From positions 31,186 through 95,185 of the forward strand of contig CANQJL010000007.1 of NCBI GenBank assembly GCA_947624245.1: 64,000 bases of DNA, given 5' to 3'. A program made the translations under genes and the position numbers. Source of the DNA: an uncultured Acetatifactor sp. (GTDB lineage Bacteria > Bacillota > Clostridia > Lachnospirales > Lachnospiraceae). Below are positions 1-64,000 of the stretch, piece after piece. Numbering within the stretch: the first letter of the stretch is position 1; the number at the start of each line of letters is the position of its first letter. The notes beneath the pieces were generated by a model. The model had not been told where the DNA came from and searched no databases. It was given only the letters and a program-made list of their open reading frames with translations.

Positions 1-819
1 GCCTTATATCTGTTGTCGTACGGCGCTCCTGCCGCCTTTCGGGTGGGCTGGAAGGAAATTCTGTTCACCTCGGTCTGGACCCCCACGGCGCCGACACCTC
101 GCTACGGTATTCTGTACATTATGCTGACCTCCATCGCGGGCACGGGAATGGCCGTCCTGATCGGCGCCCCCGTGGGGATTCTGACGTCGGTCTTTCTGGC
201 GGAGCTCGCCGAGAGGAAAACGGCGGCGGCAGTGCGGCAGGCCGTGGAGCTGTTGGCGGGGATTCCGTCCGTTATCTACGGCCTGCTGGGAATCTTTTTG
301 CTCAATCCGCTGATGTATAAGCTGGAGCTTACGCTGTTTGCAGGCTCGAAGACCCATCAGTTCACGGGAGGCTCTAATCTATTGTCGGCCGTGCTGGTGC
401 TGGCCGTGATGATCCTGCCTACGGTGATCGGCATCAGCGAGACGGCAATCCGCGCCGTCAGTCCGGACATAAGGGCGGCGTCCCTGGCGCTGGGGGCGTC
501 AAAGCTGCAGACCGTGTTCGGGGCCGTGCTGCCTGCGGCCGGCTCCGGAATCATAACGGCGGTGGTGCTGGGCGTGGGGCGCGCCGTGGGGGAGGCCATG
601 GCGATCACGCTTGTGTCCGGAGGCAGCGTCAACCTGCCGCTGCCCTTTTCCTCCGTGCGGTTTCTGACCACGGCCGTCGTCAGTGAGATGGGCTACGCCC
701 ACGGGACTCACAGGCAGGTGCTTTTTACGGTGGGGCTCGTGCTGTTCGCATTTATCATGGTCATTCATTTTGTGCTGTACAACCTAATGGAGAAGGAGGC
801 CGTTTCCCGTGGCAGATGA
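1..819 (+). CDS. pstC: Phosphate ABC transporter permease PstC, 5' end outside window
   Basis: Frame open from base 1; PstC-like permease sequence (LLAGIPSVIYGLLGIF, GASKLQT, GVGRAVGEAMAI); followed by pstA and pstB. Confidence 0.88.
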   Translation, partial: ALYLLSYGAPAAFRVGWKEILFTSVWTPTAPTPRYGILYIMLTSIAGTGMAVLIGAPVGILTSVFLAELAERKTAAAVRQAVELLAGIPSVIYGLLGIFLLNPLMYKLELTLFAGSKTHQFTGGSNLLSAVLVLAVMILPTVIGISETAIRAVSPDIRAASLALGASKLQTVFGAVLPAAGSGIITAVVLGVGRAVGEAMAITLVSGGSVNLPLPFSSVRFLTTAVVSEMGYAHGTHRQVLFTVGLVLFAFIMVIHFVLYNLMEKEAVSRGR

Positions 820-1699
820 GTCTTTGTACCGAAGGAGGATACGACCGGCGGAGGTCTTTCTGGAGGCGGCCGTCTATGGCGCGGCGTCCGTCTCCCTGCT
901 GCTCTTGCCGGGGATTGTCGGCTATGTGTTCCTGAGAGGCTTTCGGACGGTCAGCTTCCGGTTCCTGACCACGGTGACCAGCGCCCTGAAAGGGACGGCG
1001 GGAATCGCGGGAAATCTCGTGAACACCCTGTACATAATAGTGCTGACGCTGACCGCCGCCGTCCCGATCGGTGTGGGGGCGGCGATCTATCTGAACGAGT
1101 ATGCGAGGCCCGGCAGGGCGGTGAAGATGATCGGGTTCGCCACGGAAACGCTGGCGGGAATCCCGTCCGTCCTGTTCGGTCTGTTCGGCATGGCGTTCTT
1201 CGGGGAAAGGCTGGGGTTTGGCTATTCGCTGCTTACCGGCTCCCTCACCCTGACTCTGATGGTCCTGCCGCTTATCATTCACAGCACAAGGGAAGCCCTG
1301 CGGGCGGTGCCGGACAGCTATCGGAGCGGCGCTTTGGGAATGGGAGCGCCCAAGTGGTACATGATCCGGACGGTGGTACTGCCCTCGGCAGTCCCGGGTA
1401 TCCTGACGGGAGTGATATTGGCGCTGGGGCGCATCGTGGGAGAATCGGCGGCACTGCTGTTTACGGCGGGCAGCAGCAGGATACTGCCGAGGCTGGGCGC
1501 CGATATCGGGGAGAATATCAAAAAATTGGGCGGAAAGGTGCTGGAGTCCGGCGGCACTCTGACGATCGAGCTGTACCTGCAGATGCAGAACGGCAGATAT
1601 GATATCGCTTTCGGCATCGGGTGTGTGCTGATCGTCCTTGTGCTGTGCATCAATCTGCTGCTGAGGATTCTTGCGAGCCGGCTGCAAAGGGGCCGTTAG
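809..1699 (+). CDS. pstA: Phosphate ABC transporter permease PstA
   Basis: Second permease with [13 protein letters not shown] and [15 protein letters not shown] motifs; overlaps pstC end; pstB follows. Confidence 0.88.
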
Positions 1700-1716
1700 G
1701 ACGGGAAAGCAATGCC

Positions 1717-2475
1717 ATGGGAAAAAGCAAACTATCGGTGCGGGACCTGAACCTCTCCTACGGGGAGGACAGGGTGCTGAAAAACGTGAATATGGAGATC
1801 AGGGACAGAGCGGTCACGGCGCTGATAGGTCCCAGCGGCTGCGGGAAATCCACTTTCTTAAGGTGCCTCAACCGCATGAACGATCTGGCGGGGAACGTCC
1901 GCATTTCGGGGAAGGTGCTTCTGGACGGGGAAGACATTTACGACAAAAGGGTGGACGTTACACTGCTTCGGAAAAGAGTGGGTATGGTCTTTCAGCAGCC
2001 CAATCCCTTTCCCATGAGCGTTTACGACAATGTGGCATACGGGCCGCGGATACACGGCGTCAGGGCAAAGGCCGAGCTGGACGGGATCGTGGAGGAAGCC
2101 CTGAGAGGGGCCGCCGTCTACGAAGAATTAAAGAACCGCATGAAGGAGCCGGCGCACGGACTCTCCGGCGGGCAGCAGCAGCGGCTGTGCATCGCCAGGG
2201 CGCTTGCGGTATTGCCGGAAGTGCTTCTGATGGACGAACCCACCTCGGCGCTGGATCCCGGCTCCACGCTGAAGGTGGAGGAGCTGATGCGGTCTCTCGG
2301 GAAGAAATACACGGTGGTGGTCGTGACGCACAATATGCGGCAGGCGGCCAGAGTGTCGGACGATGCGGCCTTCTTTTTTGCGGGCGAGGCGGTGGAGTGC
2401 GGCAAGACGGCGGATATTTTTGCCCGCCCCCGGAACAAAAGGACGCAGGACTATATCGCCGGCAGGTTCGGCTGA
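1717..2475 (+). CDS. pstB: Phosphate ABC transporter ATP-binding protein PstB
   Basis: Walker [66 protein letters not shown]. Confidence 0.95.
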
Positions 2476-2598
2476 CGCCGAAGGCTTCGGAAAAATCTGT
2501 TTGAGGCGAAAAAACTATACACAAAATTTTCATTGTATGATATGATGAGTAGCGTAGGACAGAGCTTTAGAACACAAGCGGCTGAGAAAGAGGTTTTT

Positions 2599-4362
2599 AT
2601 GGATTTTTTTGATTTACTGACGATGATAGGCGGACTTTCGCTTTTCCTGTACGGAATGAGTATGCTGGGCGACGGTCTGGCAAAGGCATCGGGAGGCAGG
2701 CTGGAGACGATCTTGGGAAAGCTGACCAGCAACCCCGTCAAGTCCGTTCTGGTGGGCGCCGGCGTGACGGCGATGGTCCAGTCCTCCTCCGCAACCACCG
2801 TCATGGTGGTGGGCTTTGTCAATTCCGGCATGATGAAGCTGCAGCAGGCGGTGGGAATCATCATGGGCGCCAACATCGGTACCACCATCACCGCATGGAT
2901 CTTGAGCCTTGCGGGGATCGACAGCGACCTGTTCCTTGTACAGATGCTCAATCCCACCTCTTTTTCTCCGATTCTGGCGATCATAGGTGCCATGCTCCTG
3001 CTCTTTTCGCACAAGGACAGGCGCAGGAACGCGGCGACGATCATGCTGGGCTTCGCAATCCTGATGTTCGGTATGAACACCATGAGCAGCGCCGTGAAGC
3101 CTCTGTCCGAAATGCCCGAATTCATCAATTTTCTGCCGACCCTGTCCAATCCGTTCCTGGGTATGATCGTGGGTCTTGTGATGTGCGCCGTGCTCCAGTC
3201 CTCGTCGGTGTCCGTAGGTATTATACAGTCCTTAAGCCTGACGGGAGCGATCGGGTTCGACACGGTGATTCCCATTATTCTGGGACAGAACATCGGTGCC
3301 TGCGTTCCCACGCTGCTTTCCAGCATCGGCGCGCGCAAGGATGCAAAGAGAGCGGCGTTGGTACATCTGTACTTTAATATTATCGGTACGGCGATTATTC
3401 TGATAGCCTTTTACGGCCTGAATGCGATCCGGCCGCTGGCCGTCCTGCAGCAGACCGCAACGCCTCTGGGGATCGCCGTGATCCACACGCTGTTCAAGGT
3501 GATCATTACCGTCATTCTGCTGCCTCTGTCCAATGTGCTGGTGAAGCTTGCGAGCCTTACCGTTCGGGACAGCAAGGAAGAGGACAAGCCGGAGGATCGC
3601 GCGCTGAGCCTTTTGGATATCCGTTTCCTGGAGACGCCCTCCTACGCTGTGGAGCAGAGCCGCGCGGTGTCGGTGGTGATGGCGGGTCTGGCGGAGGAGT
3701 CCATGAATGTGGCCATGAGCCTGTTGGACAACTATTCCGAAGATGCTGTAAAGCGCGTCAGACAGTTGGAAGAGAAAGTAGATATTTTTGAAGATCAGCT
3801 GGGGACTTATCTGGTGAAGCTCAGTTCCCGCCCCGTCTCCGAAAGGGACAGCCATACACTTTCCGTTCTTCTGCACTGTATCGGGGATTTTGAGAGGATT
3901 TCCGACCACGCCTTAAACGTGATGGAGGCCGTGCAGGAGATGCACGATAAAGAACTGGAATTTTCGGACAAGGCGAAGAAGGAGCTGCAGGTGTTCCGCA
4001 GGGCAATCCACGATATTCTGAACATTACCATGATGAGCTTCAGGGAGGGAAATCTGGAGCTGGCCAGACAGGTAGAGCCGTTGGAGGAAGTGATCGACGG
4101 GTTGAATCTGGACATCAAGCAGCGCCACGTGAGACGTCTGCGCAAAGGCAAATGCACGATAGAACTGGGATTTGTACTGTCGGATATCACCACGAATTTT
4201 GAGCGGGTCTCGGACCACTGCTCCAACATCGCAGTGTGTCTTTTGCAGGTGAAGGACGATGAGTTCGACACCCACGCTTATATCGGCGGCCTGAGAGCGG
4301 GAGACAACGTGGACTTCCGCGGAAAGGTAATGGCCTACGGGGAGAGGTATCAGCTTCCCTAA
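2599..4362 (+). CDS. Na/Pi cotransporter family protein with C-terminal PhoU-like domain
   Basis: Two QSSSA/QSSSV repeats (VQSSSATTVMVVGFVNSG, LQSSSVSVGIIQSL), GANIGTTITAW, then a helical PhoU-like C-terminus. Confidence 0.9.
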   Translation: MDFFDLLTMIGGLSLFLYGMSMLGDGLAKASGGRLETILGKLTSNPVKSVLVGAGVTAMVQSSSATTVMVVGFVNSGMMKLQQAVGIIMGANIGTTITAWILSLAGIDSDLFLVQMLNPTSFSPILAIIGAMLLLFSHKDRRRNAATIMLGFAILMFGMNTMSSAVKPLSEMPEFINFLPTLSNPFLGMIVGLVMCAVLQSSSVSVGIIQSLSLTGAIGFDTVIPIILGQNIGACVPTLLSSIGARKDAKRAALVHLYFNIIGTAIILIAFYGLNAIRPLAVLQQTATPLGIAVIHTLFKVIITVILLPLSNVLVKLASLTVRDSKEEDKPEDRALSLLDIRFLETPSYAVEQSRAVSVVMAGLAEESMNVAMSLLDNYSEDAVKRVRQLEEKVDIFEDQLGTYLVKLSSRPVSERDSHTLSVLLHCIGDFERISDHALNVMEAVQEMHDKELEFSDKAKKELQVFRRAIHDILNITMMSFREGNLELARQVEPLEEVIDGLNLDIKQRHVRRLRKGKCTIELGFVLSDITTNFERVSDHCSNIAVCLLQVKDDEFDTHAYIGGLRAGDNVDFRGKVMAYGERYQLP

Positions 4363-5765
4363 GAGTGATTTTCAGAGTGACCTTCGGGCTCCGCTGCCAC
4401 AGTGTCGGCGGGGCCTTCTTTTGCGCCGTCCGCAGGTTCGTCCTTTGCGTCGTCTGCATCGTCCTCCTGCTCCGGCAGCGTCATCAGCACCTTCTCGATC
4501 CTGTTCTGATGAAGTCCCTGCACCTTTAAACGGATTCCGCCCTCCAGCGTGACCTCCTCCTCGTCCTCGGGCAGGCGGTTCAGACATTCGATGATGATGC
4601 CGCCGATGGAGTCGTAGTCTTCGCTGTCCAGCTTCGTCCCCAGCTCGTGGTTGATGTCGTCCAGCTTCATGCTGCCCTCCACCAGATAAGTGCGCTCCGC
4701 GACCTCCTGGATCCGTTCCGCTTCATCTGTGTCATACTCGTCTCGGATTTCTCCCACGATCTCCTCCAACAGGTCTTCCAGAGTGATCATGCCTACCGTC
4801 GCTCCGTACTCGTTCAGCACAAAGGCGACGTTTTTGGTGGCTTCACGCATCTCGTAGAGCAGATCGGCCACCTTCTTATACTCGTATGTATAATGGGCGT
4901 CTCTTAAAATGTTCTGTACCTGAAAGCTTGCCTGATCCTCCGTCAGGATAAAGTCTTTGATGTTGATCAGACCGATGATATTGTCCTTGTCCTCGCGGTA
5001 AACGGGAAGACGGGTGTACATGTACTCCCGAAACACGCCCATCACCTGCTCGTAGGAGGCGTTCAGATCCACCGTCACCATGTTGATTCGGGGGATCATA
5101 ATGTCCTTTGCGAGAGCGTCGGAAAAGTCGAACACATTGTAAATCATTTCACGCTCCTCGGACTCTATCACGCCGTCCTCGTGGCTGACGTCCACATAGG
5201 TGCGAAGCTCCGATTCCGTCATGGTGTTCATGCGCTTGTTGGGGTCGATCCGCAGAAGGCGCAGGACGCCGCTTGACAGCTTGTCCACGGCAAAGATCAC
5301 CGGTGTCAGAAGCTGCATCAGCCGATAAATGATTCCGCTGTAGGCCAGAGATATCTTTTCTGAGTAGACCATGGCCCAGGTCTTGGGGGTGATCTCGCCG
5401 AAGAGCAGTATCACGAACGTCAGGATACCGGTAGCGATGCCCACGGCCAGACCTGCGCGCAGGGCCAGCGTAGTGGCCAGCGCCGAGGCGGAAAGGTTCA
5501 CGATATTGTTGCCGATCAGGATCGAGCTGAGCATCTTGCTGTAGTTTTCCAGTATTTTGTTGACCCTGGCCGCGCGCTTGTTCCCCTCGTCCTCGAGGGC
5601 GCGCATACGGACGCGGTTCGCGGTGCTCAGCGCGGTTTCCGCCGAGGAAAAGAACGCAGATAACAGGATCATGATAAAAAGCGATACAAGTTGTATGACA
5701 CCCGAGGTATCCAAGAATAACACTCCTTTGTTCCGAAAAATAAATGTCAGGTGCGGTACAGGCAC
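4359..5765 (-). CDS. Hemolysin/CorC-family protein (DUF21 + CBS pair + CorC_HlyC domain)
   Basis: FFSSAETALSTANR, ARVNKILENYSKMLSSILIGNNIVN, VMGVFREYMYTRLPVYRED, EYGATVGMITLEDLLEEIVGEIRDEYD. Confidence 0.9.
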   Translation of the reverse strand: MPVPHLTFIFRNKGVLFLDTSGVIQLVSLFIMILLSAFFSSAETALSTANRVRMRALEDEGNKRAARVNKILENYSKMLSSILIGNNIVNLSASALATTLALRAGLAVGIATGILTFVILLFGEITPKTWAMVYSEKISLAYSGIIYRLMQLLTPVIFAVDKLSSGVLRLLRIDPNKRMNTMTESELRTYVDVSHEDGVIESEEREMIYNVFDFSDALAKDIMIPRINMVTVDLNASYEQVMGVFREYMYTRLPVYREDKDNIIGLINIKDFILTEDQASFQVQNILRDAHYTYEYKKVADLLYEMREATKNVAFVLNEYGATVGMITLEDLLEEIVGEIRDEYDTDEAERIQEVAERTYLVEGSMKLDDINHELGTKLDSEDYDSIGGIIIECLNRLPEDEEEVTLEGGIRLKVQGLHQNRIEKVLMTLPEQEDDADDAKDEPADGAKEGPADTVAAEPEGHSENHS

Positions 5766-5861
5766 ACAATTATTTAGTAAATATACAATAGGGGAAAAGC
5801 GGTTGTCAAGTTTTCCGGAGCCTGTGCATATTATTTTATAAAATTTATAAAAAGTTTACGG

Positions 5862-6254
5862 GTGAAAGGAGATACTATGGAACAAAGATCGAACACCAAA
5901 GAAGTGCCTGTTTTCTATTTGCTGAAGACGCTTCTGTTCTCTTACATATTGACGGGAATCCTGCTGGCGCTGCTGGCGTTTCTGCTCTACCGCATGAGGC
6001 TCGGAGAGAAAGCGGTCTCCGTGGCCATTATTGTGATCTATGTTGCCGCCACCTTTTTCGGGGGATTTGTGGCGGGTAAAAAAATGGAGAGCCGGAAATT
6101 CCTCTGGGGGCTCATGATGGGAGCGGCGTATTTTCTGATACTCGCGCTGGTGTCTCTTGCGGCGGGCGGAGGCGGAATAGAGCTGGGCAATTCCTTTCTC
6201 ACTACCTTTGTGCTGTGCGCGGGCGGGGGAATGCTGGGCGGTATGCTGAGCTGA
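5862..6254 (+). CDS. TIGR04086-like small membrane protein
   Basis: About 130 aa with four predicted TM segments; located directly upstream of the SCIFF gene, a common arrangement in Clostridia. Confidence 0.6.
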   Translation: MKGDTMEQRSNTKEVPVFYLLKTLLFSYILTGILLALLAFLLYRMRLGEKAVSVAIIVIYVAATFFGGFVAGKKMESRKFLWGLMMGAAYFLILALVSLAAGGGGIELGNSFLTTFVLCAGGGMLGGMLS

Positions 6255-6384
6255 GAATATCCCGCGGAAAGCCTTCTCTTAAAAATAATGTAAAAAAACC
6301 ATTTTACAAATCGCTATTTTGTGATATACTTGGTTCGTCTGATATTTTGTTGACTTTGATAAGAGCATAAGGAGGCTGTGTTAC

Positions 6385-6528
6385 ATGAAGCACATCAAGA
6401 CACTGACGACCAGAGATTTTAAGGAATCCTTAAAGAAGGGCGGCTGCGGCGAGTGCCAGACCTCTTGCCAGTCTGCCTGCAAGACTTCCTGCACTGTAGG
6501 AAACCAGAGCTGTGAGAAGATCAAATAG
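6385..6528 (+). CDS. scfA: Six-cysteine ranthipeptide SCIFF precursor (47 aa)
   Basis: MKHIKTLTTRDFKESLKKGGCGECQTSCQSACKTSCTVGNQSCEKIK; six Cys, CGECQTSCQSACKTSCTVGNQSC core; absent from supplied ORF list because of size; RBS aggaggc upstream. Confidence 0.96.
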   Translation: MKHIKTLTTRDFKESLKKGGCGECQTSCQSACKTSCTVGNQSCEKIK

Positions 6529-6547
6529 CTTGGCATCGAAAGACTAG

Positions 6548-6579
6548 AGTAAGCAGCGATTCCGGTCGCTGCTACTTTT
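6548..6579 (+). terminator. Hairpin plus T-run between SCIFF and its maturase, possible attenuator
   Basis: agtaagcagcga-ttccgg-tcgctgctacttttg: about 11-bp stem with a bulge followed by CTTTT. Confidence 0.55.
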
Positions 6580-6600
6580 GTGTGAAAGGAAATTTTATCT

Positions 6601-8001
6601 GTGATACACCAATACAAAAGCGGCGGGTACAATATCGTGATGGACGTGAACAGCGGTTCCGTTCATGTGGTGGACGATATCGTCTACAATATGATCCCGC
6701 TGATAGAGCCCTTTGTGAATGAAGGCATCAAAGATGCGGCCACCATCAAGGCGGCGGTCTTAAATCTGGCGCGCCTGTCCTGTTCTGAGGAAGAGATCGC
6801 CGAGGCGGTGGACGAGGTGCTTGCGCTGGAGGCGGCAGGGCAGCTTTTTGCGCCCGACATATATGAAAATTACATGTTTGATTTTAAGAACAGGCCCACG
6901 GTGGTGAAGGCGCTCTGCCTGCACATCGCCCATGACTGCAATCTGGCCTGCAGATACTGTTTTGCGGGCGAGGGGGAATACCACGGACAGAGAGCCCTGA
7001 TGAGCGTCGAGGTGGGGAAGAAGGCGCTGGATTTTCTGGTGAAGAACTCCGGAAACAGGGTGAATCTGGAGGTGGATTTCTTCGGCGGGGAACCGCTTCT
7101 GAACTGGCAGACGGTAAAGGAGCTGGTGGAATACGGCAGAAGTCTGGAGGGCCCAAACAACAAAAAATTCCGTTTTACCCTGACGACCAACGGCGTTCTG
7201 CTGGACGATGAGGTCCTTGAATTTGCAAACAGAGAGATGGCCAATATCGTCTTGAGCATCGACGGGCGAAAGGAAGTACATGACAGAATGCGTCCCTTCC
7301 GGGGAGGTCAGGGCAGCTATGACATGATCGTGCCTAAATTCCTGAAGGTGGCGCAGAGCAGAGGGCAGGAGCGGTACTATGTGCGGGGGACCTACACCCG
7401 CCACAATCTCGATTTTTCAAAGGACGTCCTGCATCTTGCGGATCTCGGCTTCAAGCAGATATCCGTGGAGCCGGTGGTGGCGGGACCCGAGGACGATTAC
7501 GCGATCACGGAAGCGGATATCCCGAAGCTTCTGGAGGAATACGACCTTCTGGCGGCGGAGATGATAAAGCGAAGGAAAGAGGGAAAGGGCTTTCATTTTT
7601 TTCACTTTATGATAGATCTGGAGGGCGGGCCGTGTGTGGCCAAGCGTCTGTCGGGCTGCGGTTCCGGCACGGAGTATCTGGCCGTGACGCCCTGGGGCGA
7701 CCTTTACCCCTGCCATCAATTCGTGGGAAACGAAAAGTTCCTCATGGGAAATGTGGACGAGGGAATCCTGCGGGAGGATATTCGGGACGAGTTCAAGTGC
7801 TGCAATGTGTACGCCAAGGACAAGTGCAGAAAGTGTTTTGCGAAGTTCTATTGCAGCGGCGGCTGTGCGGCCAATGCCTACAATTTCCACGGAAATATTA
7901 ACGACGCCTACGATGTGGGGTGCGAACTGGAGCGCAAGAGAGTGGAATGCGCGATCATGCTGAAGGCGGCCGAGAGCGAGGAAACGGGCGCGGAGGCATA
8001 G
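6601..8001 (+). CDS. scfB: Thioether cross-link-forming SCIFF peptide maturase (radical SAM/SPASM)
   Basis: CNLACRYCFAGEG radical SAM motif, CHQF...CCNVYAKDKCRKCFAKFYCSGGCAAN SPASM cysteines; directly follows SCIFF. Confidence 0.95.
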   Translation: MIHQYKSGGYNIVMDVNSGSVHVVDDIVYNMIPLIEPFVNEGIKDAATIKAAVLNLARLSCSEEEIAEAVDEVLALEAAGQLFAPDIYENYMFDFKNRPTVVKALCLHIAHDCNLACRYCFAGEGEYHGQRALMSVEVGKKALDFLVKNSGNRVNLEVDFFGGEPLLNWQTVKELVEYGRSLEGPNNKKFRFTLTTNGVLLDDEVLEFANREMANIVLSIDGRKEVHDRMRPFRGGQGSYDMIVPKFLKVAQSRGQERYYVRGTYTRHNLDFSKDVLHLADLGFKQISVEPVVAGPEDDYAITEADIPKLLEEYDLLAAEMIKRRKEGKGFHFFHFMIDLEGGPCVAKRLSGCGSGTEYLAVTPWGDLYPCHQFVGNEKFLMGNVDEGILREDIRDEFKCCNVYAKDKCRKCFAKFYCSGGCAANAYNFHGNINDAYDVGCELERKRVECAIMLKAAESEETGAEA

Positions 8002-8121
8002 AGAATAGAGAAAAGAGCGAGCGCGAAGAGATGAGAGCGGAAGAATAGAAGAAAAGCGAGTAAGAAGAAAAGAGAGTATAAGGACAGATAAAATATACGA
8101 GAACAGAAAGGAAGAAGAAAC

Positions 8122-10389
8122 ATGAAAAAGAACAGAGCGGTGGTGCTTTTGCTTTGTATTCTGCTGATCGTGGCAGGTATCACATATGTGGATATCTTCG
8201 GTACAGACTCCACAGGCGCAGGCAGCGCGTCGGACATCAAGCTGGGTCTGGATCTGGCGGGCGGCGTCAGCATCACTTATCAGGTGGTGGGCGAGGAAAC
8301 GCCCGACGCTACCGACATGCAGGATACCATTGCAAAGCTGCAGCAGCGTGTTGAAAATTACAGTACGGAGGCTATCGTATATCAGGAGGGTCTGGACAGG
8401 ATCAACATAGAGATTCCCGGCGTGACCGATGCCAACGCGATCCTGCAGGAATTGGGAAGACCGGGCGCGCTGTATTTCATCGCAGAGACGGATTCTGAGG
8501 GAAACGCCAACTATACCGGCCAGATGGTACAGGACGCTGACGGCAATATCGGCACACAGTATGTGCTGAACAAGACCATCGAGGAGCTGATGGCCGAGGG
8601 CTCCATCAAGCTGGAGGGAACGGATGTAAAGGACGCAAGAGGCGGTTCCATTCAGACCAATATGGGAAGCGAATATGCGGTAGATCTGACGATGACCGAC
8701 GAGGGCGCGAAGAAGTTTGCGGACGCCACCCGAAATGCTTATGAAAAGGGCGAGACGCTGGGCATCTACTACGACGGCAGCATTATCAGTGCCCCTAAAG
8801 TGGAGGCGGTGCTCACCGACGGAAACGCCCAGATCACCCATATGGAATCGTTTGAAGCGGCGGAAAAGCTGGCTTCCACCATTCGTATCGGCGGCCTGAA
8901 GCTGGAGCTGGAGGAACTTCACTCCAAGGTGGTAGGCGCGCAGCTTGGCGTGGACGCCATTGAGACCAGTCTTCTGGCAGGCGCCATCGGACTTATCATA
9001 GTGGCACTGTTCATGATCTGTGTATATCGGATTCCCGGCGTTGCGTCCGTGGTGGGACTTGCGTCTTACGTGGCGCTTGTAGTGCTTTTGCTGAACGGAT
9101 TTGACATGACGCTTACCCTGTCCGGCATAGCGGGCATTATTCTCTCCATCGGTATGGCGGTAGATGCGAACGTGATCATATTCGCCCGCATCAGAGAGGA
9201 GCTGGCGGCAGGAAAGACCGTGAAGAATGCCATCAAGACAGGATTTGACAAGGCTCTGTCGGCAATCATCGACGGAAATATCACCACTCTGATCGCGGCC
9301 GTGGTGCTGCTGTTCCTGGGGCCCGGCTCCGTGCAGGGCTTTGCCCAGACGCTGGCGCTCGGCATCGTGCTTTCCATGTTCACCTCACTGCTGGTGACGA
9401 GAGTGGTATTGAACGCATTTTACGCCTTGGGCGCAAAGAGCGTGAAGCTTTACGGCGTTGCAAAGGAGCGCAAGCCCCTTCAGATATTGCAGAAAAAGTG
9501 GATATTCTTCGGGATATCCCTAGCGGCGATCGCAGCGGGCTTTATCGCCATGGGAGTGTTCAGGGCAAAGACGGGAGACGCCCTGAATTACAGCCTGGAC
9601 TTTAAGGGCGGCACAGCCGTGACGGTGACCTTTGACCATGCGATGAGCCTGGAGGAGGCGAACCGCGACGTGGTGCCTCTGATCGAGCAGCTCACAGGCA
9701 GCGCCGTTCAGGTTCAGACCGTGCAGGAGTCCAATGAGGTCATCTTTAAGACGGATACCCTGAATGTGGATCAGAGAGAGTCGCTGACCGAAATGCTGAC
9801 CTCCACTTTCGGCATTACGGAAGACAGAATTACTTCGGAGACCATCAGCTCTACCATCAGTGACGAGATGAAGTCGGACACGATCATTGCCGTGCTGGTG
9901 GCGATCGTCTGCATGCTGATCTATATCAGGATCCGCTTTACCGATATCCGCTTCGGCATCAGCAGTATTCTTGCGCTGATCCATGACGTGCTGGTAGTGC
10001 TGGCTTTCTATGCGATCGCGCGGGTATCGGTGAGCAACACCTTTGTGGCCTGCATGTTGACTATCGTGGGCTACTCTATCAACGCGACCATCGTTATCTT
10101 TGACCGTATCAGAGAGAACATGCGGGGGTCTTCCGACAAGGATACCCTGCGGGAGGTGGCAGACCGCAGCATTACCCAGACGATGTCCAGGAGCATTTTC
10201 ACCTCCCTGACCACGTTCATCATGGTGGCAGTGCTGTATGTGCTGGGCGTGACAAGCATCAAGGATTTTGCGCTTCCGCTCATGGTAGGCATTGTGTGCG
10301 GTACTTATTCCTCCATCTGTCTGGCAGGCAGCCTGTGGTATATTTTCCGCACGAAGTTCGCGCCTAAGAAGAGCAAGAGCAAGAAATAG
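8122..10389 (+). CDS. secDF: Fused protein translocase subunit SecDF
   Basis: SecD half (LGLDLAGGVSITYQV, IRIGGLKLEL, AVDANVIIFARIREEL) fused to SecF half (YSLDFKGGTAVTV, GYSINATIVIFDRIREN). Confidence 0.95.
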   Translation: MKKNRAVVLLLCILLIVAGITYVDIFGTDSTGAGSASDIKLGLDLAGGVSITYQVVGEETPDATDMQDTIAKLQQRVENYSTEAIVYQEGLDRINIEIPGVTDANAILQELGRPGALYFIAETDSEGNANYTGQMVQDADGNIGTQYVLNKTIEELMAEGSIKLEGTDVKDARGGSIQTNMGSEYAVDLTMTDEGAKKFADATRNAYEKGETLGIYYDGSIISAPKVEAVLTDGNAQITHMESFEAAEKLASTIRIGGLKLELEELHSKVVGAQLGVDAIETSLLAGAIGLIIVALFMICVYRIPGVASVVGLASYVALVVLLLNGFDMTLTLSGIAGIILSIGMAVDANVIIFARIREELAAGKTVKNAIKTGFDKALSAIIDGNITTLIAAVVLLFLGPGSVQGFAQTLALGIVLSMFTSLLVTRVVLNAFYALGAKSVKLYGVAKERKPLQILQKKWIFFGISLAAIAAGFIAMGVFRAKTGDALNYSLDFKGGTAVTVTFDHAMSLEEANRDVVPLIEQLTGSAVQVQTVQESNEVIFKTDTLNVDQRESLTEMLTSTFGITEDRITSETISSTISDEMKSDTIIAVLVAIVCMLIYIRIRFTDIRFGISSILALIHDVLVVLAFYAIARVSVSNTFVACMLTIVGYSINATIVIFDRIRENMRGSSDKDTLREVADRSITQTMSRSIFTSLTTFIMVAVLYVLGVTSIKDFALPLMVGIVCGTYSSICLAGSLWYIFRTKFAPKKSKSKK

Positions 10390-10426
10390 GACCTGTTGAG
10401 GAAAGCATAGGAAAAGGACGACAAAA

Positions 10427-11014
10427 ATGGACAAAGAGAACCGAATCGACGGAGTAAAAGACACGGTATCCGAGAAGGAAGCACAAAAGAAAAACGGGAC
10501 AGGCATATCGCTGAAGGCCAAGCTTGTGGCGGCGGCCATAGGCGCGCTCGCCGTGCTGCTGGCGATCCTGATTCCGATTCTTGTGAAGGATTCCGTTGAA
10601 AAAAAGGTGAGAAAAGCCTTTGAGACATATGTGGGAGTCTTTGTGACCGGAGATATCGATGCGGATAAGGTCAAGTGGAAGAAGTACTATCCCGCAGAAG
10701 TGGAGGAAGAGATAGGGAATTGGGCGCACGAAAGTCTTGCGCCGTCTTCTTTTTTTGCCCCGGGGGACTACGATTACAAGATCATGGCAATCACTCAGCT
10801 TGACGGCAGTGACAGCGAAGAACTGGTACAGGAGCTCGTGGAGGATTTCTACCGCTACCACAATTTCAGTATCAAGACCGCAGACCTTAAGATCTCCGAG
10901 GCCTATCTTGTGATCATCAGGAATTATTCCGGACAGGGTCCCGCGCTGGGCTATGCGCTGGTGGTCAAGGTAAACGGAAAGTATGGCGTATATTCTCTGG
11001 CAAACGAGATGTAG
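10427..11014 (+). CDS. Hypothetical single-TM protein
   Basis: Intact ORF with one TM segment (LVAAAIGALAVLLAILIPIL); codon usage consistent with neighbours. Confidence 0.6.
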   Translation: MDKENRIDGVKDTVSEKEAQKKNGTGISLKAKLVAAAIGALAVLLAILIPILVKDSVEKKVRKAFETYVGVFVTGDIDADKVKWKKYYPAEVEEEIGNWAHESLAPSSFFAPGDYDYKIMAITQLDGSDSEELVQELVEDFYRYHNFSIKTADLKISEAYLVIIRNYSGQGPALGYALVVKVNGKYGVYSLANEM

Positions 11015-11063
11015 GCCTGTTTAAGCTCCGCAAAATACGCGATGATTTATGAGGAGGTCAGTT

Positions 11064-13097
11064 ATGTTTTGCGCAAAATGTGGTACCAGACTTGAGGATT
11101 CCGAAAAATTCTGTCCTAACTGCGGAACGCCCACAGCGGAACCGGAGGGACAGTCCGAGCAATCCGCCCCTGCGGCAGAATCGGAGAAGCAGTCCGAGCA
11201 GCCTGCCCCTGCGGCGAATCCCGTACAGCAGGCAGCGCCCGCAGCGAAGCCTGCCAAGAAAAAGACGGGCAGGATCGTCATTGGGGTGGTGCTGGCAGGC
11301 ATTGCGGTGGTGCTGGCGGCGGCAGGAACCGTTGTGGCTGTCAATTTTGCAAGAATCAATAACTTTATCCATAAGACGTTTCAATCCCCGGAAGACTATT
11401 ATCGGTACGTGGAGGGAAAGACTCTGGACGAGGCAGTGGAACTGGACGGAGAGATGTACGGCCTGATGCTGGAGCAGATTCAGAATGCATATAATAATTC
11501 CGGTTCCGTCATTGCATCTGTGGAACTGGCAGATGCGGGCAGGGATCTTCTGGAGCTTTCCGGATTGGCAAATGTGGATCTCTCCTGGGTCGAGAGCGCG
11601 TATATCAATTACGAATATGCGGTCAAGGACGACAAAAGCGGCTTTGGCCTGAGCGCCGGTCTCAACGGGGACAATATTGTATCCGTGAACGGGGCTGCCG
11701 ATATGGAAGAAGGCCAGGTCTACCTGCAGATTCCGGAGCTGAACGGTACCTATATGGGATTTGACCTGAAGGACGCCATGGGGCGTTCTTATGAGGATTT
11801 TGCCGAGGCGACGGCAAAGCGCAGGGAGCTTTTTGAAGCGCTCTCGAAGAGTCTGCCGGAGCAAAAAACTTTTGAAAGGCTGCTGGAAAAATACCTGAAC
11901 ACGGCGTTGGCCTGTGTGGACGAGGTGGAACTGCAGTCGGGCGTACTGGAGGCGGAAGGCATAGAGCAGAAGTGCACCGTGCTGAAGGTGTATTTCGATA
12001 AGGACACTCTGGGAGATATGTTTGACGCGGTTCTGGAAGAGGCGAAGAACGATGAGCAGCTGCAGAAGGCCGTTGCCGATATTGCGGAGGCGGTGGACGA
12101 GGGGAACGGCGGAGACGCTTACGAAGATTTCCTGAAGGAATTGAAAGATTACAGAGATGACCTGAAGGACGCTGAAGATATTGACGTAGTCATGACCGTG
12201 TATGTGGACAACAAAGGCAACGTGGCAGGCAGGGAGTTTGAGACGGATGACATGGCGATCTCTTACAGAATGCCCGAAAACAAAAAGGATTTCGGTCTTG
12301 TGTACTCCGTGGAGGTAGACGGTGTCAGCGTATCCCTTACCGGAAGCGGCAAACGTTCCCAGGATAAGATCGACGGTGAGTTCCGCCTGCGCTATACAGG
12401 CGCTACCATTCTGAATATCACGGCGGACGATCTGGATCTGGCCACCCTGAAGCGCGGCAGGCTGAACGGTGAACTGGAGGTGACGGTGGGGAGCGGGCTC
12501 GGCATGGTAGCACATGAAGTTCCAGGGCTGTCCGTTCTTCAGAAAATGAAATTTATCCTGACGTCAAGGACCTCCGATAAATCCGTGGAATATATCCTGT
12601 TGGTGAACTATGACGGCGACGATATGGGAACCCTGGCCGTGAGCGCAGAGAAAAAGGGCGACGTCGAGGTGAAGGTGCCCGACGGGAAGGAAGTGCTCGA
12701 TATTGCGGGCGCAGAAGATCTGCAGGAGTGGGTGGACGAAATTGACTGGGACGAGGTCGTAGACACGCTGCAGGAGACGGATCTGCCCAGAAGTGCGGTC
12801 AAGGCAGTGGAGAAGATCGGAGAGACTCTGCGGGAGAACGATCTGACGGAGCTTCTGGAGATGCTGCAGTACTTCGGAGGGTATTACGGCGGCAGCTATT
12901 TCGACGATTCCTACAACGATGACTATTTCGACGATTATTTCGGCGATTCCTATAACGACGATTATTACGACGACTACTACGACGATTACTACAACGACGG
13001 CGGCAGTTATTACGACGACTACTATGACGATTCCTACTACGACGATTATTACAACGATTATTATTACGACGACTATTACAATGACGATTACTACTAA
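11064..13097 (+). CDS. Zinc-ribbon membrane protein with Asp/Tyr-rich repetitive C-terminus
   Basis: N-terminal CAKCGTRLEDSEKFCPNCG zinc ribbon, TM helix, large extracytoplasmic region, tail of (D/N)DYY repeats; RBS gaggagg upstream of ATG 11064. Confidence 0.75.
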   Translation: MFCAKCGTRLEDSEKFCPNCGTPTAEPEGQSEQSAPAAESEKQSEQPAPAANPVQQAAPAAKPAKKKTGRIVIGVVLAGIAVVLAAAGTVVAVNFARINNFIHKTFQSPEDYYRYVEGKTLDEAVELDGEMYGLMLEQIQNAYNNSGSVIASVELADAGRDLLELSGLANVDLSWVESAYINYEYAVKDDKSGFGLSAGLNGDNIVSVNGAADMEEGQVYLQIPELNGTYMGFDLKDAMGRSYEDFAEATAKRRELFEALSKSLPEQKTFERLLEKYLNTALACVDEVELQSGVLEAEGIEQKCTVLKVYFDKDTLGDMFDAVLEEAKNDEQLQKAVADIAEAVDEGNGGDAYEDFLKELKDYRDDLKDAEDIDVVMTVYVDNKGNVAGREFETDDMAISYRMPENKKDFGLVYSVEVDGVSVSLTGSGKRSQDKIDGEFRLRYTGATILNITADDLDLATLKRGRLNGELEVTVGSGLGMVAHEVPGLSVLQKMKFILTSRTSDKSVEYILLVNYDGDDMGTLAVSAEKKGDVEVKVPDGKEVLDIAGAEDLQEWVDEIDWDEVVDTLQETDLPRSAVKAVEKIGETLRENDLTELLEMLQYFGGYYGGSYFDDSYNDDYFDDYFGDSYNDDYYDDYYDDYYNDGGSYYDDYYDDSYYDDYYNDYYYDDYYNDDYY

Positions 13098-13118
13098 GAT
13101 GACAATGACGACGATTAT
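12883..13118 (+). repeat. Imperfect GAC-GAT-TAT-TAC codon repeat encoding D/Y/N-rich tail
   Basis: Repeated gacgattattacgacgactactac units; peptide FDDSYNDDYFDDYF...YNDYYYDDYYNDDYY. Confidence 0.8.
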
Positions 13119-13152
13119 CTGTGGTAAATTTCTCAGGGAGAGTATTTGAGTC

Positions 13153-13824
13153 ATGAAAATTGAACTGTCGGAAATACGGAAGGCCTACCGAAAACGGGTG
13201 GTACTCAAAGATATTTCCCTGACAGCAAAAGAAGGCGACTGCGTGGGCATTCTTGGCGGAAACGGCTGTGGAAAGTCCACGCTGCTTTCTATACTGGCAG
13301 GTGTACAGAGAGCGGACGGCGGCTCGTTTGTCTGTGACGGACAGGATCTCTTGCGGGACGGGAAGCTGCGCAATGCCCTGTTGGGATATGTCCCTCAAGG
13401 GAATCCGCTGATCGAGGAGCTTTCCGCATGGGACAATCTGCGCATGTGGTATGACAAAGAGACGCTGAGACGGGAACTGGATCAGGGTGTTCTGGCAATG
13501 CTTGGCATTGACGGCTTTCTCAAGGTGCCTGTGCGGAAGATGTCCGGCGGCATGAAAAAGAGGTTGTCCATCGGGTGCGCCGTTGCGGCAAAGCCACGGA
13601 TCCTGCTGCTGGACGAGCCGTCCTCCAATCTGGACCTTGTCTGTAAGGAAGAGATACGTCATTATTTTGAGGCATTTAAAGAGCAGGGCGGTATTCTCCT
13701 GTTGGCCACTCATGATATGCAGGAGATCGCTCTCTGCGACCAATGCTTTATTTTAAAGCAGGGAACGCTCTTTCCCTATGTTTACGACGGTGACATTTCC
13801 CGTCTGGCGGAGAATTTGTCATGA
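13153..13824 (+). CDS. ABC transporter ATP-binding protein
   Basis: Walker A GGNGCGKST, MSGGMKKRLSIG signature, LLLDEPSSNLDL. Confidence 0.9.
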   Translation: MKIELSEIRKAYRKRVVLKDISLTAKEGDCVGILGGNGCGKSTLLSILAGVQRADGGSFVCDGQDLLRDGKLRNALLGYVPQGNPLIEELSAWDNLRMWYDKETLRRELDQGVLAMLGIDGFLKVPVRKMSGGMKKRLSIGCAVAAKPRILLLDEPSSNLDLVCKEEIRHYFEAFKEQGGILLLATHDMQEIALCDQCFILKQGTLFPYVYDGDISRLAENLS

Positions 13825-15062
13825 AAATTTTCGGAAGTTATTTTATCCTTCAACTCAGGCGGACCTTGCGGCATCTGCCGGCGCTTGCGGTCCTCACGCT
13901 GGTCTTGTGCGGCTGTGCGGGGATTTTTGCCGTGCAGTGCGTGAGAGACAGGGAGACGTCAGAGGACAGGCAAAAATATCGGATAGCCCTTGTGGGAGAA
14001 ACAGATGACACCTATCTGGGCTTCGGTATCTCGGTGCTCTCCAGGCTGGACGATTCCCGCTATATGCTGGATTTTCCGAGTATGACGGAGGCGGAGGCCA
14101 GAAGGGCATTGATGGCCGGAGAGATCGACGCTTATGCCAAGGTGCCGGAGGGGCTGACGGATTCCATCGTGCAGGGTACGAATGACACGAAGGTAACCCT
14201 TGTAGGCTCCACCAATCAAAAGGGAATGGCGGGTATTCTGGTGGAGGAGCTGGCGGAGGCCGCCTCGACGATGATCGTCCGCTCCCAGAGCGCTGTTTTC
14301 GGAATGCAGAATATTCTGTGGGAGAACGATCTGGGCGATCAATGGTGGGAATATACCGAGAGGCTGAATCTTCGGCTAATCGACATGGTGCTGAACCGCA
14401 CCGGACTGTGCGATCTGAAGGTGTTGGGAATAGGCGGAGGACTTTCCGCGGAGGGCTATTATCTGTGCGGGATCACGGTCTTTTTCCTGCTGCTTTCCGG
14501 AATCGGCAGCAGTCCGCTGTTCTCCGGAAGGAATCGAGAACTGGCAGGACTGATGGCGTCCAGAGGAGCGGGAGCCGTTTCGCAGGTGGCCGGAGAATAT
14601 CTGGCATATCTGCTGCCGGCAGCGATCTGTCTGTTTGGTATCTTTCTGACCGTATGGCCGCTCTTGGGAAGCGGCGCCCTCGGGATAGCGGAGTGGAACG
14701 GCAAGGGCGTTTTGAACGCCGCAGGATTCTTCTTCGCGCTTCTCCCTGTGGCGGCGGCATTTGCGGCAATGCAGTTTTTTGTCTATGAGGCTGCGGAGGG
14801 AGTGGTGAGCAGTATCCTGCTGCAGTTTGTCTGCGGCATCGGCATGGCATATATTGCAGGCTGCTTTTATCCTGCCGGTATGCTTCCGGATTGTTTGCGG
14901 CAAGTGGGAGAGGTGCTTCCGGCGGGCGTTGCACTGCGCTATGCGGGCGGAAGCCTCACGGGGGAGATTCCGTTTTCGGCGGCAGCGGGGATCCTCTTTT
15001 ACCTGATCTTATTTTTTGCGCTGTCCGTATCGGTCAGAAAACGCAGGATTCAGAGAGGATAG
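13821..15062 (+). CDS. ABC transporter permease (ABC-2-like)
   Basis: Multi-TM ORF overlapping the upstream ATPase (ATGA) and followed by a second permease. Confidence 0.7.
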   Translation: MKIFGSYFILQLRRTLRHLPALAVLTLVLCGCAGIFAVQCVRDRETSEDRQKYRIALVGETDDTYLGFGISVLSRLDDSRYMLDFPSMTEAEARRALMAGEIDAYAKVPEGLTDSIVQGTNDTKVTLVGSTNQKGMAGILVEELAEAASTMIVRSQSAVFGMQNILWENDLGDQWWEYTERLNLRLIDMVLNRTGLCDLKVLGIGGGLSAEGYYLCGITVFFLLLSGIGSSPLFSGRNRELAGLMASRGAGAVSQVAGEYLAYLLPAAICLFGIFLTVWPLLGSGALGIAEWNGKGVLNAAGFFFALLPVAAAFAAMQFFVYEAAEGVVSSILLQFVCGIGMAYIAGCFYPAGMLPDCLRQVGEVLPAGVALRYAGGSLTGEIPFSAAAGILFYLILFFALSVSVRKRRIQRG

Positions 15063-15068
15063 ACGGGA

Positions 15069-16184
15069 ATGCGTAGGATAGCGATACGATATGTTCTCTT
15101 AAATAAGCGTCTGTTCAAAAAATACAGCTTCCTTTTGATCCTGTGCATGGTGCCTCTGCTTCTGGCCGGAATGCGTATCGCGGCGAGACAGGAGAGCGGG
15201 ATCGTGACCGTCGCACTGTGGGGGAGCAATCCGGCGGACGAACTGTCGAACAGGGTCATGGAGCAGCTGGAGAGAAATGATGTGCTGCGCTATGTGCGCT
15301 GCACTTCCAGGGAAGAAGCTGTGGGGCTTGTGGAAAGCTTTCAGGCGGACGCGGCGTGGATCTTTCCCGAGGATCTTGCGGGCGAGTTTTGGGCGGCGGC
15401 TTCCGGAAAGACGGTGGCGCCCGTGGTGACTGTGCTGGAGCGGGAAGACAGTATCCCGCTGACCTTTTCCAGGGAAATCCTAAGCAGTGCGTTGTACCCC
15501 TATTTTTCCTATGCCGTCTATGAGGATTTTGTCAGAGATGACATGGGACTGGAAGCGGACAGCGGAGAACTGAAGGAGGCATACGAGCGGACTCTGGTGG
15601 AGGGAAGCCTGTTTCGGCTGGAGTACTTTGACGGGCAGGCATCGGAGGAGAGCAGCTATCTGTTGGCGCCCATGCGGGGAATGCTGGCGTTATGGCTGGT
15701 GCTGTGCGGACTGGCCGCGGCCCTGTACTATCTTCAGGATGAGCGGCGCGGGACCTTTTCGCAGATGTCGCTTCGGCGCAGGGAGTGGACGGCAATCGGA
15801 TTTCAGGCTGTGCTGTTGATTGATGCGGCGGCGGTGCAGATCATTGCCTTGAGATTCTCGGGCGTATTTACGATGTGGAGCAGGGAGATAGGGAACGCGG
15901 TCCTGTTCGCGGGCTGTACGCTGCTGTTCTGCAATCTGATGCGGCTTCTCTGCGGCACGCCGGAGCGCCTCGGCAGTTGTATTCCCGTCCTGATGACCGC
16001 CATGACGGTATTGTGTCCGGTGTTCGTCCGCATAGATCTGTTCCGGCCGCTTCAATATCTGCTGCCGCCTTTTTATTATTTAAATGCAACGCACAGCACC
16101 TACCATTTTTATTTGATGGCGGCATATATCTGCGTCATGGCTCTGCTGTGCGCCCTGGTCTCTTGGCGGAAGAACCGGAAATAA
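15069..16184 (+). CDS. ABC transporter permease (ABC-2-like)
   Basis: N-terminal TM, extracytoplasmic domain, C-terminal TM cluster; immediately downstream of the previous permease. Confidence 0.68.
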   Translation: MRRIAIRYVLLNKRLFKKYSFLLILCMVPLLLAGMRIAARQESGIVTVALWGSNPADELSNRVMEQLERNDVLRYVRCTSREEAVGLVESFQADAAWIFPEDLAGEFWAAASGKTVAPVVTVLEREDSIPLTFSREILSSALYPYFSYAVYEDFVRDDMGLEADSGELKEAYERTLVEGSLFRLEYFDGQASEESSYLLAPMRGMLALWLVLCGLAAALYYLQDERRGTFSQMSLRRREWTAIGFQAVLLIDAAAVQIIALRFSGVFTMWSREIGNAVLFAGCTLLFCNLMRLLCGTPERLGSCIPVLMTAMTVLCPVFVRIDLFRPLQYLLPPFYYLNATHSTYHFYLMAAYICVMALLCALVSWRKNRK

Positions 16185-16244
16185 ACGCGCCAAGGCTCTG
16201 TGCATAACGGGGGCATGCAGGCGGAGGGAACGGAGTAAAGCAAG

Positions 16245-18011
16245 ATGGAAAAATGGTTCGTGGCGGCCAAGAAGGCCGACTTTAATCAATGGGCGGAGGA
16301 ATTTCACATCAGTCCGGTGCTGGCAAGGATACTGCGCAATCGGGACCTGACGGAAAGCGCCCAGGTGGAGCGGTTCCTGCACGGGACGCTGCAGGATTGT
16401 TATGCTCCCTGGCTTTTAAAGGATATGGACAGGGCGGTGGAAGCAATTCTGGAGGCGATAGAGCAGGGGACGGCCATTCGCGTCATCGGAGACTATGATG
16501 TGGACGGAATCTGCGCTTCCTATATCCTGACGAAGGGCTTTGAGATGCTGGGAGCCGCGGCGGATACGGCGATTCCTCATCGCATTCACGATGGCTACGG
16601 CCTCAATGACAACCTGATCCGCGAGGCTGCGGAGGAGGGTGTGGGATTGATCGTCACCTGCGACAACGGCATTGCCGCGGCGCCCCAGATCGAACTGGCG
16701 GGATCGCTTGGAATGAAGGTCGTCGTCACGGACCATCACGAGGTGCCGTTTGTCCTGTCGAAGGACGGGGAACGCAGCGAGGTGCTTCCCCCCGCGCTGG
16801 CCGTGGTGGATCCCAAGCGGGAGGAATGCGCCTATCCTTTTGCGGGCATCTGCGGGGCGGTGGTGGCCTACAAGCTGGTGACCGCACTTGCGCTAAAGAC
16901 CGGAAATGAGAAGCTGCGAGAGGCGCTGGAGGAGTTTTTGGAATTTGCGGCGCTGGCCACAGTGTGCGACGTGATGGAGCTTAAAGATGAGAACCGCATT
17001 CTGGTGAAGGCGGGACTGGAGCGCCTGCGGGATACGAAAAATCAGGGTCTGCGGGCGTTGATAGAGGTAAACGGACTGGATATCAAAGGCTTGAGCGCCT
17101 ATCATCTGGGCTTTGTGATCGGTCCCTGCCTGAATGCCACCGGAAGGCTGGATACGGCGAGACGGGCGCTGGAGCTTCTGCAGAGCGGGACGAAGGCGGA
17201 GGCCATGAGGGCGGCGGCGGAGCTGAAGGAGCTGAATGACAGCCGCAAGAATCTGACGCTTCAGGGCGTGGAGCAGGCGCAGCGTTACATAGAACAGAAC
17301 GGTCTTGGGCGGGATAAGGTCATAGTCGTCTTTTTGCCGGAGGTACACGAGAGCTTGGCGGGCATTATCGCCGGAAGGATAAGGGAGCGGTACAATCGCC
17401 CCGTGTTCATTCTCACATCGGGGGAAGACGGCGTAAAGGGCTCCGGCCGGTCCGTGGAGGGCTATCACATGTTTCGGGCCATGACGGAGGTGAAGCGGTA
17501 CTTTACGAAATTCGGCGGTCACGCCATGGCGGCGGGGCTTTCCATGGCGGAGGAGGATATCCCGAAGCTGCGCAGGGAGCTGAACGAAAGGTGCGCCATG
17601 ACGGATGAGGATTTCCTTCCGAAGGTCCACATCGACGTGCCCATGCCTCTGGATTACGCAACCGTGGAGCTGGCGGAGGAGCTGGAGCTTTTGGAGCCCT
17701 TCGGCGTAGGGAATCCCAAACCGCTCTTTGCACAGAAGGATCTGACCTTTCTTGCCGGTTCCCTGATGGGAAAAAATAAGAATTTTGCCGGATATGAGGT
17801 CAGAACGCCGGAGGGAAAGCGCTTCCGGCTGGTGTTCTTTGGAGATCCGGCGCTGTTCGACGCCTTTCTGGACGAGAAATTCGGCTCCGGCAGCGCCGAA
17901 AAGCTGTATCAGGGGAAGGGGCAGTGGAAGGTATCCGTGGCCTACCGGCTGGAAAAAAACACTTACAGAGGGGTCACACGCCTCGAGTATATCATGCAGC
18001 ATTACTGCTGA
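16245..18011 (+). CDS. recJ: Single-stranded-DNA-specific exonuclease RecJ
   Basis: RVIGDYDVDGICASYIL, PHRIHDGYGLN, VTCDNGIAA, VTDHHEVP DHH motifs and GSGRSVEGYHMF / FGGHAMAAGLS. Confidence 0.93.
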   Translation: MEKWFVAAKKADFNQWAEEFHISPVLARILRNRDLTESAQVERFLHGTLQDCYAPWLLKDMDRAVEAILEAIEQGTAIRVIGDYDVDGICASYILTKGFEMLGAAADTAIPHRIHDGYGLNDNLIREAAEEGVGLIVTCDNGIAAAPQIELAGSLGMKVVVTDHHEVPFVLSKDGERSEVLPPALAVVDPKREECAYPFAGICGAVVAYKLVTALALKTGNEKLREALEEFLEFAALATVCDVMELKDENRILVKAGLERLRDTKNQGLRALIEVNGLDIKGLSAYHLGFVIGPCLNATGRLDTARRALELLQSGTKAEAMRAAAELKELNDSRKNLTLQGVEQAQRYIEQNGLGRDKVIVVFLPEVHESLAGIIAGRIRERYNRPVFILTSGEDGVKGSGRSVEGYHMFRAMTEVKRYFTKFGGHAMAAGLSMAEEDIPKLRRELNERCAMTDEDFLPKVHIDVPMPLDYATVELAEELELLEPFGVGNPKPLFAQKDLTFLAGSLMGKNKNFAGYEVRTPEGKRFRLVFFGDPALFDAFLDEKFGSGSAEKLYQGKGQWKVSVAYRLEKNTYRGVTRLEYIMQHYC

Positions 18012-18051
18012 GCGAGGCAGGAGCCGCCGAAGCGGCAGAATGAGAGGAAAG

Positions 18052-18954
18052 ATGATTTTAACGGTAAATTTAAATCCGGCCGTTGACAGGACCTGCCGGC
18101 TTCAGACGCTCAAGCCGGGGGAGGTGAACCGGCTGTACAGTGCAAAGAGCGTGGCCGGCGGCAAGGCGGTGAACGTGGCAAAGGTGCTGCGGCAGTTCCA
18201 TATGCCGACGGCGGCAGTGGGATTTTTGGGCGGCTCGGGCGGCAGAATGATAGAGGAGGCTCTGGAGAAGGCGGGCGTGGAGTGCCACTTTACCGAAATC
18301 GGCGGTCAGACCAGGACCAACACCAATATTCTGGAGGAGGACGGGCGCGTCACGGAAATTCTGGAATCCGGTCCTGTGATCACGGAAAAGGAGCTGACGC
18401 AGTTTTTAAAGCAGTTTACGGGCTGTCTGGAGACCTGTGAACTGGCGGTGATGTCCGGCAGCCTTCCCCAAGGGGTCCCCACGGACATTTACGCGAGGCT
18501 GACCGAGCTCTGCCATATGGCGGGGTGCCGCGTGATCTTAGATGCGTCGGGAGAGGCTCTGCGTCAGGGGATACAGGCCGGTCCCGATCTGGTGAAGCCA
18601 AACCGCAGAGAATTAGAGTATCTGGCAGGGAGACCTCTCAGGACCCGAAAAGATGCGGCGGACGCGGGGCGCGCCCTTCTTGCGGCGGGAGTCGGCAGAG
18701 TCGTAGTCTCTCTGGGAAGCGAGGGACTTCTCTGGGTGGACGGGGAACGTGAATTGTTCCGAGAGGCAAGGCCGGTAAAGACCGTGAACACCGTGGGCTG
18801 CGGCGATACGGTGGTGGCGGCCCTGTGCATGGGCGAGATCGCGGGAGAAGACGCGCAGACGACGCTTGCCAAAGCGGCGGCCATGGCGGCGGCGAACGCT
18901 TCCACCGGCGAGAGCGGAAATATCCCCATGGACGTCTATCTTGAATTATTGTGA
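18052..18954 (+). CDS. pfkB: 1-phosphofructokinase (PfkB family)
   Basis: MILTVNLNPAVDRT, GGKAVNVAKVLRQ, VMSGSLPQGVPTDIYARL, KTVNTVGCGDTVVAALCMG. Confidence 0.88.
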   Translation: MILTVNLNPAVDRTCRLQTLKPGEVNRLYSAKSVAGGKAVNVAKVLRQFHMPTAAVGFLGGSGGRMIEEALEKAGVECHFTEIGGQTRTNTNILEEDGRVTEILESGPVITEKELTQFLKQFTGCLETCELAVMSGSLPQGVPTDIYARLTELCHMAGCRVILDASGEALRQGIQAGPDLVKPNRRELEYLAGRPLRTRKDAADAGRALLAAGVGRVVVSLGSEGLLWVDGERELFREARPVKTVNTVGCGDTVVAALCMGEIAGEDAQTTLAKAAAMAAANASTGESGNIPMDVYLELL

Positions 18955-19060
18955 AATAAAATACGGATATAAAACATTAGAGCATAGGACGCTTGATATT
19001 GCGAAATGAATTGCATAGAATAATCTTATATACCAAGCAACAAAGAAACAAAGAGTATTA

Positions 19061-19279
19061 TTACAGGGGCTGGTCTTCGTCGGAAGGAATGTATGTGGCA
19101 ATATCTTGGATATTACAATGCAATATACGGCAGAGATCGTTTAATGTGGTCGTGTTCAGTGGCTTATTTTTGCGGAGTTTATCTAAGATAGCACTGGAGA
19201 TGTGATGTTTGTTGATTAAGGAATAAGTCGTTTCTTCGGAAGCTTTTAACGTTACCCAAAAAGGACTGTAATCTATCAA
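19061..19279 (-). CDS. Small Cro/CI-type helix-turn-helix regulator
   Basis: IDYSPFWVTLKASEETTYSLINKHHISSAILDKLRKNKPLNTTTLNDLCRILHCNIQDIATYIPSDE matches the YozG-like small Xre HTH pattern; TTG start. Confidence 0.82.
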   Translation of the reverse strand: MIDYSPFWVTLKASEETTYSLINKHHISSAILDKLRKNKPLNTTTLNDLCRILHCNIQDIATYIPSDEDQPL

Positions 19280-19464
19280 TGCCCATCCTTCCTCTCATCT
19301 TCTTCTCTTCTTCTATTCTGTTGATTTCATTGTATTTTATTATTTGATACTTGACTATGGTCATGATTATGACTATAATAGACGGAGCAATTGTCATTAT
19401 GACCATTTCCGGAGGACTTATACCGGGAATGCGCAGGAAATATGAGGAAACAGTAAATAAGTGA

Positions 19465-19494
19465 TTGACGAGATTTCCTCGGGGGGGGTAGAAT
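19465..19494 (+). promoter_or_regulatory. Putative promoter P1: TTGACG-N18(with G8)-TAGAAT
   Basis: ttgacg agatttcctcgggggggg tagaat; homopolymer G8 at 19481-19488 occupies the spacer up to the -10. Confidence 0.7.
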
Positions 19495-19530
19495 AAGATA
19501 GTGAAAAACTCCCCGGACGGGAGAAAAAGC

Positions 19531-19558
19531 TTGACGGAGCTGTTCGGGGGGGTAGAAT
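19531..19558 (+). promoter_or_regulatory. Putative promoter P2: TTGACG-N16(with G7)-TAGAAT
   Basis: ttgacg gagctgttcggggggg tagaat; near-duplicate of P1 66 nt downstream; G7 at 19546-19552. Confidence 0.7.
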
Positions 19559-19592
19559 AAGGCGATGCGTCAAGAAATTATCAGGAGCGTTT

Positions 19593-20477
19593 ATGGAATA
19601 CGGGAACGGACGGCATGAAAACAACATAGGCAAATTTATATTGGTGTTCGTGGCAGTCTGTCTTCTGATAGGCGTGACGGCCGGCGGCATTACCCTGTGG
19701 CAGATCCATCAGGAAAACAAGGCCCAGCAGGAAATGGAACAGCTTGCCGAGAAGACGTATGAACCGCAGGAAAGCGCGAGCCCGACGCCGCAGCCCACCA
19801 TGGAGCCGGAGGCAGAAGAGGAGGAACAGCCGGAAGGGTATCCGACGCCTGCCGATTTGGGCATTGAGGTTCCGGATAAGGAGCTGCACTTTACCGAGCT
19901 TAGGGAGACCAACTCGGATATTTACGCCTGGATCTGCATTCCGGATACAAAGATCGATTATCCCATTCTGCAGAGCGAGGAGGAGTTGGACTATTACCTT
20001 CAGACGAATCTGGACGGCTCCAAGGGATATCCGGGCTGCATCTATACCCAGATGATGAACAGCAAGGACTGGAGCGACAGGAACACGGTGATCTACGGTC
20101 ATAACATGGGAAACGGTACAATGTTCCAGAACCTTCATTATTATGAGGATCCGGAATTTTTTGAATCGCATCCTTATGTCTATATCTACACGGAGCAGGA
20201 GCTTTTGGTCTATCGGGTGTTCGCCGCATACGAGAACGACGACCGCCATGTGCTGCTCTACAACGACTTCAGTACGCCGGAAAGCTTTGAGGAATACATA
20301 GACAGAGTCTATGAAAAGGACGGGTTGAGCGATCATCTGGACGAGGACGCCAGACCCGGGGCGGAGGACCGCATCATTACGCTCTCCACCTGCATCAACA
20401 AAAAGCCCAACCGCCGCTGGCTGGTACAGGCGGTGCTTGCAGCACGGGAACCGTATGCGCCCGAGGCGCAGCAGTAA
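19593..20477 (+). CDS. srtB: Class B sortase
   Basis: N-terminal TM, DTKIDYPILQ, YGHNMGNGTMFQNLHYYEDPEFF, catalytic TLSTC with downstream Arg (RRWLVQAVL). Confidence 0.92.
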   Translation: MEYGNGRHENNIGKFILVFVAVCLLIGVTAGGITLWQIHQENKAQQEMEQLAEKTYEPQESASPTPQPTMEPEAEEEEQPEGYPTPADLGIEVPDKELHFTELRETNSDIYAWICIPDTKIDYPILQSEEELDYYLQTNLDGSKGYPGCIYTQMMNSKDWSDRNTVIYGHNMGNGTMFQNLHYYEDPEFFESHPYVYIYTEQELLVYRVFAAYENDDRHVLLYNDFSTPESFEEYIDRVYEKDGLSDHLDEDARPGAEDRIITLSTCINKKPNRRWLVQAVLAAREPYAPEAQQ

Positions 20478-20534
20478 ATATTATTTTGGTATCACACGGG
20501 CGCAAGCTCGGTTGATATATGCCTCACGCACAAT

Positions 20535-21191
20535 ATGAAAGGAGGGATGCGAAAAGTGAAAAAGAGAATTTTGGCGTTGGTTTGTGCCGCTACAATGGTC
20601 ATGGGCATGAGCCTTACGGTATGCGCACAAGGAAGCGGCACTGCAGGAAAGACTGCACAAAATGCTGTGGCGCAGCAGAGCACTGAGATCGTCAGCATAG
20701 AGAACAACACAGGTCAGACACTGTCCGCTGCAACGATCGCAAGCTTTGCCGAGACTACCGGCATCGCTGCCGGCGTGCAGGGCGCTACGATCGAGGCCGT
20801 TCCTACCAATACGGCAAAGGCAATGATCGCCGAAGCGAACAATCAGGTCGGTGCAAATACCTTCATTGCGGCAGTAGTGGATCTGAAGGTTCCCGCCGGC
20901 ACAGGCACGGCGACCTTTACACTGACCTGCCCTAACGTATGGGCGGGACAGAAAGTGACCATTCTCCATCTGAAATCCGATGGTACCTATGAGATGATCA
21001 CTCCCAGCAATGTGGCAAATAATTCCGTAACCTTTACTATGACGTCTTATTCACCGATTGCAATTGTAATCGATACTGCAGCGTCGCCCAAGACCGGAGA
21101 CGACGGCCTGGCAGCAGGCGCTATGATCGCCCTGATGGCCATGGCTGCGGCAATGGCAGGTGCGGTTGCTTACAGAAAAGTAAGAGCATAG
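20535..21191 (+). CDS. Secreted surface protein with SPKTG sortase sorting signal (start likely GTG 20556)
   Basis: Signal peptide (KKRILALVCAATMVMGMSLTVCAQ), C-terminal SPKTGDDGLAAGAMIALMAMAAAMAGAVAYRKVRA sorting signal. Confidence 0.88.
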   Translation: MKGGMRKVKKRILALVCAATMVMGMSLTVCAQGSGTAGKTAQNAVAQQSTEIVSIENNTGQTLSAATIASFAETTGIAAGVQGATIEAVPTNTAKAMIAEANNQVGANTFIAAVVDLKVPAGTGTATFTLTCPNVWAGQKVTILHLKSDGTYEMITPSNVANNSVTFTMTSYSPIAIVIDTAASPKTGDDGLAAGAMIALMAMAAAMAGAVAYRKVRA

Positions 21192-21261
21192 TTCTTTGAA
21201 GTGAATTTCTTTCCTGGCGTGAGGCATTTTTTTCAAGAATTTTAGCAGAAGGTGTTTTGAA

Positions 21262-22326
21262 ATGAGTTGGAGCCTGAGGATCCGCAAAATCCTGACATGG
21301 ATCATACTGACTGTTTCGGCCGTTATCTTTGTAGGTGCAATGGCTTTTCTGGCGCTGCAGATATCCGGCAGAAGGCGTCTGGAGCAGAAGACCTGCGGGA
21401 CCGTGCCCTGTCTTTCCGGGACGGAGCCTGTGGAGGCCGGCGTGCTGTCGGAGGACTGGCAGGAGGGAGACGTACTGTATCAGGGCGTGCACTACCGCTA
21501 CAACAGCGATATCCTGACCTTCCTTTTCTTCGGAATCGACCGCAGGGAGGAAGCAGGGGACGCAAAGACCGACGTCGGTCGTGCGGACGCTGTTTTTCTT
21601 CTGGTCCTGGATCCCCATACCAAGGAAATGTCTGTGATCGGTGTGGACAGGAACACCGTGGCGGACGTGGATGTATATGACCGTGACGGCACGTTCGTGG
21701 CAACGGAAAAGCTGCCGTTATGCCTTCAGTATACCTACGGCGACGGTCTGCATGTAAGCTGTGAGCGTTCCGAGGCAGCGGTCTCCGGACTTTTCTACGA
21801 GCTTCCCATCAACGGCTATGCGGCCGTCAATATGGGGGCGATTCCTATGATTAATGCCACTGTGGGCGGCGTCAAGGTCACCGCGCTGGAGGACCTTGCG
21901 GAAAGCGGAATCAGGAAAGGGGAGGAAGTGCTTCTTGACGACAGATCCTCCTATGCCTATCTGCATGACCGTGACGAACAGATGCCGGGGAGCGCACGCC
22001 TGCGGCTTCAGAGACAGCTGCAGTACGTGACCGCCTATTGCGAGACGGCTCTTGCCTCCCTGAAAGAGAATCCCGCACTGCCCATCGAGCTTTTTCGGGT
22101 TCTCGAAAAATATATGGTCACGGACATCTCTGTGGACGAGGTAAGCTATCTGGCCACGCAGGTGGCGGATTACACATTCAACGAGCAGATGATCTATCTG
22201 CCGGAGGGAGAGACGCTGCAGACGGAGGATTCCGTCAGGGATACTTCCGGCGAAGTCTTCTATCCGGACGAGACGTCCCTTTATGAGATGATGCTGAAGG
22301 TCTTTTATGAGGAAGTGAAAAAGTAG
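21262..22326 (+). CDS. LytR-CpsA-Psr (LCP) family protein
   Basis: N-terminal TM, FLFFGIDRREEAGD...RADAVFLLVLDPHTKEMSVIGVDRNT and YAAVNMGAIPMINATVGGVKV. Confidence 0.85.
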   Translation: MSWSLRIRKILTWIILTVSAVIFVGAMAFLALQISGRRRLEQKTCGTVPCLSGTEPVEAGVLSEDWQEGDVLYQGVHYRYNSDILTFLFFGIDRREEAGDAKTDVGRADAVFLLVLDPHTKEMSVIGVDRNTVADVDVYDRDGTFVATEKLPLCLQYTYGDGLHVSCERSEAAVSGLFYELPINGYAAVNMGAIPMINATVGGVKVTALEDLAESGIRKGEEVLLDDRSSYAYLHDRDEQMPGSARLRLQRQLQYVTAYCETALASLKENPALPIELFRVLEKYMVTDISVDEVSYLATQVADYTFNEQMIYLPEGETLQTEDSVRDTSGEVFYPDETSLYEMMLKVFYEEVKK

Positions 22327-22342
22327 GAACAGGTGAGCTGTT

Positions 22343-23797
22343 ATGTACAAAAAACGGCCGCAGGGGTGGTTAAAACATCTTGATTTCATCATGCTGGATC
22401 TTTTATGTCTGTGCGCGGCGTTCAGTCTTGCGTATGCCGTCAGACAGGGCGATTTCCGATTCCTGGAAAACGCCGCCTACCGCAGCCTTGGCCTGGTGGT
22501 CCTGCTGGGTGACATCGGGGTCATAACGGCCTCCAATACTTTTAAAAATGTGCTGAAAAGAGACTTCTACCGGGAATTTTCCGTGACGGTGAAGCATGTC
22601 TGCATTTTGGAAGCGATCGTGATCGTGTACCTGTTCGCAATCAGGGGGAGCGTCACCTATTCCAGGATCTTTGTGGGTCTGCTGGGAGTCTTCTATTTTC
22701 TGTTCAGCTGCCTTTCGAGAATGCTGTGGAAAAGGCGCCTGCGCAATACCATGGGCGCGGTGGGAAGGAATTCTCTCATGATCGTGACCTCAAAGGACAG
22801 CGTAAATGAGATCGCAAGGAACATTATAGATAAAAATTACGAAAAGTTCCGCTTGGCCGGACTCGCCGTCTTAGACAGCGATATGCGCGGCCGGACGGCG
22901 GCAGGGATTCCGGTCATCGCCGGACGAGAGGACGTAGTGGAATGTGTCTGCCGCAGCTGGATCGATGAGATCCTGATCTGTCTTCCTGAGAATGAGATAG
23001 AGGGGATTCGGGAACTGACCGAAAAGTTCATGGAGATGGGCGTGGCGGTCCATACGGTCCTTTATCAGGCATTGGAGAATAAGGGTCAGAAGCAGTTCGT
23101 GGAACGGATCTTTAATTATACGGTGCTGACCAACAGCATCAATTACGCCACCCAGACCCAGCAGATGATCAAGCGGGGGCTGGATATTGCAGGGGGCCTT
23201 GTGGGAAGTCTGATCACCTGTGTGCTGTTTTTGTTCCTGGCGCCCGTAATCTATATCCTTTCGCCGGGACCTATCTTTTTTAAACAGGAGAGGGTAGGGA
23301 AAGGCGGGAAGCGTTTCCGGATGTATAAGTTCCGCAGCATGTATCCGGATGCAGAGGAACGCAAAAAAGAGCTGATGGAGAAGAACCGCGTGCGGAGCGG
23401 ATTGATGTTCAAGGTGGAGGAGGACCCCAGAATCATCGGCAGCAGGGTGCTGCCGGACGGTACGGTCAAGAAAGGATTCGGGAATTTTATTCGGGATTAC
23501 AGCCTGGACGAGTTTCCCCAGTTCTTCAATGTGCTCAAGGGGGATATGAGCCTTGTGGGGACCAGGCCGCCCACTGTGGACGAATGGGAGCGCTATGATC
23601 TCCATCACAGGGCGAGACTGGCGATTCGGCCGGGCATCACCGGCTTGTGGCAGATCAGCGGCAGAAGCAACATCACCGATTTTGAAGAAGTGGTGAAGCT
23701 GGATACACAATACATCACGAAATGGAGCATGGGACTGGACTTAAGGATCCTGTGGAAGACGGTTGGCGTGGTGTTGAAAAGACGGGGGTCGAGGTGA
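22343..23797 (+). CDS. Exopolysaccharide polyprenyl-phosphate sugar phosphotransferase (WbaP/CpsE-like)
   Basis: Multi-TM N-terminus, KRGLDIAGGLVGSLI, GKGGKRFRMYKFRSMYPDAEERK, SLDEFPQFFNVLKGDMSLVGTRPPTVDEWERY, RPGITGLWQISGRS. Confidence 0.93.
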   Translation: MYKKRPQGWLKHLDFIMLDLLCLCAAFSLAYAVRQGDFRFLENAAYRSLGLVVLLGDIGVITASNTFKNVLKRDFYREFSVTVKHVCILEAIVIVYLFAIRGSVTYSRIFVGLLGVFYFLFSCLSRMLWKRRLRNTMGAVGRNSLMIVTSKDSVNEIARNIIDKNYEKFRLAGLAVLDSDMRGRTAAGIPVIAGREDVVECVCRSWIDEILICLPENEIEGIRELTEKFMEMGVAVHTVLYQALENKGQKQFVERIFNYTVLTNSINYATQTQQMIKRGLDIAGGLVGSLITCVLFLFLAPVIYILSPGPIFFKQERVGKGGKRFRMYKFRSMYPDAEERKKELMEKNRVRSGLMFKVEEDPRIIGSRVLPDGTVKKGFGNFIRDYSLDEFPQFFNVLKGDMSLVGTRPPTVDEWERYDLHHRARLAIRPGITGLWQISGRSNITDFEEVVKLDTQYITKWSMGLDLRILWKTVGVVLKRRGSR

Positions 23798-23836
23798 GAG
23801 GGGAAATCAAAGCGGATATTGTCCGGAAAGAGGAAA

Positions 23837-25039
23837 ATGATGAGATATAACAGCTCACAATATGAGGAAAGCATCGATATTGCAGCGCTTGCAGCCGGTA
23901 TCCTGCGCAAGAGATGGAGGCTGATTCTTGCCTGTGCGGCGGGCGCCCTGCTGCTGGGACTGTATAAGGGAGTGCTGCACCCGGGCAGCGCAGGAGATGC
24001 GGCACAGATCTCGCAGCTTCAGGAGGAGATTTCCAAGAACAATGAGACGCTTGCCAAGAATGAGAGCGACATTACGGCTCATGGATTTACGATTGCGGCG
24101 GATCAGGAAAAGATCGCAGCCAACGACGAGCTGATCGCGACGCAGCAGGAGCTGCGCACGGCACAGCAGGAGAAGCTGGAAGCGCTGCGGGCCGATCGTG
24201 ACAGGAACCAGGCGGTACTGAACGACGCCAATGCAACGCCGGAGCAGACAGAGGACGCCAACAATCGGCTGCTTACCTTGGCGAACGATATCGTGAATGC
24301 CGAGAATCAGCTCAATACGATCGTGACCCAGATCACCAACGCCCAGAAGGATACCGCCAATCTGCAGGCGGAGATCGACAAGCTGAGAGCCACTGACAGC
24401 ACGCTGGAGGAGGCCAATGCGGGGCTTCAGGAAGAGATCGGAGCGCAGAACGCCCAACTGGCAGAGCTGCAAGGCAGCGGCGGCACGGGACAGACCGTTA
24501 AATACGCCGTGCTTGGCGGCATATTGGGAATCCTGTTCGTCTGCGGCATCGGTCTGCTGCAGTTTCTCTTCAGCAAGAAGCTGCGCTGCTCCGAGGAGTT
24601 GCGGGAGAAGTACGACCTGCCCGTCTTGGGGGAATTCTGCTCCGCCGCGGCGCAGAAGCACGGAAGATTTGATAAGATGCTGGATCGCCTCTCCGGCGAC
24701 GTACAGACGCTCCCCGACAAGAACAATGTGTACGATCTCATTGCCGCCGGGATTCAGGCGGCAGGGCAGCCGCTGCCCATGCGGCTGGCCGTGACGGGCA
24801 CCGTGGACGAGAAGGTCCTGCGGGAGGTGAGCGGCTGGCTCTGTAAATTCCTGCCGGAGGAATATGAGGTCCTCATGGCCTCCAATCCCGTCTACAACGC
24901 AGGGTTCCTTGCGGAAATCAGGCAGTATACGGTGCTGCTGGTGGAGATGAAGCAGATTTCCGATAAAAGGGAGATCGACAAGCTGGCCGACGTACTGTGC
25001 CGCAATGAGGTCAATGTGATCGGCGCCGTGGTACTGTGA
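23837..25039 (+). CDS. Wzz-like chain-length determinant / coiled-coil membrane protein
   Basis: N-terminal TM (RWRLILACAAGALLLGLYKG), long coiled coil, second TM (YAVLGGILGILFVCGIGLLQFLF), position after the sugar transferase. Confidence 0.72.
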   Translation: MMRYNSSQYEESIDIAALAAGILRKRWRLILACAAGALLLGLYKGVLHPGSAGDAAQISQLQEEISKNNETLAKNESDITAHGFTIAADQEKIAANDELIATQQELRTAQQEKLEALRADRDRNQAVLNDANATPEQTEDANNRLLTLANDIVNAENQLNTIVTQITNAQKDTANLQAEIDKLRATDSTLEEANAGLQEEIGAQNAQLAELQGSGGTGQTVKYAVLGGILGILFVCGIGLLQFLFSKKLRCSEELREKYDLPVLGEFCSAAAQKHGRFDKMLDRLSGDVQTLPDKNNVYDLIAAGIQAAGQPLPMRLAVTGTVDEKVLREVSGWLCKFLPEEYEVLMASNPVYNAGFLAEIRQYTVLLVEMKQISDKREIDKLADVLCRNEVNVIGAVVL

Positions 25040-25078
25040 CGGAGTGAAGCGGTATCGTGAATGGAAAGGAACTAATAT

Positions 25079-26452
25079 ATGAACATTAGTTTTTTTGGTC
25101 TCGGATATGTGGGGTGTGTTGGAGCGGCATGTTGTGCCAGACTTGGGCATCATGTAATAGGAACGGATGTTTCGAAGAACAAAGTGAGTCTTATAAATCA
25201 AGGGCGCCCGACTATTATCGAGGCCGAGATAGAGGAACTGATAAAAGAAGCTCATGATAATGGCAGACTGGAAGCCACTATGGACTTTCGTTATGCGGTG
25301 ATGCACTCGGAGATTTCATTTATCGTCGTCGGAACGCCGAGCAGTAAGGAAGGGCATCTTAATCTGGATTATGTATATGCTGTAGCGCGACAGATAGGGG
25401 AGGCACTCCGAGAGAAGAAAGAATTTCACATTATCGCTATCAGAAGTACTGTCTTGCCCGGCACGAACCAGACAGTGGGAAAAATGATTGAAGAAGCATC
25501 AGGAAAAAAGAGAAATCAGGACTTTACAGTCGTGTCTAATCCGGAATTTCTTCGCGAGGGCACGGCAGTTCATGATTATATGAATCCGCCTTTTACGCTA
25601 ATCGGAACTGACAGTGAATTGGCGGAAAGCAGCTTCAGGGAATTATATAAAGATATTCCGGGCGAGTTCATATCTACTGATATTGAAGTCGCCGAAATTA
25701 TGAAGTATGTCAATAACACATATCACGGACTGAAAATCGTATTTGCAAATGAAGTGGGAAATATTTGCAAGGCGTTAAATATTGACAGTCATAAGGTCAT
25801 GGAGATTTTTTGCAAAGACAGGCAGTTAAATATCTCGCCATACTATTTTAAGCCGGGCTTTGCATATGGCGGATCCTGTCTGCCGAAGGATTCCAGAGCG
25901 CTGCGCACGCTGGCACACGATTTGTATATTGATGTACCGGTGATAGATGCGATTCACCCATCCAACGAAATCCAGAAAAAGAATGCCGTTGAGATTATTG
26001 AGAGCAAGGGAAAGCGAAAAATCGGAATTCTCGGCTTAAGCTTCAAAGCAGGGACGGACGATCTGCGATGCAGTCCAATTGTAGATGTGGCGGAAGTATT
26101 ATTGGGCAAGGGTTACGAGATTAGTATCTATGACAGAAATGTCAAAGTATCTCAGCTCACAGGGACGAATGCGGATTTCATTGCTGCAAAGCTGCCGCAT
26201 CTGCATGAGATGATTTCAGATGATTTGGATGCGGTCTGCAGGGAAAGTGATGTATTGGTCATTGCAAATAAGGAAAGAGAGTTTGATGAACTTCCCCAAA
26301 GGCATCCGCACAAGATAATTGTGGACTTAGTCCGTCAATTCACAGAGCTTGATTATGACGGAAACTATGAAGGCATAAGCTGGGCGAATATTAATATCAA
26401 CTCTGCACAAAACGACCTGCCGGTAAAAGATATGGAAAAAATAGAATTCTAG
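25079..26452 (+). CDS. Nucleotide-sugar dehydrogenase (UDP-glucose/GDP-mannose dehydrogenase family)
   Basis: MNISFFGLGYVGCVGAACCARLGHHVIGTDV, NPEFLREGTAVHDYMNPP, FKPGFAYGGSCLPKDSRAL. Confidence 0.93.
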   Translation: MNISFFGLGYVGCVGAACCARLGHHVIGTDVSKNKVSLINQGRPTIIEAEIEELIKEAHDNGRLEATMDFRYAVMHSEISFIVVGTPSSKEGHLNLDYVYAVARQIGEALREKKEFHIIAIRSTVLPGTNQTVGKMIEEASGKKRNQDFTVVSNPEFLREGTAVHDYMNPPFTLIGTDSELAESSFRELYKDIPGEFISTDIEVAEIMKYVNNTYHGLKIVFANEVGNICKALNIDSHKVMEIFCKDRQLNISPYYFKPGFAYGGSCLPKDSRALRTLAHDLYIDVPVIDAIHPSNEIQKKNAVEIIESKGKRKIGILGLSFKAGTDDLRCSPIVDVAEVLLGKGYEISIYDRNVKVSQLTGTNADFIAAKLPHLHEMISDDLDAVCRESDVLVIANKEREFDELPQRHPHKIIVDLVRQFTELDYDGNYEGISWANININSAQNDLPVKDMEKIEF

Positions 26453-26492
26453 GGACATGTAAAATAAAGCAGTTACGCGGAGGGCAGCGGTC

Positions 26493-28391
26493 ATGGCTGA
26501 TATTCAGTGGCTCGTAAATCGCTTACGGGCGATGGACATATCTGAAATTATCTGGCGTCTTTCGCAGAGAGTCATTCGCGGGAAAGAAAAAAGACAGTTT
26601 AAATTACACAAAACATCTGTGACAGAATTTTTATTCAATAAAAAATTGAATTATCTTGTGATAGATTCGCGGAAGTTACAGCTAAACCTGAAAAATCAAG
26701 GATTCAGGTTGACAACAGATGTCCCTCTTTTGGGTGAATATGATTACAAAACATACAAGAAACAGTGGCATTTGGGTTTTCAGACAGAGAATACATGGCC
26801 ATTGGTATTCAGTCCCTCGCTTAAATATAAGCAGCGCGATGATATAGGTGACGCGCGGACAAACTGGGAGCTTAACAGGCATTTTCAGTTTGCACTGTTG
26901 GCAAAAAATTATGCGGCGAGTCGAGATGTAAAATATCTGAATGAGTTTACTGAGCTGTTTGAAGACTGGAATGAAAAGAACCCATTTTTATGGGGAATAT
27001 CGTGGACAAGCGTAATGGAAATCGCCATTCGATGCAGCAATTGGTGTTATTCCTATTGCTTCTTAAAATCGACAGATGCGCCAAAGGAGTTGCTTGATAA
27101 ACTTCAAACCGGCATTCTGAATATGACCGACTACATCACAAAGCATTATTCGCGGTATTCATCCGCGAATAATCATCTGATTGTTGAGGCTTACGCAATC
27201 GGACAAACCGGAATCCTGTGTGATCATCAGCCGTGGATTAAGCTGGCTGTTGATATTCTGATAAGAGAACTGCCGTTGCAGAACTATTCTGACGGAGTTA
27301 ATAAGGAGTTGTCTTTACATTACCAGTCTTTTTATATGGAAGCCATGGGGCTGATGATGCGGCTGCTTGTCAAAAACGGGTACAGCGTTCCTGATACGTG
27401 GACCCCAATGCTTGAAAAGATGTGCACATATGTTGCAGACTGCATGGGGGATCATGGTGAGGCGGTCGTCTTCGGAGATGACGATAAAGGAAAAATTCTG
27501 GATCTGCAGGGAGGAATAGAAAATCACTATCAATATATACTTGGATTGCTTAGCGTTATGCTTGACAGGCAGTATACCGACTTAAGCAAGTTGAACTGCG
27601 AGAATCTTACCTGGCTTTTTAGCGAAGAAGAGTTGAGTGCGGCACGAAAGAAGCCATTGTATCGACCTCCGCTTTCTGCCTGCTATAAAGAGGGAGGGAA
27701 TACGATTCTTCGCAGCAAAGACAGAAGAATTCTGATAGGAGTCGATCATGCTGCGCTCGGGTTTGGGAGTATCGCTGCTCACGGCCATGCTGACGCTTTG
27801 AGCTTTCAGATGTTTGTCGATGGGGAGCCGATATTTGTTGACCCTGGGACCTACATATACCACTGTGATCTTAATGCAAGAAACGCTTTCCGAAAGACTG
27901 TGAACCATAATACGGTCACGGTCGAAGGAAAAGACCAATCTGAAATGCTGGGGGCTTTTTTGTGGGGGAAGCGTGCGGAGTGCAAGCTTATAGATTTTAA
28001 AAATACATCGAATAAAACAATTCTTGTGGCAAAGCAGGACGGATATCGGCCTATTATCCACAGAAGGATGTTTGAGTTTGACGGAAACAGAAAACTGCGC
28101 ATTACAGACAGATTATCGGCGGCCTGTAATTATTCATTGACGTTTATGCTTTCGCCGAACACAACAGCGCAGATTGAAAATAATACGGTTTTGATTTCAG
28201 CGGGAGTGTGCTCCTGCAAAATGGAATTTGAAAATAAAGTAGATTTTGAAATATCCACGCGAGACGCCGCTTTTTCAGAGCAATACGGAGTGCAAAATAG
28301 CACAACTGCAGTAAGCGTCAGATCTCAGGGCATAGGAATGATATCGAAAATAACTGTTTGGGAGAACCCTCATGAATATAGCTGCGATTAA
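26493..28391 (+). CDS. Heparinase II/III family / alginate lyase-like protein
   Basis: YSSANNHLIVEAYAI, FGSIAAHGHADALSFQMFVDGEPIFVDPGTYIYHCDLNARNAFRKTVNHNTVTVEGKDQ. Confidence 0.9.
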   Translation: MADIQWLVNRLRAMDISEIIWRLSQRVIRGKEKRQFKLHKTSVTEFLFNKKLNYLVIDSRKLQLNLKNQGFRLTTDVPLLGEYDYKTYKKQWHLGFQTENTWPLVFSPSLKYKQRDDIGDARTNWELNRHFQFALLAKNYAASRDVKYLNEFTELFEDWNEKNPFLWGISWTSVMEIAIRCSNWCYSYCFLKSTDAPKELLDKLQTGILNMTDYITKHYSRYSSANNHLIVEAYAIGQTGILCDHQPWIKLAVDILIRELPLQNYSDGVNKELSLHYQSFYMEAMGLMMRLLVKNGYSVPDTWTPMLEKMCTYVADCMGDHGEAVVFGDDDKGKILDLQGGIENHYQYILGLLSVMLDRQYTDLSKLNCENLTWLFSEEELSAARKKPLYRPPLSACYKEGGNTILRSKDRRILIGVDHAALGFGSIAAHGHADALSFQMFVDGEPIFVDPGTYIYHCDLNARNAFRKTVNHNTVTVEGKDQSEMLGAFLWGKRAECKLIDFKNTSNKTILVAKQDGYRPIIHRRMFEFDGNRKLRITDRLSAACNYSLTFMLSPNTTAQIENNTVLISAGVCSCKMEFENKVDFEISTRDAAFSEQYGVQNSTTAVSVRSQGIGMISKITVWENPHEYSCD

Positions 28392-29769
28392 AAAGCTAAA
28401 TGAAAATATGCCTTATTGGATGAAAAGGCCGTTTGCCCATATAATCCGCAATCGACTGATTGAAAATAAGGTTTTTCTAAAACAGTATGAGCTGCTTGAG
28501 CAGGCAGATGGCATGACTGAGCAGGAAAAAATCAAATTGCAACTGGATAATTTGAAGAATGTTCTTGTTCATGCGTATCAACACACGGTTTATTACAGGG
28601 AAATAATGGACAGCATCGGCTTCAACCCTGAATCGGTAACCGCTCCTGAAGATTTAAAAAAGCTGCCGGTACTGACAAAAGAATTGCTTAAAGAAAATTA
28701 CGAGAAGCTTTTAGCGGACGATATAGATAATTTTTATGATGTGAGAACCGGCGGAACAACGGGGGAACCTATCCACGTTCTTATGGAAAGAGATGCAATA
28801 TATCGTGAGTGGGCGTTTACATATCACTATTGGAGCAAATTTGGGTATGATTATCGGACAAGCAAATTAGCCACTTTACGTGGGGTTGATCTGCATGGAA
28901 GGCTTTATGAAATCAATCCCTTGTATCAGGAAATAAGGCTGAATGTTTTCAAGCTTAACAGGGACAACATAAAAGAATATATTCAGAGAATAGACGGATA
29001 TGGAGCGGATTTTGTCTATGGCTATCCCTCGGCGGTTTATAATCTTTGCCGCTTGGCTCAAGAAGTTGGCATAAAGCTTGAGCATAGGTTCAAGGCGGCG
29101 CTACTGATTTCGGAAAATCTGTATAATTTTCAGGAAGCGGAGATTCGCAGTGTTCTGGCGTGCCCTATCGCAATTTTTTACGGACACTCAGAAAGAGCCG
29201 TTTTTGCCGAAAGGTACAATAAAGGGTATGTCTTTCAGTCGCTGTACGGGGTTACGGAAATAAACGATGCGGGCAATCCTGTCGTAACGGGATTTGTCAA
29301 TGGAAAAATTCCGTTAATTCGTTATCTGGTAGATGATTATATTGAACCGGTCAACGGCAGAGAAATGAACATTATCGGGCATAGGGGGACAGACATCTTA
29401 ATCGGCAGAAATGGTGAGCAGATATCTGCCGCTGCCATTAATTTTCATGATGATACTTTTGCGGAAATTAAAAGCTTTCAGTTCGTTCAGGATACTCCAG
29501 GGAAGTGCATTTTATATGTGGTACCGGCTGCAGGCAGATTATCAGATAAGGATTATAGACGCATTACAGACAGAGTATCGGGAAAACTGCAGAATGCATT
29601 GCTGTGTAAGGTAGAACAGAGCAATGATATTGTTTTGACAGAGCGGGGAAAATACAAGATGGTGATACAAAACTGTAAAGAAGGCCCTAAGATCTTTTCG
29701 GGGGGGGTAAAACATAGCGGCAAGACAATCGCAGGCTGCACATTCTGTGAAAGGGAGGTGGCAGCTTGA
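28372..29769 (+). CDS. CapK / phenylacetate-CoA ligase-like family protein
   Basis: TGGTTGEPIHVLMERDA, FVYGYPSAVYNLCRL, FYGHSERAVFAERYNKGYVFQSLYGVTEI; G8 tract near 3' end. Confidence 0.88.
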   Translation: MNIAAIKKLNENMPYWMKRPFAHIIRNRLIENKVFLKQYELLEQADGMTEQEKIKLQLDNLKNVLVHAYQHTVYYREIMDSIGFNPESVTAPEDLKKLPVLTKELLKENYEKLLADDIDNFYDVRTGGTTGEPIHVLMERDAIYREWAFTYHYWSKFGYDYRTSKLATLRGVDLHGRLYEINPLYQEIRLNVFKLNRDNIKEYIQRIDGYGADFVYGYPSAVYNLCRLAQEVGIKLEHRFKAALLISENLYNFQEAEIRSVLACPIAIFYGHSERAVFAERYNKGYVFQSLYGVTEINDAGNPVVTGFVNGKIPLIRYLVDDYIEPVNGREMNIIGHRGTDILIGRNGEQISAAAINFHDDTFAEIKSFQFVQDTPGKCILYVVPAAGRLSDKDYRRITDRVSGKLQNALLCKVEQSNDIVLTERGKYKMVIQNCKEGPKIFSGGVKHSGKTIAGCTFCEREVAA

Positions 29770-31112
29770 ACATAACAGTCGCATTGAAAATAATTTATGA
29801 GAAGCTTCCTGAAACAGTAAAAGTCGTTTTTGCACCGATTATCCGAAGAAGTATGATTAGGAATAAAGTTTTCGTAGATCAGTACGCTGAATTGATAAGA
29901 GCAGACAATCTGGGAAATAGTGAATTAAGCGCTCTTCAATTCGAAAAGCTAAAAGAAATCTGTGTTTTTGCATATGAAAATACAAGATATTATCGTGATT
30001 TGTTTGATAATAATGGCTTTGACTGTTATAAATTTAGTTCATTTTCTGAATTTAAACAGAAAGTGCCAATTTTGACAAAAGATACTTTACTTGATAATTA
30101 CGATGATATCAATGCTCAAAGCATTCATGATTTCTATCCTGCCAGTACTGGAGGTTCTACAGGGAAAAGGGTTGTAATAAATAATGCACCTGATTGTTTT
30201 TATCGTGAGAATGCTTTTTTGTGCCATCACTATTTAAAGTTTGGAGACTATAATTACAAAAGGAGCAAAGTTGCTTATTTTGGTGGGTTAGGGTCGAGCT
30301 TGATTTCTGCAAGCCCTCTTTATAACATGATGAGGTATAACTCAAAACTAATTAATAGGGACACGGTCGGCAAAGTGATAAAAAGCTTGAATAAATTTAG
30401 ACCAGATTTTATACAAGGGCTGCCTTCTGCAATTTATTTTTTTTGTAAGTTGCTGAATCAAAATTCCGATAAACTTGAGTTCCGATTAAAAGGTGTGATA
30501 TTTGCTTCAGAAAATATTTATGAGAATCAACGTAGATTTATTGAAAATATACTTCATTGTAAGTCACTTGCTCATTATGGTCATACTGAAAGAGTTGTTT
30601 TCGCGGAAGAAAATACTGATGCTGTTGGAAGACCGCAATATAAATTTAACAAGCTTTATGGTTATACAGAGATTGATTCGAACGATGGAACGATAATAGG
30701 TACAGGATTTATCAATCCTAGAATGCCTCTTATCAGATATAAAACAGATGATTATGCAGAAAGATTAGATAATGGATTGTACCATATAGAGGGTCATAGG
30801 ACGGCTGCAATGGTTGGAAAAAACGGAGAACATATATCGGCAGCTTCATTTGCTCACATGGATGAAGTATTTGATTGTATGGAAAGATTTCAGTTTGTAC
30901 AGAATGAGCCTGGAGTTGTAGATTTAAATATTATTCCAAAACAAGATTTGAATCAAAATATTATGAAGAGAATACAAAAATCTCTTGACTCAAAATTCAT
31001 GGGAAATATGACCGTAGAAATCCATGTAGTTGATGAAATTCAATTAAGTGCACGTGGAAAATATGCTCTCTTGATACAGAATATAAAAGAAGAGTCGGAA
31101 TATCAGCATTAA
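29766..31112 (+). CDS. Second CapK-like family protein (paralog of upstream gene)
   Basis: STGGSTGKRVVINN, FIQGLPSAIYFFCKL, YGHTERVVFAEEN...FNKLYGYTEID; overlaps upstream stop. Confidence 0.87.
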   Translation: MNITVALKIIYEKLPETVKVVFAPIIRRSMIRNKVFVDQYAELIRADNLGNSELSALQFEKLKEICVFAYENTRYYRDLFDNNGFDCYKFSSFSEFKQKVPILTKDTLLDNYDDINAQSIHDFYPASTGGSTGKRVVINNAPDCFYRENAFLCHHYLKFGDYNYKRSKVAYFGGLGSSLISASPLYNMMRYNSKLINRDTVGKVIKSLNKFRPDFIQGLPSAIYFFCKLLNQNSDKLEFRLKGVIFASENIYENQRRFIENILHCKSLAHYGHTERVVFAEENTDAVGRPQYKFNKLYGYTEIDSNDGTIIGTGFINPRMPLIRYKTDDYAERLDNGLYHIEGHRTAAMVGKNGEHISAASFAHMDEVFDCMERFQFVQNEPGVVDLNIIPKQDLNQNIMKRIQKSLDSKFMGNMTVEIHVVDEIQLSARGKYALLIQNIKEESEYQH

Positions 31113-31144
31113 TCATTATTATCGAAAGAGAGAGGAAGATAAAA

Positions 31145-31234
31145 ATGGAATTGTTCTTATCGATAGCTTTTGGGGCATGGTTCGTTTTCTCAGCACTGTT
31201 TTATGGTTACATGGTTAAACACGAGGGGAAATAA
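31145..31234 (+). CDS. 29-aa single-TM peptide; probable small accessory protein of SSS symporter
   Basis: MELFLSIAFGAWFVFSALFYGYMVKHEGK; RBS agaggaag upstream; stop 3 nt before the symporter start. Confidence 0.7.
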   Translation: MELFLSIAFGAWFVFSALFYGYMVKHEGK

Positions 31235-31237
31235 AGT

Positions 31238-32836
31238 ATGTTTGTGTACACTATTGGCGTGGCGATAGCTTTAGTTTTGTTTATTGTAATTGGTCTTATA
31301 GCAGGACGGTCTGTAAAAGATACAAACGATTATTATGTTGCAGGTAGGAAAGCACCAGTTATTTTGGTTGTTGGATCCTTAATAGCCTCTTTTTTGAGTA
31401 CAGGAGCATTTCTTGGTGATACAGGAGAAGTTTATAGTGGCTTCTTCATGGGAATTGTAATTGTTGGAATACTGCAAGCATCGGGTTATGTATATGGAGC
31501 AAATTTGTTTGGGAAATACATTCGTAGGGCAGAAGTGAATACTGTTCCAGAGTATTTTGCGAAGAGATTTTCATCAAGGCGGCTTCAAATTTTAGCATCA
31601 ATTACACTAATGTTTGCAGTAGCGGCGTATATGCTTTCGGCAATGCAGGGTGTTTCCACACTGATGACTTCAATTACTGGATTAGACTATAAAACTTGTG
31701 TGTTGATTGCATGGCTATCATTCACTGTTTTTACTGTTTATTCCGGTTCAAAAGGTGTATTGATTACAGATACAATTATGTTTTTAGTTTTCCTTGTAGC
31801 TGCAATTATTGGCATTCCGTTTATTGTTGCTAAAGCCGGCGGATGGAATGAGGCTATTACATCATTGGCGCAATCAACAAGTCGTCCTGGCATTATAGCT
31901 TGGACAAATAATCTCGATTATATGTATCCTACAGGTATACAGAATCTTATTTGGGCGATTGTATATGGTGTTGTCTGGGCAATGGTTGTTATGGTAAGTC
32001 CTTGGCAAACCAGCAGATATTTGATGGCTAAAGATGAGCATACGGTTGTTCGATCTTCAATTTGGGCATCCATGGGTGTAGTAACGGTTACAACTGTCCT
32101 GTATTTTTCGGCTGCATTTGTATACAAGATTAATCCTGATATTACAGATGGAAGCACTAGTATAATATGGGCAGCTATGAATTGTATGCCCGTGATTGTA
32201 GGAGTTATTATGCTGACGGGTATTTTATCTGCAGGAATATCCTCTGCCTCAACGTTTCTTTCCTTGATAGGTTCATCCTTAACAAATGATATCCTTATAG
32301 ATAGGAAAAAGCATGATGCAAATCGGAATTTGATGATTTCCAGAATAGGGATGGCTATGGCGAGTGTTGTTGTTCTTATTCTCGCGTTCTTTAATCCGCC
32401 GCAGATTTTTTGGATTATGTATTTCGGTGGTACGGTCATTGCATCAGCTTGGGGCGTGGTTGCAATAGTGAGTGTATGGTCTAAAAACATGAGTGAGAAC
32501 GGCGCTTTTTGGGGAATGTTACTCGGATTCCTAGGATGTGTAATACCGAAGACATACTCTTCTCTTAATGGCATAACCCTTCCAATTTATCTCGATCCGT
32601 TCTTTATAGGAATTGCAATGAGTATTATCGGAATTTTAATCGGAAGTAGAATAAAGAAGGCTAGTGTGCTTGAGGTCGCTGAATATGAAAAATTACATAT
32701 TCGACCGGAATCTGAAAAAGATTCTGTGAAAGATAAAAAAACATTTAGCTTAATGTATATATATCTTGTGTTTGGAATATTGTTGGGAATGTTTTTTGTA
32801 GTTTTTTACGCTGTTCCGTATATAAACGCTTTTTGA
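31238..32836 (+). CDS. Sodium:solute symporter (SSS) family transporter
   Basis: VKDTNDYYVAGRKAPVILVVGSLIASFLSTGAFLGDTGEVY, NTVPEYFAKRFSSRRLQ, TGILSAGISSASTFLSLIGSSL. Confidence 0.9.
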   Translation: MFVYTIGVAIALVLFIVIGLIAGRSVKDTNDYYVAGRKAPVILVVGSLIASFLSTGAFLGDTGEVYSGFFMGIVIVGILQASGYVYGANLFGKYIRRAEVNTVPEYFAKRFSSRRLQILASITLMFAVAAYMLSAMQGVSTLMTSITGLDYKTCVLIAWLSFTVFTVYSGSKGVLITDTIMFLVFLVAAIIGIPFIVAKAGGWNEAITSLAQSTSRPGIIAWTNNLDYMYPTGIQNLIWAIVYGVVWAMVVMVSPWQTSRYLMAKDEHTVVRSSIWASMGVVTVTTVLYFSAAFVYKINPDITDGSTSIIWAAMNCMPVIVGVIMLTGILSAGISSASTFLSLIGSSLTNDILIDRKKHDANRNLMISRIGMAMASVVVLILAFFNPPQIFWIMYFGGTVIASAWGVVAIVSVWSKNMSENGAFWGMLLGFLGCVIPKTYSSLNGITLPIYLDPFFIGIAMSIIGILIGSRIKKASVLEVAEYEKLHIRPESEKDSVKDKKTFSLMYIYLVFGILLGMFFVVFYAVPYINAF

Positions 32837-32906
32837 TAGTGATTCTATATTTTGGACTTAGTGAGACAAGCTTATAATAATATGAGCAACTAGAACTGGC
32901 ATTTTT

Positions 32907-34109
32907 ATGAAGGTGATGCTTATGCAACAGCGTAAAATATTAATTGTAGTGGAAAATCTCTCGGTTCCGTTTGATACCCGCGTGTGGCAGGAAGCTACGA
33001 CTCTGGCGGAAAACGGATACACGGTATCTGTTATCTGTCCGAAAGGAAAGGGATATTCCGAGGACGAGGAACTTCTGGATGGGGTACACATTTTCAGACA
33101 TAATCTTCCTGCCGAGGGGAATGGGGCTATTGGTTATTTAAAAGAATACTATACTGCGTTGCGCGAAGAAATAAGGCTCGCCCAAAAAATTTATAATGAG
33201 ATAGGCTTTGATGTGATTCAGGGGTGCAATCCGCCTGACGATATCTATCTGGTCGCAAAAAAGTTTAAAAAATACGGAGTCAAATATGTATTTGATCATC
33301 ACGATATATGTCCTGAGTTGTTTGAGGCAAAATTCGGGCACTCAAGCGGTCCGCTATACTGGAGCCAACTCTTTTTTGAAAGGCAGACATATAAACACTG
33401 CGCTTTTGCGTTTGTTACCAACGAAAGCTATAAGAAAATTGCGATAGAACGCGACAAAATGAATCCGGAAAAGGTAATTGTTCTGCGCAGTGGGCCAAAG
33501 CTGGAGCGCATGAAGATTCAACCCCCCGTTGAGAGCATAAAACGAGGATATCAGTACATGGTAGGGTACCTCGGTGTTATCGGTCAGCAGGAGGGAATTG
33601 AGTATCTTCTTGAAGCAGCAAAGATTATCAAACAGCGCGGATATAGCGTGTTTTGGGGAGTTGTGGGCGGCGGACCGCATCTTGAAGCCCTTAAGAAGCA
33701 GGCGCATGAAATGCAGCTTGATGATTGCGTTGAGTTTACGGGGCGGGTGCCGGACGAGACGATGCTTGAGTATCTTAATACGGCGGACGTTTGTGTAAAC
33801 TGCGACAAATATAACAGCATGAATGATAAGAGCACTATGAATAAGATTTTGGAGTATATGGCGCTGGCAAAACCGATTGTGCAGTTCGATTTGACCGAAG
33901 GAAGATATTCGGCGCGAGAGGCATCTCTGTATGCACGAAATAACGATGCTGAAGATATGGCCAGGAAAATCCTGGAGCTGTTGGAAGATCCCGAACGTCG
34001 CAAACAAATGGGCGAATACGGCCGCAAGCGCGTTGTCAATGAGCTTAGCTGGGAGCATACGAGTAAAGCGCTGCTCGAGGGGTATGAAAGATTTTTTGAG
34101 AATTTATAA
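32907..34109 (+). CDS. Glycosyltransferase family 4-like protein
   Basis: FDTRVWQEATTLAENGYTVSVICP, FDHHDICPE, GYLGVIGQQEGIEYLLEAA, MNKILEYMALAKPIVQFDL. Confidence 0.9.
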   Translation: MKVMLMQQRKILIVVENLSVPFDTRVWQEATTLAENGYTVSVICPKGKGYSEDEELLDGVHIFRHNLPAEGNGAIGYLKEYYTALREEIRLAQKIYNEIGFDVIQGCNPPDDIYLVAKKFKKYGVKYVFDHHDICPELFEAKFGHSSGPLYWSQLFFERQTYKHCAFAFVTNESYKKIAIERDKMNPEKVIVLRSGPKLERMKIQPPVESIKRGYQYMVGYLGVIGQQEGIEYLLEAAKIIKQRGYSVFWGVVGGGPHLEALKKQAHEMQLDDCVEFTGRVPDETMLEYLNTADVCVNCDKYNSMNDKSTMNKILEYMALAKPIVQFDLTEGRYSAREASLYARNNDAEDMARKILELLEDPERRKQMGEYGRKRVVNELSWEHTSKALLEGYERFFENL

Positions 34110-34138
34110 AACAAATCAGTAAAAAGAGGAATCAATAG

Positions 34139-35488
34139 ATGGATGAAAATCAAGTATATCTCTTTACCGACATGGAGTATAATGAGGCTAAAATTCAAAG
34201 AGTTATTGAAGAAACACATCTACTTGACATTATAGAGCCAGGGCAAAAGGTTGTGATTAAACCTAATTTTGTTCAGGAAAAGCATGACAACTCTGATGAT
34301 TGGGACTATGTTATTACTCATCCTGTGGTAATGACCGCTGTGATAAAGGCAGTGTGTAAAAAGCTTGAAAATAATGGGGAAATTATTATTGCAGATGCAC
34401 CGATGACACCTACCAGATTCGATACTTTGATTCAACATTTTCCGGTACAGGATTGGAGATTATTATGTGATGAGAATGGCATTGCTTTTCAACTTATTGA
34501 TCTACGGGATGAAGAATGGTTTAACGCATCAAATGGAATCATTCTTAAAAGTCAAAAATTGCCCGGAGATCCATTGGGAAAGGTAATGTGTAATCTTAAG
34601 GATGAAGCGAGCGAATTTTGGGGCAAACAAACAGGCTCTCAGGGATTCTATGGCGCCGATTACGATATAAAAGAGACAAATAATGCTCATAATGGTTCGG
34701 ACAATTGGTATAGTGTTTCAAAAACAGTAATATCTGCAGATGTGTTTATTAATGTTCCAAAGTTGAAAGCACATAAGAAAGCAGGCATGACTTGTTGTCT
34801 CAAGAACCTTATTGGAATCAATACGAATAAAAATTTATTGCCCCATCATAGTACGGGAACACCTGCCGAGGGCGGCGATCAATTTGATAATAGTGAATCA
34901 AGTCGAAAATTAGAAAGTGCAGTTACTGTTTATGCCAAAAAGATAGTACATTGCTGTAAATTCTTGACGCCTCTGTTGGTTCCACTGAAAAATATAGCGA
35001 TAAAAGTATGGGGCGATAACCGGAAATCGGTCCGCAGCGGCGGATGGTATGGCAACGATACACTGTGGAGAACGATTGTTGATTTGAATAAAGTGATGTA
35101 TTATGCAAATCAAGACGGCAGTTTACGTGAAGATTCTATGGACATGCGGAAAAAGTACATCGCAATCGTGGATGGAATTTTGGCAGGCGAGGGAAATGGT
35201 CCATTAGCGCCGGATAAAGTTGAGGCTGGATTTCTGCTGGCAGGATCAAATCCTGTAGCGGTTGATTGCGTTGCGGCATGGGCCATGGGGTTTGATTATC
35301 AAAAGATTCCATCAGTTTGCAAGGCCTTTGATTGTAAAAAATATAAACTTGTAGATTTCACTTATGATTCAATCATCTGTTATTTAAACCATAATCAGGG
35401 GACCAGCATTGGGAATCTCCCTAAGAATGTGATTAAGTACTTTAAAGCTGCCAATGGATGGGTTGGACATATAGAAAATAACAACTAA
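34139..35488 (+). CDS. DUF362 domain-containing protein
   Basis: VVIKPNFVQEK, IIADAPMTPTRFDTL, DVFINVPKLKAHKKAGMTCCLKNLIGI, IVDGILAGEGNGPLAPDKVEAGFLLAGSNPVAVDCVAAWAMG. Confidence 0.9.
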   Translation: MDENQVYLFTDMEYNEAKIQRVIEETHLLDIIEPGQKVVIKPNFVQEKHDNSDDWDYVITHPVVMTAVIKAVCKKLENNGEIIIADAPMTPTRFDTLIQHFPVQDWRLLCDENGIAFQLIDLRDEEWFNASNGIILKSQKLPGDPLGKVMCNLKDEASEFWGKQTGSQGFYGADYDIKETNNAHNGSDNWYSVSKTVISADVFINVPKLKAHKKAGMTCCLKNLIGINTNKNLLPHHSTGTPAEGGDQFDNSESSRKLESAVTVYAKKIVHCCKFLTPLLVPLKNIAIKVWGDNRKSVRSGGWYGNDTLWRTIVDLNKVMYYANQDGSLREDSMDMRKKYIAIVDGILAGEGNGPLAPDKVEAGFLLAGSNPVAVDCVAAWAMGFDYQKIPSVCKAFDCKKYKLVDFTYDSIICYLNHNQGTSIGNLPKNVIKYFKAANGWVGHIENNN

Positions 35489-35526
35489 AGTTAAGGTAAT
35501 AATTGAAAGCGAAGGAAAGAATTAAA

Positions 35527-36849
35527 ATGTCACTTCACCATAAACTTAAGAACAATGAAGAAAAAATGTCTGTTGTTGGCCTTGGCTATGTTGGGATGCC
35601 TATTGCACATGCCTTTGCGAAGAAAGGTATTAATGTAATGGGGTTTGATTTGAGTAAAGCCAAAATAGAACTTTACAAGTCCGGCATAGATCCGACAAAT
35701 GAGGTCGGAAATGAAGAAATAGCTAAAACAAAGATTTATTTTACATCAGATGAAGCAGAGCTTAAGAAGGCAAAATTTCATATCATTGCTGTTCCTACGC
35801 CGGTGAGTACAGATCATACGCCAGATTTAACATCGGTTATATCCGCATCAGAAATTGTAGGCAGAAATTTAGTCTCCGGATCGATAGTTGTTTATGAGTC
35901 TACGGTTTATCCGGGCTGTACAGAAGAAGTATGTATTCCGATTCTTGAAAAAAAATCAGGCTTAAAATGCGGGGAGGATTTTAAAGTAGGATATAGTCCG
36001 GAACGCATTAACCCGGGGGATAAGGTACATAGGCTTTATAATATTAAAAAAGTTATATCTGGCATTGACGAGGAGTCATTGCAGGAAATAAAAGCAGTAT
36101 ATGATATTGTTATTGAAGCAGGGACCTACCCTGTTTCAAATCTCCGAACGGCTGAGGCAATCAAGGTAGTTGAAAATAGCCAACGCGATATAAACATTGC
36201 CTTTATGAATGAGTTGGCAATGGTATTTGACCGTATGGATATTGATACCAATGAAGTTGTAGATGGAATGAATACCAAGTGGAATGCACTTGGCTTCAGA
36301 CCGGGACTTGTCGGCGGGCATTGTATTGGTGTCGATCCGTATTACTTTACTTATAAAGCAGAAAAGCTTGGTTATCATAGTCAGATTGTTTTAAACGGCA
36401 GAACGGTCAATGATCGTATGGGAGCTTATATCGCTGATGTTGCTGTTAAGAAAATGGTTCAAGCGGGTCTTGCACCGGCAAAATCTGGAGGGGTATTGGT
36501 CTTAGGACTTACTTTTAAAGAGAATTGTCCTGATATACGAAACAGTAAAGTTTTTGACATCATTACGGAATTAAAAGAGTACGGAATTACTCCCTGTGTG
36601 GTAGACCCATGGGTATCTGAATATGATGCAATGAAAGAATATGGAATTAAACTTTCAAAACTAGATGACATCTCTGAAATGGATTGCATTATTGTAGCAG
36701 TCGCCCATGATGAGTTTAGAAATTTGGGTGTTAAGGGTATCGATCACTTATTTAAAAAGGGAGGCTCTCCTAAAGTATTGATTGATGTTAAGGGATTATT
36801 AGATATAAATGAATTGAAAAGTACGGGGATAAGCTGGTGGAGATTGTAA
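35527..36849 (+). CDS. Nucleotide-sugar dehydrogenase (WecC/TviB-like)
   Basis: MSVVGLGYVGMPIAHAFAKKGINVMGFD, VGYSPERINPGDKVHRLYNIKKVISG, LVGGHCIGVDPYYFTYKAEKLGYH. Confidence 0.93.
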   Translation: MSLHHKLKNNEEKMSVVGLGYVGMPIAHAFAKKGINVMGFDLSKAKIELYKSGIDPTNEVGNEEIAKTKIYFTSDEAELKKAKFHIIAVPTPVSTDHTPDLTSVISASEIVGRNLVSGSIVVYESTVYPGCTEEVCIPILEKKSGLKCGEDFKVGYSPERINPGDKVHRLYNIKKVISGIDEESLQEIKAVYDIVIEAGTYPVSNLRTAEAIKVVENSQRDINIAFMNELAMVFDRMDIDTNEVVDGMNTKWNALGFRPGLVGGHCIGVDPYYFTYKAEKLGYHSQIVLNGRTVNDRMGAYIADVAVKKMVQAGLAPAKSGGVLVLGLTFKENCPDIRNSKVFDIITELKEYGITPCVVDPWVSEYDAMKEYGIKLSKLDDISEMDCIIVAVAHDEFRNLGVKGIDHLFKKGGSPKVLIDVKGLLDINELKSTGISWWRL

Positions 36850-36932
36850 CATTCAGATTTACCTAGAATGGCTTATTCCTAAAGATATACGGTAGATTTT
36901 GCGGGTATAATCCAAGAAGGGTGGACTAAAAA

Positions 36933-38060
36933 ATGAAGGTAGGAATCTTGGTCCTGTTTGTTAGCACATTTGGAATCAGGGAAATGTATAACGCCCAGGA
37001 AATAGGAATGGGAAAGGCTTTTTCAGATAAAGGTGACGATGTGACGATATACAAATGCGTTGCGCATGACATGGAAAAAGTAGATGAAATCATATATCCA
37101 AATGTTAGATATATTTGCCAACCTGTAAAAACTATCGGAAATAACGCAATATCAAATTTTTCTTGGCTGAATACAGACATAGATTTGTTGGTCTGTTTTT
37201 CTGATGTACAGCTCATTTTGAAAACGGTATACAGATGGGCAAAGAAACATGATGTACAGTTTGCGCCATACGTAGGCATAACTAAAAGCCTGAACAATAA
37301 CAAGGTTATTAGATGGATTAGCAATTTAAAGGCGAAAAGAATCATGCGTTTTTACAGTGATAAGACCGTCTTTGTGAAAACAAACGCCGTAAAAGAGCAG
37401 ATGGAGAAGAAAGGTGTCCGGAACATATATGTCGCTCCGGTCGGTTTAGATATTACCAAGCTTCGAGACGATTATAAAACGATTTCAAAGGCTGAGGCAC
37501 GAGAAATACTGGGGCTGAATCAAAGCGCCAGATATCTGCTTATGGTAGGGCGTCTAATTCCAGGCCGAGAACCGCTGCATTGCGTGGAACTGTTTGAGCG
37601 TATACACAAAGTTTGCGGAGATTTTCGATTGCTTGTTGTTGGCAAGGGACAATTGAAAGACGAGCTTTTTGCGCAGTTGACCGATAAAGGTCTGTACGCT
37701 TATACCGATTATGTTGAGAGTATCCCCAATACGGATATGTGGAAAGCTTATTGTGCCGTCGATGCTTTTGTGAGCTTTTCAAGTATAGAGATTTTTGGCA
37801 TGTCCATTTTAGAGGCAATGTATTATGAAAAACCGGTTTATGTTATGCATGCACCCGGACCGAATGATATTATCGAAGACGGCGTGAGCGGTTTTCTGTT
37901 TGATTCGCTTTCTGCTATGGCGGACAAAATATTGCAGCCAAAGGATGAGTTTCAAATCGGTAAGGCGGCACATCAAAGAATCATGGAACACTTTTTGTGG
38001 AGCAGGGCCGTGGACATTATCACACAAACGATGGGGAATGAAAACTTCTCACAAGGATAA
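36933..38060 (+). CDS. Glycosyltransferase family 4 protein
   Basis: YLLMVGRLIPGREPLHCVELFERI, FVSFSSIEIFGMSILEAMYYEKPVYVMHAPGPNDIIEDGVSGFL. Confidence 0.88.
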   Translation: MKVGILVLFVSTFGIREMYNAQEIGMGKAFSDKGDDVTIYKCVAHDMEKVDEIIYPNVRYICQPVKTIGNNAISNFSWLNTDIDLLVCFSDVQLILKTVYRWAKKHDVQFAPYVGITKSLNNNKVIRWISNLKAKRIMRFYSDKTVFVKTNAVKEQMEKKGVRNIYVAPVGLDITKLRDDYKTISKAEAREILGLNQSARYLLMVGRLIPGREPLHCVELFERIHKVCGDFRLLVVGKGQLKDELFAQLTDKGLYAYTDYVESIPNTDMWKAYCAVDAFVSFSSIEIFGMSILEAMYYEKPVYVMHAPGPNDIIEDGVSGFLFDSLSAMADKILQPKDEFQIGKAAHQRIMEHFLWSRAVDIITQTMGNENFSQG

Positions 38061-38129
38061 GACTCAAGTAGCATGAGAATAAGCCATGCACTTTTGACAC
38101 GAACTACTATACACAGGGAGTTGAATAAA

Positions 38130-38603
38130 ATGGATGCTTATAAGCTGTATAAGGCAGAACGATGGTTGTACATGCACCATGTTCCACTTTTGCCAAAATT
38201 GATCAAGGGGCTGATTTATCTCTTGCATAGTTCGTCTATCCCGTATGAGGCTCAGATTGGGGAGCACTGCAAGTTCCTTTATGGCGGACTGGGCTGCGTA
38301 ATCGGCAAAGAGACTGTTATTGGAGATCATGTGATTATCGGAACCAATGTACTCACAGGTGGCCGCTCCAATAAGCCCGGTATGCCTATTATTGGCAGCA
38401 ATGTTTATATCGCAACAGGGGCTAAGATCTTGGGTAATATTACTATTGCTGATAATGTTATTATTGGTGCCAACGCTGTAGTTATCCACGATGTACCGTC
38501 CAATTGTTCGTGCGGGGGGGTACCGGCTCATATCCTGAAAGAAAATATCGATGTAACGCAATATTGCAGCCTGAACCGATATGGAAAAAATGCGGCTGAA
38601 TAA
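38130..38603 (+). CDS. Serine O-acetyltransferase-like left-handed beta-helix acyltransferase
   Basis: Hexapeptide repeats IGEHCKFLYGGLGCVIGKETVIGDHVIIGTNVLTGG...IGSNVYIATGAKILGNITIADNVIIGANAVVIHDVPSN. Confidence 0.85.
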   Translation: MDAYKLYKAERWLYMHHVPLLPKLIKGLIYLLHSSSIPYEAQIGEHCKFLYGGLGCVIGKETVIGDHVIIGTNVLTGGRSNKPGMPIIGSNVYIATGAKILGNITIADNVIIGANAVVIHDVPSNCSCGGVPAHILKENIDVTQYCSLNRYGKNAAE

Positions 38604-38665
38604 TAAAAGTGCGCGCTGCATTTATTCTAACAAACGGAACACAACAACGAGAGGAATAAAGTGAC

Positions 38666-39460
38666 ATGATTTACTTTTTGATCCCCTTAATGAGCAAGAA
38701 GGTGGCAAAAGATTGGGATACAGTTTCAATGTTATTCAATCGTACGCTTTGGAGCTGTTACAATCAAACGGATCCGGATTTTAAAATTTTGGTCGCTTGC
38801 CATGAGATCCCTGAGCTGATAAAAAAATACGATAGACGCGTAGAGTTTCTACAGGTCAGCGAGGAGAATGCTCCTATCCCCACCACGCAGCATGAGAAAA
38901 TGGTCGATAAAGGATATAAGACTCACACATTGGCCATACGGCTGCGGGAGTTGGGCGGTGGCTATGCGATGGTAGTGGATGCAGATGACTTGGTCAGCAA
39001 TCGCCTAGCGGCGTTCGTCAAGCAGCACCCCAACGAGAATGGATTTTACATAAAGACCGGGTATGTTTACTTTGTCGGCGACGATTACATGAAGGTGATG
39101 CCCAAGTTCGCCAGCAGCACCTGCTGTATAGTCAAATATTCTCCGCAGGATCTGCCGTCAAATTACCCGGCAGTTATGACGGATAATTGCGATGATAATG
39201 AATGGATCATCCGCAAGCGGCATGGCGGTATCGTCCCGGCATGTGCGGCACTCGGCAGACCGTTGAAGCCGCTGCCGTTCAAGGGCGCCGTCTATGTTAT
39301 GGGCGGCGGGGAAAACCATTCTATGAACGGGAAAAACAGTAAATATCAAACACGTAAGAGAGAAATAGTACAAATGTTTATGATGAAGAAAAAAATTGCG
39401 GGGGGGTACAGGAAGAGTTCTCAATCGACTGGCTGTAATCCCCTGCCTTTTGTACGGTAG
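38666..39460 (+). CDS. Glycosyltransferase (rhamnosyltransferase-like family), C-terminus frameshifted relative to paralog
   Basis: Aligns with 39472..40233 (RTLWSCYNQTDPDFKILVACHEIPELI; VVDADDLVSNRLAAFV); frame diverges from the paralog at the G7 tract 39400-39406. Confidence 0.82.
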   Translation: MIYFLIPLMSKKVAKDWDTVSMLFNRTLWSCYNQTDPDFKILVACHEIPELIKKYDRRVEFLQVSEENAPIPTTQHEKMVDKGYKTHTLAIRLRELGGGYAMVVDADDLVSNRLAAFVKQHPNENGFYIKTGYVYFVGDDYMKVMPKFASSTCCIVKYSPQDLPSNYPAVMTDNCDDNEWIIRKRHGGIVPACAALGRPLKPLPFKGAVYVMGGGENHSMNGKNSKYQTRKREIVQMFMMKKKIAGGYRKSSQSTGCNPLPFVR

Positions 39461-39471
39461 GGGGGCAAGGA

Positions 39472-40233
39472 ATGATTTATTTTGGCATCCCCCTCCGCAG
39501 CAAGGCTGTATCCAACGATTGGGAAAAAGTCAGTCTTTATTTTAATAGAACCTTGTGGTCTGTTTACAATCAAACCGCCCCGGAATTTCGGATTATTGTG
39601 GCATGTCACGATATTCCGGAGCTTGTACATCAATATGATGAGCGGGTCGAATTTATTCAGGTGGCTGCACCCATCCCTGCGACGAAAGAAGAAATGATGA
39701 TAGACAAAGGGTATAAGGTGCACACTATTGCCATGCGGATACGTGAATACGGCGGTGGTTTTACAATGATGGTAGATGCAGACGATATTCAGAGTAATCG
39801 GATTGCTGCGTATGTAAATGCACACTCTGACGCAAATGGCTTTGTTGCACATAATGGATATTATTATCATGTTGGAGACTCATTTATTAAGCTGGGACAT
39901 AAGTTTCCAAATGGGAGTTCTACCATAGTTAAATATTCTGTTGAGGATTTACCGGAAGCCCACTATCCAACCATGGTGCCAAGTATGAATTCCAATCCGC
40001 ATATTGTGCGCAAACAGCATGGCGATATACCTCGAATTTGCGCAGAGTTAGGTCGTCCGTTGGAGCCGTTGCCCTTTCCGGCAAGCATCTATGTGCGGGA
40101 GACTGGCGACAACCATTCTCTTATGGGAAAAAATGAGTCCCGATGGCGTGTGTTAGAGCAGAAACTAATGCCTAAAATCTACTTGAATCGGAATAACAAA
40201 ATATGCAAGGAGTTTTCCGTAGATTGGTTCTGA
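39472..40233 (+). CDS. Glycosyltransferase, tandem paralog of upstream gene
   Basis: RTLWSVYNQTAPEFRIIVACHDIPELVHQYDERVEFIQV; MVDADDIQSNRIAAYVNAH; ends KICKEFSVDWF. Confidence 0.85.
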   Translation: MIYFGIPLRSKAVSNDWEKVSLYFNRTLWSVYNQTAPEFRIIVACHDIPELVHQYDERVEFIQVAAPIPATKEEMMIDKGYKVHTIAMRIREYGGGFTMMVDADDIQSNRIAAYVNAHSDANGFVAHNGYYYHVGDSFIKLGHKFPNGSSTIVKYSVEDLPEAHYPTMVPSMNSNPHIVRKQHGDIPRICAELGRPLEPLPFPASIYVRETGDNHSLMGKNESRWRVLEQKLMPKIYLNRNNKICKEFSVDWF

Positions 40234-40267
40234 TATAGAACATGATGAAACCGAAAGGAGACCAACC

Positions 40268-40425
40268 ATGAAAAGTCAAGTTTTTATTAGCAAAAAATTT
40301 CTTTTTTGTATCGGTGGTAAAACAGATAAAAATGAATCGCGTTGGCGGGTATTGGAGCGGACACTGATGCTAGGCTCTATATGAACGGAAAAATATGTAG
40401 TGAATTTTTAGTAGAAGGGATGTGA
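40268..40425 (+). pseudogene. 3' remnant of a third copy of the tandem glycosyltransferase
   Basis: Encodes DKNESRWRVLERTLM then, after a frameshift, RLYMNGKICSEFLVEGM*, matching the paralog end KNESRWRVLEQKLMPKIYLNRNNKICKEFSVDWF. Confidence 0.8.
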
Positions 40426-40429
40426 TTTT

Positions 40430-41554
40430 TTGGAAAAGAAGAGAGTATTAATGATAGATCATATGTTGCCAGGCAATACCTATACGATGGAGCTTGTTGA
40501 TAAATTAAAAAAGTACGTGGATCTTACGGTATTATGTAGCAGGGATTGTAAGACAAAGATTCAAGGGGTTATAATCAAACCGAAATTATATACGGGGGGC
40601 GCTGGAAAAGCAATATCGATGCTTCTTTATCTGCATGCGCTTCTTGTTACAATTAGAGAACTGCTTTTTGGAAACTACGATGCCATACATATTCAAACGT
40701 TTAAAGCGTACAAATATGAAATACCCATTTATTCCATCTGCAAAGCCCCCAAATGTGTACTATTGTGTACGGTTCACAATGTATTGCCCAGAGAGACAAA
40801 AAATGAGTTATGGAGCGGCGACGGGCAAGAATTTTCAGAATTTTACGCAAAGTGTGATAAATTAATTGTTCACAATGAGAACAGCAAAAGAATGCTTATC
40901 GAAAAATGGGGTATTGAAGAAAACAAAATTCATGTCATACCCCATGGAGTCTATTGCTCATTTTTAAATGAGAAAAGCGAAAGTTTATATGTAAGGGAAA
41001 AGACTTTTCTGATCTTTGGTACAATCAGAGAATATAAGGGTATCGATTTGCTTATAAAGGCGATTGCCTTACTTCCGGAAAATATCAAAGAAAACATGAC
41101 TTTTATAATTGCAGGTAAGCAGAATTTTCAATCAGATAATACAGATTATGAAGGAATGATAAAGAAATTCAATTTATCGTCCCAAGTACAATTTCTTAAT
41201 AGGCGAATTGAAGACAGTGAATTACCTGAATTGTTTAAAAAAGCAGATGCATGTATTTTCCCATATAGAGCTATATCGGGAAGCGGTGCTCTTTTAATGG
41301 CATATTCGTTTGGTACGCCAGTGATAGCAAGTGATATTCCTACGTTTGTAGAAGAAACAGACGGCGGAAAAACAGGTTTACTTTTTCAGGCACTGAATCC
41401 AAAGGCGCTTGCAGAGGCAATAGAGCGTTTTTATAATATGGAACCCAATCAGATTGAAGAATATAAAAAAAATATTCATTTACTGGTTTCCAATAAATAT
41501 AATTGGGAAAATTCTGCAAAATTAACAGCTGAATTATATGGAGGCTTTCAGTGA
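40430..41554 (+). CDS. Glycosyltransferase family 4 protein
   Basis: IHVIPHGVYCSF, FLIFGTIREYKGIDLLIKAIALL, ACIFPYRAISGSGALLMAYSFGTPVIASDIPTFVEE. Confidence 0.9.
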   Translation: MEKKRVLMIDHMLPGNTYTMELVDKLKKYVDLTVLCSRDCKTKIQGVIIKPKLYTGGAGKAISMLLYLHALLVTIRELLFGNYDAIHIQTFKAYKYEIPIYSICKAPKCVLLCTVHNVLPRETKNELWSGDGQEFSEFYAKCDKLIVHNENSKRMLIEKWGIEENKIHVIPHGVYCSFLNEKSESLYVREKTFLIFGTIREYKGIDLLIKAIALLPENIKENMTFIIAGKQNFQSDNTDYEGMIKKFNLSSQVQFLNRRIEDSELPELFKKADACIFPYRAISGSGALLMAYSFGTPVIASDIPTFVEETDGGKTGLLFQALNPKALAEAIERFYNMEPNQIEEYKKNIHLLVSNKYNWENSAKLTAELYGGFQ

Positions 41555-41949
41555 GCGAGCATGATCAGGAGCATAATTTAACCGACAGCGCATCTGTTAT
41601 TATAATAGATTTTAACTCCGCAGGAAAGACATTGAAGTATATTAAAGATTTTAGGAAATTTTCTCGTCTTAGACTTCCGCATTTTGTTATTGTTGATAAC
41701 TCGTGCAATCCTGAAAATTTAAACATTCTGCTGGAAGGAAATTTCAGGGAAGAAGTGACAGACTTAAATGAAGGCTTATACTGGGATAAAACAAATCAAG
41801 TGGTTGTATATGCAGCAAAATCAAACGAGGGTTTTGCCAAAGGAAATAATATTGGCTTTCATATAGCAAAAAAATTGTATAATGATTCGATTGCTTTATT
41901 GATGATGAAAATTGAATGCGAAGATACTTTGAATGTTGAGGTGGCCTGA
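41551..41949 (+). pseudogene. Truncated family 2 glycosyltransferase N-terminus
   Basis: SVIIIDFNSAGKTLKYI, HFVIVDNSCNPEN, SNEGFAKGNNIGFHIAKK resembles GT2, but ORF ends (ALLMMKIECEDTLNVEVA*) where the DxD region is expected. Confidence 0.65.
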
Positions 41950-43196
41950 TGAAAATTAAAAAGAGCAGTTTTTTAACTATCGGAATAATTGTTTTAATAA
42001 TGGCAATGGAAAATTTCTTTTATTTAATTGATTCTTCAGCGTTGAATGTACCTGGCGTTTTTAATTGTGATTTTATATGGCTGGCTTTTCTGATTTTTTT
42101 TCTTGGATACAGTACTCTAAAATGGAATATTATTGGCAAAAGGATAAATGCACATTTTAAACTGATCATCCTTCTGCTGATGATATTCGTAATAGTTTCT
42201 TCGGTTCAATGTAGTGTTTTAACAGGCCAACCCATATGGTACGGGTTGCGTCCTCAACGACGGTACTTTTTTATTTTGGCACTGTACTATATTCTTCGCT
42301 TTTTTTATTCTAATCATATGATCGAGGATAATCTGATGCAAAAGGGTATTTTGCTCATTGGGATTGCTTCAGTTATGTTATTTTTAATGCAAGTGCTTAT
42401 AGGTGAGAACTTTATATTTATACATGTTATGCATAATGAGAGATACGGTTCTATGAGATTGTATGTTGATAGTATATTTTGCGTGATAATTGGTTTTATT
42501 GGATTAAATAATTATTTGAAATACCGAACAAAAAAATATCTTATTTGTGTTGGATTAGCATTTGTATATGAGTTATTTGTTGCAAAAGGGCGATTGGAAC
42601 TTACGGCATTAATTATTTCATTGACTTTGGGTATTTTATTAATGAAAAAACATAAAGCAGAAAAACTAATTGCAATATGTACAGTAATAATATTTTTCAC
42701 CATTTTTATTAGTACGCAGTATTTTGATGAAATAATGAGCGGTATTGAGTTAATGACTCAGGGAGTCAGAGAAAACAACACGATGTATGGCCGGATGATT
42801 GCAAGAACAAATTATTCTGAGCAACTGAACCGGTCGATGTCAACGATGATATTTGGTTGCGGATATCCAAATGACCTGTATGCTCCAGCAGCAAGATTAG
42901 CAGAAACAGCTGACAGAATGCCTTTGTCCGATAACGGGATATTTGCCTTTATTTATGTTTATGGATATGCAGGTCTGATAGTTGTGCTCGCCTGCCTTTT
43001 TAAGATGCTTAGAATGGCATGGAGGCTGTATAGGGAGCAGGGGGAATATACCTATATAATGTACATCGTTTTTAATATTGTTTTATCATATAATATAGTA
43101 TTTTGGTGGATACGACCGGCGTGGACAGCAGTGACTATCCTACTTATGTGTCAGATGGAACATATGTTATATGACCCAAAAAATGAAGAAATCTGA
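41949..43196 (+). CDS. O-antigen/polysaccharide polymerase-like membrane protein (Wzy-like)
   Basis: Many TM segments with Wzy-like topology and loop (GCGYPNDLYAPAARLAETADRMPLSDNGIFAFIYVYG). Confidence 0.72.
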   Translation: MKIKKSSFLTIGIIVLIMAMENFFYLIDSSALNVPGVFNCDFIWLAFLIFFLGYSTLKWNIIGKRINAHFKLIILLLMIFVIVSSVQCSVLTGQPIWYGLRPQRRYFFILALYYILRFFYSNHMIEDNLMQKGILLIGIASVMLFLMQVLIGENFIFIHVMHNERYGSMRLYVDSIFCVIIGFIGLNNYLKYRTKKYLICVGLAFVYELFVAKGRLELTALIISLTLGILLMKKHKAEKLIAICTVIIFFTIFISTQYFDEIMSGIELMTQGVRENNTMYGRMIARTNYSEQLNRSMSTMIFGCGYPNDLYAPAARLAETADRMPLSDNGIFAFIYVYGYAGLIVVLACLFKMLRMAWRLYREQGEYTYIMYIVFNIVLSYNIVFWWIRPAWTAVTILLMCQMEHMLYDPKNEEI

Positions 43197-43209
43197 AAAG
43201 AGGGAAAAT

Positions 43210-44349
43210 ATGAATAAAAAAATAAAAAATGTGGTTGAAAGTTTTTTAAAAGGCATTTTGGGATGTATTGTTAATATCGCTTGTAAGTTGTACGATAATT
43301 TTCCTCATTTTATTATGAACATTATATGTGATGTATTGGAGAAAAAGACAGGTGATTATTGGTCATATAGGGCGAGACCTTTACAAAATGCAAAAATGGT
43401 AGTAGCATCTTTATATAGCCCTGATATCAGAAAAACAGCGATTATTTTACAGGGACCTATAAGGTCTATAAATAGCTTCACAGTGGAAACGGTAAAATAT
43501 TATCATAGAATTATGCCGAGAGTGATGATAATTATTTCAACATGGGAAGGATCCGATCGTAATGTTATTGATTGCTTGAAAAAACATGGTGCTCATGTGA
43601 TATTGTCGAAAGTGCCAGAATATACAGGAAATGGAAATATGAATTATCAGGTTGTATCTTCTCTTGCTGGAATTGAAGAGGCAAAAAAATGTGGGAAACA
43701 ATATGTTTTGAAAACAAGAACGGACCAGCGGCTATGTAATCCTGATTTTTTGAATTACTGTTTTTCTCTTCTAAAAGTTTTTCCTGTAGGAGATAAATTC
43801 GCATATTTAAATCAGAAACAACGCATTATAGTTGGTCAGGGTAGTGGGTATGGCAGTATGTTTGTTCCATTTTTTATATCTGATTTCTTTTATTTTGGAG
43901 AGACTGAGGCAATTTTAAGAATGTTTTCGCTCAATCTTCAGAAAATAAATCAGACTACTGAGGAAAGGTCTGAAACACGTCAAACAGATAAAAAAGGTAG
44001 AACAATCGCAGAATATTATGCGCATAGAGCGCCTGAAATTTCTATTATGCTGAATTATATATCAGATGGCGGTAAGATGAAAATAGATCGGAATATTCAT
44101 ACATATTGGGAATTTGTAAAAGAAAATCTGATAACAGTTTCGCATAACGAAGTGCAGCTTTTGTGGCCCAAATATAAAAAAAACCATGATGAAAATAAGA
44201 TAGATTTTTCTTATGCGGATGGAGATACGGAGAATTTGTTGCTTAGTTATACATGGACATTTAGCAGATGGCTCAATTTATATACTGGAGAGATAAAATA
44301 TTCAGAGGAATTTGAGAGGATATCTAATTTGCCCGCTGAAATGATATGA
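43210..44349 (+). CDS. WavE-like polysaccharide biosynthesis protein
   Basis: TAIILQGPIRSINSFTVETVKYYHRIMPRVMIIISTWEGSD, YVLKTRTDQRLCNPDFLNY. Confidence 0.75.
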   Translation: MNKKIKNVVESFLKGILGCIVNIACKLYDNFPHFIMNIICDVLEKKTGDYWSYRARPLQNAKMVVASLYSPDIRKTAIILQGPIRSINSFTVETVKYYHRIMPRVMIIISTWEGSDRNVIDCLKKHGAHVILSKVPEYTGNGNMNYQVVSSLAGIEEAKKCGKQYVLKTRTDQRLCNPDFLNYCFSLLKVFPVGDKFAYLNQKQRIIVGQGSGYGSMFVPFFISDFFYFGETEAILRMFSLNLQKINQTTEERSETRQTDKKGRTIAEYYAHRAPEISIMLNYISDGGKMKIDRNIHTYWEFVKENLITVSHNEVQLLWPKYKKNHDENKIDFSYADGDTENLLLSYTWTFSRWLNLYTGEIKYSEEFERISNLPAEMI

Positions 44350-44367
44350 TTTGGGAGGAAATAAGTT

Positions 44368-46014
44368 ATGTATTTACTGATACCATCTGCCAAAATAGTG
44401 CCTGAGGATTTACAGACTATAGGGAAACTGCCTGCGATCGTATATCCGGTTAATCAGGGGATTGTTTTTGATTATCTTTTAAAACAATATGGTCATGTAT
44501 GCTCGTCAATAAACATAGTTTGCTGCGAAAATGCTGAAATGGTACACAGCGGTCTTAGAAATTATAAAAATCCAGGAATACATATTTTGGATTTGCCTTC
44601 TATAAGAGATTTGGGACATACAATTTATTATGGCCTTAACAATAATGAGGATATGCCAGTGATAATTAATTTTGCAGATACTATAGTGCATGACAATATA
44701 TTTTTTGACGAAGGCGATAGTTTTTTTTATAGCGAAGATTACGTTTCTGAAACATGGACTTACTTCAGGATGGATAATGGTATTATAACCGAAATTTTTG
44801 ATAAAACGTCTGAGTTATGCGATTATAGAAAAAAAGAAAAGCTATTTGTCGGAGTATTTCAAATAACTGATCCAAAGGGTTTTAGAGATTGTCTGGAAAA
44901 AGCTTTTAAAGTGCATTCAAAACGGATGTCTACTTTTTATTTTGCACTTCAGTTGTATAGTGAAAGCCATCCTATGTCGGCAATAAAAACAGATAATTGG
45001 TTTGATATTGGGCATGCGGACAAATATTACGAATCGAAGTTGGAAGTTGAGGCAAGAGAATTTAATCATATTGCTATTGATAAGGACAGAGGAATTTTAA
45101 AAAAGACAAGTGATGAAACAGATAAGTTTGTAGGTGAAATCAAATGGTATTTGAAACTCCCTTCAGATCTTGAATATGTAAGGCCGCGCATTTTTACATT
45201 TTCAACATCTTACGAGAATCCGTATATTTCTATGGAATACTATGCTTATCATACCCTCCATGAGTTTTTTGTATATGGAGATCTGAGTTATCAACAATGG
45301 AAAGATATTTTTAGAAGGATTCAATTTGTATATAATGATTTTAGAAGGTACACTGTAAAAGATCAAAATATAACAAAATCCCTTGAAGAGGTATATTTGT
45401 CTAAGACGCTTCAGAGAATAGGAATGCTTAAAAATAATGAAAAATTTATATCTTTTTTTGATGAATATATAACAATAAATGGAAATAAATACCTGCCTAT
45501 CAACACAATTTGCGATTTGTTGCAAGATATTATTCCCCAAATGCTGTATGATGTTAGTGAATTTAATATAATTCATGGGGATCTCTGTTTTACGAATATC
45601 ATGATTGACAGTAATTTATCATTTATCAAACTGATTGATCCAAGAGGAAAATTTGGCTCATATGACGTTTATGGAGATAAAAGGTATGAACTTGCTAAAC
45701 TGTTTCATAGTATTGATGGAAAATATGACTTTATTATCAAAGATATGTTTGAAGTTGAATTTAATAGCACTGAAAATAATATTCGATACAGAATACAGGA
45801 TCGAAAAAGAAAATTCGATTTATGTAAATTGTTTTTGGAATCATTCAAGGAAGAAATTGGAAACGATTTGAAGAAAATTGAGTTAATTGAGGCATTACTT
45901 TTTTTAAGCATGATAGCTCTTCACGGAGAAAGTACAGAGCATCAAATAGTCATGCTAGGTACCGGACTGGAAATACTGAACCGGGTCATAAATATAACCG
46001 TTAAGGAGGATTGA
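44368..46014 (+). CDS. Two-domain protein: sugar-1-P nucleotidyltransferase-like domain plus APH/choline-kinase-like domain
   Basis: N-terminal NTP-transferase-like (LPAIVYPVNQGIVFDYLLKQYG, DNWFDIGHADKYYESK); C-terminal kinase motif NIIHGDLCFTNIMIDSNLSFIKLIDPRGKFG. Confidence 0.75.
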   Translation: MYLLIPSAKIVPEDLQTIGKLPAIVYPVNQGIVFDYLLKQYGHVCSSINIVCCENAEMVHSGLRNYKNPGIHILDLPSIRDLGHTIYYGLNNNEDMPVIINFADTIVHDNIFFDEGDSFFYSEDYVSETWTYFRMDNGIITEIFDKTSELCDYRKKEKLFVGVFQITDPKGFRDCLEKAFKVHSKRMSTFYFALQLYSESHPMSAIKTDNWFDIGHADKYYESKLEVEAREFNHIAIDKDRGILKKTSDETDKFVGEIKWYLKLPSDLEYVRPRIFTFSTSYENPYISMEYYAYHTLHEFFVYGDLSYQQWKDIFRRIQFVYNDFRRYTVKDQNITKSLEEVYLSKTLQRIGMLKNNEKFISFFDEYITINGNKYLPINTICDLLQDIIPQMLYDVSEFNIIHGDLCFTNIMIDSNLSFIKLIDPRGKFGSYDVYGDKRYELAKLFHSIDGKYDFIIKDMFEVEFNSTENNIRYRIQDRKRKFDLCKLFLESFKEEIGNDLKKIELIEALLFLSMIALHGESTEHQIVMLGTGLEILNRVINITVKED

Positions 46015-46015
46015 C

Positions 46016-46260
46016 ATGTACAGTGATTATTCTTTCATTATTGATATAGATGGGACATTGTGCCCTGTTAAGAAAAACGATTAAAAGTATGAAGATTTAG
46101 TTCCCTACAGAAGCATAATTGAAAATAACCATTGTTATTACAATGGCAGGTTTAGGATCACGTTTTCGGAAGGCAGGTTATAATTGCCCCTAATATATGA
46201 TTGAAGCGAAGCGCAAAACTTTATTTGAATGGGTCCTTAAAAATACTGACTTTATTGCCA
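46016..46260 (+). pseudogene. Decayed 5' fragments of HAD-phosphatase and nucleotidyltransferase genes
   Basis: MYSDYSFIIDIDGTLCPVKKND*KYEDLVPYRSII then, in another frame, TIVITMAGLGSRFRKAGYNCP*YMIEAKRKTLFEWVLK; parallels the intact pair at 47067-48257. Confidence 0.85.
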
Positions 46261-46399
46261 TTATCTGATATAATATATGTGCATGAAAAACAGCACTTTT
46301 TTTCAAAAACCTTGCACTTTGGAGACGGCAAATGTATAAATTCGATAGAAATCATCAGATCAAACTTTCAGATTTTAATTAGCTCACGGGTCTCACGAT

Positions 46400-46700
46400 G
46401 AATCCGGAAAACCGATAGGTGAAAAAGGCCGCTGCATATAGTTCTTGGTTTCATGATTATTCAGAAACAGTATGGGTATTCGGACAGGAAACTGATGGGA
46501 CAGCTGCAGTATATGTAGGATAACAAAGTACACAATGTAAAAGACCAGATTGAAGTTGAGAGTGGATTTAGTCTGGCGAAGCGTTGCTATGGACTTGGAC
46601 TTCTGCATACAAAACCGGATATGACTATGCGCAGTTCCATAGCGCTGGTTCAGCAGGCGGATGACATGAAAGTTGTCATAGCAGACGACAGCTTTGAGAA
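46400..46700 (+). mobile_element. Degenerate IS1182-like transposase remnant
   Basis: Broken ORF fragments MIIQKQYGYSDRKLMGQLQYM and DQIEVESGFSLAKRCYGLGLLHTKPDMTMRSSIALV resemble IS1182 transposase N- and C-terminal signatures; stops between them. Confidence 0.6.
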
Positions 46701-47066
46701 ATAGGAAGAGGCGAGTTTGGCAAAGCCAGCGTGCATGTCGCAGCAGATAAAGCGGACTCTGGTGTGTTACCGGATTAGTATTGCAATAGAACAGCGGAGT
46801 TTGAAAAAAGAAATGCAGGGGAAGAACAGAAATGGACAGAGAATATGGATAAGGGAATAAGTGGAAGGTAAAGCGTTGGAAGCAGTTTTATGCAGAATAA
46901 ACAAAAAACTCCAGAAGCAGAAAGGCTTTAGAAAACAGAGGGGCTGAAAGGAAATCCCCACAGAAATGAGAAGTTTTAGGGTGTCCCCTGCCAAATGGAG
47001 AAGGGCTATGGGAAATGAGGGGAACCCCTCAAAAATCTGGAGAACCAAGAAAAGGAGGTACCTTAG

Positions 47067-47471
47067 ATGGCAGAATTTGAAGAGTATTCTTTTGTCTTTG
47101 ATATTGATGGAACATTGTGCCCAATAAAGAAAAACGAGGAACGGTATGAGGACCTTGTTCCCTATCACAACATGGTGGAAAAACTTCGCTACTACAAGGA
47201 AAATGGCGCAAGAATTGTGCTGTTTACCTCCAGAAATATGAATTCATATGATGGGAATCTTGGACTCATCAACAAGCATACAGCCAAGGTCCTCCTTGAG
47301 TGGTTGGAAAAATGGAACATCCCATATGACGAGCTCATTTATGGAAAACCGTGGCCAGGGCATAAAGGCTTTTACGTAGATGATAGGACCGTCAGGCCAG
47401 ATGAGTTTTTGAACTGTACAGTGGAGGAGCTAAACCAACTCTGCCGAGATTCCAGAAAATGCTCAGAGTAA
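47067..47471 (+). CDS. HAD-like phosphatase of polysaccharide biosynthesis
   Basis: YSFVFDIDGTLCPIKKNEERYEDLVPYHNMVEKLRYYKENGARIVLFTSRNM, KPWPGHKGFYVDDRTV. Confidence 0.87.
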   Translation: MAEFEEYSFVFDIDGTLCPIKKNEERYEDLVPYHNMVEKLRYYKENGARIVLFTSRNMNSYDGNLGLINKHTAKVLLEWLEKWNIPYDELIYGKPWPGHKGFYVDDRTVRPDEFLNCTVEELNQLCRDSRKCSE

Positions 47472-47513
47472 GTTTCTAGGGTTGATGGAATAGTAAACGG
47501 AGGAGTGAAATAA

Positions 47514-48257
47514 ATGGACAAAAAAATGACAGTCATCATCACGATGGCAGGACTGGGATCGAGGTTTAAGAAAGCTGGATACCAATGTCCAAAATACATG
47601 ATAGAAGCTAGGGGAAAGTCACTCTTCGATTGGTCGATGGATAGTCTCCTTGGATATAATGCCTATGTTTCAAAATATGTGTTCGTTGTGAAAACGGAGG
47701 ATCGGGCTTATTCATTTATAGAGGAGCATTGCAGGAAATACGGAGTTACTTTTGAGGTGGTAGAGATCGATGGGCCAACGGATGGTCAGGCGACTACATG
47801 TATGCTGGCGCTATCTCACTGCGATCCTGCACTCCCGCTTATGGTCTATAACATTGATACTTATGTTGAACCTTGGGCGATGCGCTATGGGGATATCTCA
47901 GGTGACGGGTATCTCCCGTGCTTTCACGCGGAAGGAGATCACTGGAGCTTTGTTCGTTTAGATGAGTCAGGCAATGCAGTGGAAGTGAGAGAGAAGAAAA
48001 GAATATCGGACAATTGCACGCTGGGAGCCTATTATTTTTCTTCCGCTGCATTATACAAGAGTTTGTATGAGGAATATTACAAGGATGATTGCAACATGGA
48101 GAAATCTGAAAAATATGTGGCGCCCCTTTACAATCTTATGATCAGTAGGGGGCTGCTAGTGAAAATAAGCATTGTCGATGTTGACAAGGTTCATGTTCTC
48201 GGCACCCCTGAAGAATTGGAAGCATTTCAGAGTTTGGCAGAAAAGGGAGAAACTTAA
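47514..48257 (+). CDS. NTP-transferase / sugar nucleotidyltransferase-like protein
   Basis: TVIITMAGLGSRFKKAGYQCPKYMIEARGKSLFDWSMDSL, DVDKVHVLGTPEELEAFQ. Confidence 0.87.
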   Translation: MDKKMTVIITMAGLGSRFKKAGYQCPKYMIEARGKSLFDWSMDSLLGYNAYVSKYVFVVKTEDRAYSFIEEHCRKYGVTFEVVEIDGPTDGQATTCMLALSHCDPALPLMVYNIDTYVEPWAMRYGDISGDGYLPCFHAEGDHWSFVRLDESGNAVEVREKKRISDNCTLGAYYFSSAALYKSLYEEYYKDDCNMEKSEKYVAPLYNLMISRGLLVKISIVDVDKVHVLGTPEELEAFQSLAEKGET

Positions 48258-48259
48258 TC

Positions 48260-49378
48260 ATGAAGATTTGCATAGTATCCGCTGGAGATGCATTTGACAA
48301 AAAGAACTGGTCTGGGACGCCGTACAATATCGCGTCTAGGTTGGCAGGTTACCCAGATGTCGAGGTTGTGTCGTTAAGCACCCGAAAAGAACTTCCACAT
48401 CCTTTCTATAAACTACTGCAAAAAACTTTAGGAAAGATATTTTTGATTAAGGGGTCACCCAGAGACCCCTTGTTATATGGTCATGATTCTGCGGTTTTGC
48501 AGGACAAAATGAATGCAATTGGAGCAGACTTTTATCTGTTTTGTGCGGAGTACTGCCTATCACCTCAAAGGACAGACGCCAAATACTATAGTTATGTTGA
48601 TGCCACAATGCGGCCTCTGTTGGAAGCTGATCCTAGAAAAAAGATTGGAATGGAATTTTTCTTGAGAGGGTATGAGGTCAATGAAAAGGCGTGTTATAGC
48701 CTTATGGATGGTGTCTTTACGATGAACGAATGGTCTAGAGAATCGATCCATCAGTTGTATGGATACCCAAAGAAGAATATGTATAATATCGGATTTGGTG
48801 TTAATGTTGCCTATTATGAGGGAAAGAAGGATTATTCAGATCCCCATCTGCTTACAGTGCTTCGAAAAGGAACTGAGTATTATAAGGGGTTAGATCTTTT
48901 ACTTGAGGCTTTTCGCATTGTTCGGAAAAAAAGACCGGATATCAAGCTTTCGGTTGTCGGTACAGAATACAAAAATATTGGGGGGGTATCATATTACTAT
49001 AATCAACCAAGAGAAAAAACAATCGAACTTTTCAGAAGTGCCTCGCTTTACGTAATGCCTGCCGTAAGGGAACCAAATGGCATTACATATTTAGAAGCGT
49101 TAGCAAACAGGACGCCAATTGTGGGGTTGGATCGATTTGCTTTTCCGGAGTTTTCGGGATACGGAGAGTTCGGGTTTGTTGTCCCAGACTATGATAAAAA
49201 TCTTTTGGCAGACACTATTTTGAAAGCAATATCTGCCCCACATCAGCTTGAAAGAATGGGATTACGAGGACAAGAATTTGTCAAGAGCAAGTATGCGTGG
49301 GATATTGTTATAGAGAAAATGATGAATCAATTTGAGTTGGATAACGCTAAAAGTGAGAGTAAGGCGGGAAACGACTAA
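48260..49378 (+). CDS. Glycosyltransferase family 4 protein
   Basis: LLTVLRKGTEYYKGLDLLLEAFRIVRKKRPDIKLSVVG, SLYVMPAVREPNGITYLEALANRTPIVGLD. Confidence 0.85.
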   Translation: MKICIVSAGDAFDKKNWSGTPYNIASRLAGYPDVEVVSLSTRKELPHPFYKLLQKTLGKIFLIKGSPRDPLLYGHDSAVLQDKMNAIGADFYLFCAEYCLSPQRTDAKYYSYVDATMRPLLEADPRKKIGMEFFLRGYEVNEKACYSLMDGVFTMNEWSRESIHQLYGYPKKNMYNIGFGVNVAYYEGKKDYSDPHLLTVLRKGTEYYKGLDLLLEAFRIVRKKRPDIKLSVVGTEYKNIGGVSYYYNQPREKTIELFRSASLYVMPAVREPNGITYLEALANRTPIVGLDRFAFPEFSGYGEFGFVVPDYDKNLLADTILKAISAPHQLERMGLRGQEFVKSKYAWDIVIEKMMNQFELDNAKSESKAGND

Positions 49379-49499
49379 CCCCTTAGATGAATACAGTGTC
49401 TTTTTGATACTATTTATATTGATCTTTTCAAGGTGCAGATGGCAGAAAAACTGCTGGAAAGCACGATGTCAGAGTCATGCTTTTGCATCGAGATTTAAT

Positions 49500-49773
49500 G
49501 CGCGGACACTATGTAGAGCCGTTTAAAAAGAGTTATAAAGATATAGCGGGGGATGGCCACATTCCCTGTTTTCATGCCGATGGAAATCACTGGAGTTTTG
49601 TAAAGCAAGATGCTAGTGGAAAGCTCCTTGAGGTATGGGAAAAATCACGCATTTTTGGTAATTGAACCTCTTTATGATCTTATGATTAAGAAAAATACGC
49701 TGATTACGATCAGTGTGATAGATGCAGATAAAGTTCATGTCCTTGGTACACCAGATGATTGCAGGCTTTCTTG
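49500..49773 (+). pseudogene. Decayed 3' fragment of a nucleotidyltransferase gene
   Basis: YVEPFKKSYKDIAGDGHIPCFHADGNHWSFVKQDASGKLLEVWEKSRI and, shifted, PLYDLMIKKNTLITISVIDADKVHVLGTPDD; matches the 3' half of 47514-48257. Confidence 0.85.
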
Positions 49774-49799
49774 AACAATTGATTTAAGAGGCATAAAGA

Positions 49800-51227
49800 A
49801 TGAGAGGATTTTGGTCGTTATTTAAAACTAAATATGATAGTATGTCTTTGCCGATAAAGGCTGGTTTCTGGTTTACTGTATGTAATTTCCTACAACGTGG
49901 TATCACTATGATTACAACTCCGGTCTTTACCAGGGTCCTTCCTGAAGTTGAGTATGGGTTGACTAGCACTTTTGCTGCATGGCATAATATTTTAACTTTG
50001 ATTACTACTTTGTCGTTATGTAAGGCCATAATGAATCTTTATACAAAGTATGATAACAAAAAAGAAGTTTTATCTGCCGTATCGGGATTGAGCTTGTTAC
50101 TTACTATTGGGTGGTTGGTAGTATATTTATTTTTTGCAGATGAAATTTCCTCAATTATGCAGATATCAAAGGTTTTAGCTACTTGTCTCTTTGTTACTTT
50201 TATAGCGCAAGCGGGTATTAACTGTTGGATGACATATAAGAGATACATCTATGAATATAAAAGTTTAATTGTTGTAAGTGTTATGTTGACCGCGGTTTCT
50301 TCAATTTTGGGAGCTTTCGGCGTGGTGTTTGTTTCAAAGACTGCTGAAGGACGATTGATCCCCCAGACGGTAGTTACGGCTATTATCGGAATTGTTATAT
50401 ATACTTCAATTTTTAAACAGGATAAGACCTTTTATAATAAAGGAATATGGTTATTCTCCTTGAGTTTTTGCATGGGACTGTTGCCACACTATCTATCGGA
50501 ATTTGTGTTGCAAAGTTCTGATAAGCTAATGATTAATTATATGTGCGGTGCTGAGGATGTAGCGATATATAGCGTTGCATATTCTGTGGGAAGTATAATC
50601 GGGTTAGTAACAAGCTCCATCAATTCGTCTTTTGCCCCATATCAATATCAACAGCTACAAATGAGAAATTATGATCAACTCGCTAAAACTTCAAATAGAG
50701 TTTTAGGATTTGTTGCTGTAATGCTTGAGCTATTGATGCTATTTGGCCCCGAAATAGTCTTTATTTTCGGCGGGGTAAAGTATGAGGAAAGTATAAGTGT
50801 CATTGTACCTATTTGTATCGGGATTTATTTTAATTATTTGTTTCAGATATTTGCGAGGGTACAGGAATATTTTGAACGTAAATTGACAATTGTGATTCCT
50901 TCAATATTATGTGCACTCCTAAATTTAATTTTAAATTATTTTTTTATAATAGAATACGGATATCAGGCGGCAGCGTATACGACGTTTATCTGTTATCTGA
51001 TTTTTTGTGTAGTTCATTATTTATTTTATCGGAGAGTGAGCAGACAAGAATTGGGTGGCGTCAGTATTTATGATATAAAGGGGATACTAACGATTTCATT
51101 AAGTGTTATTGTGGGCGGGTTTGCGGCAATGTTCATAAACAGGATTTTTTGGCTGAAATATTCGCTGATAGTGTTAATTGTGATTGCAATATTAATAATT
51201 TCTAGGACCATTCTAAAAAAACATTAA
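49800..51227 (+). CDS. Oligosaccharide flippase (Wzx-like, MATE/MOP superfamily)
   Basis: About 475 aa, 12+ TM segments; FWFTVCNFLQRGITMITTPVFTRVLPEVEYG, LQSSDKLMINYMCGAEDVAIYSVAYSVG. Confidence 0.87.
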   Translation: MRGFWSLFKTKYDSMSLPIKAGFWFTVCNFLQRGITMITTPVFTRVLPEVEYGLTSTFAAWHNILTLITTLSLCKAIMNLYTKYDNKKEVLSAVSGLSLLLTIGWLVVYLFFADEISSIMQISKVLATCLFVTFIAQAGINCWMTYKRYIYEYKSLIVVSVMLTAVSSILGAFGVVFVSKTAEGRLIPQTVVTAIIGIVIYTSIFKQDKTFYNKGIWLFSLSFCMGLLPHYLSEFVLQSSDKLMINYMCGAEDVAIYSVAYSVGSIIGLVTSSINSSFAPYQYQQLQMRNYDQLAKTSNRVLGFVAVMLELLMLFGPEIVFIFGGVKYEESISVIVPICIGIYFNYLFQIFARVQEYFERKLTIVIPSILCALLNLILNYFFIIEYGYQAAAYTTFICYLIFCVVHYLFYRRVSRQELGGVSIYDIKGILTISLSVIVGGFAAMFINRIFWLKYSLIVLIVIAILIISRTILKKH

Positions 51228-51362
51228 GGATTTTTTGAATGAATAAAAATGGTTTAAGATTCAAAATTGTGACAACCACTATGAAGTTTTTGGTGCTATA
51301 TGAAAATTTAATAAATATTACTAAAGAGGTATTTATAATGGCAAGAAGGAGCTCTTGTGCGA

Positions 51363-51581
51363 ATGAAAAGAAGTATCAATGCTGATATGTTAAAAGGATT
51401 GTTGATTTTATTTGTCGTGATTGGACATCATGTTCATGCATGTACTGATAAATGCTTTTCAGACGCAAATTGGCTACGGCTCGGTTCTATATCCTTTTTG
51501 AAATGGGTGTTCCTCTTTCTGGTGTTATTATATTCAGAGAATATCCTGCAATGCGGAAGTTGCTTGGTATTTCGGATTTAA
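51363..51581 (+). pseudogene. Truncated acyltransferase-3-like gene 5' fragment
   Basis: MKRSINADMLKGLLILFVVIGHHVHACTD resembles the acyltransferase 3 N-terminus; reading frame ends within about 75 codons. Confidence 0.55.
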
Positions 51582-51624
51582 ATAAAATGAGATTTCATGA
51601 TCGTACAGGAAGGTAAGCGGTCGT

Positions 51625-51665
51625 CTGGATATTCTTATGCGGTTTTACCGCACGAGAATATCTAG
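51625..51665. other. Imperfect inverted repeat / hairpin in the decay zone
   Basis: ggatattcttatgcggt-ttt-accgcacgagaatatct, about 17-bp arms with few mismatches. Confidence 0.6.
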
Positions 51666-51682
51666 TGCTTGGCATGCCCTGA

Positions 51683-52039
51683 CGGACCGGAGAAGTCTGT
51701 TCGGAGGGTAGGGGGGTAATACCTTATCAGGCTGATATTGGGAAAGGAACGGTTATAGGATACCAAGGGATAGGCGTAGTCATTCACAAAAAGTGTGTGA
51801 TTGGAGAGAATTGCCATATATCACAAAATGTCACGTTGGGCGGCGGAGGCGGACCGGATGGTGGCTTGCCGATTTTGGGAGATAATGTACGGGTTGGTGC
51901 AGGTGCAGTTATTTTAGGAAATGTTCATATCGGCGACAATGCAGTAATTGGGGCTAACGCTGTAGTGCTGTGTGACATTCCGGAAAATGCTGTTGCTGTT
52001 GGAGCACCGGCGAGAGTAGTAAAATTCAAAGAAGGCTGA
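51683..52039 (+). pseudogene. 5'-truncated serine acetyltransferase-like gene
   Basis: IPYQADIGKGTVIGYQGIGVVIHKKCVIGENCHISQNVTLGGGGGPDGGLPILGDNVRVGAGAVILGNVHIGDNAVIGANAVV; stop upstream at 51680 and no N-terminal domain. Confidence 0.7.
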
Positions 52040-52119
52040 TGACTGTGAAAGATGTCGAATTTCAAACAAAATATCAACAGCCAAACTCCGGTAGTTGGTA
52101 ACAGGCTGCTTCCAAAACC

Positions 52120-52600
52120 TTAGGTATCTTCCTCGTTGATATTGATCTTATGTTTTTCAAGAAGGCGCCGGAAATGATCCCGCTCTGCGACGGCCTGATT
52201 TAGTTCTGCGGCGGTCTGATTCAGTTCTTCAACGGCCTGGTCTCGCTCCGAAGTAGTCTTCCGAAGCAGCGCCTCCCGTCCCGCAGTGCGGCGGTAATAG
52301 TCCTCCCGAGCATCGCATATCTGGCGGATCTTCTCGTCCAGAGAAAGATGACATACGGCGACAGCGGCTTCCTGTAAAGTGGAATCGTTCTTTGCAAGCA
52401 TTTTCAATTTATATATTTTGTGATTTTTAGTATTTGTCATATAGTAATTGGCAAAGAACTCAGGGCTGTCCAGAAACAGTGTGAAGTCCGTTCAGGCTGA
52501 CCTTGATATCAAGTATGCAGGCCTTTTCTTTGATATTTTTGCCCGGTTCGAACACAAACGAAAATCTGTTACAGTTGATTTTGTCGTGCAAAAAAGTTAT
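52120..52600 (-). pseudogene. Remnant of Rpn/PD-(D/E)XK family transposase-like nuclease
   Basis: Fragments FSFVFEPGKNIKEKACILDIKVSLNGLHTV and SPEFFANYYMTNTKNHKIYKLKMLAKNDST...LSLDEKIRQICDAREDYYRR; interior missing and frameshifted. Confidence 0.6.
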
Positions 52601-52644
52601 ACTATAGAGTGACCTTATGCAAGAAAGATACTGAGGGAGAGGCA

Positions 52645-54312
52645 ATGCGGCTTTGGATAGAGAGAGGGCGGAAGTTCTGGCAAAATAAGAAATATATGGG
52701 AATGCTCAGTCTGACCGCAGTACTTTCGTACGGATTCTTCGTGACCCACCAGACGGTGGGAATCGACGATACCCCCTATGCGAAGTATTTTGAGGAGGGC
52801 CTGGCTGCCGTTGTGGGGCGCTGGGTGATTTTCCTGCTGAACAAATTTTTCAGAGTGTCGGATTTCAGTCCCTTTATTACGGATCTGGCGGGCGTGCTGT
52901 TATTGATGGCGGCCGTGACCGTCTGGTGTGTGCTGTTCTATTCTGTTTTCGAAGAGAAAATTCCCCTTTGGGGCTATGTGTTCTTTGCCTGTATTTTCTT
53001 GTCCTGCCCGCTGCTTGGCGAGGTATACCCCTATTATCTGCATAACGGCGTTTCGCTGGGATATCTCTGTACCGGTGTCAGCCTGTGCTTTTACAAGGAG
53101 ATGCGGGAGCGTCTGCATCAAAGAAAGCAGGCACTTTTGCTCGGACTGGGTTCGGCGGCATTGCTCTGTGCGGCGCTGGGCTGTTATGAGTCCTTTATGG
53201 TAGTGTGGTTGTCTGGCCTGTGCCTGGTGCTGCTCTCGGAGCGTTACTGCGGGGACGAAAGGAAGGTTTTGCCGGCGCTTTTTTGCGGCGCCGGCGTTGC
53301 GGTAGCATCAATGGTGCTGCGCAGTCTGGTGCTTGTGGCAATAACGGGACTCTTTGGACTTGATTCGATGCAGGGAGAAGCTGTGCATCGCTCTGTGACG
53401 GAGATGGCGGCCTGGATGGTCGCTCCCGGGGCATCGGCGGAATTCGCCATGGTGTTAAAACGCATTTTTGTGATGTACGGTGTGTTCGCGTATGCCTATT
53501 ATCCCATTCGCATTTTTGTGTTCGCGTCGGTCGTGATTTGGCTTGTGGGGTTGTATCAGGCATTCCGCAGGCGGGATATTTGGTGCCTGCTTCTTACTCT
53601 GGGCAGCTATGTGGCTGCATTTCTTCTGGTCTGTGTAGAGGGAAGCGCCACGCTGTATCGCTCCGCTCAGTTCCTGCCGGTGCTGTGCGGGTTCGGCGTA
53701 TTTCCCATTGCGTATCTTCTGAGGGAGCTGAAGGGGGCAGGGGAGAAAAAAGGACTGCAAAAATTCAGAAAAGCCGCCGGCGCACTGACGATTTTTGTGC
53801 TTTGCGTCATCTTGTGGAACCAATGCTTTGACCTGAATAAGTGGTTCTATATCGACTGGATGAAATATGAGTCTGCCAAGTCTTTGGCGGGGGAGATTGC
53901 CGGACGGCTGGAAAAAGAGTTCGATACCACAAAGCCGGTGGTCTTTACCGGAACTTATCAGGTGCCGCGCAGTATTATCGGAGACGCTTACGTACCGTAT
54001 GGCTCGAAGACATTTTATCGGATGAACCGCATTACCCGTGTGGTGGACGAGCATCTTCTGGAAAAATTTTATCGGGAATATGGAGTGTGGGTGGCCCAGA
54101 CTCCGGAGCTCAGTGTTATTGACTGGGGGCGCTACGCCTTCGGCGATGACTCTGAACTGATTCGGTTCTTTGCCATGCACGGGTATGAGCTGCAGGCGCT
54201 GACGGACGCATCTCTGTATCAGACGGCGGAGGAGTATTCCGTGGAGCTGCCGCATTTTCCGGCGGACGGTTCCATAGTGGATAGGGGAGAGTATCTCATC
54301 GTACACTTTTAA
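52645..54312 (+). CDS. GtrII-like glucosyltransferase-domain membrane protein
   Basis: TVGIDDTPYAKYFEEGLAAVVGRWVIFLLNKF plus multiple TM and a C-terminal soluble part; pattern of the glucosyl transferase GtrII family. Confidence 0.75.
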   Translation: MRLWIERGRKFWQNKKYMGMLSLTAVLSYGFFVTHQTVGIDDTPYAKYFEEGLAAVVGRWVIFLLNKFFRVSDFSPFITDLAGVLLLMAAVTVWCVLFYSVFEEKIPLWGYVFFACIFLSCPLLGEVYPYYLHNGVSLGYLCTGVSLCFYKEMRERLHQRKQALLLGLGSAALLCAALGCYESFMVVWLSGLCLVLLSERYCGDERKVLPALFCGAGVAVASMVLRSLVLVAITGLFGLDSMQGEAVHRSVTEMAAWMVAPGASAEFAMVLKRIFVMYGVFAYAYYPIRIFVFASVVIWLVGLYQAFRRRDIWCLLLTLGSYVAAFLLVCVEGSATLYRSAQFLPVLCGFGVFPIAYLLRELKGAGEKKGLQKFRKAAGALTIFVLCVILWNQCFDLNKWFYIDWMKYESAKSLAGEIAGRLEKEFDTTKPVVFTGTYQVPRSIIGDAYVPYGSKTFYRMNRITRVVDEHLLEKFYREYGVWVAQTPELSVIDWGRYAFGDDSELIRFFAMHGYELQALTDASLYQTAEEYSVELPHFPADGSIVDRGEYLIVHF

Positions 54313-54326
54313 AGGGCAATCGCTGG

Positions 54327-54427
54327 GCAAGAAAAATCGAGACGATTTACAAGATGACTGATGGCAAGAGAAACCAAGACGCTTTACAAAGAAAACAGAT
54401 GACAAGAGGAATCGAGATGACTTACAG
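54327..54427 (+). repeat. Three degenerate about 27-nt direct repeats at a 36-38 nt period
   Basis: gcaagaaaaatcgagacgatttacaa / ggcaagagaaaccaagacgctttacaa / gacaagaggaatcgagatgacttacag; the last copy contains the next start codon. Confidence 0.75.
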
Positions 54428-55868
54428 GGAGATATTTCGGGAGATATACCATGACAATCGAAGGTTCATTCGCACATATGTAATCCTGTGCCTTGTGATT
54501 TCCATGCTGGCGTTCGGCGGGGTGAGTCGTGTGCAGGCGGGTGATACGCCTGCCGCCCAAGAGATGCTTTCCTCCGAGGAGATGCTTTCTTCGGTGGGCG
54601 GAAGCTTTGGGAAAATGGCGGTCCTATTTCCGTGCGTTCAGAGCTTTCTGAGCGATATCGATCAGCCTACGGTGATGCTGCTCGTCAGTGCGATCCCTTT
54701 TGCGCTGGATCATTTTCCGGGGCAGGTAGCATTTCTGGGAGACCAAATGGGAATCGAGGATCTTGAGAAGAATCTCGACAGTTATTCTTTTGGTCTCTTT
54801 GAGAACGACGTGTTCAAGATAATCTGTCTTCTCTGGTTCGTGCTGGCAAAATCGGCAAAAAGCAATCGGTTTACCTGTACCACCGGCCTGATTCTTGAAA
54901 ACAAGGCGGCCCAAATAGGCGGCGCCATCAATGCCATAACGGTGGTATCGCAGTTTTTGGCCAATATGCCTGCGGCGAATACCGTATATGCCGCTTCGGA
55001 TACGGTACGTCCTGCCGGCTATTTGAATTATTTCGGCGCGCTGATCTGTTTCGTATCGCTGATGCTCCTTGCCGTTATCTATCTGTTCGTGCGGATGCTG
55101 TTCCGCTTTATTTCCATTGTGCTTCACCCGATCTATTTGTTTGTTCCCTTTTCCTCTCTGGCGGGAACGATGGGAAAATTTGCGGGAGTGGGAGTGCTGC
55201 TGCTGACGGCGGCGCTGCATCCGGCGGTGTTTGCGGTAATTGCCGTACTGATTCTTGCGGTCTCCGTTGTGCTGTTTCGAAAGGCCTATATTTCTGTCCG
55301 CTATTTTAAGAATATCTATGTGAAGCCGTTTTTCAGGAAGTTTCGCGGTTATGACAGCGAAATTCCTTTGGTCAGTCCCAAGCTGCCCGAAAAGCTGAAA
55401 GCATATCTGAATCACGCGGACGTGGAAATGGCGATTCCCGTATATTTTGTCAAAAGGGTGAAGGCGTTGGGATATGTACACAAGCATGACCGCTGGTGGC
55501 TGGTATCCTCTCAGAACAAGAACGGTATCTACAAGCCCCGTTTCGGTCAGCGCGGCTGCTACTGTATCGAGCTTGACAACACGGCCGAAAGGAAGGTGTT
55601 CCTCAGAAAGTCTCTGCGCTTTTTTGAGGTGTTCGATCTTTCGGAGAACGAAAAGGCAGATTCCGCCCTGCGTAAAGGGCATAAGAATCTGCACCTGGTC
55701 TTCAGCAAAGAGTATTTCCATCGATATGAAAGAATCAAAGAGATTACCACGTTTACCGATTTCGCAGAATATAAGGATCAGGTAAAGCAAGACGAGAAAA
55801 TGTCAAAACAGGAAATCCGCCGGCAGAAGCGGGCGGAACGCGGACGCCGGCCGTTTGCCCGGTCGTGA
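54417..55868 (+). CDS. Hypothetical multi-TM membrane protein
   Basis: Long ORF with TM segments and a soluble C-terminus; cotranscription order with the upstream gene. Confidence 0.65.
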   Translation: MTYREIFREIYHDNRRFIRTYVILCLVISMLAFGGVSRVQAGDTPAAQEMLSSEEMLSSVGGSFGKMAVLFPCVQSFLSDIDQPTVMLLVSAIPFALDHFPGQVAFLGDQMGIEDLEKNLDSYSFGLFENDVFKIICLLWFVLAKSAKSNRFTCTTGLILENKAAQIGGAINAITVVSQFLANMPAANTVYAASDTVRPAGYLNYFGALICFVSLMLLAVIYLFVRMLFRFISIVLHPIYLFVPFSSLAGTMGKFAGVGVLLLTAALHPAVFAVIAVLILAVSVVLFRKAYISVRYFKNIYVKPFFRKFRGYDSEIPLVSPKLPEKLKAYLNHADVEMAIPVYFVKRVKALGYVHKHDRWWLVSSQNKNGIYKPRFGQRGCYCIELDNTAERKVFLRKSLRFFEVFDLSENEKADSALRKGHKNLHLVFSKEYFHRYERIKEITTFTDFAEYKDQVKQDEKMSKQEIRRQKRAERGRRPFARS

Positions 55869-55913
55869 CAGCCCGGGGCCGGCCGGCGTTGAAATACATG
55901 CTTCGGAGCGGGT

Positions 55914-56729
55914 TCATTGCGCCTGCGCGCCGATTCTTTTGTCCATTTGCAGAATGTGATTGATGAGCCATTCCGTCAGGAAGACCATCAGCTCCTCCAG
56001 CGTCTCCTGCTGGTTTTCGTCGATCTCGCTAAGGTCCATCTTATCAAGACGGGTGGTAAAGATGTCGTGGGCCGTTTTCTGTGCCTCGATTCCGGCATAC
56101 CCAATGCGTTCCATATATTCCTCCTCATCTTTGAAGTGAACCTTCGTATAGGTTCTCAGCTCCTCCAGCAGTCGGACGATCTCATCGTATTTATCCGCCA
56201 GAAATTCGTTGGCGAGCACATCGTGTACATTGTTGATAATGCGGAACAGTTCACGGTGTTCTTCGTCGATCAGCTCAATGCCGGTCAGATATTTTTCGGT
56301 AAATGCGTAGGATTTCTTTTTCCATTCCTCTACGGATATCATCTTGCCGATCATCAGGTCGGAGCCGATGATGTGTCTGTAAAGCCATCTGACAAGGTAG
56401 ATGAGCAGATCGCGAAGAAGCTCGTCCGGATTCTGCCCGTCGATGATGGCGTCCGCCTCGGTTATCTTCCGGTCGAACTCCAAATGCTGCTTTTTCTGAA
56501 GCTCCAGCTCGGGATGGCCGATCTGCTCCATATATTCCTCCTCGTGACGGAAGTGCTCGTCAGCGTAATTCTTCAGGCGCGCGAGCATGGCGCAGAGCCG
56601 GTCGTATTTGTCGTTGATCCATTCACTTTCCGCCAGCTCATACATTTCTCCGATCAGCCGGAATAAGCCTTTGTGTTCTTCGTCGATTTGATTGACTCCG
56701 ATCAAACAGTCATCGGTAAACTCAAACAT
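55914..56729 (-). CDS. Tandem bacteriohemerythrin (two hemerythrin domains)
   Basis: Two repeats: IGVNQIDEEHKGLF...HFRHEEEYMEQIGHPELELQKKQHLEF and TGIELIDEEHRELF...HFKDEEEYMERIGYAGIEAQKTAHDIF. Confidence 0.93.
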   Translation of the reverse strand: MFEFTDDCLIGVNQIDEEHKGLFRLIGEMYELAESEWINDKYDRLCAMLARLKNYADEHFRHEEEYMEQIGHPELELQKKQHLEFDRKITEADAIIDGQNPDELLRDLLIYLVRWLYRHIIGSDLMIGKMISVEEWKKKSYAFTEKYLTGIELIDEEHRELFRIINNVHDVLANEFLADKYDEIVRLLEELRTYTKVHFKDEEEYMERIGYAGIEAQKTAHDIFTTRLDKMDLSEIDENQQETLEELMVFLTEWLINHILQMDKRIGAQAQ

Positions 56730-56796
56730 ACTGCGCCTCCTGTCCCGGCCGCCTGCGGCCGCTCGTATTTGCTGTGGAACCCGTTACAGACAGCAG

Positions 56797-56821
56797 ACCA
56801 TAAATGCTTCGCATTTACGGT
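56797..56821. repeat. Extragenic palindrome
   Basis: accataaatgc-ttc-gcatttacggt, 11-bp arms with one G-T mismatch. Confidence 0.7.
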
Positions 56822-57076
56822 CAGATAGCCATTCGGCCGTTTCCTGCCTTGAATAAGGACATTATACTACAAAGCGCGGCGAAAGAGAATAGCTTTTCTA
56901 TGTAACCGGCGATACTTGCGGAATGCTGTTTGCTATGATAAAATAATTCTGCTATCGCAGCGCTTCCTTTTTGGCGCTTGCGGTAAGATGTCGGTGATAA
57001 AATTGTGAAATCCGATCTGCAGCGCCGGGAGCCGGAGTAAGGACGGGAGGATCAAAAGACAGCGGAGGAGAAAAGC

Positions 57077-57934
57077 ATGGTCAGGATCATTTCAGACAGC
57101 ACTTGTGATTTGTGCCCGGAATTGTTGGAAAAGTATGAGATTGCCATTCTTCCCCTGCATATTTTGCTGGGGGAAGAGGAGTATGAGGACGGCCGCAATA
57201 TTACCATTGAGGAGATTTACGCCTGGTCTGAGGCCCATAAGGAGACGCCCAAGACGTCGGCGCCGTCCATAGAAAGTGCAGTGACACTGTTTGCGCCGTA
57301 TATAGAGCGGGGCGACGAGATTGTCTGCTTCTCCATTTCCGGCTCCATGTCTGCGTCCGGCAATATTATGCGCATGGCGGCGGAGCAGTTGGAGGCGGAG
57401 AGCCGTATCCATGTAATCGATTCCCAGAACCTTTCCACAGGGATCGGCCTGCTGGTGGTGGAAGCCGCCGTCATGGCGAAGGAGGGCAGAACCTCCGAGG
57501 AGATCGTACAGCGAATGGAGGAGCTGATTCCCCGAGTGCGGGCGAGCTTTGTGGTCGATACGCTGGTCTATCTTCATCGCGGCGGCCGCTGCAGCGGTCT
57601 TGCGGCCATGGCGGGAGGAGCTTTAAAGCTTCACCCGAGGATTCAGGTGTCGGACGGCGCAATGCAGTCCGGAAAAAAATACCGCGGCAGTATCGATAAA
57701 GTCATCATGTCTTATGTCAGGGATATGGAAGAGGAACTGAAGGCGGCGGACAGAACCCGCGTTTTTATCACCCACTCCGGATGTGACAGAGAAGTAGTGG
57801 AACAGGTGCGGGAATATCTGAAGAGTCTGGACGTTTTTTCCGAGATATGGGAGACCCGAGCGGGGGGAGTGATCTCCAGCCACTGCGGGCCCGGTACGCT
57901 GGGTGTGCTGTTCATTGCGTCGGCTGAAAAATAA
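57077..57934 (+). CDS. DegV family fatty-acid-binding protein
   Basis: VRIISDSTCDLCPELLEKYEIAILPLHILLGEEEYEDG, KTSAPSIES, VVDTLVYLHRGGRCS, SHCGPGTLGVLF. Confidence 0.93.
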   Translation: MVRIISDSTCDLCPELLEKYEIAILPLHILLGEEEYEDGRNITIEEIYAWSEAHKETPKTSAPSIESAVTLFAPYIERGDEIVCFSISGSMSASGNIMRMAAEQLEAESRIHVIDSQNLSTGIGLLVVEAAVMAKEGRTSEEIVQRMEELIPRVRASFVVDTLVYLHRGGRCSGLAAMAGGALKLHPRIQVSDGAMQSGKKYRGSIDKVIMSYVRDMEEELKAADRTRVFITHSGCDREVVEQVREYLKSLDVFSEIWETRAGGVISSHCGPGTLGVLFIASAEK

Positions 57935-57940
57935 GGCGGC

Positions 57941-58699
57941 TCACTTGCCGGAAAGATGGCCGATAAACTCCCTGACACGCTCATTGTCGGTGCCGAAAAG
58001 CTCGTCGGGCGTGCCCTGCTCTTTGATGACGCCTTCTTCCATGAAAATGATGCGGTCGGAGACCTCCCGTGCGAATTGCATCTCATGGGTGACGATGACC
58101 ATGGTCATATGTTCTTTTGCCAGCTGCTTGATCACCTTCAACACTTCTACGGTAAGCTCCGGATCCAGCGCGGACGTGGGCTCATCGAAAAACAGAAGCT
58201 TCGGCTGTTTAGCCAGCGCTCTGGCGATGGAGACTCTCTGCTGCTGACCGCCGGAGAGCTGATAGGGATAGGCGTCCCTTTTGTCTGCAAGTCCCAGCTG
58301 CGCCAGCAGTTTTTCCGCCCGTTCCACAGCCTCTTGTCTGGGCAGTTTATCCACGCAGAGCAGAGAATCCGTGATGTTCTTCAGTACGCTGTAATGCGGA
58401 AAGAGATTAAAATTCTGGAACACCAGTCCGAAGCAGTGCTGCAGTCTTTTCAGGTCGGCCTTGGAGGCGTAGACGCACCTGCCGCCCTCGTCTTTGGCGG
58501 CATACTCGCCGAGATAGAGCAGCTGCCCGCTGTCCATCTGTTCCAGGAGCGTGGCACAGCGCAGCAGCGTGGATTTGCCGGAGCCGGACGGGCCGATGAT
58601 GGAGACCACCTCCCCTTCCTCCACAGAGAGGGAAATATCTTTTAATACCTCCAGACCGTCAAAATTTTTTTTCACGTGATTCATCTCTAACAGTTTCAT
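57941..58699 (-). CDS. Polar amino acid ABC transporter ATP-binding protein
   Basis: Walker [64 protein letters not shown]. Confidence 0.93.
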
Positions 58700-58774
58700 A
58701 GATTTCCCCTTTGCTCTCGCAGCTCAAAGCATCTGACAACAGGTCTTAACGCCCGCATAAATCTGTGTTCTTCC

Positions 58775-59425
58775 CTAGCGGTAATAGGAACATGCCTTTT
58801 CCACACGTTCCATCACTGTGGCAACGATCAGGTTAAAGATGTAGTAGAAGACTCCCGCAGCCATCAGCGGCATGATCGTCGTCTGCGCCGCCGCGATCTG
58901 CTTTGCGATGGTGAACATCTCCGCCTGGGCGATGGCAAAAGCCAGTGAGGTGTCTTTTACCAGCGTGATGATCTCGTTGGTGACAGAGGGCAGGATTCGT
59001 TTGATTACCTGAGGCAGAATGATCTTGAAAAAAGTCTGCGCCCTTCCGTATCCCAAGACCTTGGCCGCCTCGTACTGGCCCACGGGCATGGATTCGATGC
59101 CGGAGCGGTAGATTTCCGCAAAGTAGGCCGCATAGTTGATGGCAAAGGCGATGATCACCGCAACGAAGCGGTAACCGCTGCCGATCCTGATCTTAAAAAC
59201 ATAGTAGGGCCCGAAATAGACCACCAGAAGCTGAAGCATGAGAGGAGTGCCTCTCATAACGGATATGTACACCTTCGTGATCCAGCGCAGAACGGCATTT
59301 TTTGACATTCTGCCGAAGGCCACGATCAGTCCCAAGGGCAATGAAAAAAGCAGGGTCAGCATGAATATTTCCACTGATACGATCATTCCCTTGCCCAGTT
59401 GCAGTAACATCACCTGAATACTCAT
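58775..59425 (-). CDS. Polar amino acid ABC transporter permease
   Basis: MRGTPLMLQLLVVYFGPYY, YFAEIYRSGIESMPVGQYEAAKVLGYGRAQTFFKIILPQVIKRILPSVTNE. Confidence 0.93.
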   Translation of the reverse strand: MSIQVMLLQLGKGMIVSVEIFMLTLLFSLPLGLIVAFGRMSKNAVLRWITKVYISVMRGTPLMLQLLVVYFGPYYVFKIRIGSGYRFVAVIIAFAINYAAYFAEIYRSGIESMPVGQYEAAKVLGYGRAQTFFKIILPQVIKRILPSVTNEIITLVKDTSLAFAIAQAEMFTIAKQIAAAQTTIMPLMAAGVFYYIFNLIVATVMERVEKACSYYR

Positions 59426-59473
59426 GTCAAGACCCCGCCTATCCTATTTTATACTGATTGTCCGTTCTCTTGC

Positions 59474-60256
59474 TTATTTTCCGAGGCAGACACTGTCGGT
59501 CAGACCCCATTTCTCCGCAATCTCTGTGAAGGTGCCGTCAGCAGCCATGTCCTGCAGAGTGGATTCCACGGTATCCCGCAGCTCCTCGTTCCCCAGCAGG
59601 AAGCCTACACCGTACTGCTCGGTAGCCAGACGCTGCTCCAGGATCACATATCCGCCGCCTCTGGACTCAATCTGATAGTTTGCCACGCCGATATCCATGG
59701 CTACCGCATCTAACGCGCCTGCCTCCAGATCCATGAAAGCGGTGTTGTAGTCCGCATACTCGGTGAGCTTGCCGAAGCTGTCTCTCAGCGCAATGTTCTC
59801 GGGCGTTTCCTCATCGTTCAAAGCGTTCAGCGCGGAGGAGTCTCTCTGCACGCCCACTGCCTTGCCTGCAAGATCTGCAAAGGCGGTGATGCCGGAATCC
59901 TCAGCCACCACGAACACCTGACTGTTGTCCACGTAGGGGGAGGTCCAGGTGTAGTCATTCTCACGGCCGTTCATGGTAAAGCCGTTCCAGATGCAGTCGA
60001 TGGAACCGCTGGACAGCTCCATGTCTTTGGAGTCCCAGTCGATGGGGCGCTTTACCAACTCCCAGCCGTTCCTGTTGCACACCTCCTGGGCCAGATCCAG
60101 ATCGAAGCCCACATAATCCCCGTTGTCGTCCATATAGCCGTAGGGGGGAAATTCTGCGTCAAATCCTACTGTAAATGTCTTCTTTTCTCCCTGACCGCAG
60201 GCCGCCAGAAGAGCGGTCATGCACAGGGCCAGTAATAAACTCAGTCTCTTTTTCAT
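59474..60256 (-). CDS. Amino acid ABC transporter substrate-binding lipoprotein
   Basis: Lipoprotein signal LLLALCMTALLAACG; TVGFDAEFPPYGYMDDNGDYVGFDLDLAQEVCNR. Confidence 0.93.
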   Translation of the reverse strand: MKKRLSLLLALCMTALLAACGQGEKKTFTVGFDAEFPPYGYMDDNGDYVGFDLDLAQEVCNRNGWELVKRPIDWDSKDMELSSGSIDCIWNGFTMNGRENDYTWTSPYVDNSQVFVVAEDSGITAFADLAGKAVGVQRDSSALNALNDEETPENIALRDSFGKLTEYADYNTAFMDLEAGALDAVAMDIGVANYQIESRGGGYVILEQRLATEQYGVGFLLGNEELRDTVESTLQDMAADGTFTEIAEKWGLTDSVCLGK

Positions 60257-60436
60257 AATAATCTCCTTTGTTCTCAATAAATTTTTGAACTGTTGCTTGA
60301 ACTGCTTCGCGTACTTTTGTATGTTACCACGGTAAAGTACCTCTGTCAAATGGAATCTCACGAAGAATCTTAGGAATCTCAAGCAGAATCTTCATGTAAG
60401 ACAAAATATCAGGTCTGAAAACAGAGCGCGGCGAAT

Positions 60437-60466
60437 TGTAAACTTTATAAAATAATAAGGTTTACA
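60437..60466. promoter_or_regulatory. Putative BirA operator: TGTAAAC-N16-GTTTACA
   Basis: Perfect 7-bp inverted repeat at 60437-60443 and 60460-60466, overlapping the putative -35, upstream of a BirA with HTH domain. Confidence 0.7.
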
Positions 60467-60489
60467 TTTGGGACTGAGTGTGTTATACT
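60461..60489 (+). promoter_or_regulatory. Putative promoter TTTACA-N17-TATACT for birA-bioY
   Basis: -35 at 60461-60466, 17-nt spacer, -10 at 60484-60489. Confidence 0.75.
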
Positions 60490-60495
60490 TCCTGT

Positions 60496-60567
60496 GTTGG
60501 CAGTGTTGGCAGTGTTGGCAGTGTTGGCAGTGTTGGCAGTGTTGGCAGTGTTGGCAGTGTTGGCAGT
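60496..60567 (+). repeat. Perfect 9-bp tandem repeat (GTTGGCAGT)x8 with degenerate extra copies to about 60603
   Basis: Direct count: eight contiguous identical units, then gttgactgt ggtggctgt attgactgt. Confidence 0.97.
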
Positions 60568-60609
60568 GTTGACTGTGGTGGCTGTATTGACTGTGTCGGA
60601 GGTGAGTCT

Positions 60610-61599
60610 GTGGGAACGAAGGAACAGCTGCTGGCGCTTTTTGAGAACAATAAGGGCATATATTTTTCCGGTGAGGATATCGCAGAAATGCTTTCCGTGT
60701 CCAGAGCCGCGGTCTGGAAAGCCGTGAAAAGTCTGCGCAGCGAAGGGTATCATATCGACGCCGTGCAAAATAAGGGTTACAGCCTTTCCGTGGAAACGGA
60801 TATTCTTTCCGAGCAGGGGATCAGGAAATATCTGCGGCCGTCCTGCAGCGATCTTTTGCTGAACGTGAAAGCACAGGTAGACTCCACCAACAGCGAAGTG
60901 CGCCGGATGGCGGCGTCGGGAGCGCCGGAGGGGTGTGTAATGATCGCAGGCAGCCAGACCGCCGGCAGGGGAAGACGCGGACGCAGCTTTTATTCTCCGG
61001 TGGATTCCGGAATCTATCTGAGCCTGCTGCTTCGTCCGCAGGAGTATACCGCCGCACAGGCGGCGTCGTTTACCACCATGGCGGCGGTGGCCGTCTGTGA
61101 GGCGATCGAGAGCGTTTCCGGAAAGCGTGCGCAGATCAAGTGGGTGAACGACATCTTTATGGACGGGAAGAAGGTATGCGGAATCCTCACGGAGGCTTCC
61201 ATGGGGTTAGAGAGCGGCTTTGTGGAATATGCGGTACTTGGAATCGGCATCAACGTATCGCCGCCCAAGGACGGTTTTCCCGACGAGCTGGCAGACATTG
61301 CGGGAACGGTCTTTGAGGAAGCCGGGGGCGACGGAAAGAACCGTCTTGCGGCAGAGTTCCTGAACTGCTTTATGTCCTATTATAAGGAGCGTCCCGCAGA
61401 GGATTATGTGAAAAATTATCGGAGCCGCAGTCTGGTGCTCGGCAGGGAAATATCGGTGGAGTCCCCGAATGGCGCTCAGAGAGCGACCGCGCTGGACGTC
61501 GATGAGGAATGTCATCTGATCGTCCGATATGAAGACGGGAGAACGGAGACGCTCTCTTCCGGAGAGATCAGCGTGAGATTAAAGAAAGAGAACGAGTGA
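60610..61599 (+). CDS. birA: Bifunctional biotin--[acetyl-CoA-carboxylase] ligase / biotin operon repressor BirA
   Basis: N-terminal HTH (SGEDIAEMLSVSRAAVWKAVKSLRSEGY), STNSEVRRMA, AGSQTAGRGRRGRSFYSP, IKWVNDIFMDGKKVCGILTE; SD ggagg at 60598 before GTG 60610. Confidence 0.92.
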   Translation: MGTKEQLLALFENNKGIYFSGEDIAEMLSVSRAAVWKAVKSLRSEGYHIDAVQNKGYSLSVETDILSEQGIRKYLRPSCSDLLLNVKAQVDSTNSEVRRMAASGAPEGCVMIAGSQTAGRGRRGRSFYSPVDSGIYLSLLLRPQEYTAAQAASFTTMAAVAVCEAIESVSGKRAQIKWVNDIFMDGKKVCGILTEASMGLESGFVEYAVLGIGINVSPPKDGFPDELADIAGTVFEEAGGDGKNRLAAEFLNCFMSYYKERPAEDYVKNYRSRSLVLGREISVESPNGAQRATALDVDEECHLIVRYEDGRTETLSSGEISVRLKKENE

Positions 61600-61636
61600 G
61601 GCAGTAAAACCAAGAGAACAAGTGAGGGAAATAAGC

Positions 61637-62218
61637 ATGGAAGATTGTGTAAAGACGGACAGGTACAGCAGTGCAAGATTGAAGACCTTGGATATGGCGT
61701 ATATTGCAATGTTTGCCGTTGTCATTGCCATATGCTCCTGGATATCCATTCCTGCCCAGATTCCTTTTACGCTCCAGACCTTCGGCATCTTTCTGGCCGT
61801 GGGCGTATTGGGCGGGAAAAGAGGCACGCTGGCAGTTCTGATCTACCTGCTGCTGGGAATGGCGGGCGTGCCGGTACTTGCGGGCTTTGTGGGAGGCATC
61901 GGCTATTTCGTGGGCAATACGGGCGGTTATCTCGTGGGATTTCTCTTTTCGGCCCTTGCCATGTGGGGGCTGGAGCATTTCCTGGGGAGAAAGCCGTGGG
62001 TGCTGGCGCTGTCCATGGTCGTCGGTCTTGTGGTATGCTATGCTTTCGGAACGATCTGGTATCTGATCTTATATTCGCATAACACAGGAGCTATCGGAGT
62101 GTGGACGGCGTTGAGCTGGTGCGTGTTCCCTTATGTGATTCCGGATGCCGTAAAGATCGTACTGGCAATGTCTGTCTGCAGAAAGCTGGCTAGGGTCATT
62201 CGGGCGGATCGGGGGTGA
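61637..62218 (+). CDS. bioY: Biotin transporter BioY
   Basis: IPFTLQTFGIFLAVGVLGGKRGTLAVLIYLLLGMAGVPVLAGFVGGIGYFVGNTGGYLVGF. Confidence 0.93.
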   Translation: MEDCVKTDRYSSARLKTLDMAYIAMFAVVIAICSWISIPAQIPFTLQTFGIFLAVGVLGGKRGTLAVLIYLLLGMAGVPVLAGFVGGIGYFVGNTGGYLVGFLFSALAMWGLEHFLGRKPWVLALSMVVGLVVCYAFGTIWYLILYSHNTGAIGVWTALSWCVFPYVIPDAVKIVLAMSVCRKLARVIRADRG

Positions 62219-62222
62219 GCCG

Positions 62223-62609
62223 ATGAAAGAGCGCATATACAAAATAAGGGCTCATCACGGCATGTGTCTTTGCTTTTTTCGGGGCAAAGGTTACAGTATA
62301 GAATTTGTCAGGAACATGTGGGACATAAAGGATAAGCTGGAAAGAGGTCCCCTGATTCAGATTACGGATAAAGCAGATGATATCTGCGCCATCTGTCCCA
62401 ACAACGCAGGCGGAACCTGTACGGCGCAGGCAAAGGTCGCGGAATACGACAGGCAGGTGATGCAAAGGTGCGGCTTGGCGGTTGGGGACGAGATGTCCTA
62501 CAGAGATTTTGACGAGCTGGTGCGTCAGAGGATCATACTGCCGTCAAAGAGAAAGGAGATCTGCGCGAACTGCCAGTGGGATTCCATGTGCGAAAAAATT
62601 CGCGCTTAA
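62223..62609 (+). CDS. DUF1284 domain-containing protein
   Basis: KIRAHHGMCLCFFRGKGYSIEFVRNM, ICAICPNNAGGTCTAQAKVAEYD, Cys-rich pattern. Confidence 0.82.
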   Translation: MKERIYKIRAHHGMCLCFFRGKGYSIEFVRNMWDIKDKLERGPLIQITDKADDICAICPNNAGGTCTAQAKVAEYDRQVMQRCGLAVGDEMSYRDFDELVRQRIILPSKRKEICANCQWDSMCEKIRA

Positions 62610-62610
62610 A

Positions 62611-62650
62611 AAACCGCCTGAATCTCTCTCAAAATTCAGGCGGTTCTTCT
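62611..62650 (+). terminator. Intrinsic terminator-like hairpin
   Basis: aaccgcctgaat-ctctctcaaa-attcaggcggtt followed by cttctgtg. Confidence 0.8.
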
Positions 62651-62683
62651 GTGTACCTGTCATACATGATCCGTGACAGGATA

Positions 62684-62944
62684 TTAATTGTAGTACATTG
62701 CGGTTCCGGCCGCCGCGCTGAATACGACTACGCCCAGAACGACGAGTATGAGCGCAATGATCAAAAAGCAGAAATAGGAACGTGCAAAATTGCGCAGATT
62801 CATATTCTTGGTGCCGCCCACCGAGAAAACGATCAAAAGAATAAAGCCCACAATGGGAATGGAAAACAGAATCTCGTAACCGAAATATCCCCACATGCTG
62901 ATGGGACGATACTCCTCCGGAATGTTCTCAGGTATATTTGCCAT
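62684..62944 (-). CDS. Small two-TM hypothetical protein
   Basis: MANIPENIPEEYRPISMWGYFGYEILFSIPIVGFILLIVFSVGGTKNMNLRNFARSYFCFLIIALILVVLGVVVF. Confidence 0.75.
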   Translation of the reverse strand: MANIPENIPEEYRPISMWGYFGYEILFSIPIVGFILLIVFSVGGTKNMNLRNFARSYFCFLIIALILVVLGVVVFSAAAGTAMYYN

Positions 62945-63140
62945 GGTGCTCCCCCTTTCTCCAACAGAGCCGAATATCCGGCCCGATTGTGTATTAATGT
63001 GCATTGATCGTGAACAGATTTATTCTAGCATGTCAAAATAAATAATGCAAGGGATAATAGTCTGTGGTACAATGTCGATACAAAAAGGCATTGAATCAAC
63101 TTGAAAACGATTGCCGGGTTCGATTGGGGGAGGTGAAGGG

Positions 63141-63680
63141 ATGGCCGGTTACGTTCGGAAATTCTTTGTGGCCATGCTGATCGTGCTGCCCTTTTATCTT
63201 CTGGTCAGAAGACCGTGGAGGACCTGGTCGAAAAGGGAGGCCGCGCTGGCTGTATTTGTGCTGTTCGTGACAGGAACGGTGCTGCTGACGATGGAGGGGG
63301 ATTATGCGGCGCCGGGCGTTCTGCTGGAGCGGGCCGTCACTCGCCTTAAGACGGGGGACAGGATCAATCTTGTGCCTTTTCGCAGTATCAGAAGCTGGTT
63401 CGGTTATACCTTTCCCATGGTCAACTTTTTGGGAAATATATTGATGTTCATGCCATGGGGATTCGGCCTGCCGCTTTTGTGGAAGCGAAGACAGGGGACA
63501 TTGTCCTTGATATGCTGCTCACTGGCGTTGACGTTGTCTATTGAGGCGGTGCAGCTTTTTATCGGCAGGAGCGTTGATGTAGATGATGTGATCTTGAATT
63601 TTTCCGGAAGCTGCCTTGGAGCGGGTCTGTATTTTCTCCTAAGGAGGATATTCCCAAAGCTTTCAGAGTTCGCAAGATAA
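63141..63680 (+). CDS. VanZ family protein
   Basis: INLVPFRSIRSWFGYTFPMVNFLGNILMFMPWGFGLPLLW, LSIEAVQLFIGRSVDVDDVILNFSGSCLGAGLYF. Confidence 0.9.
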   Translation: MAGYVRKFFVAMLIVLPFYLLVRRPWRTWSKREAALAVFVLFVTGTVLLTMEGDYAAPGVLLERAVTRLKTGDRINLVPFRSIRSWFGYTFPMVNFLGNILMFMPWGFGLPLLWKRRQGTLSLICCSLALTLSIEAVQLFIGRSVDVDDVILNFSGSCLGAGLYFLLRRIFPKLSEFAR

Positions 63681-63759
63681 GATTTTAAGGCGGCAGGGCT
63701 TGCTTTTTTCCGCCGAAGTGCTATAATCAGATTCAGATTACTGCTTTTGACGGTGATAC

Positions 63760-63833
63760 GGAAGCATAGCTCAGCCGGGATGAGCGTTCGCCTCACACGC
63801 GAAAGGTCAGGGGTTCGAGCCCCCTTGCTTCCA
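63760..63833 (+). tRNA. tRNA-Val (CAC)
   Basis: Acceptor GGAAGCA/TGCTTCC, anticodon stem TTCGC/GCGAA with loop CTCACAC, T arm AGGGG-TTCGAGC-CCCCT. Confidence 0.92.
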
Positions 63834-63924
63834 CTTGGCGTTCCGCAGCCGGACGCGGAGTCGCGGTTAATTTTAAAAATTCTATTGACATTTGGTCCGG
63901 TATCATATAGAATATGACTTGTTT

Positions 63925-64000
63925 GCAGGAATGGCGGAATTGGCAGACGCGCACGGTTCAGGTCCGTGTGGTAGCAATACCATGAGAGTTCAAGTCTCTT
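63925..64000 (+). tRNA. tRNA-Leu (CAG), 3' end beyond window
   Basis: GCAGGAATGGCGGAATTGGCAGACGCG start; anticodon stem CACGG/CCGTG with loop TTCAGGT; variable arm GTGGTAGCAATACCAT. Confidence 0.88.

Follow-up and report, generated by a model that had tools for sequence, protein, structure and literature searches.

The two promoters that precede a class B sortase gene in the 64,000-nucleotide stretch analyzed here (the window) belong to a Lachnospiraceae promoter class, genome-wide and family-wide in occurrence, that carries a run of G residues next to the -10 hexamer. P1 (TTGACG-N10-G8-TAGAAT, positions 19465..19494, + strand) has its -35 hexamer at 19465-19470, its -10 hexamer at 19489-19494, and a spacer of 18 nt, and P2 (TTGACG-N9-G7-TAGAAT, 19531..19558, + strand) has the corresponding hexamers at 19531-19536 and 19553-19558, with a spacer of 16 nt. 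Both the G8 run of P1 (19481..19488, + strand) and the G7 run of P2 (19546..19552, + strand) directly adjoin the -10, the distance from P1 to P2 is 66 nt, and GGGGGGGTAGAATAAG is common to both units. An earlier note on this DNA had given the sequences, coordinates, spacers, distance, and common flanks exactly, and both units fit the layout of a sigma-A promoter whose spacer contains a G run. Each agrees with the sigma-A hexamers at 10 of 12 positions (near-consensus -35 and -10), and each has a homopolymer between the hexamers, where slippage would alter the spacing. Neither has the 17-nt spacer that is the mode of ordinary sigma-A promoters in these genomes.

We found that the number of G7 runs in the window does not exceed chance (8 versus 9.65 expected) and that G5 or more followed directly by TANAAT occurs twice, versus 0.11 expected. 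Across the source genome (2.53 Mb), TTGAC-N-G5+-TANAAT has 11 matches and the reversed pattern has 0, and this result, together with the excess in the window, rules out chance G runs as the explanation. With a twelfth site found at one mismatch, the genome contains 12 class promoters in total, which account for 12 of its ∼55 G runs of at least 7. Exactly G7 and a spacer of 16 were found in 11 of the 12 sites, including P2; the exception is P1, whose G8 run is unique among them. When up to three mismatches to the spacer-16 G7 form were allowed, the source genome yielded ten perfect sites, one site with one mismatch, and none with two, and this near absence of near-miss sites indicates that the form is sharply defined. 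On a wider scale, a scan of the genus gave at least one match (G5 or more) in 53 of 138 genomes, with about 145 distinct sites analyzed, and a scan of the family gave 45 positive genomes out of 396, spread over 42 of the 280 sampled genera; both scans fix TTGAC and TANAAT and therefore miss variants such as TATACT. Since the same pattern recurs across the genome and the genus, P1 and P2 are not an isolated local pair.

The logo of the class contains only the -35, the G run, and the -10, with DNA rich in A upstream and C favored immediately ahead of the run; beyond the core promoter, no operator or conserved motif is visible. The G run is found on the non-template strand only, adjoining the -10: the C-run version of the search gave 7 matches in the genus versus about 150 among the G matches listed, and few long runs among the matches listed lie away from the -10. 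Ordinary promoters of these genomes show a sharp spacer peak at 17 (39 of 53 among spacers of 16 to 18), whereas short-tract members of the class have a spacer of 16 in 60 cases versus 17 in 9 cases (p 7e-14). In species whose runs are longer (G9 to G12), the spacer measures 19 to 20 nt, and across the remainder of the family, 19 is the most frequent value. The 17-nt optimum is thus under-represented in the class, as the modes are 16 for short tracts and 19 for the rest of the family. The -10 hexamer is skewed to TARAAT, its third base being A in 24 and T in 4 class promoters versus A in 7 and T in 27 ordinary promoters, which usually have T at this position (p 5e-7). Simple slippage does not explain these biases in strand, spacer, and -10. 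Several candidate explanations of the locus were dropped, namely, CsoR/RcnR-type operators, with TAC and GTA flanking the G run (the left half-site is unconserved), MerR-type promoters (the spacer has no inverted repeat), an Rfam RNA or riboswitch (the search gave none), and an unusually folded leader (z -1.0).

We then examined the genes located under class promoters. A signal-like, lipoprotein, or membrane segment was called in 89 of 132 downstream open reading frames, by a simple hydrophobicity rule used without a matched background, and the genes concerned include those for lipoproteins, zinc-ribbon membrane proteins, LCP proteins, and the present sortase. The only other tandem pair seen lies in genome G132, where a response-regulator gene (L076:1378-1902, minus strand) is preceded by a G7 and a G6 promoter separated by about 54 nt; its product is a candidate regulator of the class. 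In genome G144, three paralogous membrane-anchored repeat proteins have their own G7 promoter each (L085:1660-5912, minus strand). In other Clostridia (CALVOK, CALVNW, and CAJFOL), we found a G8-spacer promoter that runs into the palindrome TAAAATAGGGTATC...GATACCCTATTTTA (L146:459-498, L187:4850-4892, L197:59-97, and L205:1294-1332). This promoter-palindrome unit occurs in many near-identical copies per genome and is probably a dispersed element carrying a promoter of this kind.

The gene downstream of P1 and P2 (srtB, 19593..20477, + strand) passes the curated class B sortase model TIGR03064 (164.2 bits versus a cut-off of 153.75) and also matches Pfam Sortase, which confirms the assignment made in the earlier note. 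It is followed by a gene for an exported protein (20535..21191, + strand) and then by one for a LytR-CpsA-Psr protein. The exported protein has a C-terminal SPKTG, a hydrophobic segment, and a positive tail, scores 14.7 bits for LPXTG_anchor, just under the cut-off of 15.9, and from these features is a likely substrate of the sortase. After the sortase gene and the gene for the SPKTG protein, positions 21262-26452 of the window contain LCP, sugar transferase, chain-length-type, and UDP-glucose dehydrogenase-like genes and resemble a surface polysaccharide cluster. Sortase homologues in other species mostly lack the upstream G run, the exceptions being those of genomes G143 and G129 (where it is shifted), so that the run goes with the promoter class rather than with the sortase gene. 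We found no close orthologue for comparing the tracts of srtB itself.

The best promoter match upstream of srtB, absent from the earlier note, is P0 (TTGACT-17-TATAAT, 19351..19379, + strand), a canonical sigma-A-type promoter that lies upstream of P1 and has 11 of 12 matches and a spacer of 17. An operator-like palindrome, GTCATGATTATGAC, is located inside the P0 spacer (19360..19373), and a second one, GTCATTATGAC, is located at 19393..19403; both may serve as operators. A gene encoding a 72-aa Cro/C1-type HTH protein (19061..19279, - strand; Pfam HTH_26, E 6e-11) is divergent from P0, and positions 19061-19403, with this gene, P0, and the two palindromes placed upstream of the sortase, resemble a repressor-operator unit. 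The + strand has no terminator-like site from P0 to srtB. From this arrangement, P0 and the adjacent HTH protein likely provide a second, regulated input to srtB, with the HTH_26 protein as the putative regulator of P0.

Tract lengths range from the G7 and G8 at srtB to G9 to G12 in other species of the class, and we looked at how they change between two pairs of sister species, G130/G142 and G092/G093 (6 to 8% substitutions, 308 kb aligned). In these pairs, 5 of 10 orthologous class tracts differ, each by exactly one G, and in several orthologue pairs, N9 is identical and the G count alone differs. By comparison, among 64 A/T runs (6 or longer) in intergenic DNA, 9 differ (p 0.017), the G/C control being too small to use, as 10 of the 11 G/C runs of at least 7 in the aligned 308 kb are class promoters. 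Class tracts thus differ in length between close relatives more than other sequence does. In more diverged orthologues, tract length differs no more than in sister species; since greater divergence brings no greater length difference, the run appears to be held near a set-point. Of the variance in tract length, 86% lies between genomes (29 genomes with two or more sites), a value to be read with the reduced independence of paralogous sites and possible assembly errors in long runs in mind. In the source genome, G7 is kept in three diverged copies before zinc-ribbon genes.

We favor, at about even confidence, the proposal that a slippage-prone spacer tunes the promoter strength of envelope genes. 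The G run puts the spacing of sigma-A-type hexamers off the 17-nt optimum, and slippage would then make P2 stronger by the gain of one G and P1 stronger by the loss of one. The point made in the earlier note, that P2 would reach 17 through the gain of one G, fits the peak at 17 in the ordinary promoters of these genomes. The output of srtB would differ heritably from lineage to lineage and perhaps also inside a population, and in the source genome, with its G7 tracts, length change is probably slow. Such tuning is supported by the one-G differences in half of the sister-species tracts, which exceed those of other runs, as well as by the sharp definition and wide occurrence of the class, the contrast between its short-tract spacer peak at 16 and the ordinary peak at 17, the many exported or membrane products, and the known poly-G spacers of tp0126 and porA. 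Against it stand the near-uniform lengths within a genome, the shortness of G7 for fast slippage, and the near absence of C runs, as slippage is indifferent to strand; the length set-point across diverged orthologues and, by analogy, the slow clade-wise change in Cutibacterium acnes (PMC4746626) also speak against it. The strand specificity and the set-points are better explained by the main rival, which we regard as possible but doubtful, namely, that the G run serves a regulon as a recognition or structural feature, that the -35, the G run, and the -10 are read together by a dedicated regulator or through some species-specific trait of RNA polymerase, and that slippage is incidental. The geometry would then be fixed, with a spacer of 16 in the source clade and 19 in others, in line with the position of the run against the -10, the class-specific third base of the -10, the large share of length variance between genomes, and the scarcity of 17-nt spacers. 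The strand bias could, however, also be obtained from a single origin followed by dispersal, the regulator is hypothetical, the class shows no conserved motif besides the core promoter, and orthologous sites lie one G apart between sister species. We tentatively suggest a distinct Lachnospiraceae promoter class in which the polymerase or a dedicated factor would read the -10 together with the adjoining G run of the non-template strand, the length of the run having a set-point for each species (spacer of 16 or 19, depending on the clade), so as to form a genome-wide surface-gene regulon adjustable by slippage.

The earlier note had proposed P1 and P2 as a candidate phase switch, in which frequent and reversible gain or loss of a G would turn srtB on or off in single cells, and our analysis partly supports this interpretation. 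The layout and the type of gene match those of known contingency promoters, tract lengths are labile between sister species, and in mice, a gut Gram-positive bacterium, Bifidobacterium breve, controls its sortase pili by slippage of a G run (PMC9187656). However, the G7 of P2 is shorter than the G10-G11 tract of B. breve, nearly all source-genome sites are G7, including the three diverged copies before zinc-ribbon genes, and P1, P2, and P0 buffer one another. Promoters with spacers of 16 and 18 are usually still active, and because both P1 and P2 deviate from the optimum by a single nucleotide, neither is clearly off; we consider single-cell switching of srtB unlikely. As P0 is the best match and is accompanied by palindromes and a divergent HTH_26 gene, with no terminator-like site before srtB, transcription of the gene might instead start at P0, controlled by the divergent HTH protein, or at plain constitutive P1 and P2, the G runs being neutral passengers. 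This we judge very improbable, as neutrality accounts neither for the same position of the run in a dozen unrelated promoters of a single genome nor for its constancy at G7 while the adjoining N9 diverges.

Our literature search, which covered open-licence papers only, found no description of this class in Firmicutes, Clostridia, or Lachnospiraceae. The poly-G-spacer promoters that it did find are single contingency loci of pathogens, whereas here gut Firmicutes have a coherent class, with about a dozen members per genome, located before envelope genes and with a tract length that is set by species and off the promoter optimum. The class allows a direct test of whether promoter slippage is a means of surface diversification in common gut commensals or whether the G run is a geometric recognition element.

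Among known systems, transcription of tp0126 in Treponema pallidum and of porA in Neisseria meningitidis is controlled through poly-G spacers whose optimum is 17 (PMC7864442). The parallels drawn in the earlier note are looser than it stated: the poly-C tract of opc spans the -35 (PMC7864442). Like tp0126 and porA, the class has a G run between the -35 and the -10, a spacer that changes around the 17-nt optimum, and surface genes downstream; unlike these single loci, for which length heterogeneity and expression effects were shown, it comprises about a dozen members per genome, which in the source genome have short, nearly uniform tracts. P1 and P2 have a layout of the tp0126 type and are candidate phase-variable promoters. 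C. acnes HPT_37 is likewise a homopolymer in a promoter spacer of a Gram-positive bacterium, with strain differences in length and expression, but it is a C run of 5 or 7 at one locus, without a genome-wide class, and C. acnes tracts follow clades and change slowly (PMC4746626). The pilus switch of B. breve shares with the class a gut Gram-positive host, a G run, and a sortase-linked surface function; slippage in vivo is that of B. breve, and its tract lies inside a coding sequence, where it acts as a frameshift switch and not as a promoter spacer (PMC9187656).

Follow-up and report, generated by a model that had tools for sequence, protein, structure and literature searches.

A candidate poly-G contingency locus in a glycosyltransferase-like gene of an uncultured Acetatifactor species

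Slipped-strand variation at poly-G tracts is known in Campylobacter, Neisseria and Bifidobacterium. The best-known examples of surface phase variation in gut commensals involve invertible DNA and the G-tracts of Bifidobacterium pilus genes. Here, we analyse a putative glycosyltransferase gene (hereafter gene 1) with a G7 tract, located in a stretch of 64,000 nucleotides from an uncultured Acetatifactor sp. (hereafter the window), and compare it with the closest described systems. In Campylobacter jejuni, cgtB and wlaN are poly-G phase-variable glycosyltransferase genes (PMC6437147, PMC7142995). As in gene 1, a G tract in a surface-glycan glycosyltransferase gene shifts the frame, and the enzyme is truncated. 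The variation has been experimentally shown in Campylobacter, whereas at gene 1 it is putative, and the tract lies near the 3' end, where it would only swap the tail. The pilus genes of Bifidobacterium breve carry G-tracts that undergo replication slippage, and their length plasticity was demonstrated by deep sequencing (PMC9187656). This system is alike in that a Gram-positive gut commensal has a surface gene divided into two ORFs by an intragenic G tract, but these are pilus genes, not polysaccharide genes, in a different phylum. The serotype-modifying gtr operons of Salmonella/P22 are also phase-variable (PMC2909390). They modify the surface polysaccharide through a glycosyltransferase system, but the switch depends on DNA methylation, not on tract length. 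A 2026 paper on Mediterraneibacter gnavus reported that capsule promoter expression is not bimodal, and did not address coding tracts (PMC13121745). For the polysaccharide genes of Lachnospiraceae or Clostridia, our literature search found no report of phase variation at poly-G tracts.

Gene 1 is out of its ancestral frame at a G7 tract

Gene 1 belongs to a polysaccharide cluster of the window. The cluster includes glycosyltransferases, a hexapeptide acetyltransferase, a WavE-type protein and a gene whose sequence is UDP-sugar dehydrogenase-like. Gene 1 is followed by an intact tandem paralog (gene 2) and by the remnant of a third copy (table 1). Gene 1 is out of its ancestral frame at the G7 tract. 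In the present frame it ends in KKKIAGG-YRKSSQSTGCNPLPFVR and a stop, while in the -1 frame past the tract (one more base read) it ends in VQEEFSIDWL and a stop. The swap changes the C-terminal 16 residues only. The frameshift lies exactly where the original prediction had placed it, and both tails were given correctly. The resemblance that it saw between the restored tail and the end of the paralog is also real: gene 2 ends in NNKICKEFSVDWF and a stop (KEFSVDWF), i.e. EFSVDWF against EFSIDWL. That both frames stop at the same place is right for the length of the protein, but not for the position (39436-39438 in the ancestral frame, 39458-39460 in the present one).

Table 1. Features around gene 1 in the window, and G tracts of the split genes found elsewhere in the genome.
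Feature	Position	Strand	Remarks
Hexapeptide acetyltransferase	38073..38603	+	In-frame G7 tract 38514-38520 at conserved GGxPA motif
Putative glycosyltransferase gene 1, present frame	38666..39460	+	GT-A-like, DxD at D105/D107, 264 aa, altered C-terminus
G7 tract, frameshift site	39400..39406	+	
Ancestral C-terminal frame, VQEEFSIDWL and stop	39406..39438	+	Synonymous third-base differences versus L003; EFSxDW in 39472..40233 and L139
Extra coding stretch, PLPFVR and stop	39439..39460	+	Present frame only; homologs without it
Predicted hairpin CCCCUGCC-N8-GGUAGGGG, between genes 1 and 2	39440..39463	+	Overlaps likely gene 2 ribosome-binding region
Tandem paralog, putative glycosyltransferase gene 2, intact	39472..40233	+	55% identity to gene 1; ends EFSVDWF
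Decayed 3' remnant of third tandem copy	40271..40426	+	NESRWRVLERTLM ... frameshift ... NGKICSEFLVEGM and stop
Split gene tract	L005 2347		G8
Split gene tract	L006 7604		G8
Split gene tract	L011 2297		G7
Split gene tract	L027 6070		G8
Split gene tract	L027 7266		G7

Two homologs indicate which frame is ancestral. The one in Clostridium transplantifaecale (L003) is 75% identical to gene 1 over the part that precedes the tract, and sits downstream of the orthologous hexapeptide acetyltransferase. It ends in KIKGKLKREFSIDWL and a stop (KLKREFSIDWL), and its protein has the length of gene 1 in the ancestral frame. The other, from another family of the order (L139), is 50% identical and ends in KLRKEFSIDWM and a stop. 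Since the first ends alike at equal length, and the second has a matching end, the tail in the alternative frame is not a product of chance. Four of the seven EFSIDWL codons differ between gene 1 and L003. Each difference falls on the third base and is synonymous in the ancestral frame. Hence, this frame was selected at the protein level until recently, and the shift in gene 1 is recent or reversible. The comparison of G7 and G8 among orthologs proposed earlier found neither state, because both homologs are in frame and lack a G tract near the C-terminus. It follows that the site is not conserved. No ortholog of gene 1 was found in other members of the genus (138 genomes searched), nor in the family sample apart from the window's own genome. 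Two traits of contingency loci are present at gene 1: a simple-sequence tract lies inside the coding sequence exactly where the frame breaks, and the frame beyond it encodes a conserved product kept by selection.

The name glycosyltransferase is tentative, being drawn from the DxD motif, the neighbourhood and a sub-threshold match to Rhamno_transf (PF11316). This match was obtained with the L003 ortholog (E = 0.0043, 17 bits, below the curated cut-off of 23); the window copies had none, and no Pfam family reached its curated cut-off for gene 1 or gene 2. Membership in the GT-A type is therefore not backed by a match above the cut-off. A structure model of the L003 ortholog had a mean pLDDT of 46, and its quality was insufficient for searching folds or judging the tail. 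Unrelated GT2-like genes that neighbour the homologs also have EFSIDWL-like ends (HYSIDWENL at L003 5787-6686, YYKFDWTNLK at L139 2262-3164), which suggests a C-terminal signal common to the glycosyltransferases of these two clusters.

Split genes at G tracts in the genome and its relatives

We surveyed every tract of at least seven Gs in the 2.53 Mb of the genome (62 overlapping matches, corresponding to about 53 tracts). Five further genes are split at a G7 or G8 tract, with the continuation in another frame (table 1). All five encode glycan-type polytopic membrane proteins, of which one is a DUF6044 protein, two are DUF6056 proteins and two are GT-C-like. For three of them, the half-genes match adjacent parts of one Pfam profile (positions 11-306 and 311-562 for DUF6044, 2-272 and 293-366 for the first DUF6056 gene, 7-231 and 262-439 for the second). 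The gene at L027 7266 has 238 codons, while its homologs, matched in 72 other genomes, are mostly single ORFs of about 600-700 aa. The L011 pair, which matches no family, was judged from open frames and membrane character only. DUF6044 occurs in 101 of the 138 genomes of the genus, mostly as one ORF of about 580-700 aa, and the genome of the window has two copies, one split at the tract and one intact. Other genomes have a few split or fragmentary copies (G109, G005, G011, G078, G099 and G103); in the three loci that were read (G109, G005 and G011), there is no tract of at least seven Gs at the split. Contingency loci should be several and concentrated in surface or glycan functions, and the five further splits follow this pattern, with modest statistics.

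As controls, we took sense-coding runs preceded by 100 or more open codons, and scored them with a mechanical split signal that takes in some ordinary gene ends (L017 5360, for instance, was rejected as a split gene because an AcrB gene ends there and another gene comes next). The signal was given by three out of four G8 tracts and by two out of 64 A/T runs of 7-8 (Fisher exact test, p = 0.0008), and six of the about 18 identified tract-bearing glycan-type genes are shifted, against none of the identified non-glycan ones (p = 0.05), but these p-values are only descriptive because the gene classes were assigned, in part by eye, once the splits were known. About 25 coding G7 tracts elsewhere in the genome are in frame. 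These include all the tracts in identified non-glycan genes, which encode an AcrB-type pump, a histidine kinase, AraC-type response regulators, a xanthine/uracil permease, an ABC ATPase, a peptide-binding protein, a C39 peptidase and SUKH.

Relatives also have genes split at such tracts. In G700, which belongs to another family of the same order, the homolog of gene 1 is split at a G7 directly before the DxD (between RIRESGG and GGYTMMVDSDD). The polysaccharide cluster around it has two further tracts, of G8-G9. We read twenty tracts of at least nine Gs in congeners. At G9, an acyltransferase-3 gene (L118, both halves matching PF01757), a methyltransferase gene (L111) and a gene for an N6_N4_Mtase-type DNA methylase (L121, contig 120 of G036) are split, and the last conserved motif of a hexapeptide acetyltransferase is interrupted (L110); the remaining tracts are intergenic or in frame. 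If variable, the tract in the DNA methylase gene could switch methylation. The DUF6056 loci read in 30 relatives have no out-of-frame tract of at least seven Gs, i.e. tract positions are not conserved. The tracts of the relatives lead to the same conclusion, yet similar functional classes acquire them again and again.

The putative switch and its alternatives

We give a probability of about 0.6 to the reading in which the G7 of gene 1 is a slipped-strand poly-G contingency locus for surface-polysaccharide diversity. Gain or loss of a base by replication slippage would toggle the protein between the conserved tail ending in EFSIDWL and the unrelated one ending in YRKSSQSTGCNPLPFVR. The sequenced clone would be in the altered-tail phase, in which the activity of gene 1 is probably reduced or altered. 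The genome would hold at least six sites of this kind, and those other than gene 1 split genes for glycan-type polytopic membrane proteins. The likely outcome would be a cell population with differing surface glycans, which may bear on escape from phages and antibodies. The reversibility of the switch, its frequency, the functional loss that the swapped tail would cause and the phenotype are all inferred. Several points count against the contingency reading: seven Gs are short for a fast contingency locus, G7 tracts are not enriched in the window, and the L003 and L139 homologs lack the tract. Moreover, gene 1 may not undergo an on/off switch, because only its last 16 residues change.

The shift could also be an ordinary recent loss of function or a neutral indel: the homopolymer would have changed length once, the altered tail would have been fixed in the strain, and the copy could drift beside its paralog. 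The intact gene next downstream and the small part of the protein affected fit this scenario, as does the adjoining third copy, which is truly decayed and so indicates that decay is under way at the locus. Yet the alternative frame is unspoiled, the EFSIDWL changes being all synonymous, and isolated fixed indels, arising in genes unrelated to one another, do not readily explain five sister genes split at like tracts with long unspoiled downstream frames. We regard it as unlikely. A sequencing or assembly error is very unlikely, even if homopolymers are its classic site. Random errors would not select glycan genes while sparing the many coding G7 tracts that are in frame, including those of all the identified non-glycan genes, nor would they recur in the gene 1 homolog of another genus, and A/T runs of equal length give few split signals. 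The original prediction had left open phase variation and sequencing error. That interpretation is partly supported. The frameshift relative to the ancestral frame is well supported, and phase variation is now favoured over error because the G7/G8 frameshifts in the genome recur only in glycan-type genes and because G7-G9 splits recur in the glycan genes of relatives, including the homolog of gene 1.

It is highly improbable that the tract is a site of programmed recoding, where a -1 slip of the ribosome or of the RNA polymerase on G GGG GGG yields some product ending in EFSIDWL. The codons GCG GGG GGG do form a heptamer of the X XXY YYZ type in the right frame, and a -1 slip gives exactly VQEEFSIDWL and the stop. 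However, no stimulatory structure lies at the usual distance of 5-9 nt: a single hairpin is predicted, it begins about 33 nt past the tract, and the folding there is not significant (whole-fold z of -1.15). The orthologs in L003 and L139 are in frame without a slippery site. Finally, the sister genes require shifts in both directions, which fits drift in tract length, not one programmed frameshift.

If gene 1 is indeed a slipped-strand contingency locus, it may be part of a widespread and so far undescribed poly-G system in gut Clostridia, a generalization that we consider possible but tentative. The targets would include DUF6044, DUF6056, GT-C, acyltransferases, hexapeptide acetyltransferases, methyltransferases and possibly DNA methylases, and the family of gene 1 would have gained tracts independently, at positions differing between genera. 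Such switches in polysaccharide genes would make surface diversity simple, countable and readable in existing deep sequencing data, and apparent pseudogenes in polysaccharide clusters might be off-phase genes.

Other features of the window and of the genome

The hairpin between genes 1 and 2 raises a more speculative effect: the tract state may alter translational coupling to gene 2, since ribosomes in the present frame would read across the hairpin and terminate 11 nt upstream of the paralog ATG (33 nt for the ancestral frame). A G8 tract at 29700-29707 lies near the 3' end of the ORF 28372..29769. It may also switch a C-terminal tail, since the paralog 29766..31112 ends shortly past the shared GKY..IQN motif. 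The in-frame tract of the hexapeptide acetyltransferase upstream of gene 1 has no counterpart in the L003 ortholog, which has GGVPA without a G tract. An ORF at 41551-41949 (132 aa) resembles the N-terminus of a GT2 glycosyltransferase, has no Pfam match and is directly followed by the next gene; it is possibly a truncated gene. We rejected an over-representation of G tracts in the window, since the abundance of G7 is unremarkable (eight seven-mer matches against 9.65 expected in dinucleotide shuffles).

Some G7 tracts lie in promoter-like sites. Genome-wide, eleven sites match TTGAC(A/G)-N9-GGGGGGG-TAnnAT; sites of this kind in the window lie at 19465-19494 and 19531-19558. All eleven have exactly seven Gs and a spacer of exactly 16, although G5-G6 and different spacings would also have matched, and the reversed control pattern gave zero matches. 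A twelfth site, at 19465, has a G8 and a spacer of 18. We rejected the idea that these are rRNA promoters, as Rfam gave no rRNA and several of the genes downstream resemble lipoproteins or surface proteins. Rfam also matched a 'drum' RNA at L018 4318-4427 (88 bits).
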